52,181 nt of DNA from Campylobacterales bacterium (lineage in GTDB: Bacteria; Campylobacterota; Campylobacteria; Campylobacterales; QNZT01): assembly GCA_024278835.1 (NCBI GenBank), contig JAJRSK010000008.1, forward strand, positions 1 to 52,181, written 5' to 3'. A program made the position numbers and the translations under genes. Each line of letters begins with the position of its first letter. Positions within the stretch are counted from its first letter, which is position 1. Below the pieces are notes generated by a model. The model made no database searches. It saw nothing but the letters and a program-made list of their open reading frames with translations, and was not told the DNA's origin. This document shows positions 1 through 52,181 of the stretch, piece by piece.

Positions 1-194
1 AAAAGGAATTGAGGAATATATCAATATTTACAACAAAGAGAGATTGCATTCAGCAATAGATTATTTAACGCCCAATGAAGCTTATTATCAAGGTGCAAAT
101 AATAAAAGCTACAATGCTAAAGAAGTGTTACTAGAAGTAGCATAGATGAATGGAATAAAAAGAAATTTTGATTTGGTCTTGACAAATGGGGACA
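1..194 (+). mobile_element. Right end of an IS3-family insertion sequence, cut by the window edge
   Basis: The piece holds the 3' end of an IS3-type transposase gene, then about 50 bp of non-coding sequence ending in GACAAATGGGGACA at 181-194. Read outward on the other strand this begins TGTCCCCATTTGTC, the TG...CA-type terminus usual for IS3-family elements. The right boundary is set by the neighbour: from 195 leftward-reading sequence is again the coding sequence of the lipoprotein/esterase gene that it interrupts. The left end and the target duplication lie outside the window, so the element's length and group are unknown. Confidence 0.7.
2..145 (+). CDS. IS3-family transposase OrfB, C-terminal fragment (5' end outside window)
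   Basis: Forty-seven codons are open from base 2 to a TAG at 143-145. The peptide contains IYNKERLHSAIDYLTPNEAY, which matches the conserved C-terminal end of the rve/DDE integrase core of IS3 OrfB proteins: N-x-x-R-x-H-S-A-I-x-Y-x-T-P followed by a short tail. The catalytic DDE residues would lie upstream, outside the window, so whether the transposase is intact cannot be judged. It reads toward the interrupted gene and ends about 50 bp before the inferred element end, the normal layout for this family. Confidence 0.8.
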   Translation, partial: KGIEEYINIYNKERLHSAIDYLTPNEAYYQGANNKSYNAKEVLLEVA

Positions 195-825
195 TTATAA
201 ACTGTAGAATCACCTATGATAAATATCTTGGCATTATCGTTCTGTCCACCGCCACCGCCACCGCCACCACCATTACCCAAAGGAACAGCTTGTGTTGAAA
301 TAGTGCTATAGGTACTACCCCAGTTGGCATCAAATGGTTCGATAGTGATATTGAGTGTATCACCACTTACGATATTGCTATTGGTCTCTATGTGAATATG
401 GGCTATGTTTCCTTCAATATTTCTAGTGTAAGTATTGTTATCCCTAACATAAGTCCACGACCAAGCATTGGTACTATTGGATTTATAAAGTTTACCATCT
501 TCGATAAGATAATCAGCTCCCGAAATCCTCCAACTATCTTGACCAAAAGAAAACCCTGTAGCTGCATTATTGTCTGTATCTAAAAAATATTGAAAGTGCT
601 GTACTTCTGCTGGTATATTTTGTGTAAAATAGACATCTAGTGTTAAGTTTGCGTCCCTACAAACCAAGTCCAATCCGTCTCATCGGCTGCTGCACGAATC
701 AGCTTTGTTGTATCTTTTGGTTGGTTTACAGTTATGTCACTGCTGACACTTTCTCCACATCCTGTTAATAATGACAAGACCAGTAGTACTGAACCTGTCA
801 TCATTTTTATAAAATTATTTCTCAT
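195..825 (-). pseudogene. Lipoprotein with SGNH/GDSL hydrolase domain, broken by a deletion and an IS insertion
   Basis: The gene reads leftward from ATG at 825: lipoprotein signal (MRNNFIKMMTGSVLLVLSLL, then TGCG lipobox), then the same extracellular domain as the intact paralogue at 851-2014. Compared with the paralogue, 19 bp are missing near 665, which shifts the frame after WTWFVGT; the downstream part continues in another frame from DANLTLDVYF. After the shared domain comes a nine-glycine linker and then AKIFIIGDSTVYN, the GDS block I start of an SGNH/GDSL esterase (rhamnogalacturonan-acetylesterase-like). The reading stops there because the IS3 element begins at 194. The catalytic half of the esterase is therefore absent. 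Two independent lesions show the gene is dead. Its original role was probably deacetylation of a surface or environmental polysaccharide (inference). Confidence 0.8.
246..272. repeat. CCACCG-type simple repeat encoding a nine-glycine linker
   Basis: Twenty-seven bases made of CCA/CCG triplets. On the minus strand they encode nine consecutive glycines between the N-terminal domain and the GDS motif of the broken lipoprotein. The intact paralogue has only a short GDGGD linker at the same place. Such a tract can change length by slippage. Here it lies in a dead gene. Confidence 0.7.
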
Positions 826-850
826 CTTTTCCTTTACCTATCTGTGAGTG

Positions 851-2014
851 TTATTGTGATGAGAGCGTGATATTATCAATCAACATAGGCTGTCCATTAA
901 GAAAATAGTAGACTCTTGTCACATGATTATCTGGTTCAAATCTTTGCAGATACTCATCTATATCAACTTTCACATGCACATATTTAAGTCCTTCTACTTT
1001 TTCAGTTGGTTCAGCAATGATTTCATTTGCTATAATGGCGAAGTTTCCATCATAATAAGTAATACTTGGATTTGTACCATTATTTGCATCTCTATGTCGT
1101 TGATTTCTATAAGCATCCCAATAGATAAGTCTAGGACCTTTTACTGTATCGATACGCAATCCCAACATACCATGGCTTAGCCTACTAGTAGCTTCATATA
1201 CAGCGATATCAAGTTCTAAAACGAATTCTTTTATATTTGGTGTTAATAACTTATACGTATTTTGGCTACCTCGATAGGATGCATAAAAGTGACCAGAATA
1301 TTGACTTCCATTAAATCCATTTGCGATCTCCATTCTAAGAGGATACCCCTCTCTTCCCCCATCATGATCAAATACCCATTTGTCCATAGTGCCACTTTCA
1401 AAATCTTCATAAAGTGTTTTAGTTGTTTCTGGGTCACCACCATCACCCAAAGGAACAGCTTGTGTTGAAATAGTACTATAGGTACTACCCCAGTTGGCAT
1501 CAAATGGTTCGATAGTAATATTAAGTGTATCACCACTTACAATATTGCTATTGGTCTCTATGTGAATATGCGCTGTATTTCCTTCTACATTTTTTGTATA
1601 GGTATTGATATCTCTAACATATGTCCATGACCAAGCATTCGTACTATTGGATTTATAAAGGTGACCATCTTCTATAAGATAATCAGCCCCTGAAATTCTC
1701 CAGCTATCTTGACCAAAAGAAAATCCCGTAGCGCTATTATTGTCAGTATCTAAAAAATATTGGAAATGCTCCACTTCTGCTGGTATATTTTTCGTAAAAT
1801 AGACATCTAGTGTTAAGTTTGCACCACTACGCACACCATCAGTCCCTACAAACCAAGTCCAATCCGTCTCATCTGCTGCTGCACGAATCAGTTTGGTTGT
1901 ATCTTTTGGCTGGTATAAAGTTGTCTCATCACTAGCGCTCTCTCCACACCCTGTGAATAGTACTGAAGATAACAGCAGTGAACCTGTAAATAGTTTAAAA
2001 AAATTGTCTCTCAT
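851..2014 (-). CDS. Secreted lipoprotein with C-terminal carbohydrate-binding-like (jelly-roll) domain
   Basis: 387 residues. The N-terminus MRDNFFKLFTGSLLLSSVLF followed by TGCGES is a lipoprotein signal with Cys about 23. Residues about 45-185 form the domain shared almost word for word with the broken neighbour (W-T-W-F-V-G-T, YFLDTDNN, FGQDSWRISGADYLIEDG), the look of a beta-sandwich sugar-binding module. Residues about 200-387 (YEDFESGTMDKWVF ... GLRIDTVKGPRLIYWDAYR) resemble a concanavalin-like/LamG-type fold that often follows a DFE-SG-x-x-W opening. I see no catalytic motif. It is the first of two tandem copies on this strand; 25 bp separate it from the pseudogene, whose esterase domain sits where this protein has the jelly-roll. 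A role in binding extracellular polysaccharide is inference. Confidence 0.6.
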   Translation of the reverse strand: MRDNFFKLFTGSLLLSSVLFTGCGESASDETTLYQPKDTTKLIRAAADETDWTWFVGTDGVRSGANLTLDVYFTKNIPAEVEHFQYFLDTDNNSATGFSFGQDSWRISGADYLIEDGHLYKSNSTNAWSWTYVRDINTYTKNVEGNTAHIHIETNSNIVSGDTLNITIEPFDANWGSTYSTISTQAVPLGDGGDPETTKTLYEDFESGTMDKWVFDHDGGREGYPLRMEIANGFNGSQYSGHFYASYRGSQNTYKLLTPNIKEFVLELDIAVYEATSRLSHGMLGLRIDTVKGPRLIYWDAYRNQRHRDANNGTNPSITYYDGNFAIIANEIIAEPTEKVEGLKYVHVKVDIDEYLQRFEPDNHVTRVYYFLNGQPMLIDNITLSSQ

Positions 2015-2162
2015 ATGAACTCCTCAAAATCATTTGTGAGTTCAGAGTAATGTAATTTTTTTATTTAGTCAATATACTTTAACTTGTTTTACACTTAAGT
2101 AATATTATTTTTCCTTAATGCTACATTTGGTAACTAATTATGAATAGCTCCAATAATTGCTA

Positions 2163-3149
2163 TTAGTTGAGAAGCCCTTCTTTTCGTATCAGCTTAGCAA
2201 CATTAAGATGTGTTTCATCACGCCAATGACTGTCACAAGGAAACCCACTTAGTTCGAAACCCTCTTTTTTGGCTAAAGAGAGGATATCATGATAAGTGAT
2301 ATCCTGTTCATCTAAAAATGTTGTTAGTCTCTTGTTTAAAGCGATATCCTTTCCATACAGAAGGATGGTATATCCAACACCTTTCTTTTCTAACAGTTTT
2401 TTGGTTTGATAAATCGCCCCTTTCATCTGTAGCCAGTTATAAGAGAGATCATCTTCTTTCTTCTTTATTTGTGTACGTTGTTCTGTACTTAAAAGCTTCT
2501 GTTTTAGGAAAAATATACTTTTTTTCAGGTAAACATAGAGTTCAAAATTCCCTAATATATCTCTAAACTTCTCTTTGAAGTCTTGCTTTCTAGGAGCAAG
2601 CACAGTATAATTCTCTAAATCTTTAAAATCTAAAAAGACCAAGGGGCGCGCTGTATCATCCATGCGTTTAGGATCAACATCATAGATATCAGATTCTATG
2701 CGTATAAATTGTACTATCTCTTTAACATTGGCATAATCCACTTTTGTCCCCATCATGATAAGCTGCTGTACCGCGGAGGTATCACTCAGACCGTAGTTTA
2801 GGAAGTTATATTTTCCTTCATATTCACGATAAAGTGCATTGTGCATCACATTTTCATTTTTTACCATCAAGGCTTCCATATAGGAGTCACCAAAGATTAA
2901 AATGTCTTTCTTCTTTTTATCATAGGCATAAGCATTTTTCACTAAACCCTTTTCATCAAAATAAAATCTTGTTTGATAACAAGGTTTTATCCACACAGAG
3001 GAAAAATTCTTTTTATGCCACATCCCCACATCTTTATCATAGACCACAGGAGAAATCCCATAAGAGAAAGGAGAGAAACGCAAAAAGAGTTCAAAAAACA
3101 CTACCGCAAAAATTCCCGCCAATAAAAATGTAAAAAACTTCTTCATCAA
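2163..3149 (-). CDS. Membrane-anchored SGNH-fold protein, likely polysaccharide O-acetylation partner
   Basis: 328 residues: an N-terminal membrane anchor (about residues 4-24), then an SGNH-like domain with ILIFGDSYMEA (block I serine about residue 89) and near the C-terminus CDSHWRDETHLNVA, an aspartate/histidine pair in the block V position. The fold and its position, last in the operon just after an MBOAT acyltransferase, match the AlgJ/AlgX/PatB type of partner. These take acyl groups moved across the membrane by the MBOAT protein and place them on a polysaccharide in the periplasm. One TATCATGATA palindrome (2285) gives a YHD near the C-terminus. It is probably co-transcribed with the MBOAT gene 11 bp upstream. 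Whether it is a transferase or an esterase cannot be told from sequence. Confidence 0.7.
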   Translation of the reverse strand: MMKKFFTFLLAGIFAVVFFELFLRFSPFSYGISPVVYDKDVGMWHKKNFSSVWIKPCYQTRFYFDEKGLVKNAYAYDKKKKDILIFGDSYMEALMVKNENVMHNALYREYEGKYNFLNYGLSDTSAVQQLIMMGTKVDYANVKEIVQFIRIESDIYDVDPKRMDDTARPLVFLDFKDLENYTVLAPRKQDFKEKFRDILGNFELYVYLKKSIFFLKQKLLSTEQRTQIKKKEDDLSYNWLQMKGAIYQTKKLLEKKGVGYTILLYGKDIALNKRLTTFLDEQDITYHDILSLAKKEGFELSGFPCDSHWRDETHLNVAKLIRKEGLLN

Positions 3150-3160
3150 ATCCTCCTTTC

Positions 3161-4564
3161 CTAAAAATTAAAATATAAAAATTCAGAGACTTTATCACTA
3201 GAGATTGTGATATTAAACATCTGCAATAGCGTAAAGATAAACAGCAATGAAGTAATAAAAAAGGTATATTTTCCAAAATATCTCTTCTCTACTAACTGCG
3301 TTACATTATAAAAGCCTAGTGTGATGACAAATGCTATCATGATATAGACAAAAGAGATATCATGATAGAGACTAAATCCTGAAAATCCAAACATCCCAGA
3401 GAGTACTTTTATCGCATCATCAAAATCACGGGCACGAAAAAAGACCCAAGCGATATTAACAAAGTTAAAGGTGATAAACCATGCCAAAATTGTGGGCATC
3501 TTCAAACCTGCTTTTTGCCACATCCGATGTACCATCAACGCCACACCATGCATCGCACCCCAAAGCACAAAAGTCCACCCTGCCCCATGCCAGATACCAC
3601 CTAGTAAAAAAGTGGTAAAGAGATTGGCATAGGTGCGCACTTCTCCTTTTCTATTGCCCCCTAGTGGGATATAAATATAATCTTTCAAAAAACGCGACAG
3701 TGTGATATGCCATCGTCTCCAAAAATCTTGAATCGAAACAGCTTTATAGGGAGAGTAAAAGTTGATAGGCAATTTGATATTAAAGAGTAATGCCACCCCG
3801 ATCGCCATATCTGTATACCCAGAAAAATCAAAATAGAGTTGAAACGTATAAGAGAGACTTGTTACCCACGCTGCTAACATATCCAAACTCACAGATTCAT
3901 CAAACCCTTTTGTAGCCCAGATAGCAAAAGTATCTGCTATGACTACCTTTTTAAAAAACCCAATAGAAAAGATAAAAAGTCCCATGCTGATATTGGCATA
4001 CTGTTTGACTTTATTTTTAGCTTTGGCAAACTGGGGCATCATCTCTTTGTGATGGACAATGGGACCTGCGATGAGTTGTGGGAAAAAAGTGACAAAAAGA
4101 GCATAGTTTAAAAAGTCATACTCTTTTGTCTCTTTTTTATAACTATCAACGAGATAGGCTACTTGTTTAAAAGTAAAAAAGCTAATAGCTAAGGGCAAAG
4201 CTAAATGAAGTAGTGGTACATCAGAAGAAAAAACTGTATTAAAGTTTTCTATAAAAAAGTCTGTATATTTAAAATATCCAAGTAGGGAGAGGTTGGCAAG
4301 AACCCCTATAAAAAGTAGTTTTTTATCAGAAATCTTTTTCTTTTCTTTATCTTCACGTAAACTAAGTCCCAGCGCATAATTAAAGAGCATAGAGACTAAT
4401 ATAAGAGGTAAGTACGACACATTCCACCATGCATAAAAAAAGAGTGAGCAGAGCACTAAAAATGCCTTAGAAAGTTCCGTTAGTCTCTTCTTGTTTAAGT
4501 AAAAATAGACAAAAAATGTGAAGGGTAAGAAGGCAAAGATAAAGATATATGAATTAAATAACAC
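3161..4564 (-). CDS. MBOAT-family polysaccharide O-acyltransferase (AlgI-like)
   Basis: 467 residues with about ten hydrophobic segments. The MBOAT core is clear: FDFSGYTDMAIGVALLF, then FWRRWHITLSRFLKDYIYIP, and GGIWHGAGWTFVLWGAMHG, which carries the invariant membrane histidine. Family members such as AlgI move an acetyl group across the inner membrane for O-acetylation of alginate or other exported glycans. The start is GTG, directly abutting the TAG of the upstream glycosyltransferase, with AGAAGGA a few bases before it, so translation is probably coupled. It sits in a four-gene minus-strand operon with two GT4 enzymes and the SGNH partner. Two TATCATGATA sites lie 23 bp apart (3335 and 3358), read as IMI and YHD. 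Confidence 0.88.
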   Translation of the reverse strand: MLFNSYIFIFAFLPFTFFVYFYLNKKRLTELSKAFLVLCSLFFYAWWNVSYLPLILVSMLFNYALGLSLREDKEKKKISDKKLLFIGVLANLSLLGYFKYTDFFIENFNTVFSSDVPLLHLALPLAISFFTFKQVAYLVDSYKKETKEYDFLNYALFVTFFPQLIAGPIVHHKEMMPQFAKAKNKVKQYANISMGLFIFSIGFFKKVVIADTFAIWATKGFDESVSLDMLAAWVTSLSYTFQLYFDFSGYTDMAIGVALLFNIKLPINFYSPYKAVSIQDFWRRWHITLSRFLKDYIYIPLGGNRKGEVRTYANLFTTFLLGGIWHGAGWTFVLWGAMHGVALMVHRMWQKAGLKMPTILAWFITFNFVNIAWVFFRARDFDDAIKVLSGMFGFSGFSLYHDISFVYIMIAFVITLGFYNVTQLVEKRYFGKYTFFITSLLFIFTLLQMFNITISSDKVSEFLYFNF

Positions 4565-5719
4565 CTATTTCCTTCTATTTTTAAGTGAAAATTTATTGAC
4601 TATATCATCTGCTGTTAATGCCATAATAGCATGTTCGTATTTTTGCGTAACAAGATTTTCATTATACTCTTCAAGCATAAGCTTTCGCCCTTCTTTTCCC
4701 ATTTTTTTTCGTCGTTTTTCATCTAAGTGAAGCATCGTCTCCATCTTCTCAACTAAATCACTATAATCTTTCATACGACAAACATACCCACTTACACCAT
4801 TGTTAACCAAGTCTCGACATCCTGGTACATTGGTCGCGATGATAGGCTTTTGCATCGAAGCAGCTTCCATTAAAATCATACTTACCCCTTCACGATATGA
4901 GGGAAGCACCATACAATCTGCAGCAGCAATAAAAGGCTTTACATCATCTGTGGGTCCTAGATAATTCACATACCCATTTTCAACCCAAGCATCCACTTGC
5001 GCTTGAGAGATAGCTTTAGGGTTTTGTGCATCTATAAATCCTAGTAACTGAAATTCAACGTTCTCATATTTTTTTGTTAATATTTTTGCGGCTTTGACAT
5101 ATTCGCCTACACCTTTATCCCAAAGAAGTCTTGCAACCAAAATAAAACGAAATATATTATCTTTTCTTTTCACTTTTATAGGGGAAAAAGTCTCAACATT
5201 AATACCTTCACTCGGTAACAAATCCATCATCTCTTCTGGCACCAACTCTGCTAATAAAAATTTATTTTTATCTTCGATATTGATAAACCAAACTTGATTG
5301 GCATATTTTAATGAGACTTTATAAAGAAACTTGGCTATTTTTGCAGTGATAGTATCATGTATAAAAGTATATCCTAACCCTGTTATGACGGCTATGGACT
5401 TCTTTTTTGCTATTTTTGCTGCCAAGCTACCATAAATATTTGGTTTAATTGTATAGTGAAATATAAGATCAGGGGAGAGTTTTTTATACGCTTTTTGAAG
5501 TTTATACACCATGCGTAAATCTTTAAAGATATTAGACCCCTTGTTATCCATAGATAACTCTATATAATGACATCCTAAGGCTTTGAAATCCTCTGAGTGT
5601 TTGTCTCGGGGTGCTATAATGACGACATCATAGCCCTTTTCAACAAGCATTTTCATTACACCTAAACGAAACTTCATCATACTCCATGACGTATTAGCCA
5701 CTAATACGATACGTTTCAT
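4565..5719 (-). CDS. Glycosyltransferase family 4 protein
   Basis: 384 residues with the GT-B layout: N-terminal MKRIVLVANTSWSMMKFRLG, a central HYTIKPNIYGSLAAKIA and VITGLGYTF as in CapM/WbpU/PglA-type enzymes, and a C-terminal nucleotide-sugar half with VARLLWDKGVGEYVKA and SYREGVSMILMEAASM (the E-x7-E motif). It would transfer a sugar from a nucleotide donor to a lipid-linked intermediate at the cytoplasmic face; donor and acceptor cannot be read from sequence. It overlaps the upstream glycosyltransferase by 4 bp (ATGA) and directly abuts the MBOAT gene. Confidence 0.85.
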   Translation of the reverse strand: MKRIVLVANTSWSMMKFRLGVMKMLVEKGYDVVIIAPRDKHSEDFKALGCHYIELSMDNKGSNIFKDLRMVYKLQKAYKKLSPDLIFHYTIKPNIYGSLAAKIAKKKSIAVITGLGYTFIHDTITAKIAKFLYKVSLKYANQVWFINIEDKNKFLLAELVPEEMMDLLPSEGINVETFSPIKVKRKDNIFRFILVARLLWDKGVGEYVKAAKILTKKYENVEFQLLGFIDAQNPKAISQAQVDAWVENGYVNYLGPTDDVKPFIAAADCMVLPSYREGVSMILMEAASMQKPIIATNVPGCRDLVNNGVSGYVCRMKDYSDLVEKMETMLHLDEKRRKKMGKEGRKLMLEEYNENLVTQKYEHAIMALTADDIVNKFSLKNRRK

Positions 5720-6897
5720 CTGCTATTGCCTTCTATGACAAAATTAAACACATCACAATACTCTTGATAAATACGTTCAAGTTGAAAATCCTCAGCACGC
5801 TCCTTAGATTTTTGACTATAAACTTCTCTACTATCTCTAGATGATAAAAGATGAGACAAGGCCAAACTTAAGGCATCTACATCATCTAAAGCAACCAAGG
5901 TACCAAATTTTGCATATTCTACTCCAGTTTGCATCTGTTTTCTTATATCACTATCCGGGGCTAAAATTTCACGAGGTCCTGAGGGACAATCTGTTGAGAT
6001 GATAGCAGAGCCACAAATCATCGCTTCTACCATAGCATTTGGAAAACCTTCTGAGCGTGAAGTTGAGAGGTAAATAGAAGCTTTTGAGAGGTATTTATAA
6101 GGGTTATCCTGCCCACCTACAAAAATAACCCTATGCGCTATACCCAACTCTTCTGTCAATTTGCGAAGTTTCTCTTCTTCACTACCATCACCTACCAAAA
6201 CCAATCTACTCTCTTCTTCAATACGTGCAAATGCATGAAGCATCATCTCTATATTTTTAATAGGACGAAACCTTGATACCGCAACTATCGTTTTCTCTTT
6301 GTCAATCTTTATATCAATAGGCTCATGGGATAAGGATATAATTTTTTCACTATCATAAGGGTTATAAATGACAGACTGTTGCTCTTGGCTTATATCAAAA
6401 TTCTCCACTAAATCTTCTTTTGTCCCTTTCGAAACATTAATCACCATTTTAGCATGAGGGTAGAGTGTTTTAATAAGAAATTTATTTATCTTGGCATTAA
6501 GAGAACGATTGTTATATGTAGAGCTTGCATTCACTCGTTCAGAGACAATCACAGGCTTTTTATGTAGCCATGATGCCAAGATATTGACAAAATCAGCCCG
6601 ATATAAAAAACTTACAATTAAGTCAGGATTTTTAGCCTTGATGAATCTAAAAAGTTTATATGCTAAGAAAGGGATGGATAAAGTTTTTTTCATACTGCTA
6701 TCACTATTATTTAATGTGGACAATACTGTTACGCTAACACCTTTAGGGAGGGGATAAGCTATCTCATTTTCAAGCAGTACAAGTTCAACCTCATAATGAC
6801 TATCATGATAAGCGCGCTCTAATAATATAGAAGCTACCCTTTCAGCACCTCCTTGTGAGAGGGAATTTATCACAATAATTATATTTTTTTTGGACAT
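5716..6897 (-). CDS. Glycosyltransferase family 4 protein (PglH/PglJ-like)
   Basis: 393 residues. The N-terminus VINSLSQGGAERVASILLER is the GGAER donor-loop signature of GT4 enzymes such as the PglH/PglJ/WbnH group. The C-terminal half has VAVSRFRPIKNIEMML, LVGDGSEEEKLRKL and STSRSEGFPNAMVEAMICG (E-x7-E). First gene of the minus-strand operon running to 2163; the stop overlaps the start of the next glycosyltransferase. The promoter must lie in the 243-bp gap before 7141, which it shares with the divergent asparagine-synthetase-like gene. A HexNAc substrate is plausible from family resemblance only. Confidence 0.85.
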   Translation of the reverse strand: MSKKNIIIVINSLSQGGAERVASILLERAYHDSHYEVELVLLENEIAYPLPKGVSVTVLSTLNNSDSSMKKTLSIPFLAYKLFRFIKAKNPDLIVSFLYRADFVNILASWLHKKPVIVSERVNASSTYNNRSLNAKINKFLIKTLYPHAKMVINVSKGTKEDLVENFDISQEQQSVIYNPYDSEKIISLSHEPIDIKIDKEKTIVAVSRFRPIKNIEMMLHAFARIEEESRLVLVGDGSEEEKLRKLTEELGIAHRVIFVGGQDNPYKYLSKASIYLSTSRSEGFPNAMVEAMICGSAIISTDCPSGPREILAPDSDIRKQMQTGVEYAKFGTLVALDDVDALSLALSHLLSSRDSREVYSQKSKERAEDFQLERIYQEYCDVFNFVIEGNSR

Positions 6898-7140
6898 TGA
6901 GACCCTTTCATTGTATCTTAAGAATTATATCGGCACATTTTAAAAATTATTCATAGATATTGTAACAAAATTCTATCATCGCATGTTCTAACTATTATTG
7001 CAAGTTAATTTTAAATAACGGCTACATTGTTAGAATTTTATGTCGATATAAAATCATAATATATAATTTTAACAAGATTAGTGCAAATGTTTCATAGGGA
7101 ATATTTTAGATATTATTTTCTTAAAACTACTTAGGTAAAA
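6898..7140. other. Divergent intergenic region between the glycosyltransferase operon and the AsnB-like gene
   Basis: A 243-bp AT-rich gap between divergently read genes, so promoters for both directions should be here. AT-rich -10-like words are numerous (for example around 7050-7075), but no convincing -35/-10 pair with 17-bp spacing stands out. I see no hairpin or repeat of note and no TATCATGATA palindrome. Confidence 0.4.
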
Positions 7141-8961
7141 TTGCACAATGAAAGGAATCCTTTGGATAAAGAGTTACTAGGTCTTATTAGTTTTACACAG
7201 ATATCTTTCATGAAAGAACAAAGCGCTTGGACTTTTAAAAGTGCTAGAGCAAAAAGCCTACTTTTCAACCACTTTCATCAGTATCATGATAGTGCTATAC
7301 AATTTACTGGTACACTTTATAATAGCCATATATTAAAAAATAAACTATCATTAAATGAAACACTTAGTGATGCACAACTACTTCTCATCGCCTATGAGAA
7401 ATGGGGAACTTCTCTGCTAAAAGAACTAGAGGGTATCTTCTCTTTTGCACTTTTTGACAAACAAAAAAATATAGTTATTTTAGCAAAAGACCGTATCAGC
7501 ATAAAGCCTCTTTACTACTATCATGATAGTGACTCTTTTCTCTTTGGAAGTTCCTTAAAAACACTTAGCAACCTTGATCTATTTTCAAAAAATATTAATA
7601 TTTCGGCTCTTTCAAACTACTTTACCTACGGATATATCATGCAGCCAAATACTATCTATAAAAACTGTTTTAAAATAAAGTCTGGACACTTCCTGACTTT
7701 TGACATCCTTCACAAAACTTTCAAAGAAGAGAAATATTGGGATTTAGGAAGTAGTTATGAGACACCCAAACTAAACATAAGTGAAAGGGAGTTTAAGGAA
7801 GAAGCCAAAAACTTACTTAAACAATCTATCGAGAAACGGCTACCCGATGAGGGGGAATATGCTGCCTCTTTAAGTGGCGGATATGATAGCTCTACTGTTG
7901 CCGCTCTTTTACAAGAAAAAAGTGCAAAAAAAATCAAAACATTTACCATGGGATTTGAAGATGAAAGCATCAATGAAGCTCCCGAAGCAAAAAAAATAGC
8001 CAATCATTTAGGTACGGAACATATAGAACACTATTTTTCTGCATCTGACGCACTGAAAATTGTACCTATGCTCTCAGAAGTCTATGATGAACCATTTTAT
8101 GATAATGGTTCCATCCCAACAACCCTACTCGCTTCTATCGCCAAGGAACATGGTATCAGTACTATCTTTGCTGGAGATGGTGGCGATGAAGTTTTTGCAA
8201 CCGCCGATGATATAGAGAGATTTGACAGGATTCTCTCTTTTCCACAATATTTTAGAAATGGTATCTATTCCATCTTGAACAGTTTTAACCCTTCCATGAT
8301 GCCTTATCTCAAAGAGAATAAAAACATCCCAACAAAATATTTTAAATTTATCAATATCATCAAAGCTAAAAATATTCCAGAGATGGTGAAAGTAAAAATG
8401 ACACTTTTTCACCCATCTGAGATTTCTACACTGATACAAAGCAATGATATACACTATGCCAGCGTGTTTGATGATATCTATTTTGGTCCTTATGCTCAAA
8501 GTGTAGATAAAGTTATTGGGAGTTATTTTAAAACATTTATGACTGATGGTGAACTTATCAAAACAACACAGGCATTTTCACAGCAAAATATTGCCATCAG
8601 AGAACCCTATCTAGATATGAATTTGATACATTTTATGGCGCAGGTTCCTGGTGAAATTAAAATAAAAGGCAATATTAAAAAGAATCTTCTTAAACAAATT
8701 TCATATGATTATATCCCAAGAGAGTTATTAGAACGTCCGAAAAAAGGATTTTCAGTACCCTTTTCTGCATGGATGAAAAATGAACTAAAACCACTCATGA
8801 TGGAGACACTTTCCCCAGAGAATCTTAAAAAAGATGGCATTTTAAATGCAGATTATGTCACAAGCATCAAAAATAACTTTTTAAATGGAAAAGAGGAATA
8901 TAAATATAAACTTTGGTCGATACTACTATATCAATTGTGGTACGAAAAGAACATGCGATAA
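7141..8961 (+). CDS. AsnB-type asparagine synthetase paralogue with a degenerate glutaminase half
   Basis: About 606 residues if read from TTG at 7141; the in-frame TAG just upstream (7132-7134) prevents a longer start, and ATG at 7210 is an alternative. The C-terminal synthetase half is well kept: SLSGGYDSSTVAALL is the PP-loop, followed by FTMGFEDES, YDEPFYDNGSIPTTLL, AGDGGDEVFA and the late RPKKGFSVPFSAWM. The N-terminal class-II glutaminase half is damaged. It lacks the MCGI start with the nucleophile Cys2 and the RRLSI block, and the oxyanion YNGEVYN has become FTGTLYN. It can therefore hardly hydrolyse glutamine; ammonia use or another amidation role is inference. ATG at 7148 opens MKGIL, resembling MCGI, but stops after ten codons, perhaps a relic of the lost N-terminus. 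An unknown gene and a full AsnB follow on the same strand. Confidence 0.8.
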   Translation: MHNERNPLDKELLGLISFTQISFMKEQSAWTFKSARAKSLLFNHFHQYHDSAIQFTGTLYNSHILKNKLSLNETLSDAQLLLIAYEKWGTSLLKELEGIFSFALFDKQKNIVILAKDRISIKPLYYYHDSDSFLFGSSLKTLSNLDLFSKNINISALSNYFTYGYIMQPNTIYKNCFKIKSGHFLTFDILHKTFKEEKYWDLGSSYETPKLNISEREFKEEAKNLLKQSIEKRLPDEGEYAASLSGGYDSSTVAALLQEKSAKKIKTFTMGFEDESINEAPEAKKIANHLGTEHIEHYFSASDALKIVPMLSEVYDEPFYDNGSIPTTLLASIAKEHGISTIFAGDGGDEVFATADDIERFDRILSFPQYFRNGIYSILNSFNPSMMPYLKENKNIPTKYFKFINIIKAKNIPEMVKVKMTLFHPSEISTLIQSNDIHYASVFDDIYFGPYAQSVDKVIGSYFKTFMTDGELIKTTQAFSQQNIAIREPYLDMNLIHFMAQVPGEIKIKGNIKKNLLKQISYDYIPRELLERPKKGFSVPFSAWMKNELKPLMMETLSPENLKKDGILNADYVTSIKNNFLNGKEEYKYKLWSILLYQLWYEKNMR

Positions 8962-8986
8962 ACTAAGTAAAGGGAGTTACATTATT

Positions 8987-9805
8987 ATGGGATGTGAGAT
9001 ACATGAAAAAAGAGAGTATACGGCACCTAGTGTTGATTTTGATACATGGAGTGCTGAGAAACTCACTATCATTAAGCAGTTAATAAATGAGAAGATAGAA
9101 CATATCACCAAACCAACTGTTGTGGTATTTGAGATAGGGCATTTCATGCTTCCCTGTGCAGATGAAAATATAGACTGGGCATTTAAAAATGTCACTTTTG
9201 CAGATGCCTTGGCTTCAAAAATTGTTAAAAAGTATAAAAAAGAAGTAAAACTATTACCCACACTTCTTATTAATAATCTAGACTCTTCACAAGAAGATGA
9301 ATCACAAAAAATGTTAGAAAAGATGTTTGAGGGGAAAAAATATATTCCCCTCAAATCACTCAAACTACTCTCTGAGAGAAATCTCAAAAATCGTGCCTAC
9401 AAAGCACTTAAAAAGAATGCTGCCCTTGCTGATAGCTTCATCAAAATAGATGGTAAAGCGTATCTCAAAGATGAAGAATATCAGCATGATTTAGCCGCAG
9501 GTTTTGTGGATGATGATGGCAATATCATTCCTAGATGCGGATTGATTTTGACTAGTTTTTTAGATAAAATTGCTGAGTTCTCTAAAGCAAGAATGTACCC
9601 ACATATAGATTATGAAGTGATTTTTGTCTCATTTTCACAAGAGTATCATGAGTATGAGCGCGTGAAGCTTGGTGTTGATATCTATAGTTCAACACACACA
9701 GATATCACAATCACTCCTATAGTGATGCATTGGGGTTATGCTATCGATCAGTGTCACATTTCGCATAGAAATAGTGATGAAAAACTTTGGCAAACGATAG
9801 AATAA
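8987..9805 (+). CDS. Conserved-looking protein of unknown function between two AsnB genes
   Basis: I chose ATG at 8987 (272 residues, MGCEIHEKREYTAPSVDF) because AGGGAG lies 10 bp before it and the preceding gene ends at 8961; the frame is open further upstream only inside that gene. The protein is soluble, with no signal peptide or membrane segment. The middle is lysine-rich and helical (residues about 95-165) and the C-terminal part has a mixed pattern (MYPHIDYEVIFVSFSQEYHEYERVKLG). I recognise no family or catalytic motif. It sits 13 bp before the complete asnB and 25 bp after the degenerate one, so the three are surely one transcription unit and probably act together in sugar or glycan amidation. 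Confidence 0.7.
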   Translation: MGCEIHEKREYTAPSVDFDTWSAEKLTIIKQLINEKIEHITKPTVVVFEIGHFMLPCADENIDWAFKNVTFADALASKIVKKYKKEVKLLPTLLINNLDSSQEDESQKMLEKMFEGKKYIPLKSLKLLSERNLKNRAYKALKKNAALADSFIKIDGKAYLKDEEYQHDLAAGFVDDDGNIIPRCGLILTSFLDKIAEFSKARMYPHIDYEVIFVSFSQEYHEYERVKLGVDIYSSTHTDITITPIVMHWGYAIDQCHISHRNSDEKLWQTIE

Positions 9806-9818
9806 AGTAAGGAAAAGT

Positions 9819-11720
9819 ATGTGCGGTATTAGTGGTTTTATAGATTTTAAAGGTAATTCAAACAAAGAGATATTGCAAAATATGACGGATGTACTACATC
9901 ACCGTGGTCCTGATGATAGTGGTTATAGTTTACATCAAACGGGACAAGCACAAGTGGCACTAGGGCATAGGAGACTTTCTATCCTAGATTTAACCACACA
10001 TGGTCACCAACCTATGTCTTTTGAGAAGATTGAGATTGTTTACAATGGAGAAGTCTATAACTTTGATGAAATCAAACAAGAACTGATCCCTCATGGCTAT
10101 ACCTTTGACTCTCATTCAGATACAGAAGTCATTATCAAAGCCTACCACAAATGGGGTTTAGATGCCGTACATAAGTTTAACGGCATGTTTGCAATCACTA
10201 TTTATGATAAAGAAAAAAATAGTATTTATATCATCCGTGATAGATCAGGTATCAAGCCTCTTTATTGGTATAAGCAAGATGATTTATTTCTCTATGCTAG
10301 TGAACTAAAAAGTTTTCACCAACACCCAAGATTTCAAAAAAAGATAAACTACAATGCTTTGGCACTTTTTTTACAATACCAATACATCCCAGAACCCCAC
10401 TCTATCTTTGAAAACTGCTTTAAACTTAGAGCAGGACACTATCTGGAGATAGATTTAAAAACCCAAGAGATTCAAGAACACACATACTGGGATGTTATCA
10501 ACGCCTACAACAAACCAAAGCTAGATATCAGTGAAGAAGACGCGATCAATGAAACAGAAAAGATACTTACTTCTGCTTTTGAGTATCGTATGGTATCGGA
10601 TGTACCCGTAGGCATCTTTTTAAGTGGTGGTTATGACAGCTCCGTAGTCACAGCTTTATTACAAAAAGATAGAAATCAGAAACTCAAAACTTTCACTATC
10701 GGTTTTCACGAAAAAGGCTATGACGAAACCCCTTATGCAAGAGAAGTTGCAAAACATTTAGGAACTGAGCATACAGAATATTACTGTACCCAAAAAGATG
10801 CCTTAGAAATCATCCCAAAACTTGCAGAAATTTATGATGAACCATTTTCTGATGACTCTGCTATTCCCACCACTCTGGTAAGTCAATTGGCTCGACAAGA
10901 TGTTACTGTAGCACTAAGTGCAGACGGAGGAGATGAACTCTTTGCTGGATACAATAAATACTCTTTAGCCTCAAAGTATTACAACTATTTTTCAAAAATA
11001 CCAAAATTTGCGCGAACGCCTTTAAGCGGCATGATGGGTAGTATCAATCCCAACAATATCCCTCTTGCCAAAAACTCTTATAACTTCGCAACCAAGTATG
11101 AAAAAGCAAAAAATATCCTCAAAGCACAAAGCTGTGCCAAAGTGATGCAAAATGTATCACAACATATCACAGAGTACGAACTACGAGAAATATTAAAAGA
11201 GGACTTTTCTCTACCAAAGACAAACTTTGACTTGGATACTCTCTTAAACACCAATAATGACAATTTGGACAGTATGTTAGCCATCGATTATAAGACCTAC
11301 CTGCTAGATGATATCTTAACAAAGGTTGATAGGGCTACGATGAGTGTCTCCTTAGAAGGGAGAGAACCCCTCTTGGATTATAGGCTTATCGAATTTGTTG
11401 CCACACTTCCCTCTCATTATAAATACAAAAATGGTACCACTAAACATATCCTCAAAGAAATCACCCATAGATATATCCCAAAAGAGATGATGGATAGACC
11501 TAAAATGGGCTTTGGTGTCCCTTTGATGGAGTGGTTTAAAGATGAACTAAAAGAGTACTTCCTCATCTATTTTGATGAAGAGAGACTTAAAAGAGAAGGT
11601 ATTTTCAATGCCCAAAAAGTAGTTTGGATGCGTGATAGGTATCTACAAGGGGAAAAAGTAGATATAGAAATTCTCTGGTCACTTCTCATGTTTCAGATGT
11701 GGTATGAAAAGTGGATGTAG
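9819..11720 (+). CDS. asnB: Asparagine synthetase (glutamine-hydrolysing), AsnB family
   Basis: 633 residues, full length for AsnB. The glutaminase half is complete: MCGISGF with Cys2 as nucleophile, HHRGPDDSG, LGHRRLSILDL, YNGEVYN and SDTEVI. The synthetase half has FLSGGYDSSVVTALL (PP-loop), TIGFHEKGYDET, YDEPFSDDSAIPTTL, SADGGDELFAGYNKY and DRPKMGFGVPLMEW. It converts aspartate to asparagine using ATP and glutamine, or amidates a sugar acid in glycan clusters; the surrounding flippase and glycosyltransferases favour the second (inference). It is last in a three-gene plus-strand unit. Its TAG stop forms the start of the left arm of the long hairpin at 11718-11808. Confidence 0.9.
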   Translation: MCGISGFIDFKGNSNKEILQNMTDVLHHRGPDDSGYSLHQTGQAQVALGHRRLSILDLTTHGHQPMSFEKIEIVYNGEVYNFDEIKQELIPHGYTFDSHSDTEVIIKAYHKWGLDAVHKFNGMFAITIYDKEKNSIYIIRDRSGIKPLYWYKQDDLFLYASELKSFHQHPRFQKKINYNALALFLQYQYIPEPHSIFENCFKLRAGHYLEIDLKTQEIQEHTYWDVINAYNKPKLDISEEDAINETEKILTSAFEYRMVSDVPVGIFLSGGYDSSVVTALLQKDRNQKLKTFTIGFHEKGYDETPYAREVAKHLGTEHTEYYCTQKDALEIIPKLAEIYDEPFSDDSAIPTTLVSQLARQDVTVALSADGGDELFAGYNKYSLASKYYNYFSKIPKFARTPLSGMMGSINPNNIPLAKNSYNFATKYEKAKNILKAQSCAKVMQNVSQHITEYELREILKEDFSLPKTNFDLDTLLNTNNDNLDSMLAIDYKTYLLDDILTKVDRATMSVSLEGREPLLDYRLIEFVATLPSHYKYKNGTTKHILKEITHRYIPKEMMDRPKMGFGVPLMEWFKDELKEYFLIYFDEERLKREGIFNAQKVVWMRDRYLQGEKVDIEILWSLLMFQMWYEKWM

Positions 11721-11808
11721 TTGTACTTCTTTCTATCTGCTTATTCCGAGGACAAATCCTCCCGTTGGTCTGAGCCTCTATATAATCAGATAGAAAGAAG
11801 TACAACTA
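11718..11808. terminator. Long hairpin with conserved loop core between two convergent genes (hairpin A)
   Basis: A perfect 22-bp inverted repeat (11718-11739 and 11787-11808, TAGTTGTACTTCTTTCTATC...) encloses a 47-nt loop. Each arm includes the TAG stop of the gene running into it: asnB on the plus strand and the flippase on the minus strand. By position it can act as a terminator in both directions, although it lacks a typical GC-rich stem and T-tract. The loop carries a 34-nt core at 11746-11779 (CCGAGG, CAAATCCTCCC, GGTCT, AGCCTCT) found again at 40421-40454 inside a hairpin with a completely different stem, 29 of 34 positions identical. Confidence 0.7.
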
Positions 11809-13074
11809 TAATCTCAAATCTCTTTTTCTAAACTTGAAAAATATATAATATCCCTTCGTTGCGATAATCGCACCCCCAATGATAAAGAGATTCAACCACG
11901 CCAAGCCAATCACCTCAAAATAATGAATCACCGGATAGACCAATAGAAGATTTAACAATCCTGCAATAATGATGATATTATTCAAAAGTTTTGACTCATC
12001 TAAGACCACCAAGATATTGGTAAAGTGTGTTGCAAACACCGTGATGGCTAAAAGTGGTGTCAATATACGTAAGAGTGACACGATAATCTCTGCAGGCTCT
12101 CCCCCTGTAAAAACAGATAAAATAGCAGGAGCATAATAATATACAAGGCTTGCCAAAGGTATCATGATAGCTAAAAGCGCAAACGAAACTTGCGTATTTC
12201 TTTTATAAAACATCGGTATAGACTCTTTATATAACTTAGCAAGATAAGGATATATTGCTTGAGGAAGTGAAGCGATGATGCTACCCCCTGCACGCACAAT
12301 TTTTTCTACGATAGAGTAGTAACCGACAATCGCATTACTTGCAAAAAATCCTAAAATAATTATATTAACGCTTTGGTACAGTTGCACACCTATACGAGAA
12401 GTAAAGATATACCAAGCATCTTTAAGATAGTAGAGATAGTGCTCTTTTGACTGCAGTGAAAAATATACACCAAACTTCTTTGTGGCTATTTTAAATGCCC
12501 ATATGCCAGCTACCAATGAACCTAATGAATAAAAGACAAAGACCAAATATAAATCTTCTGCACTTTTCACAAAGATGAAAATAGCCACAGCAAAGATAAT
12601 TTTTGAGAGTGCATTGAGTATCGTAATATAGCGCATTTTCTCTATCCCTTGGAAAAACCAGACAGGGAAAAGTACCTGCCCTAAAATCAGACCATAGGCA
12701 TAAACATACAAAGAACCATCTTGGGAAAACTTATCAACGGTAGCGATCAAAAGCAACAAAAAGAGAAAAAATAGTAGCGACATCACCGCTTTTATCATGA
12801 TAACCGAAGAGAAGATTTCGTTTATTTTTGTTGGATTATCCCTGTTAATTGAGATATGTTTAGTTGCAGAGAGATTAAATCCATAATCTGTGATGATTTC
12901 AGCATAAAGCATCACTGCCATGATAAAAGAGAAAACACCAAATTGATCCACCCCCAAAACACGTACGAGATAAGGAAAGGTAATCAAAGGAATTAACATA
13001 TTAATCCCTTGTAACGCAGTCAAGGATAAAAAGTTATCCATCAACCGCTTAAATGTACTCTGGTTTTCTTGCAT
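11806..13074 (-). CDS. Wzx-type polysaccharide flippase (MOP superfamily)
   Basis: 422 residues from ATG at 13074 (MQENQSTFKRLMDNFLSLTA). The frame is open to a GTG at 13101, but AAAAGG sits about 6 bp before 13074 and the alternative lies in a repeat arm. The protein has about twelve to fourteen hydrophobic segments. The N-terminal FPYLVRVLGVDQFGVFSFI is the hallmark of polysaccharide_synt/RfbX proteins, and PVWFFQGIEKMRYI is also typical. These proteins move lipid-linked oligosaccharides across the inner membrane, so it is the exporter fitting the glycosyltransferases and AsnB enzymes here. IMI tripeptides at 12160 and 12793 come from the TATCATGATA palindrome, both inside membrane segments. 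Confidence 0.88.
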   Translation of the reverse strand: MQENQSTFKRLMDNFLSLTALQGINMLIPLITFPYLVRVLGVDQFGVFSFIMAVMLYAEIITDYGFNLSATKHISINRDNPTKINEIFSSVIMIKAVMSLLFFLFLLLLIATVDKFSQDGSLYVYAYGLILGQVLFPVWFFQGIEKMRYITILNALSKIIFAVAIFIFVKSAEDLYLVFVFYSLGSLVAGIWAFKIATKKFGVYFSLQSKEHYLYYLKDAWYIFTSRIGVQLYQSVNIIILGFFASNAIVGYYSIVEKIVRAGGSIIASLPQAIYPYLAKLYKESIPMFYKRNTQVSFALLAIMIPLASLVYYYAPAILSVFTGGEPAEIIVSLLRILTPLLAITVFATHFTNILVVLDESKLLNNIIIIAGLLNLLLVYPVIHYFEVIGLAWLNLFIIGGAIIATKGYYIFFKFRKRDLRL

Positions 13075-13091
13075 AAATGCCCTTTTGTTGT

Positions 13092-13298
13092 TTAAGGGCA
13101 CCTCTAAAAGCCCTAGTTGTTCATAACATCACAGATAAGTTTTTGTTCGAGGCACTTACTTGCAGGACTAGCCGTAGCTAATTCAAAAGTAAGTAACGAA
13201 GTACAAAGACTTATCTGTGATGCCCACAGGGTGGGTTTTAAAAGTGCAATCTTTTAAAAGATATTATGAATGACTAGGGCTTTTAGAGGTGCCCTTAA
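13092..13298. mobile_element. Probable MITE: 35-bp terminal inverted repeats with internal hairpins
   Basis: The ends 13092-13126 and 13264-13298 are inverted copies (33 of 35 bp), beginning TTAAGGGCACCTCTAAAAG and ending in its complement, so the element is bounded by TTAA. Inside are another arm pair, CATCACAGATAAGT at 13127-13140 and its complement at 13209-13222, a small ACTTACTT/AAGTAAGT stem, a CCCAC-AGG-GTGGG hairpin followed by TTTT, and TTTTAAAAG/CTTTTAAAA. There is no ORF of note. It lies 33 bp after the kdsA stop and 17 bp before the flippase start, both on the minus strand, so it could terminate one and separate it from the other. A 4-bp YTAR target and GG-starting ends recall the IS5 group; that parentage is a guess. 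Confidence 0.65.
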
Positions 13299-13330
13299 TC
13301 TAAATCGACATTTTTACAAGATACAATATA

Positions 13331-14125
13331 TTAAAAGAGTTCTTGAATCTTCATGATAGCACTTACGGTACTTTCTAAATCCTCAAGTGTCAACATATTG
13401 TCTCCATCACTCAAGGCTACACTTGGATCAAAATGCGTTTCAAAAAAGAAACCATCTACACCTACCGCTGCTGCTGCCTTGGCTAGTGGCGTTACAAACT
13501 CACGCTTACCCGTACTCTTGCCTCCGGCTCCTCCTGGCATCTGCACGGCATGCGTAGCATCAAAAACCACAGGAGCAAACTCTCTCATTATCATTAAAGA
13601 ACGCATATCCACGACCAAGTTTCCATACCCAAAGCTAGATCCCCTCTCTGTTAACCATAACTTAGCTTTTTGACTATTTTCATATGTTGCTTCATCAAAA
13701 CCTCTTGTTTTTAACACCTTGAGTGCGGAATACTCCATATCAGAAGGGTTCATAAATTGACCCTTTTTGATGTTCACCACACAATTAGAGTTTGCCGCTT
13801 CAACAAGCAAATCTGTTTGACGACATAAAAAAGCAGGGATTTGCAAGACATCCACAACCTCTGCTGCTTCTTTGATTTGCCACCCTTCATGTACATCGGT
13901 TAAAAGCTTAAACCCAAATTCTTTTTGCACCTCTTCAAGCATCTTCAACCCTTCATGTACACCAGGTCCCCTAAAACTATCTAGTGATGTACGGTTGGCT
14001 TTGTCAAAACTCGCTTTAAAATAAAAGTCTATATTTTTGTTATCATGATAGCGCGTCAACCCCTCTGCAATACGCATCAAACTATCGCGACTCTCTATCA
14101 CACATGGTCCTGAAATCAATATCAT
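13331..14125 (-). CDS. kdsA: 3-deoxy-8-phosphooctulonate (KDO-8-P) synthase, metal-dependent type
   Basis: 264 residues. The enzyme condenses arabinose-5-phosphate with phosphoenolpyruvate to give KDO-8-phosphate for lipopolysaccharide. Family motifs: ISGPCVIES at the N-terminus, [52 protein letters not shown] and [17 protein letters not shown]. The cysteine of GPCVIES (residue 8) together with the later His, Glu and Asp marks the metal-dependent class, as in Aquifex; the E. coli class has Asn there. ATG shares one base with the TAA of the upstream DUF3108 gene (TAATG), so the two are coupled. A YHD from the palindrome at 14041 sits in a variable stretch just before FYFKASF. Confidence 0.95.
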
Positions 14126-14889
14126 TATCTTGCCTTTACTATTTTTAAGTTTTTCATTTTCCCCACTAAGTCACCATACATGAGCACATCTTTTAACACA
14201 ACACGATCACAAAGTCCTTTTTCTGTAATATTGATTAAAAATTCACCTTTTTTACTTGCAAAAAGTTTTTGATTTAAAATCACAATCAATAAATTATCAT
14301 CTTTTTTAAGTATCTTCTTCATCATATCTTTCATCTTTTTATTTGGCACTTCAACACTTAAATGACCATCTTTACCATTCGCACCTATAGCAGTAAGTTG
14401 GATTTTTTTATTTGCCACCAAGTCTTTTCCGACGAGTTGTCTTAAATTAAAAAAAAGTGTCAAGATATCATTATCAGCATAATAAGGCAATACCTCTCTT
14501 GACTCTTTTACCTTTCCACCATTGATATCTGTTTTAATGACAGAAACTTCTTTTTTATCATGATGGAAAAAGTAACGTTTGCGTTCTTCTTTTGAGCCCC
14601 ATGTTCTATGTTTAACAAATAAGTTTGGTAAAAATTTTCCATCTTTAATCACACCCGTACTCTCGTATACCTCTTGGCGTCCTAGACTCAAATATTTAGC
14701 AAGCCCAGTCCCCTCACCTTTGACCCGTATTTTATACGTACCATTATCGATATTTAAGCTAGCATGAGCCTTACCAACTTCTCCTATCACACCATAAGAG
14801 ACCTCATAATCTGCAGAGATTGATTTAAAATCAAATCCAAAAAGTTGAAATGGCAAAAATATTAATACAATTACTAAAAGATGTTTCAT
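14125..14889 (-). CDS. DUF3108 family periplasmic protein
   Basis: 254 residues with a signal peptide ([19 protein letters not shown], cleavage about residue 19). The rest matches the DUF3108 pattern: [60 protein letters not shown] and the Asp-Ile-Leu-Thr-Leu-Phe-Phe stretch. Function is not established for this family; a beta-rich periplasmic or lipid-associated protein is likely. It is upstream of and coupled to kdsA, a linkage that suggests an envelope role. It is divergent from der across a 66-bp gap. Confidence 0.75.
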
Positions 14890-14955
14890 GGGCTAAATTC
14901 TATACTTTTTTAGATAAAATATCCCTATGAAAAATATATTAGAAAAAGACCTATC

Positions 14956-16347
14956 ATGATAAAAATCGCCCTACTTGGAAAACCAAATGTCGGAAAGAGT
15001 TCACTCTTCAATCGCTTCTCACGTAAACTTGATGCCATCACTTCTCATGTCTCAGGCACCACAAGAGATATTAAAAAATCAGAAATATTGATGAATGGTA
15101 AGCCTATACTGCTTATGGATACGGGTGGATTAGATGACTCTACTACCCTTTTCCAATCCGTACAAGCAAAATCATTTCAAGCCGCGGATATGGCAGATAT
15201 CATCCTCTATATGGTGGATGGGAAAACACTACCTTCAGATGAAGATAAAGCGATATTTTTCTCTTTGCAAAAGTTAGGAAAACCTTTGGCGCTTGTTGTC
15301 AATAAAATGGATAGCGATAAACAAAATGATGAAATTGGCTGGGAGTTCCACTCTTTTGGCGCAAAAAATCTCTTTTTTCTCTCTGTATCACACAACCGAG
15401 GGACTAAACTTTTAACTGATTGGATCGATACTTTTTTACCTGCTTTACCTGCTGAGGAAGAAGTTAATGAGGAAGATTATTTTACCATTGAACAAATCAA
15501 TGAGATTGAAGAGACTATCCAAGAAGAGGAAGAGTCCAATGATATCAAGATAGCCATCATAGGACGTGTCAATGTTGGGAAAAGTTCGCTTTTAAATGCC
15601 CTTATCGGAGAAGAGCGTTCCGTCGTTTCAGACGTAGCGGGTACGACTATCGATCCCGTAGATGAATCCTTTAACTATAAAGAGCGTACCTTTACCTTTG
15701 TCGATACGGCAGGGATACGAAAGCGTGGTAAAATCGATGGTATCGAGAGACATGCCCTTCAACGAACGCAACGTATGTTAGAAACAGCTGACTTAGCCCT
15801 TATCGTGCTTGATGCCTCTGAGCCTTTTAAAGAGCTTGATGAAAAAATTGCCCACTTGGTAGATAAGTTTTCTCTAGGTTGTATCATCGTTCTTAACAAG
15901 TGGGATATCGCTGCAGAGGATTATGATAAAAATGTTGAGTTAGTAAGAGAGCGTTTTAAATTTCTCTCTTACGCACCTATCATCACCCTCTCTGCCCTTT
16001 CACACAAGCGCGTACACAAGATAAACGATATGATTTTACGCGTCTATGATAACTATACCAGACGTATCTCTACCTCAAAACTCAATGAAGTGATTAAGTA
16101 TGCCAGCATCAAACACCACCTTCCTGCGGACATGGGAAAACTTGTCAAAATCTATTTTGCCACGCAGTACGAGAGTAAACCTCCACGTATCGCCCTTATC
16201 ATGAATAGACCAAAAGCACTGCATTTTTCTTATCAACGCTACCTTGTCAACCAACTGCGTGATGCCTTTGATTTTGAAGGCGTACCTATCATCATCGAAG
16301 CCAAAGCCAAAAAAGTTGATGAAGAACGCGCGGAGAGATATCTGTGA
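14956..16347 (+). CDS. der: Ribosome-assembly GTPase Der (EngA)
   Basis: 463 residues with two consecutive GTPase domains and a KH-like C-terminus. First G1 is GKPNVGKSSLFN with DTGG and NKMD; second G1 is GRVNVGKSSLLN with DTAG and NKWD. The protein acts in 50S subunit maturation. The start ATG (14956) lies inside a TATCATGATA palindrome, has no clear Shine-Dalgarno sequence, and overlaps by ATGA a ten-codon ORF starting at 14927 (MKNILEKDLS). The stop TGA overlaps the GTG start of aroK, so the two genes are coupled. Confidence 0.96.
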   Translation: MIKIALLGKPNVGKSSLFNRFSRKLDAITSHVSGTTRDIKKSEILMNGKPILLMDTGGLDDSTTLFQSVQAKSFQAADMADIILYMVDGKTLPSDEDKAIFFSLQKLGKPLALVVNKMDSDKQNDEIGWEFHSFGAKNLFFLSVSHNRGTKLLTDWIDTFLPALPAEEEVNEEDYFTIEQINEIEETIQEEEESNDIKIAIIGRVNVGKSSLLNALIGEERSVVSDVAGTTIDPVDESFNYKERTFTFVDTAGIRKRGKIDGIERHALQRTQRMLETADLALIVLDASEPFKELDEKIAHLVDKFSLGCIIVLNKWDIAAEDYDKNVELVRERFKFLSYAPIITLSALSHKRVHKINDMILRVYDNYTRRISTSKLNEVIKYASIKHHLPADMGKLVKIYFATQYESKPPRIALIMNRPKALHFSYQRYLVNQLRDAFDFEGVPIIIEAKAKKVDEERAERYL

Positions 16348-16850
16348 CAAATGTTATTTTAATCGGCTTTATGGGAGTTGGCAAAGGGACTGTCGCAAGG
16401 GCTTTGGCTAAAGAGAGTAACGCGTATGCTATCGATACTGATGATTTGATAGAGAGTTTGGAAAACCGTAAAATAAAGGATATTTTTGTTGAAGATGGAG
16501 AGCCATATTTTCGAGATTTAGAGAAAAAAACAGCCAAATGGCTAGAGAAGAATGTCTCCGATGCCATCATCTCTACGGGGGGAGGTTTTTATAAGGTAAA
16601 AAATCTAAAAAAAATCGGAAAAATCATTTTACTTGATGCATCCTATGAGTATATCTATCAGCAGATATTAGCCCACCCAAATGCCAAAAGAAAATTAAGA
16701 AAAAGACCTCTTTTACAAGATACTACAAAAGCCAAGGCACTCTATAAAGAGCGTATTCCTCTCTACAAAGGTGTGGCTGACGAAGTTATCATGATAGAAG
16801 GGAAAAGTCCCCAAAAGATAGCCAAAGAGATTTTGCGCCTATTATCATGA
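16344..16850 (+). CDS. aroK: Shikimate kinase
   Basis: 168 residues. Phosphorylates shikimate at O3 in the chorismate pathway. Walker A is GFMGVGKGT (residues 8-16), followed by the shikimate-binding DTDD (31-34), Arg57 in YFRDLE and TGGG (78-81); KRPLL carries the lid arginine. The start is GTG overlapping the der stop (GTGA). The stop TGA is part of a TATCATGATA palindrome (16843-16852), and the same palindrome read on the other strand gives the TGA stop of the convergent esterase gene, so the two genes overlap by 6 bp. Another palindrome at 16787 gives IMI. Confidence 0.93.
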   Translation: MTNVILIGFMGVGKGTVARALAKESNAYAIDTDDLIESLENRKIKDIFVEDGEPYFRDLEKKTAKWLEKNVSDAIISTGGGFYKVKNLKKIGKIILLDASYEYIYQQILAHPNAKRKLRKRPLLQDTTKAKALYKERIPLYKGVADEVIMIEGKSPQKIAKEILRLLS

Positions 16851-17399
16851 TAGGCTAAACTTTTCTATCATCCCCATCTTGCTCTCAAAATTTTCAAAGC
16901 TGTGATTGCCATCTTCTTCTATACAAAGATAGCTATCATGATACTTCCCTTTTGCCTCTTTAAAATCGAGCACTTCATCTCCTGTTTGTAAAAGAACCAT
17001 AAAGTTTTCTGCCTTTATCTCTTGGACTTCATACGTCTTTAAAGAGTCAATATGCGCTTGTATAAAAGTATAATCACTGCTATCATGATAGGAGGGATTT
17101 GTCCCTAAATGTTGCGCTAAGGTATTATACGGGTAAACGGAGGGATTCACCAATACTGCTTTAATATCAAATTTATGCGCAAAATAAGTAGCATAATATC
17201 CACCTAAAGAAGAGCCCACAAGAGTAACATTTTCTATTTTTAACAGTAGGGTTAACATTTGATTGAGCGTATCAATGGCTAATTCTGGGATTGTAGGTAG
17301 AGAAGGTGTAAAAACCTTATCATCTCCAAAATGTCTCTTTAAAATCTTTGCCTTGTTAGAAAAGCCCGAAGAGCCAAATCCATGTATATAAACTACCAT
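16845..17399 (-). CDS. YqiA-like alpha/beta-hydrolase (small esterase)
   Basis: 184 residues. YIHGFGSSGFSNKA at the N-terminus, nucleophile elbow VGSSLGGYYA (Ser64), acid QTGDEVLDF (Asp141 or Asp145) and His166 in EDGNHSFENF match the YqiA/UPF0227 esterases. Substrate unknown. The start overlaps the mqnE stop by 7 bp, so it is translated with mqnE. It contains two YHD sites from palindromes at 16934 and 17081, plus its stop from a third at 16843. Confidence 0.85.
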   Translation of the reverse strand: MVVYIHGFGSSGFSNKAKILKRHFGDDKVFTPSLPTIPELAIDTLNQMLTLLLKIENVTLVGSSLGGYYATYFAHKFDIKAVLVNPSVYPYNTLAQHLGTNPSYHDSSDYTFIQAHIDSLKTYEVQEIKAENFMVLLQTGDEVLDFKEAKGKYHDSYLCIEEDGNHSFENFESKMGMIEKFSLS

Positions 17400-18457
17400 A
17401 CTTTCAGTTCATTATACAGGCTATCTCGCTCCACCGCTTCAAAGCCAGAATTTTTGATGTAATTGACAAATTCACCTAGTGGCATGCCCACGCCACTTTT
17501 AGCACCTGCTGCAGAGTTGATCATCTCTTTTTCGATAGTACCATCAAGATCATCCGCTCCAAACTCTTGACTTACAAGGGCTAAATTTATCGTCGAGGTC
17601 ACCCAATAGGCTTTTAAGTGCGGGATATTGTCTAGCACAATCCGAGAGATGGCCATCGTCTTTAGTATCTCTTGCGAAGAGAGAAAGTTTTTGACATTTA
17701 AAAAGTTATTATCTCTTTGGTAGACAAGCGGGATAAAAGTATTAAACCCACCGGTGATATCTTGTAACTCCCGCAAGCGTATCATGTGATCTACCCTATG
17801 GTGACGCTCTTCTATATGACCAAAAAGCATCGTTGCGTTGGATTTTCTCCCTCTCTCATGCCATAGTTTGTGTATCTGCATCCATTGATCAGAAGTGACC
17901 TTTCCTTTACAGATGACATCACGTACTTCCTCATCAAAGATTTCAGCGCCCCCACCTGGCATAGAGTCCACCCCACTCTCCACCATCATATCGATGATTT
18001 CATCATAGGAGTGATTATACTCTTGGGCCAAAAAGTTGATTTCAGCCGCGGTGAGTGCCTTGACATGTACATCAGGATGTGCCTTTTTTATCTTTGAAAA
18101 GACATTCATATACCACTCTAAGCCTGCTTCAGGATTATGAGCAGAGACGATATGTATCTCTTTTGCACCATTAGCGCTCGATGCAGCGACGATATCGACT
18201 ATCTCTTCATGACTCATCGTATAAGGATTCGGATTTTTTCTACTGGCTGAAAAGGCACAAAATTTACAGATATCTTTACAGATGTTAGTAGGATTGATAT
18301 GTCTGTTGATGTTGAAAAAAGATTTTTTCCCCCACATCTCTTCTCGGATATCTTGAGCGAGTTTTCCCAGAGTAAAGAGATCAAGCTCATATAATTTTAA
18401 CGCCTCTTCGTAAGTGACCCGTTCTCTCTTTTTTACTTTTTGAATGATTGTTTGCAT
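17393..18457 (-). CDS. mqnE: Aminofutalosine synthase MqnE (radical SAM)
   Basis: 354 residues. The iron-sulfur motif is C60-x3-C64-x2-C67 in TNICKDICKFCAF, preceded by NINRHINP; further family blocks are EIHIVSAHNPEAG, VKALTAAEINFLA, SMPGGGAEIFDEEVR, NATMLFGHIEERHHRVDHM and LRELQDITGGFNTFIPL. It adds the radical of SAM chemistry to chorismate-derived 3-enolpyruvoyl-benzoate to make aminofutalosine, the committed step of the futalosine menaquinone route used by Campylobacterota. The length and GGGAE favour MqnE over the related MqnC. An extended -10 lies about 27 bp upstream of the start. Confidence 0.9.
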   Translation of the reverse strand: MQTIIQKVKKRERVTYEEALKLYELDLFTLGKLAQDIREEMWGKKSFFNINRHINPTNICKDICKFCAFSASRKNPNPYTMSHEEIVDIVAASSANGAKEIHIVSAHNPEAGLEWYMNVFSKIKKAHPDVHVKALTAAEINFLAQEYNHSYDEIIDMMVESGVDSMPGGGAEIFDEEVRDVICKGKVTSDQWMQIHKLWHERGRKSNATMLFGHIEERHHRVDHMIRLRELQDITGGFNTFIPLVYQRDNNFLNVKNFLSSQEILKTMAISRIVLDNIPHLKAYWVTSTINLALVSQEFGADDLDGTIEKEMINSAAGAKSGVGMPLGEFVNYIKNSGFEAVERDSLYNELKVW

Positions 18458-18483
18458 AATACCCCTTCCCTAAGGTTGGGGAT

Positions 18484-18492
18484 ATTATAACA
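18484..18492 (-). promoter_or_regulatory. Extended -10 promoter (TGTTATAAT) for mqnE
   Basis: On the minus strand TGTTATAAT is a perfect -10 hexamer with the extended TGn. No good -35 is seen. Predicted transcription start is about 18477, giving a leader of about 20 nt that holds a CCCC...GGGG hairpin whose right arm AAGGGG would also be the ribosome binding site. Any effect of the hairpin on translation is inference. Confidence 0.5.
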
Positions 18493-18500
18493 CAAGGAGT

Positions 18501-19748
18501 TTAATCGGCAAAGACAACCATGCCATTTCGGACAAAAAGTGTATCAGTTTCTTCTTGTGCTGCTTTCATTTTGGCAAGCTCTGCTGCTTTTTTCTCTTGG
18601 GCAGCTTGTAAGGCTTGTAGGCGTTTATACTCCTGAAGCTCTCTTTGTGCCTCTCTACGTGCCTCATCTTCTGCTGCTTTAATCTCAGCAGCCACTCTTC
18701 TGGCTTCCTCTTTCGCCGCTTTCTCTTCTGCAATACGAATCGCCTCTAAGCGTCTCTCTTGGGTCAATGCATCTTCTCTTGCTTGAGCTTCTGCCTTTGC
18801 AATCTTCGCTTGGGTCTCTTTCATCTTTTTAATATGGGCTAAGCGTAACGCCTCTTGCTCTTTTTGCATTGTCACTTGTTGTGCCTCTTTTTTTACCAAT
18901 AGCTTCTCTTCTGTTTGTTTAGCACTTTTTTCAGCCAATGCGCGTTCTAATCTTGCCAACTTTTCATCCAAGCGCGCTTCACGCTCTGACATCTCTATTT
19001 TAAGTGCTTTTAAATGCGCTTGCATCTGAGATGCTGCAACATCCTCTGGCAGGCTCTTTTGCTCTTTTTTGGCAAACATCTCTTCAACAACTTCAGGTGT
19101 AATCCATCTCTTCTTTTTCTCTTTTTTGGAAACTTTTGAGATAGGTTTCTCTACTTTAACAGGAATTTCATTTGGGGATACATCCAAAGCCTTTATCACC
19201 GCTGGCTTTTGTTGCCACTTGCCACCAAACATAAAATCCAAACCAAGTTTTGAGACATAATCAACATTTCTACTATCTAACTTACCCATCGCTCTGGCTT
19301 CAAGCGTGATGTTAAAATAGTCATTAAGACGATATTTAAACCCTAATCCTGCATTGAGAAAACCTTGGGACTTTGTATCTGCATACGCTTCATAAACACG
19401 GCTTATCTGCTCATAACCAGCACCAAGAAGTATGTAGGGTGTGATACTCAACTCCTCTTCACCATCAACTATCATATTGAGATAATAGCGATCGATATCC
19501 GTATCCAAAACGATACCCTCATAGTCTATGCCACTCAGGCGTTCGACGCCAAGTTGTAAAGCATAAGATTGCGTCTCTTTTTCATAAAATGCCACACTTG
19601 CACCTATTAATGACCCATTTTCTAAATGTTGACTATCATCAAACACATTCAAGCCACTATGGACATTGATATGATAGGGCTGTTTCTTGTCTCCAGCAGC
19701 AACAGATGTTGCTACAATAAGAGCTAGAGACAGTATTGATTTTCTCAT
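18501..19748 (-). CDS. Outer-membrane beta-barrel protein with long C-terminal coiled coil
   Basis: 415 residues. Signal peptide MRKSILSLALIVATSVAAG, then an OmpA-like eight-strand barrel (about residues 25-175: LGAGYEQISRVYEAY, FLNAGLGFKYRLNDYFNI, LEARAMGKLDSRNVDY). Residues about 220-400 are an extended charged coiled coil rich in E, K, A and R, ending VRNGMVVFAD. The barrel is paralogous to those of the two following genes, with the same ExRA-G-KxDxR strand, but those end in SPOR domains. The coiled coil could span the periplasm, as TolA-like rods do. It is the last of three tandem copies on the minus strand, 22 bp after the middle one. Confidence 0.78.
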   Translation of the reverse strand: MRKSILSLALIVATSVAAGDKKQPYHINVHSGLNVFDDSQHLENGSLIGASVAFYEKETQSYALQLGVERLSGIDYEGIVLDTDIDRYYLNMIVDGEEELSITPYILLGAGYEQISRVYEAYADTKSQGFLNAGLGFKYRLNDYFNITLEARAMGKLDSRNVDYVSKLGLDFMFGGKWQQKPAVIKALDVSPNEIPVKVEKPISKVSKKEKKKRWITPEVVEEMFAKKEQKSLPEDVAASQMQAHLKALKIEMSEREARLDEKLARLERALAEKSAKQTEEKLLVKKEAQQVTMQKEQEALRLAHIKKMKETQAKIAKAEAQAREDALTQERRLEAIRIAEEKAAKEEARRVAAEIKAAEDEARREAQRELQEYKRLQALQAAQEKKAAELAKMKAAQEETDTLFVRNGMVVFAD

Positions 19749-19770
19749 ATTTTCCTCTTTTACCCTATGG

Positions 19771-20751
19771 TTATTTCATTTTATAAATAAATGCATCGCT
19801 ACGGATACTTCTCAAAGCATTTTTCATACGCAGAGCTTCATCTCTATCCATAAATGGTCCCACCAAAACCAAATTGCTTTCACCTCTTGGATAAACGAGG
19901 GTATTTTCATAACCCTGTGCTGCTAAAGTATCTATGAGTGGTTGGGTTGGTGTACTATTGTAAGCTGCCATCTGAACATAATAGTCACCACTCACTATCA
20001 CTTCTTCTTCATAAGAGACACTAGGCGTTGTTGCTGTAGGCACAGTATCATGATAGGTACTCACTTTTTCTCCCCTATCAATAGTCATCTCACTTACTTC
20101 TTCGGGATATTGGTAAGATGGTACTTCTATTCTAGGGATATCCACTATGCTTATTTTGGTAGCAGGTACTGGTATATCCATACTTTTTTTATGTGCATCT
20201 AAGGCTATGATAGGTTCTGGTTTTGCGCTATATTTTCCACCAAATCTATATCCTAGCCCTAAGTTAGTCGTGAGATCCAAATCCCGCGTATCAAACTTAC
20301 CCACTGCGCGCGTTTCTAAAAGAATATTAAAGTTTTTGTCCAAAAAGTATTTAAACCCTAGACCCAAATCTACAAAACCTTGACTTGGCTCCCCCTTGAT
20401 TTCATCACTCAAATACTCATATCCTAAACCAAGAAAGAGATAAGGTGTGACATCATACTCCTCTTCTCCATCAACCACCAAATGCGTAAAAACTCGGTGT
20501 AAATCCGTCTTTATAACTTCATTGGCATACTCGATACCTGTACTACATTCATAACCAACTTGCAAGCCATACATGTTCACTTCATTTTCATACACTGTGG
20601 CTCTGATACCAAAAAGTGAGGCATTTTCCATACTGGATGCACTATCAAACTTATTGTATCCAGCGGTTAGGGCTACTTCTGTCTTCAAAGAATCACTTGC
20701 TACAAGAGATGTAATTGTTATTAGGGAAAGTGTTAGTATTATCTTTTTCAT
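19771..20751 (-). CDS. Outer-membrane beta-barrel protein with C-terminal SPOR domain (middle paralogue)
   Basis: 326 residues. Signal peptide MKKIILTLSLITITSLVASD, barrel about residues 22-180 (FLGLGYEYLSDEIKGE, FVDLGLGFKYFLDKNFNI, LETRAVGKFDTRDLD), a linker, and a SPOR domain about residues 255-326 (YYVQMAAYNSTP ... LVLVGPFMDRDEALRMKNAL ... SDAFIYKMK). SPOR domains bind glycan strands lacking stem peptides, so the protein probably links outer membrane to peptidoglycan at division or remodelling sites. It would replace the OmpA C-terminal domain in this job (inference). A YHD in the linker comes from the palindrome at 20046. Confidence 0.82.
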   Translation of the reverse strand: MKKIILTLSLITITSLVASDSLKTEVALTAGYNKFDSASSMENASLFGIRATVYENEVNMYGLQVGYECSTGIEYANEVIKTDLHRVFTHLVVDGEEEYDVTPYLFLGLGYEYLSDEIKGEPSQGFVDLGLGFKYFLDKNFNILLETRAVGKFDTRDLDLTTNLGLGYRFGGKYSAKPEPIIALDAHKKSMDIPVPATKISIVDIPRIEVPSYQYPEEVSEMTIDRGEKVSTYHDTVPTATTPSVSYEEEVIVSGDYYVQMAAYNSTPTQPLIDTLAAQGYENTLVYPRGESNLVLVGPFMDRDEALRMKNALRSIRSDAFIYKMK

Positions 20752-20890
20752 ATGTACCTCATTTAGATTTATAATCGTTTATGAAGTTAATATCGGTTAA
20801 AAAGGAAATAAATGAAGTATATTGATTATTTTTCTCTAAAATAGTCAATCTTTATAGATTAAACAGCCACAAGAGTGGCCATTTAGTTAG

Positions 20891-21883
20891 TTATTTTACG
20901 CGGTATATAAAAGCATCACTTCTGATTTTTTTAAGACCACGAAGAGCACTTTTAGCACTCGCACGACTCTCATATGGTCCGACTAACACACGGGTAAGAT
21001 TACCTTCACCTTTTAAGACATGGTCATAGCCTTTTGCATTCAATCTTGAGATGATGACATCTGGAGAATTTTTTCTTAGCGCGATAACTTGCACATAATA
21101 GCCTGAAAGAGTATCAGATACTAACTCCGATGATTCATCTATACTCGCACTACCATCACATATATTTACATAGTTAGTATCATATTCTATTTTTGTATCT
21201 ATCACTTCAGGTTTTACAGGTGCGACAGTTTCTACGGGTACTGGTACCACAACCGCTGGTGCGACCGGCGCTACTTTCTTTGGTGTCAATGCGGCTAACT
21301 CTTTCATACTTAACGCTTTAACAGGAATACCTTTAACTGGCTTAGTTTGACATGTGTTACCACCATATTTAAAACCCACACCCAGACTTCCTATGATGTC
21401 TTTGTCGCCATCTTCAATTTTTCGTATTGCTCTTGCTTCTGCTACAAGATCAACTCTATTGTTGACACTATATCGTAGTCCTGCACCTGCATTTAAAAAG
21501 GCTTGTGAATCCACATTTCCTGCTGTATACTCACGGTGCAACTTCTCATATCCTGCTCCTGCCATCACAAAAGGTGTTACTTTTCCTTTTGAAGGCACAT
21601 CATACTGAAGGTTTAACATACCCCTCTCTAAATCTGTCTCTCCACCATCACCCATTTTATTGTTTTTTGATGCTTCTACACCAAGTTGTACGGAAACTTG
21701 CTTTGTGATATACCCATTGGCTCTTACACCGATGAGGGCTTCACCATCATCAAAACGCGGGGCATCATCACTATAATTATAAATCTTTTTTCCCACCATT
21801 GGGGTAACCTCAAATTTTGGTCCTGCATAAACAATCGTGCTTAGCAATAACACAGCTACGGTACTTAGTAAAATTTTATTCAA
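20891..21883 (-). CDS. Outer-membrane beta-barrel protein with C-terminal SPOR domain (first paralogue)
   Basis: 330 residues. Signal peptide MNKILLSTVAVLLLSTIVYAG, barrel about residues 22-175 (VMAGAGYEKLHREYTAG, FLNAGAGLRYSVNNRVDL, AEARAIRKIEDGDKD), a proline/valine-rich linker about 195-230, and a SPOR domain about 258-330 (YYVQVIALRKNSPDVI ... TRVLVGPYESRASAKSALRG ... SDAFIYRVK). The C-terminal tail SDAFIY is shared with the middle paralogue. The 139-bp gap to that gene (20752-20890) suggests its own promoter for each, unlike the 22-bp gap between the other two. No palindrome copies lie in this gene. Confidence 0.82.
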   Translation of the reverse strand: MNKILLSTVAVLLLSTIVYAGPKFEVTPMVGKKIYNYSDDAPRFDDGEALIGVRANGYITKQVSVQLGVEASKNNKMGDGGETDLERGMLNLQYDVPSKGKVTPFVMAGAGYEKLHREYTAGNVDSQAFLNAGAGLRYSVNNRVDLVAEARAIRKIEDGDKDIIGSLGVGFKYGGNTCQTKPVKGIPVKALSMKELAALTPKKVAPVAPAVVVPVPVETVAPVKPEVIDTKIEYDTNYVNICDGSASIDESSELVSDTLSGYYVQVIALRKNSPDVIISRLNAKGYDHVLKGEGNLTRVLVGPYESRASAKSALRGLKKIRSDAFIYRVK

Positions 21884-22019
21884 TTTTCACTCCTAAAAAT
21901 AAATATTTCGCCTAGTATAAGTCCTTTTGAATAATAAATATGTAAAATAAAGATATCAATAAATTCACATAATTTAATTTTAATCTAGCAAAAAATTATA
22001 TTAAAGATAAAGGCTAAGT

Positions 22020-24518
22020 ATGGAACTTCAACAACGCATAGAAGAGTTAATCGCGCAAGATGCCGATGACTTTGAGGTTTCAAGAGCCATTAAAGATGAT
22101 TATAAGCTTTATCTAAACTCCCTTGAGTCCACTTTTTCACAAACCCATGGTAAAAACTTCTTAGTAAAGCATACTAAATCAATAGATGGTTTTTTAAAAA
22201 TAATTTATAAGTATACTATCAGAAAGTACTTTGGTGACTATTCTCCCATGCAAAACGCACTACCAATCACACTACTCGCCCTTGGTTCTTATGGACGAGA
22301 ACAACTTTGTGTCTATTCAGATATAGACTTGATGATAGTGTATAAAGATATTCCCGGTTACAACAGCAAAGAGATTATGGAATCTATACTCAGTATAGCT
22401 TGGGATAGTGGACTAAAGCTAGGGCATAGAGTGCATGAAGTTTCAGATTTGGTAGATGCAAGTCGCAGTGATCATACTATCAAGACAGCCATGATTGAGT
22501 CACGTTTTATCTATGGATCAAAATTTATCTGGATGGAGACACAAAATCAGTTAACACTCATCAGAAAAGAGAATCAAAAAGCCTTTATAGAGACAAAACT
22601 GCAAGAGTATCATACGCGTCACAAAAGATTTCCAATAGAAATGCGCGCCAATATCAAAGAGGGTGCCGGTGGTATGCGAGATTTAAACACCGTCTACTGG
22701 ATAGGATCCGTACTTTACCAAGTAGGACGTGTGCGAGATATGGTACCACAACATATCGGAGAAAAAGAGTATACAAAGATGATGAACCATATGGAGTTTA
22801 TTTACAGACTTCGCGCCGCACTTCACATAGTCGCTAAGAAAAAACAAGATACATTAATCTTAGAACTTATTCCAGATGTCGCTAAAATGTTTAATCTCTC
22901 ACAACGGAAAATAGCGGAAAAAACATATCAAGCACTCGTAGAGATAGAGACACTTGCTGATATCTTTATCTGGCGTCTCACGCATGAGATACTAGAGGAA
23001 AAGCATAGTCCAAAACATAAGATAAATGATGACTTATATATCTATCATGATAAGCTATATGCCGATACAAGCGCACATAATAGAAATTTTTTAGCTATTT
23101 TTAAAACCGTATTAGCCCATACCGATAAGATAAAAGCCTATGATATTACTTTCATCATTTATCTTAAACAATCTACCTTCTCTGCTAAAAACTCACAAGA
23201 ACATCAAGCCCTCTCACATCAGTTTTTCTATCATGATAATAGCTACAGATTTATGATAGCACTTTATCGTTCAAAATACTTAACACGCTTTTTTCATCCC
23301 TTAGCCAAGATAAAGTTTTTGCCACAATTTGATGGTTATCACCGCTATCCCGTAGACTTACATAGTATGCACTCCATCAGAGCACTTCAAAATATCACCG
23401 ACTCAAATGTCAAAAAGGTTTATAATCAGTTAAGCAATGATGAAAAAGCCATTCTTCGTCTTAGCACATTTTTACATGATTGTGGTAAAGGGAGAAAAAA
23501 AGACCATAGTGAACTAGGGGCTATCATGGTAAAAAACTATGCCCTTAGTATAGGATTTGATGAAGAGATGGCAAGCTACGCGTACATATTAGTGCGTTAT
23601 CATACCCTCATGAGCAATATCTCAGCAAGAGAGGATATCTATAATGAAAAAGTTATTTATGCTTTTATCGCCAAGATAAAGTACCCAATCATACTCAAGA
23701 TGCTTTATGTATTGACATTTGCTGATGTAGAGTCTGTCTCAGAAGGCACTTATTCAAACTTCAATGCCAATCTCTTAAAAGAACTTTACCTTCTTTCCCA
23801 AGAAGCATTTAGCCATGATGAGATGATTTCTGAAGCGGGAAAACGGTCTAAAAAAGAGCGTATTTTATTAAAAGATGAGGGATTTTTAGCACTCAAACGT
23901 AGTACACGCAAACGTGTTCTCTCCATCCAATCAAATCTTCTCTTTTTCAAATATACACCAAGAGAAATCACCACTCTTGCTACGTGGATAGAGTCAAAAA
24001 AAGAGGCATATGAATACAAAATAACCCATGAGCAATCTCTCTGCATCGAAATCCTTAGCAGCGTAGAACTCAATGTTGGCTATCTATTGGGAAAACTTTC
24101 TAACTTAGATATCGCGACGATGGATATATTTGCTGTAGGAAATGGGACAAAATATTTTAAAGTGGGATTTTTAGAAAATGTAGAGAGTGATGAGGTGCAC
24201 TTCACGCAAGAAATCATCGAAAATGCCTTTGATATGAGTAAAAAAACACGCCTACCTTCACTTGATATCAAAAAAGAAGATATAGCTATCTTTTGTGAAC
24301 ACTCCAACTCTTATGCAAGGATGAAAGTAAACTGTAAAGATCAAAAAGGACTTATCGCTAATATAATTGGAATATTTGACGATATGGGTATAGATATCGC
24401 TAGCGCAAAGATTCAAACTATTAAAAATCGAGCAAGAAATCTCTTCTTGATTGAAAAAAATGGTCAATTTTGCAATAGTCAAGATACAATAGTAAAAAAA
24501 CTAACACAACAAGGGTAA
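22020..24518 (+). CDS. glnD: [Protein-PII] uridylyltransferase GlnD
   Basis: 832 residues. Senses glutamine and adds or removes UMP on PII proteins, controlling nitrogen assimilation. The nucleotidyltransferase centre is LGSYGREQLCVYSDIDLM (G89-S90, D101-x-D103), followed by NIKEGAGGMRDL, which is highly conserved in GlnD. The HD phosphohydrolase motif is STFLHDCGKGRKKDHSELG, about residue 480. One ACT domain is clear at about 765-830 (ARMKVNCKDQKGLIANIIGI); the first ACT is divergent. Start ATG 22020 with AAGG nearby. Two YHD sites from palindromes (23043, 23229) fall between the nucleotidyltransferase and HD domains. glmS follows after 4 bp. Confidence 0.93.
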   Translation: MELQQRIEELIAQDADDFEVSRAIKDDYKLYLNSLESTFSQTHGKNFLVKHTKSIDGFLKIIYKYTIRKYFGDYSPMQNALPITLLALGSYGREQLCVYSDIDLMIVYKDIPGYNSKEIMESILSIAWDSGLKLGHRVHEVSDLVDASRSDHTIKTAMIESRFIYGSKFIWMETQNQLTLIRKENQKAFIETKLQEYHTRHKRFPIEMRANIKEGAGGMRDLNTVYWIGSVLYQVGRVRDMVPQHIGEKEYTKMMNHMEFIYRLRAALHIVAKKKQDTLILELIPDVAKMFNLSQRKIAEKTYQALVEIETLADIFIWRLTHEILEEKHSPKHKINDDLYIYHDKLYADTSAHNRNFLAIFKTVLAHTDKIKAYDITFIIYLKQSTFSAKNSQEHQALSHQFFYHDNSYRFMIALYRSKYLTRFFHPLAKIKFLPQFDGYHRYPVDLHSMHSIRALQNITDSNVKKVYNQLSNDEKAILRLSTFLHDCGKGRKKDHSELGAIMVKNYALSIGFDEEMASYAYILVRYHTLMSNISAREDIYNEKVIYAFIAKIKYPIILKMLYVLTFADVESVSEGTYSNFNANLLKELYLLSQEAFSHDEMISEAGKRSKKERILLKDEGFLALKRSTRKRVLSIQSNLLFFKYTPREITTLATWIESKKEAYEYKITHEQSLCIEILSSVELNVGYLLGKLSNLDIATMDIFAVGNGTKYFKVGFLENVESDEVHFTQEIIENAFDMSKKTRLPSLDIKKEDIAIFCEHSNSYARMKVNCKDQKGLIANIIGIFDDMGIDIASAKIQTIKNRARNLFLIEKNGQFCNSQDTIVKKLTQQG

Positions 24519-24522
24519 ATAT

Positions 24523-26334
24523 ATGTGCGGAATAGTTGGATATATTGGTAAAGATGAAATAAAAAATATTTTGGTTGATGGTCTAAGAGAGTTAGAATAT
24601 AGAGGCTATGATTCAGCGGGTATCGCCGTTTTGGAAAAAGATAATATCCAATCTTTTAAAGCCATTGGAAAACTCAAAAACTTAGAAGAGAAAACCAGTA
24701 ACTATGCTTCAAAAGGTTTCGGCTTGGGGATTGGTCATACGAGATGGGCGACGCACGGCAAACCAACAGAATTAAACGCACATCCTCATCTTGGTGAATT
24801 CTCCTATGTCGTGCACAATGGTATCATCGAAAACTATCAAGAACTCAAAAAAGAGCTCCAAGCAGAGGGAGTGACATTTTTAAGCCAGACAGATACAGAA
24901 GTCATCGTACACCTTTTTGAAAAATTTTATAAAGAGTTAAATGATCCTTTTGCTGCGTTTGAAAAAACAGTAGAGACATTAGAAGGTGCCTACGCGGTGC
25001 TTCTCATCACTAAAGCAGATCCAGAAAAAATTTACTTTGCTAAAAATGGCTCTCCTATGATTGTGGGCAATGATGCAAAGGGAGATATCTACTTTGGCTC
25101 TTCTGATGCTGCGATGCTAGGTAAAGCAACAGAAGTCATTTATCTAGCTGATGGTGACTATGGATACACTTCCATGGAAGGTATCTCACTCTATCATGAT
25201 AGAAAAACCAAAGCCTTAAGCAAACGCCCATTAGTAGGTGACAAAGTTTCTGCGCAGAAAAATGGTTTTAGATTTTTCATGGAAAAAGAAATTTATGAAC
25301 AGAGTGAAGTACTCTCAGACACTATCATGGGAAGAGTGCTTGATAATGAGATAAAATTTGATGAGTTAGATACTAACTTTTTTGATGGTATCAATGATAT
25401 CAAAATCTGTGCCTGTGGTACAAGTTATAACTCAGGACTTGCCTGTTCTTATCTTTTTGAACGACAGGCCAAAATCAAAACCTCTATCGAAATCGCTAGT
25501 GAATTTAGATACAAAGAGCCACTGATGAGTAAAGACACCCTTTTTGTGGTTATCTCTCAAAGTGGTGAAACAGCCGATACCCTAGAAGCACTCAAGATGG
25601 CAAAAGCCGCGGGACTTAAAACGATGGCTATCTGCAATGTAGACAACTCTTCTATCGTGAGACTTTCAGACTATACACTTTTAACACGTGCAGGGATCGA
25701 GAAAGGAGTGGCTTCCACCAAAGCTTTTGCGACACAAGTGATGACAATGTGGATGCTCTCTCTCTACATGGCACAACATAGAAATACAATGAGTCAAGAG
25801 GAGATTAAAGCAGAGATTGACGCGATTCGTCATATCCCTACTACAGTCATGGTAGAAGATAACTTGCACGAGAAAATCAAGCGTCTTTCAAAAAGATACC
25901 TCCATGGTCATGGATTCTTCTTTATTGGTAGAGATTTATTCTTCCCATTGGCCCTTGAAGGTGCACTCAAACTAAAAGAGATCTCTTATCTTCATGCAGA
26001 AGGGTATCCAGCAGGAGAGATGAAACATGGGCCAATTGCGCTGGCAGATAGTGAACTCTTTACTATCGCACTCATGCCTAAAAATATCCACTATGACAAA
26101 ATCAAAAGTAATGTCGAAGAACTCTCAGCCAGAGATGCCACAATCCTTGCTATCTCTCCGCTAGAGTTTGACCTTGCTGATGATTTTATCAAAACAAAAC
26201 ACGCAGAGCACCCTATGAGTGAATTTTTTGAGATGATGGTAATCACTCAAATCTTAGCTTTAGAAATCTCAGTCAGACTCGGAAACGATGTCGATATGCC
26301 AAGAAACTTGGCAAAATCAGTTACTGTGGAGTAG
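24523..26334 (+). CDS. glmS: Glutamine-fructose-6-phosphate aminotransferase (isomerising)
   Basis: 603 residues. Makes glucosamine-6-phosphate from fructose-6-phosphate and glutamine, first step to UDP-GlcNAc. Glutaminase half: MCGIVGYIG with Cys2, LEYRGYDSAGIAV, GHTRWATHG, VHNGIIENY and QTDTEV. Two SIS sugar-isomerase domains follow (CGTSYNSGLACSYLFE, SQSGETADTLEAL, STKAFATQV, LKLKEISYLHAEGYPAGEMK) and the C-terminus ends DMPRNLAKSVTVE, the invariant family tail. Placement behind glnD couples nitrogen sensing with amino-sugar supply only by location. A palindrome at 25192 encodes YHD in the linker before the SIS domains. Confidence 0.97.
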   Translation: MCGIVGYIGKDEIKNILVDGLRELEYRGYDSAGIAVLEKDNIQSFKAIGKLKNLEEKTSNYASKGFGLGIGHTRWATHGKPTELNAHPHLGEFSYVVHNGIIENYQELKKELQAEGVTFLSQTDTEVIVHLFEKFYKELNDPFAAFEKTVETLEGAYAVLLITKADPEKIYFAKNGSPMIVGNDAKGDIYFGSSDAAMLGKATEVIYLADGDYGYTSMEGISLYHDRKTKALSKRPLVGDKVSAQKNGFRFFMEKEIYEQSEVLSDTIMGRVLDNEIKFDELDTNFFDGINDIKICACGTSYNSGLACSYLFERQAKIKTSIEIASEFRYKEPLMSKDTLFVVISQSGETADTLEALKMAKAAGLKTMAICNVDNSSIVRLSDYTLLTRAGIEKGVASTKAFATQVMTMWMLSLYMAQHRNTMSQEEIKAEIDAIRHIPTTVMVEDNLHEKIKRLSKRYLHGHGFFFIGRDLFFPLALEGALKLKEISYLHAEGYPAGEMKHGPIALADSELFTIALMPKNIHYDKIKSNVEELSARDATILAISPLEFDLADDFIKTKHAEHPMSEFFEMMVITQILALEISVRLGNDVDMPRNLAKSVTVE

Positions 26335-27449
26335 TGGTGGTTACACCCCGCCACCTACTGTTAGTACTTCTTTTTTTTAGCGCGCTTTTGCGCGCTGATA
26401 TCCTAAAAGAAAACTTTATCACCTTTGATTTTAATGGTACAACTCCCAAAGTCTTGGTTGATTTTGAATCTGATAATCTTGAAAAGTTTATCATGATAGA
26501 TAGCAACAAAAATGGTATCCTCTCATGGAAAGAGCTCTATGCCAAACAAAAAGAGATAGAGGGCTTTGTTCTAAAACATATAGATATTGCAGTAGATGGC
26601 AAAGCCTGTGCCTTACGCATAAGAGACTTTAAAGTCTATAGACGCGTTCACCAATCCTATATTAAATTAGCCTTAAGCCTCGATTGTTCCTTACCTAAAG
26701 AAGCAGTTACATTAAAATATGACCTCTTTTTTGATGTAGATAAAGACCAAAAAGCTTTTGTCAAACTCTCCAAAGGCAATGTAAAACCAGTCATTATGAG
26801 TAGTAGAAAGGTAACAGTATCTCTCACACTACAAAATCCCTCTTTATGGCAAGCGTTTAAAGAGTTTTTAGTGGAAGGTATCTGGCATATCTGGATAGGA
26901 TTTGACCACATCCTTTTTCTGCTGATGCTACTTATTCCCTCTGTTTATACTGCCTTAGGCATCCCTAGAGAAAAATTTACTGAAGTCTTAAAAGAGATAC
27001 TCAAAATCACTACTGCCTTTACCCTCGCCCACTCCATCACTCTTGCCCTTTCAGTGAGCGAAATCATCACGATAAATGTCACCTTTATAGAAGTTGCTAT
27101 CGCCCTCTCCGTGCTCTTTACAGCCCTTAATAATATCTTCTATTTCAGCAAAGAAAAAACGTGGATAATAGCTTTTGCCTTTGGACTTATCCATGGTTTT
27201 GGCTTTGCCAATGTCTTGCATGAACTCATAGATAAAAAAAGTGATTTTATAGGGATGTTACTTGGATTTAATCTTGGGGTCGAAATTGGGCAACTCGCTA
27301 TCGTCTTAGCATTATTGCCACTGCTCTTTGTATTGAGAAACACTTCTTTTTACAGATACTTTATCATGATAGGATTTTCTGCTACTACTGCTATCATAGC
27401 TCTGATTTGGGCGATTGAGAGAAGTTTTAATTTTTCTATATTACCATAG
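26334..27449 (+). CDS. HupE/UreJ-like membrane protein with secreted N-terminal domain
   Basis: 371 residues from GTG at 26334, whose G is the last base of the glmS stop. Signal peptide (LLLVLLFFSALLRAD), then a periplasmic domain of about 150 residues that includes DSNKNGILSWKELY, an EF-hand-like loop, and after about residue 180 a polytopic membrane part with six to seven segments. GIWHIWIGFDHILFLLMLL, TAFTLAHSITLALS and FGLIHGFGFANVLHEL, each with a membrane histidine, are the signature of the HupE/UreJ_2 group. These are proposed metal-ion (nickel/cobalt) permeases; the substrate here is not known. Two IMI sites come from palindromes at 26489 and 27362. Confidence 0.78.
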   Translation: MVVTPRHLLLVLLFFSALLRADILKENFITFDFNGTTPKVLVDFESDNLEKFIMIDSNKNGILSWKELYAKQKEIEGFVLKHIDIAVDGKACALRIRDFKVYRRVHQSYIKLALSLDCSLPKEAVTLKYDLFFDVDKDQKAFVKLSKGNVKPVIMSSRKVTVSLTLQNPSLWQAFKEFLVEGIWHIWIGFDHILFLLMLLIPSVYTALGIPREKFTEVLKEILKITTAFTLAHSITLALSVSEIITINVTFIEVAIALSVLFTALNNIFYFSKEKTWIIAFAFGLIHGFGFANVLHELIDKKSDFIGMLLGFNLGVEIGQLAIVLALLPLLFVLRNTSFYRYFIMIGFSATTAIIALIWAIERSFNFSILP

Positions 27450-27518
27450 TAATAAAATTGATAAGGACTACAACCCTTATTAGTTACAATATCATGATAG
27501 ATAGAAAGGATAGCGTTT

Positions 27519-28802
27519 ATGATTGGTAAACTCATCATTGCTACAATTCTTACAGGGGTTATTAGCGGTTTCTTTATCACAGTATATGAATTACTGATTA
27601 CCTTTGTAACTTATTATATCTTTATGGGTGACCCTTTTAAAACAATTCCTACTTTACCTGTATGGTATCTCTATCTTCTGCCTACTGTGGCTATTTTTAT
27701 CGTCAATTATCTCTCATCTAAAGATGCTAATATCAGAGAGTATGGTATCAGTGAAATTGCAGAATCAATTTTACAAAATAATATGATTATCAAATTCAAA
27801 ACACTTTTTTGGAAGATTGTCGCTTCTGTACTCTCTCTTTCAAGTGGTTTCATGGTAGGTACAGAGGGACCTAGTGCAGGTATAGGAGCGATGATTTCCT
27901 ACCATGTACATAAGTGGTTCAACCTTCCTTCTATGCTGATTAAGATGATGATTAGTGTGGGTGCTAGTAGTGGTATCGCCGCTATCTTTGTCTCTCCTCT
28001 TACTGGTATCGCTTTTGCTGTAGAGCAAATCGCGTATCAATTTATCAAACAATATATCAGCTATCTTATCTTGGCTTCCGTGATAGCTTTTGCCATAAGT
28101 ATCAATTTTTTAGAGCCTATCGCTTTTAAACATTCTATAGGGCGTAGCTTTAATAATAATTATATTATCGCCAACCTTATCTTTATCCCTTTTATCACCT
28201 TTTTTATCTATTTTTACCTCTTTTTTAAAAAAAGACTCTTACACTTTATTGATCTTGAGATATTTAAAAACATGTCTCGTTACCGTAACCATATTTTTGC
28301 CCTTATCGGTGGTAGTACCGTTGGCACTATCTTACTACTTGAGCCCCATGCTGCCTTCTCAGGTAAAACAATTGTCATGCACCTTATCAATCAAGAGACA
28401 CATATCTCGATATGGTTTATCCTCACCATCATCACCCTTCGTATCATCGGAACTACTGTTTCTATCTATGCAAATGCGGTAGGAGGACTTTTCTTACCAC
28501 TTATGAGTATTGGTGCTTTAATAGGATATGCTTTTGGTGAATTGCTTACAATATACCATTTTCCTGTTGAACCCTTTTATTTTGCAGCGATTGGTGCGTC
28601 TGTCTTTATGGGAGTCATCATGAAACTTCCTTTAACGGCTGTGGTTCTTGCCCTTGAAACAACATTTGATTACAATGTTGTCGTGGCAACGGGTGTGAGT
28701 GTTGTTTTAGTTGAGTATTTTTCAAATCTCTACTTTACTGTCAAAAAGAATTATGTGACAAAAGCAGACAAGGTCACTAAAAATGATATAGCCATGTTAT
28801 GA
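27519..28802 (+). CDS. ClC-family chloride channel or chloride/proton antiporter
   Basis: 427 residues with about ten to twelve hydrophobic segments. The selectivity-filter sequence GTEGPSAGIGAMISYH carries the gating glutamate (Glu116), and AFAVEQIAYQF offers a glutamate in the inner proton-pathway region, though in a changed setting. Later NAVGGLFLPLMSIGALIGYAFG is the conserved GxFxP-like block. There is no CBS domain, as usual for short bacterial members. Channel versus antiporter cannot be decided. The 69-bp gap before it holds the only fully intergenic TATCATGATA (27490). Confidence 0.88.
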   Translation: MIGKLIIATILTGVISGFFITVYELLITFVTYYIFMGDPFKTIPTLPVWYLYLLPTVAIFIVNYLSSKDANIREYGISEIAESILQNNMIIKFKTLFWKIVASVLSLSSGFMVGTEGPSAGIGAMISYHVHKWFNLPSMLIKMMISVGASSGIAAIFVSPLTGIAFAVEQIAYQFIKQYISYLILASVIAFAISINFLEPIAFKHSIGRSFNNNYIIANLIFIPFITFFIYFYLFFKKRLLHFIDLEIFKNMSRYRNHIFALIGGSTVGTILLLEPHAAFSGKTIVMHLINQETHISIWFILTIITLRIIGTTVSIYANAVGGLFLPLMSIGALIGYAFGELLTIYHFPVEPFYFAAIGASVFMGVIMKLPLTAVVLALETTFDYNVVVATGVSVVLVEYFSNLYFTVKKNYVTKADKVTKNDIAML

Positions 28803-28808
28803 TGCTAC

Positions 28809-30017
28809 CTACCCGCTAGTAGGATCCCAAAAAGCATCTATCATGATAAGCTGGCTTAGAAGGTTCACACTATCTTCAAAGTAGTTTTCATGACGCTCTT
28901 TTACCGCCTCATAAATCTTATCAAAAAAATCTTGTTTAGCACTATCCAGCTTGGCTGAAACACCAAAAGGTGCCACAAAGACAGCAGAAGCATAGTCTCC
29001 TATCACTTGACCAGAGAGTCTATATCCTGACATAATTTTATCTGGATTTTCATGACTCTCTTTGGATATCCACGCTGTCATTTTTTTAGCGATACTGAGT
29101 GAATTTTTATCTCCATTTAAGAGTGCATCTAGCCCCACTCGAAAGGGTACACGACAGGCATTATAATAGTACGAGTCATCTTCTTCTTCTAAAAACTTTC
29201 TTTTTGTTGGATGATAACCACTCCTATCATGATAGATAAAATCTGAGACCAATGCTGTTTGATTGCTGGGATGTGATTGTATAGCAACTAAAGCATATTG
29301 TGTTGCTTTGATAACATTTAGCCATCTTTTGTCCCCAGTAAAGCGATAAAACGCTCGAAAATGACTCAACATAAAGTCAGAACTTCTACTGGTATATTGG
29401 TTATACTTTTCCCCATCTTGTTGTACCCAATCACCTAAAAGTGGAAGATTTGATTTTCTCCCTACAACAAGTAAAGATAAGGCTTTTATCATATTTTTTG
29501 CTTCATTTTTATAGTTTATTTCTCCCTTATCACCCCATTGGGCAGAAGCTAACATCAAAGCATATGCGATATCAGCGTCTCCATCAAAGGCACTATCACT
29601 CTCTCCTTTTTTAGCGGGTACTTGCCAAGTCATAAAACTACCACATATCTCACTCGGATGTTTTTTGACAAATCGATACAATCCATCAAAAATCTGCTTT
29701 GCATCCCTGTCATACCCTGCCATCAATGCCACTATCATCATCCCATATCCCTGCCCTTCTGAGACAGTACGGGTAGTATCTGTTTTATCTGTAGCGATAC
29801 GATAGTCACCTTTTTGAAGTATTAAAAACTCACGCTTCCATCTATCATAATAATCTGCAACATTTTTGGCTAAGGTCTTTTGAGAATATTTGGATAACGA
29901 AAGAGCATTTTTATAGCTAACATGTTGAGGATAAGGCAATAGTGGCTTTTCTAAGTTCTCAGAAAAAAGCCCCATGATTACCCCCAAGAGAAGTGATAAA
30001 GTCATAATCTTATGCAC
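28809..30017 (-). CDS. Glycoside hydrolase family 8 (BcsZ-like endoglucanase)
   Basis: 402 residues from GTG at 30017 (an ATG at codon 5 is the alternative), with a secretion signal (IMTLSLLLGVIMGLFSEN). GH8 motifs: TVSEGQGYGMMIVALMAGYD with catalytic acid Glu87, then SAFDGDADIAYALMLA with the catalytic aspartates about 145-149, and a late VIGDYASAVFVAPFG. In cellulose and related exopolysaccharide operons such an enzyme trims the nascent glucan in the periplasm. It is the last gene of the minus-strand operon from 37130, and shares one base with the deacetylase stop. This GH8 points toward a beta-1,4-glucan-type polymer, whereas the deacetylase points toward an N-acetylated one; the product is open. 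Confidence 0.88.
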   Translation of the reverse strand: MHKIMTLSLLLGVIMGLFSENLEKPLLPYPQHVSYKNALSLSKYSQKTLAKNVADYYDRWKREFLILQKGDYRIATDKTDTTRTVSEGQGYGMMIVALMAGYDRDAKQIFDGLYRFVKKHPSEICGSFMTWQVPAKKGESDSAFDGDADIAYALMLASAQWGDKGEINYKNEAKNMIKALSLLVVGRKSNLPLLGDWVQQDGEKYNQYTSRSSDFMLSHFRAFYRFTGDKRWLNVIKATQYALVAIQSHPSNQTALVSDFIYHDRSGYHPTKRKFLEEEDDSYYYNACRVPFRVGLDALLNGDKNSLSIAKKMTAWISKESHENPDKIMSGYRLSGQVIGDYASAVFVAPFGVSAKLDSAKQDFFDKIYEAVKERHENYFEDSVNLLSQLIMIDAFWDPTSG

Positions 30018-31885
30018 TATCTAGCCAATGTCACATATAGGGTAACGGTACTCAAAGCAGGAAGTTTATCTATCATGATAGCATCTTCTTTTTCATAAAG
30101 TGTTACATGTAACCCCTTACTTACTTTCCCACTTATGATTTTTGTAGAGGGGTTTTTAAAGAGTTTTAAATGCAGATTTTTTACCTCTTCACTATTGTTA
30201 TTTGTCACTGTGATGATGAGTTGATTATCTAGAATTTTACTACTTTGTTTTATATTGTTATATGCTTTCACCCTTTTGATGATTTCACTACCACTCAGTG
30301 GTTTTAATGATGGATTATTATTTAGATATTCATAAAATGAACGGATGATTTCAATATTGCTGCTATAGGAAAATAGATGTGTATGCACAGAGAGTGTATA
30401 AATCCCACCCAGTCCCGTGACGAAAGCCGCCTCTTCTTTCATCTGATTGACTATCTCTTTTTGATCCCAATCTAAGTTCACAAGATAGGAATAATCATCT
30501 GTGCCATGTCTAGGGATATAAATGATACGTGGCTCTTCTTTGTCCACAGCAGGATAGAGATAACTTACATTCGCACCGAGTACATAAGAAAATCCAGAAG
30601 CAGCTAAGTGTTGCTTCATCAGTAGATTTAACTCTTCACGTGGTGGTCTAAATCCGGTGATAGCTTGTGGGGCAAAGGCATCTATAATCTTTTTAGAATT
30701 TTCCGTTTCACTGATGATAAACGCTTCACTCTCTCCCACAATTTTCTTATGTGTCGTACTATGAGAAGCAAACTCTACATAAGGGTTCTTGGCTATTTGT
30801 GCCATCATCTCTTTGTGTTCAGGCAGGGCCGCCAAATTGGCAACGATAAACGTTGTCACCGGGATTTTATACTCTTGAGAAAGGTCAGCAAAACGTTGAA
30901 AGTTTGTAAACTTATACTCTGTATCTTCAGAGACAAAAACCACTGATGTTTGGTCGATATAAGGATAAGGTTCTACCAGCACTTCTTGAGAAAGAAAAGA
31001 TATCATTCCTGCTAAAATCTTTTTATAAGAATCTCTATCTTTTTTGATATCATAAAATGCATAAGAAGGTAAAGAGGTATAAACCCACTTACCCTCACCA
31101 GCATAGCCATGCCAGGCTAGTGCTGCTTCGTTATTTTTAAAACTATCTGTTTTCTCTTTACTAATAGGTGGTGTCACTTGTTCATAAGCAGTAGCATAGA
31201 TATCCGCATGCTCTTTTTCACTGCTTTTATAGATAGGTAATTTATCATACAACGCAACGCTTAATAATTTTCCTTCTTTGAAATAAGAAGAAAAAGGTGA
31301 AAGAATTTTGGGTGTAAGTGAAAGTCCTTCCTTGAATGAAGCAAAACCTTTTTCACTTAGCGTTAGGTTGGTGATACTCTTGACAAATTCTTCCCCAGTA
31401 TAGTTACCAGACGCATCCGTAAAACCTGCTAAAAAGTTAAAAAACAGAGATCCACCTTGCTTCACAAATGTACGAATCTCTTTTTTGTTTTTATCACCCA
31501 ATACTTGTGCATCTATGACAAAAACGAGGGCATTTTTATCTAAAGTATTTAATTTATTTATCGGTAAAATCGTTGTTTTGTATCCTATGGCATCTATGGT
31601 AGCAGCGAATTGTCTTATTTTTTCACTATATGCTTCTGCTGAAGAGCCATTATTGATATAAAATTCGGCAGTTTTTTTGGACGAGAGGATAACAATCTCT
31701 TGTTTTCTTAGTGCTTCTGGAACCATAAAACCATGTTGTTTTTGCACCGTTGGGGTATATACCTCCTGCACATTTGTTTTATTAATCTTATATAGGGTAC
31801 CTAGCATCAATCCAAAAAGTACTAATACGGCTAATATAAGTACACTTCCATAAGTATCTGGTCTTTTCATTGTTTCAATCCTCAT
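30017..31885 (-). CDS. Membrane-anchored polysaccharide deacetylase (CE4/NodB-type) of the exopolysaccharide operon
   Basis: 622 residues. One N-terminal transmembrane helix (about residues 13-32), then about 250 residues like a glutamine-amidotransferase/ThuA-type Rossmann fold (FVIDAQVLGDKNKKEIRTFV KQGG). A NodB-type deacetylase follows at about residues 305-540: VVFVSEDTEYKF in the metal-acid position, EFASHSTTHKKI with the two metal histidines (about 372-377), TGFRPPREEL and IPRHGTDDYSYL. The C-terminal 90 residues look beta-rich (LIITVTNNNSEEVKNLHLKL). It would deacetylate the polymer in the periplasm, as PgaB and PelA do. Start may be the first or the sixth codon, both ATG. The IMI at 30071 is a palindrome. 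Confidence 0.82.
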   Translation of the reverse strand: MRIETMKRPDTYGSVLILAVLVLFGLMLGTLYKINKTNVQEVYTPTVQKQHGFMVPEALRKQEIVILSSKKTAEFYINNGSSAEAYSEKIRQFAATIDAIGYKTTILPINKLNTLDKNALVFVIDAQVLGDKNKKEIRTFVKQGGSLFFNFLAGFTDASGNYTGEEFVKSITNLTLSEKGFASFKEGLSLTPKILSPFSSYFKEGKLLSVALYDKLPIYKSSEKEHADIYATAYEQVTPPISKEKTDSFKNNEAALAWHGYAGEGKWVYTSLPSYAFYDIKKDRDSYKKILAGMISFLSQEVLVEPYPYIDQTSVVFVSEDTEYKFTNFQRFADLSQEYKIPVTTFIVANLAALPEHKEMMAQIAKNPYVEFASHSTTHKKIVGESEAFIISETENSKKIIDAFAPQAITGFRPPREELNLLMKQHLAASGFSYVLGANVSYLYPAVDKEEPRIIYIPRHGTDDYSYLVNLDWDQKEIVNQMKEEAAFVTGLGGIYTLSVHTHLFSYSSNIEIIRSFYEYLNNNPSLKPLSGSEIIKRVKAYNNIKQSSKILDNQLIITVTNNNSEEVKNLHLKLFKNPSTKIISGKVSKGLHVTLYEKEDAIMIDKLPALSTVTLYVTLAR

Positions 31886-32091
31886 AGTTGTATCTCCTTA
31901 TGTTCAAAAAAGAGATATTTAATCTTCTCTTCTTCAACCCGCTTTTTCTCTGATGCAGTTTGTACTTTTTTTTGTGCACGTTTTGCCTCACGAATCTTAT
32001 AGACAGAATAAGCCAAAAGACCAAAAACCATCGTCAAAACAGTGATCGCCACAATCAAATATGCCATAACGGTTAAAAAATCAAACTGCAT
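31882..32091 (-). CDS. Small single-pass membrane protein of the exopolysaccharide operon
   Basis: 69 residues: one hydrophobic helix (residues about 8-32, VMAYLIVAITVLTMVFGLLA) followed by a strongly basic and acidic cytoplasmic helix (KIREAKRAQKKVQTASEKKR). It overlaps the synthase by one base and the deacetylase by 4 bp, so it is tightly coupled to both. By position and shape it resembles PgaD-type small partners of GT2 synthases, but I see no sequence signature that proves this. Confidence 0.7.
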   Translation of the reverse strand: MQFDFLTVMAYLIVAITVLTMVFGLLAYSVYKIREAKRAQKKVQTASEKKRVEEEKIKYLFFEHKEIQL

Positions 32092-33395
32092 TAAATCTTT
32101 CCTTTTCTATCAAGTTTTCCCCAATTCATCTCAATCCCAACAAACTCTTCAACCGATGCCAAGACTTTGGCGATATTAATAATATTGATAAAAAATATTC
32201 TATAGTAGATACTATATAAAACCAACTTCATCCTCTCTTTTGTCACAGAGACACAATAGATACTCGCTGAAACATCCAAAATGGTAAAAATAATCCACCA
32301 ATAAAGCAACATCTCACCATAGCCAGAAGCTAAAGATATCCAAATGATAAAGATATTGGCAAAGATAGAAGCAATTGGCCAAAAGATAGCTTCAAAAAGC
32401 ATATACCAAAGCACCATCGCGATTGAAAAATCAGGATAAACGGACAAAAGCTTTCTCTTATGCTTTAAAATAGATTGTAAAATACCCCGCGTCCAGCGAT
32501 AGCGTTGCTTTAAAAGATCTAACAAACTTTCTGGTGCTTCTGTATAAGAAATCGCATCAATCTCATAATCGATTTTATATCCCGCAGCAATCAAACGTAA
32601 GGTCAAATCACAATCTTCAGCAAAGGTATCATCTTTATACATACCAATCTTTTGGACTGCCTCTTTTCTAAACATGCCGATGGGACCTGGAATGATGTTG
32701 ACAAGCTTAAAATAGGCCTGTCCATTTCGCACTAAATTTAATCCTTGGATATACTCTAGTGCTTGTAGTTTTGTCCATAAGTTATCGGTATTGGTCACAT
32801 AAACTGACCCTGCCACGGCAGCTATCTCTTTATCTTCAAAATACTCCACCATCAAGTCTAAACTTTCAGCAGAGAGTTTTGAGTCCGCATCTACCGCCAA
32901 AAAGAGTTCACCCCTAGCCTTTTGTATACCAAAGTTAAGGGCATTAGCTTTTCCACCATTAGGCTTAGTATAAGCTTTAAGCCGTATATCTCCGTGATTA
33001 AACTCCATATTTTTCGCCATAAGATAGGTATCATCACTGCTACCATCATCGATCACCAATATCTCATACTTTGCATAGCTAAGTTTCATCAAACTTTCCA
33101 AAGATGCTTTAAGTACCTTCTCTTCATTATAGGCAGGCACAATGATAGAAACAAAAGGTTTTTTATGTTCTGGAAGAGGATTGCTATCATCTTTATTGAT
33201 ATGTCTATAGAGATTCAACATAGAGAAAAAAAGCAAGATAAAATATCGCGCGATGACAATAAGAGAAAAAAGAAGTATAACAATCACACCCGTTTTAACA
33301 AAAAGACTCTCCTCTATAGGTAAGTTATGTAACTGCTGCAGAGAAAAGAGAGAAATAGCCAACAAAAAAGAGAAAAGAAAGAGTAATTTAATCAT
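32091..33395 (-). CDS. Processive family-2 glycosyltransferase, exopolysaccharide synthase (BcsA/PgaC-like)
   Basis: 434 residues. Two N-terminal membrane helices, then a GT2 domain with VPAYNEEKVLKASLESL, VIDDGSSDDTYLMA (first Asp), DADSKLSAESLD (DxD), EDCDLTLRLIAAGY (catalytic base region TED-like) and QRYRWTRGILQSI, the QxxRW motif of processive synthases. C-terminal helices about 315-400 would form the export channel. It has no PilZ domain, unlike cellulose synthase BcsA, so c-di-GMP control, if present, must come from another subunit; the next gene upstream is a candidate. Closest in shape to PgaC/IcaA poly-N-acetylglucosamine synthases. Confidence 0.88.
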   Translation of the reverse strand: MIKLLFLFSFLLAISLFSLQQLHNLPIEESLFVKTGVIVILLFSLIVIARYFILLFFSMLNLYRHINKDDSNPLPEHKKPFVSIIVPAYNEEKVLKASLESLMKLSYAKYEILVIDDGSSDDTYLMAKNMEFNHGDIRLKAYTKPNGGKANALNFGIQKARGELFLAVDADSKLSAESLDLMVEYFEDKEIAAVAGSVYVTNTDNLWTKLQALEYIQGLNLVRNGQAYFKLVNIIPGPIGMFRKEAVQKIGMYKDDTFAEDCDLTLRLIAAGYKIDYEIDAISYTEAPESLLDLLKQRYRWTRGILQSILKHKRKLLSVYPDFSIAMVLWYMLFEAIFWPIASIFANIFIIWISLASGYGEMLLYWWIIFTILDVSASIYCVSVTKERMKLVLYSIYYRIFFINIINIAKVLASVEEFVGIEMNWGKLDRKGKI

Positions 33396-33403
33396 TTCAA
33401 ACC

Positions 33404-34678
33404 CTAATCAACTGCGATATCATGATAAGAGGTAATAAAACGTTTTTTGATACCTAAACGCTTTGCCAAAATATCATGGGCACTCTCTCTTAGTATATTT
33501 AAAAGCACAAATATAACCGTATTATTTTCCTTATCATGATAGAAATAATCCTGTTCTCGAATCAATGAAGCAAATTGTGAAACATCTACACCATCAATCT
33601 TAATACTTAAAAGCGTGAAGAGTATCTGTTGCATTTTCAAATCAACCACGCGCTCTTTTAAGGCATCAAAATCAATGATTTGCGATTGCTTTTTTTCAAA
33701 AACTAATTTTAATTTATGACTATAAAAATCATTTTCAATCACTGCCTCTATCGACCCTATATACTCTTCTATATCAAAGTTTTGTGCTGCTAGATAATCA
33801 ATGCCTAACTCTTTAGCATGACCACGATCTGGCTTTCTTAAAAACTTTTTATCTGAGAGTTGAAATATCTTGGCAAATGGTGCTACAACTTTCAACTGAG
33901 CAATTATTTTTGCATCTAGAGCCGTATATGAGTCATTGTAAACCACCACATCAGTGTTCTCATCTATCTTAGTGATACCACTTTTGAACTCTTCTAGGGA
34001 GAGATGTTTAAATTTGATATTCTTTTGATTGTCAAAGATGGTGTGATGCATAGCAATGATATCTTTTTGTTGTGAGATAAGTACAATCTGAGCATAGGGC
34101 TTTTTTAAAAATTGGTTATAGGTTTTTATCGTGGTATAACAATCCCCATCAACATCACTTTTATCCTCTTCGATATGATAAGAGATATCACGTCTATCAA
34201 CAAACAGTTCCTCAAAAGCTTTTCCCGTAACTGTTTTACTATTGTAAGAGAATATCACTTTTTTATGATGATAGCGTATGTCTTTGATAAAGGCTATCAT
34301 CACATCTTCTAACTCTTTGGTAAATACTTTATCAAAGAAAAGATCGATACGATGCAGAAAAAAGAGTTCTTCTTGGCTATGTTCTACGAGTGAGCTAAGT
34401 TCATTACTCAGTGCCCTCGCCCCATATTGCTTATTGAGAGTAAGCCATGACTCTTTTAAAAAGAGATGTTTGGTGCGGGCATGTAGGGTATCAAAATAAG
34501 AGATATAAGGCTTCACCCTCTCCAAGTTATCATGTACTAATTGAAAATTATTGGCTGTCAGAAAAAGCATCTTTGCATCATTTAGCTCATGCTGAAGTTG
34601 CATACAAAAAAGCAAAGCACACCTATTTTCATCGGTATCTATCGTAAAAACCTCTGAAATTTCTATATTTTTTTTCAC
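33404..34678 (-). CDS. BcsE-like regulator with degenerate receiver and degenerate GGDEF domain
   Basis: 424 residues, soluble. By eye it has three parts. Residues 1 to about 190 look like an alpha/beta NTPase-type fold without a P-loop. Residues about 195-310 are receiver-like (QIVLISQQKDIIAMHH, TDVVVYNDSY, AKIFQLSDKKFL) without the phosphorylation pocket. Residues about 325-424 follow a GGDEF pattern (ILFTLLSIKIDGVDVSQFA, REQD, VIFVLLNILRESAHDIL) in which the GGDEF motif itself is gone. The inhibitory-site motif RxxD is kept as R374-E-Q-D377. This order, RecA-like, REC*, GGDEF*, is that of BcsE, the c-di-GMP-binding cellulose regulator. The sequence is not obviously homologous, so this is a structural analogy. 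Placement directly before the GT2 synthase, 8 bp apart, fits. Confidence 0.55.
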   Translation of the reverse strand: MKKNIEISEVFTIDTDENRCALLFCMQLQHELNDAKMLFLTANNFQLVHDNLERVKPYISYFDTLHARTKHLFLKESWLTLNKQYGARALSNELSSLVEHSQEELFFLHRIDLFFDKVFTKELEDVMIAFIKDIRYHHKKVIFSYNSKTVTGKAFEELFVDRRDISYHIEEDKSDVDGDCYTTIKTYNQFLKKPYAQIVLISQQKDIIAMHHTIFDNQKNIKFKHLSLEEFKSGITKIDENTDVVVYNDSYTALDAKIIAQLKVVAPFAKIFQLSDKKFLRKPDRGHAKELGIDYLAAQNFDIEEYIGSIEAVIENDFYSHKLKLVFEKKQSQIIDFDALKERVVDLKMQQILFTLLSIKIDGVDVSQFASLIREQDYFYHDKENNTVIFVLLNILRESAHDILAKRLGIKKRFITSYHDIAVD

Positions 34679-34688
34679 TTTTTCCCTC

Positions 34689-37130
34689 TCACCAAGCTTG
34701 TATCATGTTTAATCGACAAAATGTCATCTCTTGGGCAGTAAAACTACTCTGTAATCGTTCACAATCTAAACTAAATGTGACTAAATCCTCAGCTCTATAC
34801 TCACCGTTTAATCCATAACTAAAGATGGCTTCTCTGTTTTTAAAGGCATATCCTACCCCTAAAAGTCCCTTGATATACCCTTGTTTAAATCGTAACTTTG
34901 GCTGATACTTCAGATACGAACTATCATAAAATTCACTTGGGTGAGAACAGACTGTACTCTTGGTATTATACTCTATATTTTCATTAAAGAGAAAATCATG
35001 CTCCATCCCAAACCCTCTATCATGATAGAGTGGCAAGGTAAATTGCCCATAAAAATTTGTATTGTCATCTTCAAAATGGTTGATATCTAAACCAGCCGTT
35101 ATCGTGCTTAAATCATCTAAAAGATAGGTGTCATAAAGACCTAGATGATAAACATTCGTCTCATTTTGTATCATGCAATTTCTATAATTGACAAAGGCAC
35201 CATTTCGGTAATAAGCATCCATGTATAAACTATGCGCTCCAATACTTGGACTCCAGCTTAAACGAGGTACAACTGTATCAAAATCATCAAAGTGTTCTAG
35301 CCCTACGCCAACACTCCATTTGTCAATCTTTGTATTGATAAACAACCCCATGCCATCATAATCTTTATAAAGCCCATCAAAGCTATAATTTTGAAACTCC
35401 ACACCCACTTGCATATCTTTTCTAACAAAAGCATTATTGACACCAATTTTATAGTTAGTGTAACTAACAGCACTATCCTCAACATACTCCACACCTGCCC
35501 ATAGAGAAGTCTTTTTGCTCTCTTCTCTTCTGACTAACTCTGCTGGGGTTGGTTTGCTTAAAAACTCTATTTTTTCTTGGGAAAAAAGTCCTTTTGGATT
35601 AACAATCTTATAACTTCCTTCGGTTAAAACGATATCTTTATAACGGGTAGGTTTTTTGATAGGTCCCATGGCAGACTTTAAGAGTGTGCGAGAAAATTTT
35701 AACATACTTTCTTCATCCCTCTTTGCACGCATTTGCAATTGACTTACTAAGGTGCTGAGTGTTGCTCTTGCCTCTAACCAATCTTTATCCTTAAATGTAT
35801 GCATCAGGCTATATGCGTAGTGATACTTGGCAAGATAATACTCTTTAGCATTGGGATTTCTTACTATCTTTCTAAATTCTAAAACACTTTTATCATACTG
35901 CTTCATTTTTTCAAGGGCTGAAGCGTAATGAAACCTTAACAGAGTATCTTCAGGATATGCCACTAAATAGGTTTCAAAATAGGGCAATGCCAACTTCTCT
36001 TTTTTTGAAAAGTAGTAAATTTCAGCAATCTCTTTGGCTATTTTTGGATCATGGGTTTTATCATAATAGCGTTTGTAAAATAGGAGTGCATTCTCCATAT
36101 CTTTGGCTTTATGTAAAGAGATTGCTTGTGAAAGCAGTTGGTTTTTTTCATAATGCTCTTGATAAGAGCGCAACTCTTTATCATCAGGATGCGTTTTGAG
36201 TAATTTTTTAAAGAGACGATTTGCCTCCTCTTCTTTACCAACATGCAGATACGAAAATGCCATCTTTTTTTCCAAATCAAATCTCTTCTTGGTATCGCTC
36301 TCTTTTTTTGCTAAATCAGGAAGATAGTATAAAGCATGCTCATAATCTCTCATCACATAAAGGATATTAGTGTAGAGTGTAATGCTGTGATTAGTGTGTT
36401 TCCTTACTGGATACAGTGTATGAAATGCTTTTTTCAGATACCCTTTCCAGTATAAGTTTTCAGCTAGTACAATTTTAGCATCAATATTTTGTGGATTTTT
36501 TTTAACGTACTTTTGCAATGTACTGATAAACGCCTTGGGACTTTTTTCTTGCTTTAAAAGATAGAGATAGTTATTAAGCGCACTCCCATCTTCTGCTAAA
36601 CGTTTTTCAGCTTTGCTTAGGGCTATCTCTCTTTTTAAATTCTTAATTTTTTTGCTATCTGTGTAGTGATGCTTAGATAATAGCTTAACACTCTTATCAT
36701 CTTTTCCTATCTTATGATAAGCATCTGCTACCTCTAAGTCAACTTTAGCGTCAAATGAGAAACCTGCTTTTAGTGCCTTTTCATAAAATTCACACATCAA
36801 AGCATACTTATTTTGTCGGTAAAAAGTATGTAGCGACTTACTAGCAGAGGCATTTTTAAGTCCACTTTTTGCTTCTAAGGCTTTGATAATAGCAAGTTGT
36901 TTTTTTATTTTTATAGCAGCGGGTTCACTCGCATCAAAGGCTAAAATCTCTTTAACATACTTTTCTGCCAAGTTATATTGATGATTTTGTAGATAATACT
37001 TACTCAGCAACAATCTATTGCCAACATCATGCTTGTTGGCATCGGCTTGACTCTTCACAAAGGGAACATCGATTTCTATGGCTTGCATCATACTTAAAAG
37101 ACAAAACAATCCAGCTGCTATTTTTTTCAT
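34689..37130 (-). CDS. TPR-repeat/beta-barrel outer-membrane exopolysaccharide exporter (PgaA/BcsC-like)
   Basis: 813 residues. Signal peptide MKKIAAGLFCLLSMMQAIE, then TPR-like helical hairpins to about residue 510 (NRLLLSKYYLQNHQYNLAEKY is unit one; LALPYFETYLVAYPEDTLLR and DKSVLEFRKIVRNPNAKEYY are later ones). From about residue 550 alternating beta strands form a barrel (WAGVEYVEDSAVSYTNYKIG, SVGVGLEHFDD, LYMDAYYRNGAFVNYRN), ending in a terminal tryptophan as outer-membrane barrels usually do. Such proteins guide polymer through the periplasm and out. It is the first gene of the minus-strand operon; the 66-bp divergent gap to 37197 must hold its promoter. Confidence 0.85.
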   Translation of the reverse strand: MKKIAAGLFCLLSMMQAIEIDVPFVKSQADANKHDVGNRLLLSKYYLQNHQYNLAEKYVKEILAFDASEPAAIKIKKQLAIIKALEAKSGLKNASASKSLHTFYRQNKYALMCEFYEKALKAGFSFDAKVDLEVADAYHKIGKDDKSVKLLSKHHYTDSKKIKNLKREIALSKAEKRLAEDGSALNNYLYLLKQEKSPKAFISTLQKYVKKNPQNIDAKIVLAENLYWKGYLKKAFHTLYPVRKHTNHSITLYTNILYVMRDYEHALYYLPDLAKKESDTKKRFDLEKKMAFSYLHVGKEEEANRLFKKLLKTHPDDKELRSYQEHYEKNQLLSQAISLHKAKDMENALLFYKRYYDKTHDPKIAKEIAEIYYFSKKEKLALPYFETYLVAYPEDTLLRFHYASALEKMKQYDKSVLEFRKIVRNPNAKEYYLAKYHYAYSLMHTFKDKDWLEARATLSTLVSQLQMRAKRDEESMLKFSRTLLKSAMGPIKKPTRYKDIVLTEGSYKIVNPKGLFSQEKIEFLSKPTPAELVRREESKKTSLWAGVEYVEDSAVSYTNYKIGVNNAFVRKDMQVGVEFQNYSFDGLYKDYDGMGLFINTKIDKWSVGVGLEHFDDFDTVVPRLSWSPSIGAHSLYMDAYYRNGAFVNYRNCMIQNETNVYHLGLYDTYLLDDLSTITAGLDINHFEDDNTNFYGQFTLPLYHDRGFGMEHDFLFNENIEYNTKSTVCSHPSEFYDSSYLKYQPKLRFKQGYIKGLLGVGYAFKNREAIFSYGLNGEYRAEDLVTFSLDCERLQSSFTAQEMTFCRLNMIQAW

Positions 37131-37180
37131 AATAGTATTATCGACAAATAGTAAAAAAAATAAAGCCCTTTACAAGAGTT

Positions 37181-37197
37181 TTGCTATACTTTTTGCA
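37181..37197 (+). promoter_or_regulatory. Extended -10 (TGCTATACT) placed for a leaderless transcript
   Basis: TGCTATACT at 37182-37190 is an extended -10 with TATACT ending 6 bp before the ATG at 37197. The predicted transcription start therefore falls on or next to the start codon, and no ribosome binding site is present in the preceding 20 bases. No good -35 is seen at 37162-37167. Confidence 0.45.
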
Positions 37198-38012
37198 TGG
37201 AATTTTTTACATCTCTAGAGAAGATACTAAAAACGCAAGATACAGAAGAGAAGATAACAGAGTTTTCGCTTTTTTATAAAGCCTATCATGATAAGCAACT
37301 TAGCTTCTATCATGATAGCTCTCCTATCGTTTTTACAAGCCCCTCCTATGCCAAAACTTGTCGTATCGTAGATGCTAGAGTGATACCTAAAAGAACGGCT
37401 CTCTCTACCACAAAAGGGAAAGCCCTGCTCATCCATGCTATCGCACATATCGAATATTCTGCGATTGACTTAGCCTTAGATCACGCCTATCGCTTTCGCC
37501 ATATGCCTCAGAAATTTTATGATGATTGGTTAGAAGTGGCAGAAGATGAAATCAGACACTTTTTACTCTGTGAAGCACTTCTTAAACAACATGGCTATCA
37601 CTATGGTTCTTTTGATGTGCATGCCTTTTTATTTGATGTCTCTCAAAAGTCACTCGATTTACTCACGCGCATGGCAGTAGTACCTAGGCATTTGGAAGCT
37701 TCTGGTCTGGATGCCAATCCACAAATGATACAAAAACTTTCCAAGCATCATGATAGCTTTGCAAAAGCGTGTATCAGTACCCTAGAAACTATCCTCAAAG
37801 AGGAGGTAAGCCATGTTCAAAAAGGGGATTATTGGTTTAAATGGGCATGCCAGAGAGAGGGAGTTGATCCTGAAAAGTATTTTGATATCGTAGAGAAAGT
37901 ATTGCCTGGAGCAAAAAAGAAAAAACCTTTTGTCAATGTCAAAGCACGACAAAAGGCGGGATTCTCCTGCAAAGAACTACGCCTTATTACAGACCAGGAG
38001 TGCCAAGAGTAA
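37197..38012 (+). CDS. DUF455 family ferritin-like protein
   Basis: 271 residues. The ferritin-like diiron pattern is visible: AHIEYSAIDLALDHAYRFRH (E-x-x-H-type helix), WLEVAEDEIRHFLLCEALL (E-x-x-x-R-H) and ILKEEVSHVQKGDYWFKWAC (E-x-x-H). This is the DUF455 arrangement, related to MiaE-type hydroxylases; its substrate is unknown. The start ATG has no Shine-Dalgarno but a near-perfect extended -10 just upstream, so the mRNA may be leaderless. The N-terminal region carries two TATCATGATA palindromes 24 bp apart (37284, 37308), read AYHDKQLSFYHDSS, in the most variable part of the protein. Confidence 0.8.
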   Translation: MEFFTSLEKILKTQDTEEKITEFSLFYKAYHDKQLSFYHDSSPIVFTSPSYAKTCRIVDARVIPKRTALSTTKGKALLIHAIAHIEYSAIDLALDHAYRFRHMPQKFYDDWLEVAEDEIRHFLLCEALLKQHGYHYGSFDVHAFLFDVSQKSLDLLTRMAVVPRHLEASGLDANPQMIQKLSKHHDSFAKACISTLETILKEEVSHVQKGDYWFKWACQREGVDPEKYFDIVEKVLPGAKKKKPFVNVKARQKAGFSCKELRLITDQECQE

Positions 38013-38017
38013 AAATC

Positions 38018-38716
38018 CTAAAAATTAACCACTAGATACATCTGTATCCCATTTCGTCTTTGCGGTTTGAAGTAGTAATTCTCATACTCATAATATCGCA
38101 CATTGTCGATGATAACATCCCGTGCACCCAGAGGTAAGGTATCTACCATGCTCCCTACTTGATAACAATATGTCTGGCTCCTATAGGGATTTGACACTAC
38201 ACGGTATCCACGCACACCAAATTCTCTTTGGTAGTAGACATCATGATAGCGATAATAATCTCTATTGGAAATGCGCAGATGTGTATTTCCAATAGGTAAA
38301 GAGAGTACGATAGCCCCTAGTGGTGCTTCTACCACACGGAATCCTTGATTGTACGGTCTGTAAAATATACCCTGATTATACGCATAACGATGCCCATTAT
38401 GTCTAAAACGATAAGCATTAGGATACAGATGAGAGAAACGATACTCAACGCTTCGATGTGATGGTTTATCATGATATATTGGTCGTACCCGCTGTGGGAC
38501 TTGCACGACATGCCCACGATGGTGAGAAGCAATTCTTCTATTGTTATAAACATCTCCATTTAGTAGATAGCGATGGCTTCTATCTATATCTGACCTGCTA
38601 GGTCCACTATGTTTGCTGTTGTGGTAGGCTTCCACCCTTGTCATATCGGCAAGAGAAGAAACTTGAACACTTAGTAAGAGTGCCAACGCGACACCTATTC
38701 TATTTTTGACTATCAT
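38018..38716 (-). CDS. Secreted DUF6515-like Tyr/Arg/His-rich repeat protein
   Basis: 232 residues. N-terminal signal (VKNRIGVALALLLSVQVSSLAD). The body is rich in Y, R, H and N, with two related modules: NQGIFYRPYNQGFRVVEAP-LGAIVLSLPIG with RDYYRYHDVYYQREFGVRGY, then VGSMVDTLPLGARDVI with VRYYEYENYYFKP. The G-x-V-LP-x-G plus YY-x-x-x-x-YY pattern is that of DUF6515-type proteins, whose function is unknown. It is convergent with the DUF455 gene, 5 bp apart. The start codon ATG (38716) lies inside a TATCATGATA palindrome; another at 38467 gives YHD. Confidence 0.65.
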   Translation of the reverse strand: MIVKNRIGVALALLLSVQVSSLADMTRVEAYHNSKHSGPSRSDIDRSHRYLLNGDVYNNRRIASHHRGHVVQVPQRVRPIYHDKPSHRSVEYRFSHLYPNAYRFRHNGHRYAYNQGIFYRPYNQGFRVVEAPLGAIVLSLPIGNTHLRISNRDYYRYHDVYYQREFGVRGYRVVSNPYRSQTYCYQVGSMVDTLPLGARDVIIDNVRYYEYENYYFKPQRRNGIQMYLVVNF

Positions 38717-38832
38717 GATAAGTCTCCTTTTGTTGAACTTTCATGAGAGTATAAAAGAAAATGATGAAGTGATTGTGAATTAAACCCTTTGATAACCCCT
38801 TAGCTCATACGGCTTCACAGTGGCTACCTCAT

Positions 38833-39384
38833 TTAACAGTAATCAGCTAAAAGTCCTGCTTTTAATCCCTTATAGGTCTCTTCACCCACCAGTTCCTTTA
38901 CGATTTCTAGGGCAAAACAGACGGCTGTAGCAGGACCACGAGAAGTGATAATATTTTTGTCCACAACAACATTTTGTGCATCAGTAAATTTTTCTACACC
39001 AATATCTTTTTCATAAGAGGGATAACAAGTATATCTATTTTTGATAAGCCCAGCTGCATTCAGTGCCATAGGTGCAGCACAAATGGCTCCTACTTTTTTA
39101 CCACTACTATCAAATTCTTTGAGAAGTGTTTGCACACGTGCATTTTCTTTTAAAGCGACTGCGCCATCATGCCCACCAGGTAAGACTATCATATCAAACT
39201 CTTCACTAACGACATTGTTTATCGTATTGTTAGCAATGATTGTGATGCCATTGGCACCCGTCACTTCACGCTCATCCAAAGAAGCTGTCACCACTTCAAT
39301 CCCACCACGACGCAATACATCGATGATAGTCACTGCTTCTATCTCTTCAAAACCCTTTGCTAATGGCACAAGAACACTTGCCAT
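38833..39384 (-). CDS. DJ-1/PfpI family protein (protein/nucleotide deglycase-like)
   Basis: 183 residues. MASVLVPLAKGFEEIEAVTIIDVLRR, IVLPGGHDGAVAL and GAICAAPMALNAAGL with the nucleophile-elbow cysteine, then ITSRGPATAVCFALEIV, are the full set of DJ-1/YajL/ThiJ motifs, including the N-terminal Glu that contacts the cysteine. These proteins act on glyoxal adducts or as redox-sensitive chaperones; the exact activity cannot be told from sequence. It follows efp by 10 bp on the same strand and is likely co-transcribed with it. The 116-bp gap to the DUF6515 gene shows no other feature. Confidence 0.88.
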   Translation of the reverse strand: MASVLVPLAKGFEEIEAVTIIDVLRRGGIEVVTASLDEREVTGANGITIIANNTINNVVSEEFDMIVLPGGHDGAVALKENARVQTLLKEFDSSGKKVGAICAAPMALNAAGLIKNRYTCYPSYEKDIGVEKFTDAQNVVVDKNIITSRGPATAVCFALEIVKELVGEETYKGLKAGLLADYC

Positions 39385-39394
39385 CTCTACTCCT

Positions 39395-39961
39395 TTACTC
39401 TTTGATTTTTTCTAGATACTCACCCTTGGCTGTATCCACTTTCACTGTATCCCCTTCAAGCACATGGTAAGGTATCTGAATGACTGCCCCACTCTCTAGT
39501 GTTGCTGGCTTTTTACCCCCTTGTGAATCGCCCTTGAAGTTTGGTCCTGTCTCTGCTATTTTTAAGATAACGGGATTTGGCGCTTCGACATCTATCGCGT
39601 TACCATTGTGAAAAAGAATCTCAACATTCATCCCGTCGATAATCCACTTTGCTGTATCACCCACCGCGTCATGCGTCAAGCCTATCTGATCATACGTCAC
39701 CGTATCCATAAACTGTAACATCTCACCATCATCATAAAGAAATTGCATCGTCTTTTGCTCTAAATCTGGCTTCTCACACTTATCTCCCGCATGAAAGGTC
39801 TTTTCAATCACTTTTCCATTAAGATAAGACTTTATCTTACAGCGAACAAAGGCAGCACCCTTACCTGGTTTTACATGTTGATAATCCGTAATTTTAAACG
39901 GTTTACCATCTAATTCTATCTTCATCCCTTTTTTTAACTCATTCATCGATATTGTCGCCAT
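39395..39961 (-). CDS. efp: Elongation factor P
   Basis: 188 residues, normal length. Domain I has [21 protein letters not shown], with the lysine in the loop (PGKG, about residue 34) that is lysylated in EpmA-type systems and that contacts the peptidyl-tRNA at polyproline stalls. Domains II and III follow with [24 protein letters not shown] and [19 protein letters not shown] at the C-terminus. First gene of a two-gene minus-strand unit with the DJ-1 protein. Starts at ATG 39961. Confidence 0.96.
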
Positions 39962-40037
39962 CTATGCTCCTAGATTATAATTTATTAAGAGTATAACAAA
40001 AAATGGATAAAGAGCCTTTGAGATAAACAATTACAAA

Positions 40038-40370
40038 ATGGTTTTCTTGTGGTATCTGCCCTAGGTTTGCTAACAGCCTGTGGTGGTGGAAGTACAAACA
40101 GTTCTGAAGCACCATCATCTGAGAATAATAAAGCTATTGCGAGTATCAAAGAGGCTTCGCAGATATGCTATTCATCTGCAAAAAATAAGCTTTTTGTTGT
40201 CTCTGACAAGGGCATACTTTATGAGTTCTAAATACGACATCACAAACAATAACATTACCTATACCTGCCGAAGGGGTAGCATTTGACAATAGTGGCAATA
40301 TCTACTTTGCTAGCGATAGCCATGGAAAAGTCTATAAATATTCTCTCAGAGCTTGGCATAGAATAAACCT
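40038..40370 (+). pseudogene. Remnant of a lipoprotein with beta-propeller repeats
   Basis: Coding remains can be followed in two frames. From about 40049 comes the end of a lipoprotein signal (LGLLTACGGGSTNSSE, lipobox TAC) and KEASQICYSSAKNKLFVVSDKGILYEF, ending in a TAA at about 40231. From 40232 the same kind of sequence continues, IPAEGVAFDNSGNIYFASDSHGKVYKYSL, then stops near 40370 without a proper end. VSDKGILYEF and A-FD-SGNIYFASDSHGKVYKY are typical blade segments of SMP-30/SdiA-regulated/NHL-type propellers. The true start is lost (the ATG at 40038 is out of frame), a stop or frameshift breaks the first blade, and the 3' part is deleted. It is a decayed gene. Hairpin B follows directly. 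Confidence 0.7.
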
Positions 40371-40374
40371 TCAT

Positions 40375-40508
40375 CAAAAAATAGCTAAAATATGTGAGGT
40401 TCTTATCTCAGACACAGACTCCGAGGGCAAATCCTCCCTGCGGTCTAAGCCTCTGCGTGTGTATCTGAGATAAGAACCTCACAAAAACAGACAAAAGGCT
40501 ATTTTTTG
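40375..40508. repeat. Long nested hairpin with conserved loop core before polA (hairpin B)
   Basis: An outer perfect 11-bp pair (CAAAAAATAGC at 40375-40385 and its complement at 40498-40508) encloses a perfect 19-bp pair (GTGAGGTTCTTATCTCAGA at 40394-40412 and its complement at 40464-40482). The central core at 40421-40454 is the same 34-nt sequence as in hairpin A (29 of 34 identical: CCGAGG, CAAATCCTCCC, GGTCT, AGCCTCT), yet the stems are unrelated. The right outer arm contains the TTG start of polA, so the structure could influence polA translation or end transcription from upstream. GAGG and CCTC inside the core can form a small stem of their own. Confidence 0.75.
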
Positions 40509-43172
40509 AAAACCATCACCGTCATCGATACATTCGGATTTTTCTTCCGAAACTACTACGCCCTTCCCTATTTAAAGAGTAAAAAAGGTTTTCCAACAGG
40601 ACTGCTCACAGGATTTATGAATTTTATCTCTTCTGTGAACAAAGAGCACAACACAGACTACATCCTCTTTGCCCTAGACTCCAAAGAGAAGACACTACGA
40701 AAAGAGATAGACCCAAACTACAAAGCCAATCGCCCTTCTCCACCAGAAGATTTGCTTAAACAACTTCCCATTGCTACAAGGTGGATAGAAGAGATGGGCT
40801 TTAAAAAACTTGAAATGCCTGGGTATGAAGCCGATGATATCATCGGGTCCATCGTCACTTACGCAAAAAAGAACAATATGAAAGTACGCGTTGTCTCTCA
40901 TGATAAAGATCTCTATCAACTCATTGAAGATGATATCGTACATCTACATGACCCCATGAAAAAGATAGATATTGATGAAGAAAAATGCCAAGAAAAGTTT
41001 GGTATTCCTCCTTCTAAAGTAGTCGATTATCTTGCCATTGTAGGCGATGCCAGCGATAATATCCCCGGCGTAAAAGGTATCGGAGCAAAAGGAGCAACCA
41101 AGCTTTTAAATGAATTTAAAAACTTAGAAGATATATATGCCAACTTAGAGAGTATCGCCAACCCCCGTACGGTTAAACTCTTAAATGAGAGTCGAGAAAA
41201 TGCATTTTTAAGTAAGCAACTTGCTACACTCTATACTGATTTGATAGCGCATTGCAATATGGATGAGTTTACATTTCCAGAGACAAACCCTATCATAAAA
41301 ATAGCCGATGACCTACTAGAGTATGATATGAACGCCATCCTCAAACGGGCAGGAGCTAGCTATGAAAACAATGCAAAATCTGCAGAAACCATGCCACAAA
41401 AAAAGTTTCAACCCCTACTCTTAAACACCAAAGAGAAACTACACAGCACACTTGATAAAATTCCCCCAAAAAGTATCATCGCCTTTGATACAGAAACCAC
41501 AGGGATAGATTCCCAAAGTGCCAAAATCGTCGGCTTCTCTTTTGCCTATGATGAGAGCAAAGCCTATTATGTGCCTATCGCACACAATTATCTTGGTGTA
41601 GGAGAACAAGTGAGCATGGAAGATGCCAAAGCAACACTTATACGTCTTTTTGACACACACCATATCCTTGGACAAAATCTCAAGTATGACTACGCTATCT
41701 TAAAACACAACTTTGATTTAACAGACTTAGAAGTCTATGCCGATACGATGATTATGTCTTGGTTACTTGACTCTTCACTCTCAGCAGGGCTAGACAAGAT
41801 GGCGATGCGCTATTTTCAACATGAGATGATTGCTTTTAAAGAGACTGTCAAAAAAGGGGAAACTTTTGCCTCAGTAGAACTTGTCGATGCTTGTAAATAC
41901 GCAGCAGAAGATGCATGGATGACACTCAAACTCTATAATTTCTTAAAAGATAAGTTAGGCGAAGCGTTGGAGAAAGTAGCAAAAGAGGTTGAATACCCTT
42001 TTGTAAATACCCTTATCATGATAGAAGATGCAGGTATCATGATAGATATCCCATTTTTTGAAATGCTCTTAAAAGAGGCAAGTGAAAAGATAGCACATTT
42101 AACAAAAGAGATTTATACACTCGCCACAAGAGAATTTAACATCAATTCTACCCAACAGTTAGGTTCTGTGCTTTTTGAAACCCTAGCTCTTAAGGCTGGG
42201 AAAAAGACAAAAACGGGTTATTCTACCAATGAAAAAGTCCTTAACGACCTCTATGATGCACACCCCATCATCCCAAAACTTCTAGAATATCGAGAGATTT
42301 ATAAGTTACGCTCCACGTACATAGACCCACTTTTGAAGCTAGGTAAAAAAGCAGATGATAGACGCATTCATACCTCATTTTTACAGACTGGTACCACCAC
42401 AGGAAGACTCAGCTCTAAAAATCCAAACCTGCAAAATATCCCCGTACGTACAGAGGTAGGCAGACGCATCCGTGAAGGATTTATCGCAAAAGAAGGATAC
42501 ACATTAGTTGGGATTGATTACTCACAAATAGAACTACGCCTACTTGCTCACTTCTCACAAGATAGCGCTTTAATGCAAGCCTTTTCTGAAGATAAAGATA
42601 TCCACCTTGAAACCGCTATCAAGATTTTTGGAGAGAGTGAAGGTAAGAGCAAGAGAAATGTGGCAAAAAGTATCAACTTTGGTCTTCTATATGGCATGGG
42701 TTCACGTAAACTTGCACAGACCATTGATGTCAGCGTAGCAGAGGCCAAAACTTACATCGAAAACTATTTTGCCTCTTTTCCTACGGTGAAAAATTATCTT
42801 GAGTCTATCAAGGATCAGGCAAAAAGAGAAAACTGTGTGCACACCCTTTTGGGGCGACGTCGTGTTTTTGATTATGACTCTGCCAATGCCTTTGAAAAAG
42901 CGGGATTTGAAAGAGAGAGTGTCAATACTGTTTTTCAAGGCTCAGCTGCTGATCTCATCAAACTCTCTATGAATAAACTTATCAAAGAGATGGATCCAAA
43001 AGAAGGCACCATGCTACTACAAATCCATGATGAACTTATCTTTGAAGTCAAAAAAGATACAGCAGACGCTTATGCAGATAAAGCCAGAGAAATCATGGAA
43101 AACATTTATCCACTCACTATTCCTCTTCGCTGTTCTGTGAGTATTGGGGAAAATTGGGGAAAATTAAAATAA
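40506..43172 (+). CDS. polA: DNA polymerase I
   Basis: 888 residues, TTG start preceded by AAAAGG. The N-terminal 5'-3' exonuclease has VIDTFGFFFRNYYALP, YEADDIIGSIV, DKDLYQL and DASDNIPGVKGIG. The 3'-5' exonuclease is active by motif: FDTETTGID (Exo I) and DTMIMSWLLD. The polymerase domain has TTGRLSSKNPNLQNIPVRTE, VGIDYSQIELRLLAHFS (motif A), KRNVAKSINFGLLYGMGSRKL (O-helix) and QIHDELIFEV (motif C). Roles are Okazaki-fragment processing and repair. The start codon lies in the right arm of hairpin B, which is unusual. Palindromes at 42014 and 42035, 21 bp apart, encode IMIEDAGIMIDIP just after the exonuclease domain. Confidence 0.96.
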   Translation: MKTITVIDTFGFFFRNYYALPYLKSKKGFPTGLLTGFMNFISSVNKEHNTDYILFALDSKEKTLRKEIDPNYKANRPSPPEDLLKQLPIATRWIEEMGFKKLEMPGYEADDIIGSIVTYAKKNNMKVRVVSHDKDLYQLIEDDIVHLHDPMKKIDIDEEKCQEKFGIPPSKVVDYLAIVGDASDNIPGVKGIGAKGATKLLNEFKNLEDIYANLESIANPRTVKLLNESRENAFLSKQLATLYTDLIAHCNMDEFTFPETNPIIKIADDLLEYDMNAILKRAGASYENNAKSAETMPQKKFQPLLLNTKEKLHSTLDKIPPKSIIAFDTETTGIDSQSAKIVGFSFAYDESKAYYVPIAHNYLGVGEQVSMEDAKATLIRLFDTHHILGQNLKYDYAILKHNFDLTDLEVYADTMIMSWLLDSSLSAGLDKMAMRYFQHEMIAFKETVKKGETFASVELVDACKYAAEDAWMTLKLYNFLKDKLGEALEKVAKEVEYPFVNTLIMIEDAGIMIDIPFFEMLLKEASEKIAHLTKEIYTLATREFNINSTQQLGSVLFETLALKAGKKTKTGYSTNEKVLNDLYDAHPIIPKLLEYREIYKLRSTYIDPLLKLGKKADDRRIHTSFLQTGTTTGRLSSKNPNLQNIPVRTEVGRRIREGFIAKEGYTLVGIDYSQIELRLLAHFSQDSALMQAFSEDKDIHLETAIKIFGESEGKSKRNVAKSINFGLLYGMGSRKLAQTIDVSVAEAKTYIENYFASFPTVKNYLESIKDQAKRENCVHTLLGRRRVFDYDSANAFEKAGFERESVNTVFQGSAADLIKLSMNKLIKEMDPKEGTMLLQIHDELIFEVKKDTADAYADKAREIMENIYPLTIPLRCSVSIGENWGKLK

Positions 43173-43187
43173 AGTGTAAAGTAGTGC

Positions 43188-43216
43188 TTGACACTTTATA
43201 AATTTTCTGATATACT
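43188..43216 (+). promoter_or_regulatory. Near-consensus sigma-70-type promoter with overlapping dyad for the MerR gene
   Basis: TTGACA (43188-43193), 17-bp spacer, TATACT (43211-43216): the best promoter in the window. AAAGTGT at 43171-43177 and ACACTTT at 43191-43197 form an inverted repeat that covers the -35, a plausible operator for the MerR-type protein encoded 30 bp downstream. Autoregulation is inference. Confidence 0.75.
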
Positions 43217-43245
43217 TCTCCTTATCAAATACAAGGAGCATCATC

Positions 43246-43809
43246 ATGGGACTTAAAATGGCTACCCTCGTAGAAAAGTCTGGTGTGAGCAAATCCACCA
43301 TTCTTTTTTACGTCAAAGAGGGACTTCTCCCAGAACCCCAAAAACCAAAACCAAACGTCCATCTCTATCATGATAGTTCTATTGCTATACTGAGATTTAT
43401 CAAGTATCTACAAGAACATTTACACTACTCTATCACTGAAATCAAATCTATCATGATAGATAATAAAATCGATTTTAACGATGATAGTGATATCATTGTA
43501 AACTATCTCATTGCCATGAGTGGCAAGACAAAAGAGGCAGAGATTTCCGATATCAAACAAAGAGCTAAGCAATTCAACATCGATAAAACACTTTTTGAAG
43601 CCTATGAAAAAGAGGCGCAAAAACTTGCTGGATTAGAGTATGAGATGGGTGCCAAGCTACTACTTTCACAAGATGAAAATGACAAGAATGAACTCCAAAA
43701 ACTTCTTTTTGACATACTTTTAACGCTCAAGCCCTATATCTTCAATCAAGCGACCATAAAAGAGCACAAAAAGCGTGTCGCTCAAAATGCAAAGGAACTT
43801 CTATCATGA
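43246..43809 (+). CDS. MerR-family transcriptional regulator
   Basis: 187 residues. Winged helix at the N-terminus: MATLVEKSGVSKSTILFYVKEGLLPEP is the MerR recognition pattern (S-x-x-T-x-x-x-Y-x-x-x-G-L), followed by IAILRFIKYLQEHLHYSITEI. The C-terminal part (residues about 85-187) is helical with no metal-binding cysteines, so it senses something other than a thiophilic metal. AAGGAG lies 7 bp before ATG. The stop TGA overlaps the ATG of the lipid-enzyme fusion inside a TATCATGATA palindrome, so the two form an operon and lipid or fatty-acid sensing is a reasonable guess. Two further palindromes give YHD (43366) and IMI (43449). Confidence 0.85.
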   Translation: MGLKMATLVEKSGVSKSTILFYVKEGLLPEPQKPKPNVHLYHDSSIAILRFIKYLQEHLHYSITEIKSIMIDNKIDFNDDSDIIVNYLIAMSGKTKEAEISDIKQRAKQFNIDKTLFEAYEKEAQKLAGLEYEMGAKLLLSQDENDKNELQKLLFDILLTLKPYIFNQATIKEHKKRVAQNAKELLS

Positions 43810-46800
43810 TAAAACAACTACAAAACATAAAGGGACTTTTACCCTATATATTCGTCGTCTTTTTAAACGCTATCATCGACTTGGGGGATAAGATACTCTT
43901 ACAAAATGCCATTTTCAAGTTCTATGATGGTGAGACACAAATCATCTTGACTGCTTTTATCAATGCCCTTATCATCATCCCTGGTATTTTACTCTTTACC
44001 CCTGCTGGATATATCTCTGATAGATGGTCAAAAAGTATCGTGATGCGTTACGCTTCTAAAGTAGCATTGGGATTGACCCTCCTTATCATGATAGCCTACT
44101 TTTTTGGGCTCTTTAAGATAGCACTTTTTATCACCTTTTTACTTGCCGCACAATCGGCAGTCTTTTTCCCTGCCAAGTATGGTCTCATCAAAGAGATGTT
44201 TGGTAAAGATAGATTACCAGAAGGTAATGGTCTCATCCAAGCCACCACTATCATCGCTATACTATCAAGTTCATTATTGTTTTCTATTCTCTTTGAAAAT
44301 ATGATTACAGGCAATGAACAGAGTGTAGGTGCCTATTTAGAAGCCGTATGGCCTATCACCATTATACTCGTTGTATTGGCTCTCATTCAAGTGGCACTTA
44401 CTAAAAAGGTACCTATTATTGAAGAAGGTGACAAAGCGTTGAAACTCGATAAAGAGAAGTATCTCTCATTTGGCTACCTTAAAGAAAACATTGCTTTAGT
44501 CTTTAAAAATCGTGTTATTTTAGAGAGTATCATCGGACTTGGACTCTTTTATGGTATCTCCCAAGTACTCTTGGCCATCTTTGGCGTACACCTAGAAGAG
44601 GTCAGCCATGAACACAACACCATAGTTGCGCAAGGCATCATGGCGATGGCTGGACTAGGTATCGCTATCGGTGCGATGCTAACAGCTAAATTTTCTAAAA
44701 ACTACATAGAAACGGGACTGATTCCTGTAGGCATATTAGGTATCGTGACGGCTATCATTCTTATCACAAAAACTTCTTCGACCTATCTCTTGGGGCTTGA
44801 GTTTTTACTCTTTGGTATCTTTGGTGGTTTTATCCTTGTTATCTTAAACTCACTCATTCAGTACCGTGCAAAGAGCCATGAACTAGGACGCGTGATGGCG
44901 GCGAGTAACTGGGTTCAAAATATCTTCATGTTGACATTTTTACTACTGACTGTCTTTGCAGCACTGAGCAGCGTAGAGACGAAAACCCTCTTTACCTTTC
45001 TCTCTACCATTGCTATCATCGGGCTACTCTACACCCTCATCACCTTGCCACAATTTTTACTACGTTTTATTTTCAAGTTTATCGCCTCTTTTCGCTACAA
45101 CCTAAAAACACATGGCGTAGAAAACTTTCCTAAAGATGGGGCAGCATTGCTTCTAGGCAACCATGTCTCTTGGATTGATTGGATGGTACTCTCTATCGCT
45201 GCACCAAGACGGGTTAGTTTTGTAATAGAGCGTAGTATCTATGAGAAGTGGTATTTAAAGCCTATTTTTAAGTTTTTTGGACTCATACCCATCTCTTCAA
45301 AGGCTAGCAAAGAGGCGTTTAGAGATATCAGAGCCAAGCTAGATGAAGGGAAAATCGTCGCCCTATTTCCTGAGGGTTCTATCAGCCGAAATGGTCACTT
45401 GGGTATGTTTCAAAAAGGTTTTGAATTAGCGCTCAAAGATTCTGATATCCCTATCATCCCTTTTTATATCCGTGGACTTTGGGGATCTCGCTTCTCTTAT
45501 GCTCATACAAAGCAGAAAGAAAACGTCAAAACTAGAGAGCGTGATGTAGGAGTCTCTTTTGGAAAAGCATTGCCTAGTAGCACAACAGCAAGTGAACTAA
45601 AACAGGTGATATTTCAACTTCAAATCGAATCTTGGAATAAGTACATCGATACACTAAAACCTCTACAAGTTGCATGGCTAGAGATGGCTAAGAAGCGTGG
45701 TTCTAAACTTGCTATTGCTGATGCAACAGGGGCGAGTTTAGGCGCGCAAAAGTTTGCTGCGGTAGTAAAAACCTTTGCCAGTCAGATAGAGAAGAGATCA
45801 AAGAATGAACAAAACATTGGCATCGTGATGCCTGCCTCTGTAGGTGGCTCACTCGTCAACATGGCAACACTCCTGCTTGGAAAAACCATCGTCAATCTCA
45901 ACTATACCGCCAATGAGGAGTCACTAAAACATGCGATAAAACTAGCAGATATCAAGACTATCTACACATCCAAACAATTTTTAGTCAAGCTAAAAGCCAA
46001 AGGCATGGACATCGAAAAGGCACTACATAACGCCAATATCGTTTATGTAGAAGATATCAAAGCCGGTATCAAAAAGATAGATGTCTTAAAAAACTGGGCA
46101 CTTATCAAACTCTTGCCAAGCTTTATACTCAAAAAACTCTGGTTAAAAAAATCAGATATCAATGATACCGCAGCTATCCTCTTCTCTAGTGGTAGTGAAG
46201 GCGTACCCAAAGGGATAGAGCTCACCCATAAAAACTTTATGGGTAATATCAAACAATTTTGCTCCATGCTTAACTTTCAAGATGATGATGTGATTTTGGC
46301 AACTTTACCAACTTTTCATGTCTTTGGTTTGACGGTGACGATGTTGGCACCACTTATAGAAGGGATACCTTTCATCGCACAACCAGACCCTACTGATGCA
46401 GAAGGTGTTGGAAAACTAGCGGCCCAGCATCGCGCAACCCTACTTTTTGGTACATCTACCTTTTTTAGGATTTATGCTAAAAATAGAAAACTCTTACCAC
46501 TGATGTTTGAGAGTATTCGTTTTGTGGTTGGGGGCGCGGAAAAAGTATCAGATGATGTGAGAAACGGCTTTAAGCAAAAGTTTGGTCTTGATATACATGA
46601 AGCCTATGGTGCCACAGAAGCTACGCCAGGTATCAGCACCAATATCCCAGACGTACTCAATACAAAATACTGGAATATTCAGATAGGACAAAAAATCGGC
46701 ACCGTTGGTATGCCTTTTCCTGGATCAGCTTGTAAAATAGTAGACCCTGACAGCTATGAAGAGTTACCACAAGGTGAGTCAGGCATGATTATCGTCGGGG

Positions 46801-47255
46801 GCACACAAGTAATGAAGGGCTATCTCAAAGACCCTGAAAAGACCAAAGAGGCTATCATCGAAAAAGATGGTGTGCGTTGGTATATCACGGGTGATAAAGG
46901 CTACCTTGATAAAGATGGCTTCTTGACCCTTGTGGATAGATACTCACGCTTTGCCAAAATCGCAGGAGAGATGATTAGTCTAGGGGCTGTTGAAGAAGCC
47001 ATTCGTGCTATCATTCCAGAAGAGGTGGATATCGTTGCTGCCAATGCACCTGATGCCAAAAAGGGAGAAAAGGTGGTGCTACTTTATAACGGTGAGATAT
47101 CAGAGGAGGAGTTAAAAGCACTTATCAAAAACTCTTCTCTCAATCCTCTCATGCAGCCTTCAGAGTACTACTACCTCGAAGAGATGCCAAAATTAGGCTC
47201 AGGAAAAACGGACTTGAAGATGGCAAAAAAGATAGCCACAGAGCTTAGTAGCTAG
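43806..47255 (+). CDS. Lysophospholipid transporter/acyltransferase/acyl-ACP synthetase fusion (LplT-Aas type)
   Basis: 1149 residues in three modules. About 1-420 is an MFS transporter of LplT type (NAIIDLGDKILLQNAIFKF, GYISDRWSKS, FFPAKYGLIKEMF). About 430-620 is a PlsC acyltransferase with NHVSWID (His453 and Asp458, the H-x4-D motif) and FPEGSISRNG. About 640-1149 is an AMP-forming acyl-ACP/acyl-CoA synthetase with LFSSGSEGVPKGIELTH (about residue 793), YGATEATPG and YITGDKGYLDKDG. In E. coli the transporter LplT and the bifunctional Aas are separate; here all are one chain. It would import lysophospholipid and re-acylate it at the inner membrane. Preceded in the operon by the MerR regulator, followed after 4 bp by the amidohydrolase. 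Confidence 0.9.
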   Translation: MIKQLQNIKGLLPYIFVVFLNAIIDLGDKILLQNAIFKFYDGETQIILTAFINALIIIPGILLFTPAGYISDRWSKSIVMRYASKVALGLTLLIMIAYFFGLFKIALFITFLLAAQSAVFFPAKYGLIKEMFGKDRLPEGNGLIQATTIIAILSSSLLFSILFENMITGNEQSVGAYLEAVWPITIILVVLALIQVALTKKVPIIEEGDKALKLDKEKYLSFGYLKENIALVFKNRVILESIIGLGLFYGISQVLLAIFGVHLEEVSHEHNTIVAQGIMAMAGLGIAIGAMLTAKFSKNYIETGLIPVGILGIVTAIILITKTSSTYLLGLEFLLFGIFGGFILVILNSLIQYRAKSHELGRVMAASNWVQNIFMLTFLLLTVFAALSSVETKTLFTFLSTIAIIGLLYTLITLPQFLLRFIFKFIASFRYNLKTHGVENFPKDGAALLLGNHVSWIDWMVLSIAAPRRVSFVIERSIYEKWYLKPIFKFFGLIPISSKASKEAFRDIRAKLDEGKIVALFPEGSISRNGHLGMFQKGFELALKDSDIPIIPFYIRGLWGSRFSYAHTKQKENVKTRERDVGVSFGKALPSSTTASELKQVIFQLQIESWNKYIDTLKPLQVAWLEMAKKRGSKLAIADATGASLGAQKFAAVVKTFASQIEKRSKNEQNIGIVMPASVGGSLVNMATLLLGKTIVNLNYTANEESLKHAIKLADIKTIYTSKQFLVKLKAKGMDIEKALHNANIVYVEDIKAGIKKIDVLKNWALIKLLPSFILKKLWLKKSDINDTAAILFSSGSEGVPKGIELTHKNFMGNIKQFCSMLNFQDDDVILATLPTFHVFGLTVTMLAPLIEGIPFIAQPDPTDAEGVGKLAAQHRATLLFGTSTFFRIYAKNRKLLPLMFESIRFVVGGAEKVSDDVRNGFKQKFGLDIHEAYGATEATPGISTNIPDVLNTKYWNIQIGQKIGTVGMPFPGSACKIVDPDSYEELPQGESGMIIVGGTQVMKGYLKDPEKTKEAIIEKDGVRWYITGDKGYLDKDGFLTLVDRYSRFAKIAGEMISLGAVEEAIRAIIPEEVDIVAANAPDAKKGEKVVLLYNGEISEEELKALIKNSSLNPLMQPSEYYYLEEMPKLGSGKTDLKMAKKIATELSS

Positions 47256-47259
47256 TATC

Positions 47260-48246
47260 ATGATAGATATCCATGCCCACCTACTAAACGCAGATGTGCA
47301 ATTTGATAGGTTTTATGACAAGCTGGCGATACGATTTTTTGCATCCAAGCTTGGCATAGAGCCACAAGCACTCTTAGACAATCCCTACAAAGCGTACACA
47401 GATGGTTTGATGCAAAATATTAGAACATCCAAGCACCTCTCAAAAACCGTACTCTTTGGTGTCGATGCCCGTGTTGATGAGAGAGGAAAAACCCTGCACA
47501 AAGATATCACCGTCTGTGCAAATAATGAAGATATGCTTGCACTCTATCATGATAACCAAGATATCATCATCCCCTTTTTCTCTATCAATCCCCTGCGTCC
47601 CGATGCCTTGGATTTAATCGACAGATATACAGAGTTGGGATTTAAGGGGGCGAAATTTCTACAAAATTACTGGGGTGTGGATACAAGAGAAGAGAGGTTT
47701 ATCCCCTACTTTGAAAAACTCAAAGAGAAAAACTTACCCCTCATCGTGCATATAGGAAGTGAGAGTTCTGTGCACTCCTTTAAAGCCTGTGAAAGCATCG
47801 AGATGTTACATCAACCTCTAGAGATAGGTGTCAACACCATCTGTGCCCACATGGCGCTTAGTTACACTCCACTAGGCATCCTAAAAGCCCTCTCTCAAAA
47901 TCCAAAACATTTCAGCAAGGAGTATCATACGCTCTTAGAGATGTTGACCTATCATGATAACCTCTATGCCGACATCTCTGCAATCTTGACACCCGTAAGA
48001 GCCAAGGTACTCAGACACCTCTCAAAAGAAAAAAGCATCCACCACAAACTACTTTTTGGTACTGATTTTCCTGTACCCTTTACAACGATGTTTAACTCTT
48101 ATGATTTATCCTTTAAAGAGAGACGCGCACTAGGTCATATAGAAAACCCTCACGATAGATACGCAGAAGCAATCCTGCACTACTTCCCAAGAGAGAGTGC
48201 GATATATACGAATTATAAAAAGATTATAAAATCTCTACCAACTTGA
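47260..48246 (+). CDS. Amidohydrolase (metal-dependent hydrolase, ACMSD/amidohydro_2-like)
   Basis: 328 residues. MIDIHAHLL gives the H-x-H metal pair (His5, His7). LGFKGAKFLQNYWGVD, LPLIVHIGSESS, ICAHMAL and LLFGTDFPVP provide the remaining strand-end ligands of a TIM-barrel amidohydrolase, including the catalytic Asp. Substrate unknown. The start ATG lies in a palindrome (47256); two more give YHD (47545, 47950). The last eight codons, from about 48225, are inside a sequence that is repeated at 49307, where it forms the end of a convergent nuclease gene. The stop codon therefore lies in the island's left border. Confidence 0.82.
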   Translation: MIDIHAHLLNADVQFDRFYDKLAIRFFASKLGIEPQALLDNPYKAYTDGLMQNIRTSKHLSKTVLFGVDARVDERGKTLHKDITVCANNEDMLALYHDNQDIIIPFFSINPLRPDALDLIDRYTELGFKGAKFLQNYWGVDTREERFIPYFEKLKEKNLPLIVHIGSESSVHSFKACESIEMLHQPLEIGVNTICAHMALSYTPLGILKALSQNPKHFSKEYHTLLEMLTYHDNLYADISAILTPVRAKVLRHLSKEKSIHHKLLFGTDFPVPFTTMFNSYDLSFKERRALGHIENPHDRYAEAILHYFPRESAIYTNYKKIIKSLPT

Positions 48247-48444
48247 TATCCCCATTTTTTTCTGCGATAACCCAAAGTTTGATGTCATATTTTTTGGCAA
48301 CTTTTTTGGTGATGCCTATATATTTGTCATCTTTTCTCTTTTTTCGGATAAGAATAATGCCTGCTTGTTTTTTGTTTTAAGAGCATAATATTACTCCACC
48401 AACTAAATAGCCTCATACCCCTTATGCGAAAAATCAACTTCTAT
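48225..48444 (-). pseudogene. Decayed duplicate of the 3' end of the PD-(D/E)XK lipoprotein gene
   Basis: About 220 bp match 49307-49525 closely (TATAAAATCTCTACCAACTT, then ATATCCCCATTTTTTTCTGC and on). On the minus strand they encode the same C-terminal part, ending G-D-I-K-L-V-E-I-L and stop. The copy lacks a base in the T-run, has a scrambled stretch at about 48390-48412 and stops matching after CAACTTCTAT at 48444; it has no start. It forms a direct repeat with the functional gene on the far side of the MNT/HEPN pair, so the pair sits between a dead and a live copy of the same gene end. Confidence 0.8.
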
Positions 48445-48475
48445 TTTTATGAAGTATTTTTGATTTTTTAAAATA

Positions 48476-48484
48476 TGTTATAAT
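48476..48484 (+). promoter_or_regulatory. Extended -10 promoter (TGTTATAAT) for the MNT/HEPN pair
   Basis: TGTTATAAT is a perfect extended -10, 26 bp before the ATG at 48511. Upstream there is no -35 at 17 bp, only AT-rich sequence. TTAGAGGA just before the ATG is the ribosome binding site. Confidence 0.6.
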
Positions 48485-48510
48485 GAAATAAATTTTTTAG
48501 AGGATTTATT

Positions 48511-48795
48511 ATGAGATTAAACTCTTTAGAGAGGGAAGTTTTAAAATCTAGTGTTAGATGTATAGATAAGGATTCTAAAGTTTATCTTTTTGGTTCAAGA
48601 GTTGATGATAGTAAAAAGGGTGGGGATATTGATATATTGATAGTCTCTGATAAGATTACAAGATTCGATAGAAGAAAAATAAAGTTAGATTTTTATGAAA
48701 AGTTTGGAGAACAGAAGCTTGATGTTATCGTTGATGATGGAACTTTTAGAGAACCTTTTTCAAAACTTGCATTTGAAAAAGCGGTAGAGTTATGA
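48511..48795 (+). CDS. MNT-type minimal nucleotidyltransferase (antitoxin)
   Basis: 94 residues. LFGSRVDDSKKGGDIDILIV carries the G-S-x10-D-x-D motif of minimal nucleotidyltransferases, with the two metal aspartates in GDIDIL. In MNT/HEPN systems this enzyme adds AMP to the HEPN toxin and so neutralises it. The stop overlaps the HEPN start by ATGA. The antitoxin-first order and the tight overlap are as expected. No palindrome copies, as elsewhere in this island. Confidence 0.85.
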   Translation: MRLNSLEREVLKSSVRCIDKDSKVYLFGSRVDDSKKGGDIDILIVSDKITRFDRRKIKLDFYEKFGEQKLDVIVDDGTFREPFSKLAFEKAVEL

Positions 48796-49226
48796 GTTTA
48801 GCAAATTTACAAAAAAATATAACTGCTTTAGAAAAACAGATATATTGGCTGGATATATCTATACAAGAGTGTCGATTGATAGGTATTAAAGAGAAATATA
48901 CAGTAGATGAATTTGGACGCTTTGAGACTCTTTGTGGTAGATTTGCTAGAAGTATAGATTTTGTAGTCAGGAAGGTATGGAGGAGTATTGATGATTTTGA
49001 GTTCGAAAATCAAGGTACTTTGATAGATGTTGTTAACAACGCACATAAAAGATCTTTGTTTGAAGATATCCAAGAGATACGGATGATAAAAGAGATTCGA
49101 AATGATATCGTACATGAGTATATTGAAGAGGGATTATTGGATGTGTTTGAAGATGTGTTGGCATTTAGTGAAAAATTGATAAATATTATGCTTGTCACTT
49201 TACATTATGCTAAAGATTTAAAATAA
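48792..49226 (+). CDS. HEPN-domain toxin (RNase), partner of the MNT protein
   Basis: 144 residues, all-helical. RNDIVHEYIEEG gives the R-x4-H catalytic motif of HEPN RNases (about residues 103-108); in the active neighbourhood the Y-x-E-E may be the AMPylation site region (the R-x4-x-Y pattern of HepT-type toxins). An N-terminal helical bundle (LQKNITALEKQIYWLDISIQ) fits the fold. Role would be translation arrest by RNA cleavage when MNT is absent. The unit 48511-49226 is enclosed between the two copies of the nuclease gene end. Confidence 0.85.
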   Translation: MSLANLQKNITALEKQIYWLDISIQECRLIGIKEKYTVDEFGRFETLCGRFARSIDFVVRKVWRSIDDFEFENQGTLIDVVNNAHKRSLFEDIQEIRMIKEIRNDIVHEYIEEGLLDVFEDVLAFSEKLINIMLVTLHYAKDLK

Positions 49227-49305
49227 TAGCACCTCCAATATGAGACTAAAGTCATCATTTCCTACTTAAACCTACATTAGTTTTGCATTACCATGTAAAG
49301 TTTAA

Positions 49306-49704
49306 CTATAAAATCTCTACCAACTTAATATCCCCATTTTTTTCTGCGATAACCCAAAGTTTGATGTCATATTTTTTGGCAACTTTTTTGGTGATGCCTA
49401 TATATTTGTCATCTTTTCTCTTTTTGCGGATAAGGATAATGCCTGCTTGTTTTTTTGTTTCAAGAGCATAGTATAGGGATTGACCTATCGCTTCATACCC
49501 CTTATGGGCAAAATCAACTTCTATGGCATACTCATCAGTCAGACAGTCAACTCTTGTTCTATTTTTAAGTGTATACTCTATCACACCATCTAGTTGATTG
49601 CAGGCTATCTTTTGGTAGTACTTTTCATGATGCTTGGTTGTTTTACTACAACCATGTGTGCATAAAATGAGTGAACAAAAGAGCGTTAGAGATATTGCTT
49701 TCAT
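49306..49704 (-). CDS. Secreted or lipid-anchored PD-(D/E)XK-like protein
   Basis: I chose ATG at 49704 (132 residues) because it starts a signal sequence, MKAISLTLFCSLILCTHG then CSKTT, giving a lipoprotein-like Cys; a longer frame upstream would overlap the previous gene. The mature part CNQLDGVIEYTLKNRTRVDC, DEYAIEVDFAHKGYEAIGQS and KQAGIILIRKKRKDD has the E ... D ... E-V-D/F ... Q order of PD-(D/E)XK nuclease folds. Secreted nuclease relatives of unknown role exist in proteobacteria. Start lies one base after the stop of the 88-residue gene, so the two are coupled. Its 3' end is duplicated at 48225-48444. Confidence 0.7.
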   Translation of the reverse strand: MKAISLTLFCSLILCTHGCSKTTKHHEKYYQKIACNQLDGVIEYTLKNRTRVDCLTDEYAIEVDFAHKGYEAIGQSLYYALETKKQAGIILIRKKRKDDKYIGITKKVAKKYDIKLWVIAEKNGDIKLVEIL

Positions 49705-49705
49705 G

Positions 49706-49972
49706 CTAAAATCCGATAAATGGCGAGATAAAAAAGGCGACAGCTCCACCAATAGCGTATTTTTTTAAATCTTTTTTCATCTCATTTACTCTTAGTGTGA
49801 TTAGTTTATCTATCTCATCATGATGGATAGTATCTATATCGATACCCTGCTCAAAAAGCTCTTGTTTTAGTGAATTATAAGCCTTTTCTCTTAATGTATC
49901 ATCAAGTGTTCGTTTGCCATTTTTATATATGCGTCTGCTTATTTTGTATGTTTTTGAGATTGTATCTATCAT
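49706..49972 (-). CDS. Small protein with C-terminal membrane segment, under the shared promoter element
   Basis: 88 residues: a mostly helical, charged cytoplasmic part (ISRRIYKNGKRTLDDTLREK, EIDKLITLRVNEMKKDLKKY) and a hydrophobic end AIGGAVAFFISPFIGF that is a single membrane helix. I recognise no family. AAAGGAGAGCAG precedes the ATG. It heads a two-gene minus-strand unit with the PD-(D/E)XK-like lipoprotein, driven by the 42-bp promoter element at 49995-50036. Confidence 0.65.
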   Translation of the reverse strand: MIDTISKTYKISRRIYKNGKRTLDDTLREKAYNSLKQELFEQGIDIDTIHHDEIDKLITLRVNEMKKDLKKYAIGGAVAFFISPFIGF

Positions 49973-49994
49973 CTGCTCTCCTTTGGATTTAAAA

Positions 49995-50036
49995 TTGTTA
50001 GGGTTAGTATAGAAAATAAAGTAGTCAGATAGTGTC
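49995..50036 (-). promoter_or_regulatory. Promoter/operator element, left copy (minus-strand promoter)
   Basis: Read on the minus strand it starts GACACTATCTGACTACTTTA, continues through CTATACTA (-10 TATACT) and ends CCTAACAA, 22 bp before the 49972 start. The copy at 51013-51054 has the same 42 bp on the plus strand with 4 mismatches. Both copies drive genes that point away from the WYL gene between them. Likely binding site of the WYL regulator (inference). Confidence 0.7.
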
Positions 50037-50086
50037 CATCATGAAGAAAAGAGCAATATTGACGATATGGATAAAAAGGAAGATAC

Positions 50087-51013
50087 ATGGTTACATCAAA
50101 ACTTAGAAGAATTTTTATCATCTTAGAAGCACTTCATCACAGAGAAGTAGATTCTTATGATGAAGTGTTGCTTGAGAAATTTGGTATATCGCACAAACAG
50201 CTAGGAAGATTGCTTGAGGAGGTTGAGAGTGAGATAGAGCAAGTTGTAGAGATTAGAAAAGGTAGAAAAAAAGTATGGAGACTCATAAATCCTATCGATA
50301 TCATAAATGAGATAGCTACAAAGAGTGATGATCTTGGCTGGTTTTATCAGTTGGCAGTGGAGGGAGACCCTGAAGTTTTTGGAAAGTTAGCAGAATTTAC
50401 ACAAAAAGAGAGCCATATCTATCAATTTTTAACTACACCATTTGAAGATACCAAAGAGTTAGAAGCTCAACAAAAGTTTACAAAACTAAAAGAGGCTATC
50501 AAAGATAGAAGAAGAGTTGATATCACTTTTGTCGATAAAAAGATAGAAGAGGCAAAACCTATCAAGCTTATCATGATGAAAGGAAATTGGTATATCGCCT
50601 ATATCCATGATAAAAAAGTTCGTATAGGCAGGATCAGTTTTATAGAGAGTGTTACCTATGCATTTAATGATAGCCGTTTTAGAGAGAGTGAAATCCAAAA
50701 AGAGTTGGAATTTTTAAACACCATACAAAATCCATTTACCCTATATAATAAAGAGAGAAAAAGAGCAATCATCAAAGCTCAAAAAGAGAAAGCTCACTAT
50801 TTTAAAGCAGATATGAAGTCATTTTTCCCCTCTCAAAAGTTTATCAAAGAGTGTGAAGATGGCAGTGTGCATTTTAGCATCGACTATACCCAAGAGATGG
50901 AGATACTCCCTTTTATCCAAGAGTGGATACCAAGCCTAGAGATAGTAGAACCCCAAGAGTTGAAAGAGAGATTTATCAAAAAGCTACAAAAGATGATAAG
51001 TTGTTATAGCTAG
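50087..51013 (+). CDS. WYL-domain transcriptional regulator
   Basis: 308 residues. N-terminal winged helix-turn-helix (residues about 1-65, LRRIFIILEALHHREVDSYD, SHKQLGRLLEEVESEI). Then a WYL domain about residues 130-205 with RRRVDITFVDKK, KPIKLIMMKGNWYIAYI (the W-Y-L-like motif WYIAYI) and KVRIGRISFIESV, and a WCX-type C-terminal domain. WYL proteins sense nucleic acids or nucleotides and regulate phage defence, repair and CRISPR loci (BrxR, CapW families). The gene is bounded on both sides by copies of the same 42-bp promoter element, strong evidence for control of both flanks. AAGGAAG precedes ATG 50087. Confidence 0.9.
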   Translation: MVTSKLRRIFIILEALHHREVDSYDEVLLEKFGISHKQLGRLLEEVESEIEQVVEIRKGRKKVWRLINPIDIINEIATKSDDLGWFYQLAVEGDPEVFGKLAEFTQKESHIYQFLTTPFEDTKELEAQQKFTKLKEAIKDRRRVDITFVDKKIEEAKPIKLIMMKGNWYIAYIHDKKVRIGRISFIESVTYAFNDSRFRESEIQKELEFLNTIQNPFTLYNKERKRAIIKAQKEKAHYFKADMKSFFPSQKFIKECEDGSVHFSIDYTQEMEILPFIQEWIPSLEIVEPQELKERFIKKLQKMISCYS

Positions 51014-51054
51014 ACACTATCTGACTACTTTATCTCCTATACTACTCCTAACAA
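51013..51054 (+). promoter_or_regulatory. Promoter/operator element, right copy (plus-strand promoter)
   Basis: Begins in the last base of the WYL stop codon: GACACTATCTGACTACTTTA, then CTATACTA with -10 TATACT at 51038-51043, then CCTAACAA, 21 bp before the ATG at 51076. It differs from the left copy at 4 of 42 positions, all outside the first 21. The perfectly kept first 21 bp lies over the -35 region, where a regulator would block or recruit polymerase. Confidence 0.7.
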
Positions 51055-51075
51055 AAAAACTTAAGGAGTTTAATT

Positions 51076-51270
51076 ATGGGATATTGGAATGGAAGTTACA
51101 GTAACAAATCAACTTGGAGAAAAACACCTACTAAGGTAGGTAAGAGTTGGCACACGCCATCTGGTGAAAGGGTGAAAAATCCTGATGCTTACTTTAAAAC
51201 GGTGGAAAAAAATGGCAGATATTGGAAAGGCAATACTGGCTGGAGTCCTAAAAATAGAAAGTATCATTAA
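51076..51270 (+). CDS. Small tryptophan/tyrosine-rich protein of unknown function
   Basis: 64 residues, basic, rich in W, Y, K, G, N and S (GYWNGSYSNKSTWRKTPTKV, SWHTPSGERVKNPDAYF, RYWKGNTGWSPKNRKYH). No signal or membrane segment. AAGGAG lies before ATG. It is the first gene behind the right promoter element. I do not recognise the family. Confidence 0.65.
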   Translation: MGYWNGSYSNKSTWRKTPTKVGKSWHTPSGERVKNPDAYFKTVEKNGRYWKGNTGWSPKNRKYH

Positions 51271-51433
51271 GGGTGCTTTCTATTTTCCAGAAGCAAGATT
51301 TAATGTGGAAAATGGATACCAGACTATAGCCGTGAGTGTTTTGGTTGCGGGCATTACTTTTGGTAGATATGAAGTTTTCTCTTTTGTAGTCGATATAGAT
51401 ATAACAAAATCTATATCGGAGCCACACCCATGA
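51212..51433 (+). CDS. Small hydrophobic-patch protein overlapping its neighbours
   Basis: 73 residues from ATG 51212, preferred to the ATG at 51185 because GGTGGA precedes it. It overlaps the previous gene by 59 bp in another frame and its stop overlaps the ankyrin start by ATGA, the coupling that argues it is real. Sequence MADIGKAILAGVLKIESIIK, then AVSVLVAGITFGRYEVFSFV suggests one membrane-active helix. Family not recognised; the overlap keeps confidence modest. Confidence 0.5.
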   Translation: MADIGKAILAGVLKIESIIKGAFYFPEARFNVENGYQTIAVSVLVAGITFGRYEVFSFVVDIDITKSISEPHP

Positions 51434-52181
51434 CAAAAGCTATGCAACAAACAAACATCGAAGAAGCCCTCAAAAGTCAAGATAAAAAAACAGTCCAAAA
51501 GTGGATAGATGAGGGAGGAAAACTCTCTGATTATAAATTGATGGACTATTATACTAAAGATAGTGACGAAGCATTTATTCTGTTTTTGATGGAAAATGGT
51601 GCTGATATTGATGCAAAAGCTGAAGATGGTACGACTGCTTTGATAAGGGCTTCATTTAATGGACATTTAGAAATAGCCAAAGAACTCATTAAATCAGGTG
51701 CTGCTATTGATGCAAAATATAAAGATGGTTGGACTGCTTTGATGTTCGCTTCATTCGCTGGACATTTAGAAGTAGTTAGAGAACTCATTAAATCAGGTGC
51801 TGATATTGATGCAAAATATAAAGATGGTTGGACTGCTTTGATGTACGCTTCATTGGATGGACATTTAGAAGTAGTTAGAGAACTCATTAAAGCAGGTGCT
51901 GATATTGATGCAAAATATAAAGATGATGTGACTGCTTTGATGTTCGCTTCATCCAATGGACATTTAGAAGTAGTTAAAGAACTCATTAAATCAGGTGCTG
52001 CTATTGATGCAAAAGATAAAAATGGTGCGACTGCTTTGATGTCCGCTTCATTGGATGGACATTTAGAAGTAGTTAAAGAACTCATTAAATCAGGTGCTGC
52101 TATTGATGCAAAAGATAAAAATGGTGCGACTGCTTTGATGTCCGCTTCATTGGATGGACATTTAGAAGTAGTTAGAGAACT
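51430..52181 (+). CDS. Ankyrin-repeat protein, runs off the window
   Basis: At least 250 residues, no stop before the window end. After about 55 residues (MTKAMQQTNIEEALKSQDKK) come ankyrin repeats of 33 residues with the usual D-G-x-TALM-ASxxGHLEVVxELIKxGA consensus; five full units and part of a sixth are visible. No signal peptide or enzymatic domain is seen in the visible part. It is coupled to the 73-residue gene by ATGA and is the third gene after the right promoter element. Ankyrin proteins bind other proteins; here the partner is unknown. The nearly identical codons in successive repeats point to recent expansion. Confidence 0.88.
   Translation, partial: MTKAMQQTNIEEALKSQDKKTVQKWIDEGGKLSDYKLMDYYTKDSDEAFILFLMENGADIDAKAEDGTTALIRASFNGHLEIAKELIKSGAAIDAKYKDGWTALMFASFAGHLEVVRELIKSGADIDAKYKDGWTALMYASLDGHLEVVRELIKAGADIDAKYKDDVTALMFASSNGHLEVVKELIKSGAAIDAKDKNGATALMSASLDGHLEVVKELIKSGAAIDAKDKNGATALMSASLDGHLEVVRE
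51598..52181 (+). repeat. Six tandem 99-bp units encoding the ankyrin repeats
   Basis: Units start at 51598, 51697, 51796, 51895, 51994 and 52093 (last cut by the window at 52181), each beginning GGTGCTGATATTGATGCAAA or close to it. The last two units are identical over the visible bases; the others differ at a few positions per unit, mostly at the D-G-W/T/A loop. Codon-level identity rather than only protein identity indicates duplication or gene conversion within the gene. Confidence 0.9.

Follow-up and report, generated by a model that had tools for sequence, protein, structure and literature searches.

Binding sites have been determined for only a small number of WYL regulators. The WYL activator DriD of Caulobacter governs a non-SOS DNA-damage response; its sites, with the consensus ATACGAC-N7-GTCGTAT, overlap the -35 element at one distance from the -10, and its DNA-binding domains sit astride sigma-4 at a poor -35 (PMC12340889). 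The actinobacterial regulators PafBC and SiwR, which employ sigma adaptation, act at the -26 region of promoters with a poor -35 (PMC11804915, PMC10693628), and activation by SiwR requires this region (PMC10693628). The defence-linked WYL regulators studied, CapW and BrxR, are repressors associated with BREX, CBASS and other islands. CapW sites overlap the -10 (PMC9122588), whereas the BrxR site lies downstream of it, and BrxR repeats have a 5-bp spacer and occur as two sites in one island (PMC9122601).

The window considered here, a 52,181-nucleotide stretch of a Campylobacterales genome, contains a WYL gene whose product has the same wHTH-WYL-WCX layout as DriD, its best structural match, and is associated with a palindrome that lies over a poor -35 at a constant distance from the -10, again as in DriD. 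The two proteins are about 17% identical, and their operators have a core in common (GAC-N7-GTC in DriD, GAC-N7-GWC in the window) but differ in the outer half-site bases, such that the full DriD consensus is not matched by the window operator. Since just the core is common, the regulator is described as DriD-like in its working and is not classed as a DriD orthologue. Moreover, DriD controls DNA-damage genes, whereas the predicted target here is a HisKin-conflict/iREC island. PafBC and SiwR resemble the window system in their action at the -26 region of promoters with a poor -35, but PafBC is a heterodimer with a non-palindromic site, SiwR uses a different 19-bp palindrome, and both have other targets. 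BrxR and CapW are similar in being encoded in defence islands and in having palindromic operators, and BrxR also in its 5-bp repeat spacer and two sites per island, but they are repressors, are weaker structural matches, and have operators that overlap or follow the -10, a placement not seen for the window sites. Among CRISPR-associated WYL proteins, in one from a type III locus (L041) the same operator follows the stop codon, whereas the window gene has no adjoining cas genes.

The element, its three copies, their fixed spacing and the linkage to WYL genes can be read from the DNA itself. The favoured interpretation is that a DriD-like WYL activator probably controls the HisKin-conflict/iREC island from three promoters through a TAGACA-N5-TGWCTA operator.

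Operator copies and the extent of the island

Two 42-bp elements, at 49995-50036 (minus strand) and 51013-51054 (plus strand), agree at 38 of 42 positions and are identical over their first 21 bp; about 1.6e-8 pairs of this quality would be expected by chance in a 52-kb random window of the same composition. Both carry TATACT and lie 21-22 bp upstream of an ATG, at 49972 (minus) and 51076 (plus). Apart from the chance estimate, these features had been reported in the first-pass annotation and were confirmed, as was the position of the WYL gene between the two elements (50087-51013, plus; 308 aa), whose product matches Pfam WYL (2.5e-5) and WCX (2.7e-9) over both cut-offs. The operator itself had been assigned to the first 21 bp of the element, which proved slightly misplaced: the conserved core is a 17-bp palindrome, TAGACA-N5-TGWCTA, that starts 2 bp before the right element, inside the WYL stop codon.

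Copy 1 of the operator (51011-51027, plus) reads TAGACA-CTATC-TGACTA, an imperfect palindrome whose TAG is the WYL stop codon, and the -10 hexamer TATACT of the right-wing promoter follows 10 bp later (51038-51043, plus). Copy 2 (50022-50038, minus), read on its own strand, is TGGACA-CTATC-TGACTA and is also followed after 10 bp by TATACT, the -10 of the left-wing promoter (50006-50011, minus); on its WYL-facing side, a -10 at the 10-bp distance was not found. Numbered from the -10, the operator spans -39 to -23, ending exactly 10 bp upstream of the hexamer, and comparison of the window sites with TTGACA at -35 spacing gives at most one matching position of six. Inspection of the operator by eye for an 11-bp extended repeat of the BrxR type showed that the symmetry goes no further than TAGACA/TGACTA.

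When the 2.5-Mb genome was searched with up to 3 mismatches, the sole further copy beyond the window pair was found at G000:C5:2406-2390 (minus), before a PIF1-like helicase gene; its 17-mer is identical, and it agrees with the right copy at 35 of 42 positions. The element is therefore not scattered among unrelated promoters of this genome. Contig C20, which the window represents, breaks off within an ankyrin gene, and the 6.7-kb contig C5, when reversed, begins in the same ankyrin repeat. The two ends have a 28-bp exact overlap, and a comparison of contig ends located this repeat at these two only. The probable join of C20 and C5 through the ankyrin gene is well supported, and the right wing would consequently run through p64, possibly p82, a fused Ank and HisKin-conflict gene, p217 and an iREC protein gene. 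All three copies can be assigned on this basis to promoters of one island, serving p88-p148, p64-Ank-HisKin-conflict-p217-iREC, and the PIF1-like helicase. The first-pass annotation had described a regulon of two wings, which was incomplete, because the operator before the helicase adds a third.

The first gene of the left wing is the open reading frame p88 (49706-49972, minus), encoding a small protein with a hydrophobic Gly-rich C-terminus. The second, p148 (49306-49752, minus), is an open reading frame for a probable lipoprotein with a conserved DCLTDEYAIEVDFA, and its true start is likely an ATG within the frame. Earlier interpretation of p148 as a PD-(D/E)XK protein is unsupported by Pfam or NCBIfam, neither of which gave a match. 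A second partial copy of the p148 3' end is present at 48227-48376 (98% over 50 aa), about 1.1 kb from p148, and a nucleotidyltransferase/HEPN-like pair (48511-49226) occupies the space between them, as though its insertion had brought a duplication.

Two orphan small proteins and an ankyrin protein had been proposed for the right wing. The first, p64 (51076-51270, plus), stands as an orphan, having no convincing homologue among the retrieved loci, whereas the p82 frame (51185-51433, plus) overlaps p64 as well as the ankyrin gene and is possibly not a gene. The ankyrin repeats (51430-52181, plus; Pfam Ank) are indeed present, but they form only the N-terminal part of an Ank-HisKin-conflict protein, the remainder of which is encoded on C5 at 6666-4642 (minus; locus L036). 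Next on C5 are p217, a 526-aa iREC-REC-(HEPN-like) protein with iREC and a response-regulator domain, operator copy 3, and the PIF1-like helicase gene (L036 1071-2343, minus), which is split by a frameshift that may reflect either genuine decay or an error of assembly. Pfam matches on C5 are HisKin-conflict PF22561 (1.8e-49), iREC PF22563 (1.1e-16) and PIF1 (2.7e-25), with the PF22561 and PF22563 proteins encoded in one operon and both over cut-off. The island begins directly after an amidohydrolase gene. This gene closes a block (polA, a regulator, a 1149-aa membrane protein and the amidohydrolase) that is conserved in other genera of the family, where the downstream genes differ. An anti-phage role for the island is suggested by the names of its protein families and by its neighbours.

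The promoter element in other genomes

Protein-family searches, made independently of the motif, supplied HisKin-conflict/iREC islands from relatives. A repeat scan of these islands returned TAGACA-TATTT-TGTCTA and similar sequences, whose half-sites and spacer length equal those of the window. When exact half-sites were counted at spacers of 0-15 bp in loci that were not motif-chosen, 15 pairs had a spacer of 5 and 0-1 occurred at each other length. Among 67 gene-facing sites, a set that includes regions found through the palindrome but none found through the -10, a -10 matching at least 5 of 6 positions lies at exactly 10 bp in 43, compared with 10 of 67 at the next best offset. The composite of palindrome, N10 and TATAAT occurs 23 times in 118 kb of HisKin islands and 0 times in 381 kb of control regions. 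The consensus of 52 composite sites is TAGACA-AAATA-TGWCTA-N10-TATAAT, followed by an A near +1. A constant distance to the -10 is kept across families, which may reflect common descent of the promoters, but the flanks and the N10 sequence differ freely between sites. Some E-values reported here come from single-genome searches, the metagenome-assembled genomes (MAGs) are fragmented, and some regions were motif-led.

Within Campylobacterota, the composite is found again in HisKin-conflict/iREC and CRISPR type III islands and in others. In one genome (G371), all six exact genomic sites fall within a single 11.7-kb island, before a WYL operon, a HisKin gene, a PIF1-like helicase and other genes. 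Two islands with HisKin/iREC genes (L079 and L068) have no site within the 14-17 kb examined, and the genome of the latter has one composite site elsewhere. A search of GTDB representatives for TAGACA-N5-TGWCTA-N10-TATAAT returned 60 stretches, 24 of them from Campylobacterota, and the promoter code may reach far beyond this phylum. A composite search of viral contigs returned no site. Composite promoters before or near WYL genes were also noted in Clostridia and a Gracilibacteria MAG (L193, L203, L212, L214, L182).

A counterpart of the window island is found in one genome of another family (L103/L102), where an operon with homologues of p88 (30% over 77 aa, E 3e-9) and p148 (50% over 117 aa, 3e-35) stands behind an operator and extends as far as the WYL orthologue, and a further operator precedes a PIF1-like helicase 23 kb away. 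This genome keeps two of the three wings, and conservation of the neighbours with the WYL gene is partial. Beside the p148 homologue in this operator-driven operon is a 117-aa truncated FtsZ-like N-terminus (L103 11317-11670; assigned by eye). Another recurrent component of WYL-operator islands is a PcfJ-like protein of about 480-508 aa, often encoded behind an operator (L077 15008-16534, L080 1-803, L089 979-2406, L108 3328-4800), whose gene in some islands adjoins one for a ClpA/Cdc48-like AAA protein.

The gene order HisKin, p217, iREC is present in seven other genomes, and the N-termini of the HisKin-conflict proteins are interchangeable. Ankyrin repeats are found in the window, L077, L078 and L080, whereas in three relatives (L069, L076, L079) the protein is fused to a retron-type reverse transcriptase (NAxxH and VTG motifs; PADLOC 1e-105 or better), a domain that was not found in the window system, which has ankyrin repeats in its place. 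These reverse transcriptase fusions (L069 3437-5941, L076 2681-4786, L079 9539-11530) are followed by p217 and iREC genes, and their closest PADLOC models are RT-Protease_XI and RT-TIR_XII; together, the three components possibly constitute an undescribed retron type. The iREC protein of the island (L036 2419-3999, minus) and its seven relatives have an invariant R494-N495-x3-H499 (8 of 8) in a mostly helical C-terminus, which, compared with the Rx4-6H motif of HEPN ribonucleases, is suggestive of a putative HEPN ribonuclease, although this C-terminus has no Pfam HEPN match and Foldseek returned receiver proteins only. PADLOC gave no named system for the iREC protein, and among the papers searched there was none dedicated to iREC/HisKin systems. 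Beside one HisKin gene (L080 5150-7588) is a gene for an 812-aa fusion of a NERD nuclease-like domain, a UvrD-like helicase and WYL-WCX.

The WYL protein and its proposed role

The AlphaFold model of the window WYL protein has a pLDDT of 84. A winged helix-turn-helix is predicted at its N-terminus from the H-H-H-E-E arrangement at residues 5-66 of the model and from full-length alignments to DriD and PafBC; this region has no Pfam HTH match. In a structure search, the best PDB match was DriD (E 9e-14), with PafBC at 3e-10 and CapW/BrxR at about 1e-5. The PADLOC model 'WYL, CAS associated_signaling' also matches (E 2.4e-21). A protein search of the genome-contig collection with the window sequence gave no match; relatives came from a genome search, the closest being that of L041 (44%). 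The putative ligand strand contains R179-x-x-R182, which corresponds to the arginine pair R204/R207 in the ligand strand of SiwR. This match makes single-stranded DNA a plausible ligand, to which about even weight can be given.

In the proposed mechanism, the WYL protein would serve as the dedicated regulator of one defence/conflict island. Its dimer would bind TAGACA-N5-TGWCTA at -39 to -23 of each island promoter and, by analogy with DriD, hold RNA polymerase at promoters with a -10 and lacking a -35. Binding of a nucleic-acid ligand by the WYL domain, such as single-stranded DNA from infection or DNA damage, would activate the promoters of p88-p148, of p64-Ank/HisKin-conflict-p217-iREC and of the PIF1-like helicase, and a single switch probably serves the entire island.

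Activation is the preferred mode of action, and a reasonably likely one, because the position of the site and its constant spacing are as in DriD and the fold match is best to DriD. Campylobacterota promoters often lack a -35, so its absence here is only weak evidence for activation. The same regulon and operator might instead serve a repressor of the BrxR/CapW type, blocking polymerase at the -35 region until released by a ligand. The first-pass annotation had leaned toward such repression, and there are several grounds for it: CapW and BrxR both repress and bind promoter palindromes (PMC9122588; PMC9122601), the operator covers the -35 region, a potentially cell-killing island requires tight silence, and sites before WYL genes themselves would suit an autorepressor. 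However, every site here ends 10 bp before the -10 at constant spacing, rather than overlapping or following it as in CapW and BrxR, and the match to the DriD/PafBC fold is far better. Repression is thus the less likely mode, although it deserves serious consideration.

Whichever way it acts, the WYL protein of the window is very likely the binder of the palindrome. Among regions chosen by the palindrome alone, a WYL gene was found in 9 of 13 with a -10 at +10, in 1 of 27 without one, and in 1 of 20 chosen with a reversed control pattern (Fisher 2e-5); a WYL match was known beforehand in 2 of the 40 site-chosen regions, and the split by -10 was made afterwards. Lone palindromes without a -10 were set aside as background, a second set of such regions having a WYL gene in 0 of 19. 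At least 16 of the 60 composite stretches have a WYL gene in the same 3-8 kb, and in 5 of 7 other islands the HisKin-conflict/iREC genes have a WYL gene as neighbour or only a few genes away. These data uphold the earlier suggestion that the repeated element is linked to the WYL gene and marks the promoters of a regulon. Neither of the two outcomes named there as refuting it, a spread of the element over many unrelated promoters or a lack of conserved neighbours, was observed.

A tree of 33 WYL proteins places those of the window, L041, L091 and L103 in one clade (98/95), and this clade is nested in a larger set of mostly CRISPR-like WYL proteins without the site. Ten of the other site-positive proteins form a second clade that is not sister to the first, so the specificity for the site is either old or convergent. 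In L041, a RAMP (type III CRISPR) locus, the operator follows the WYL stop codon by 183 bp and precedes a small gene by 45 bp. For most of the WYL relatives from CRISPR-like loci (L042-L052), the DNA examined contains no site, which indicates that the operator is a property of sub-clades rather than of all CRISPR-linked WYL proteins.

It is improbable that a different regulator binds the palindrome and that the WYL gene simply tends to accompany defence islands. Such islands commonly contain WYL genes, certain regions have a site but no WYL gene in the stretch examined (L107, L115), and some islands encode another HTH protein (p190, in L077 and L069). Nevertheless, the site is 23-38 bp upstream of the WYL start codon in 8 of the 60 composite stretches, including examples from Clostridia and a Gracilibacteria MAG, and in the window, L104 and L098 it either overlaps the WYL stop codon or lies directly against it. 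Furthermore, the clade of the window protein is wholly site-positive (4 of 4), and beside the window sites no HTH gene other than the WYL gene was seen. Least probable by far is that the copies, inverted and flanking one gene, are the nonregulatory ends of a mobile or invertible cassette, an idea rejected because no recombinase or transposase gene lies between or beside them and the third copy is solitary before another gene, while elsewhere the spacing to the -10 is retained between differing flanks.

Implications for the regulation of defence islands

By comparative sequence analysis alone, a site, a spacing rule and a target list have been obtained for a WYL family across Campylobacterota and seemingly beyond. 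Several questions are thereby made testable, including how defence islands are switched on, which ligand is involved, and whether WYL proteins act as activators in immunity. The motif can also be used to find uncharacterised defence genes, among them p88, p148, PIF1-like helicases, PcfJ-like and LRR proteins, and HisKin-conflict/iREC systems.

A broader proposal, with about an even chance of being correct, is that a widespread class of defence-island WYL proteins are activators that supply the missing -35 contact at every promoter of their island through the code TAGACA-N5-TGWCTA-N10-TATAAT. If true, one ligand-sensing WYL protein would turn on many separate defence operons sharing a single promoter code, and the system would parallel, in defence, the damage response governed by DriD/PafBC.
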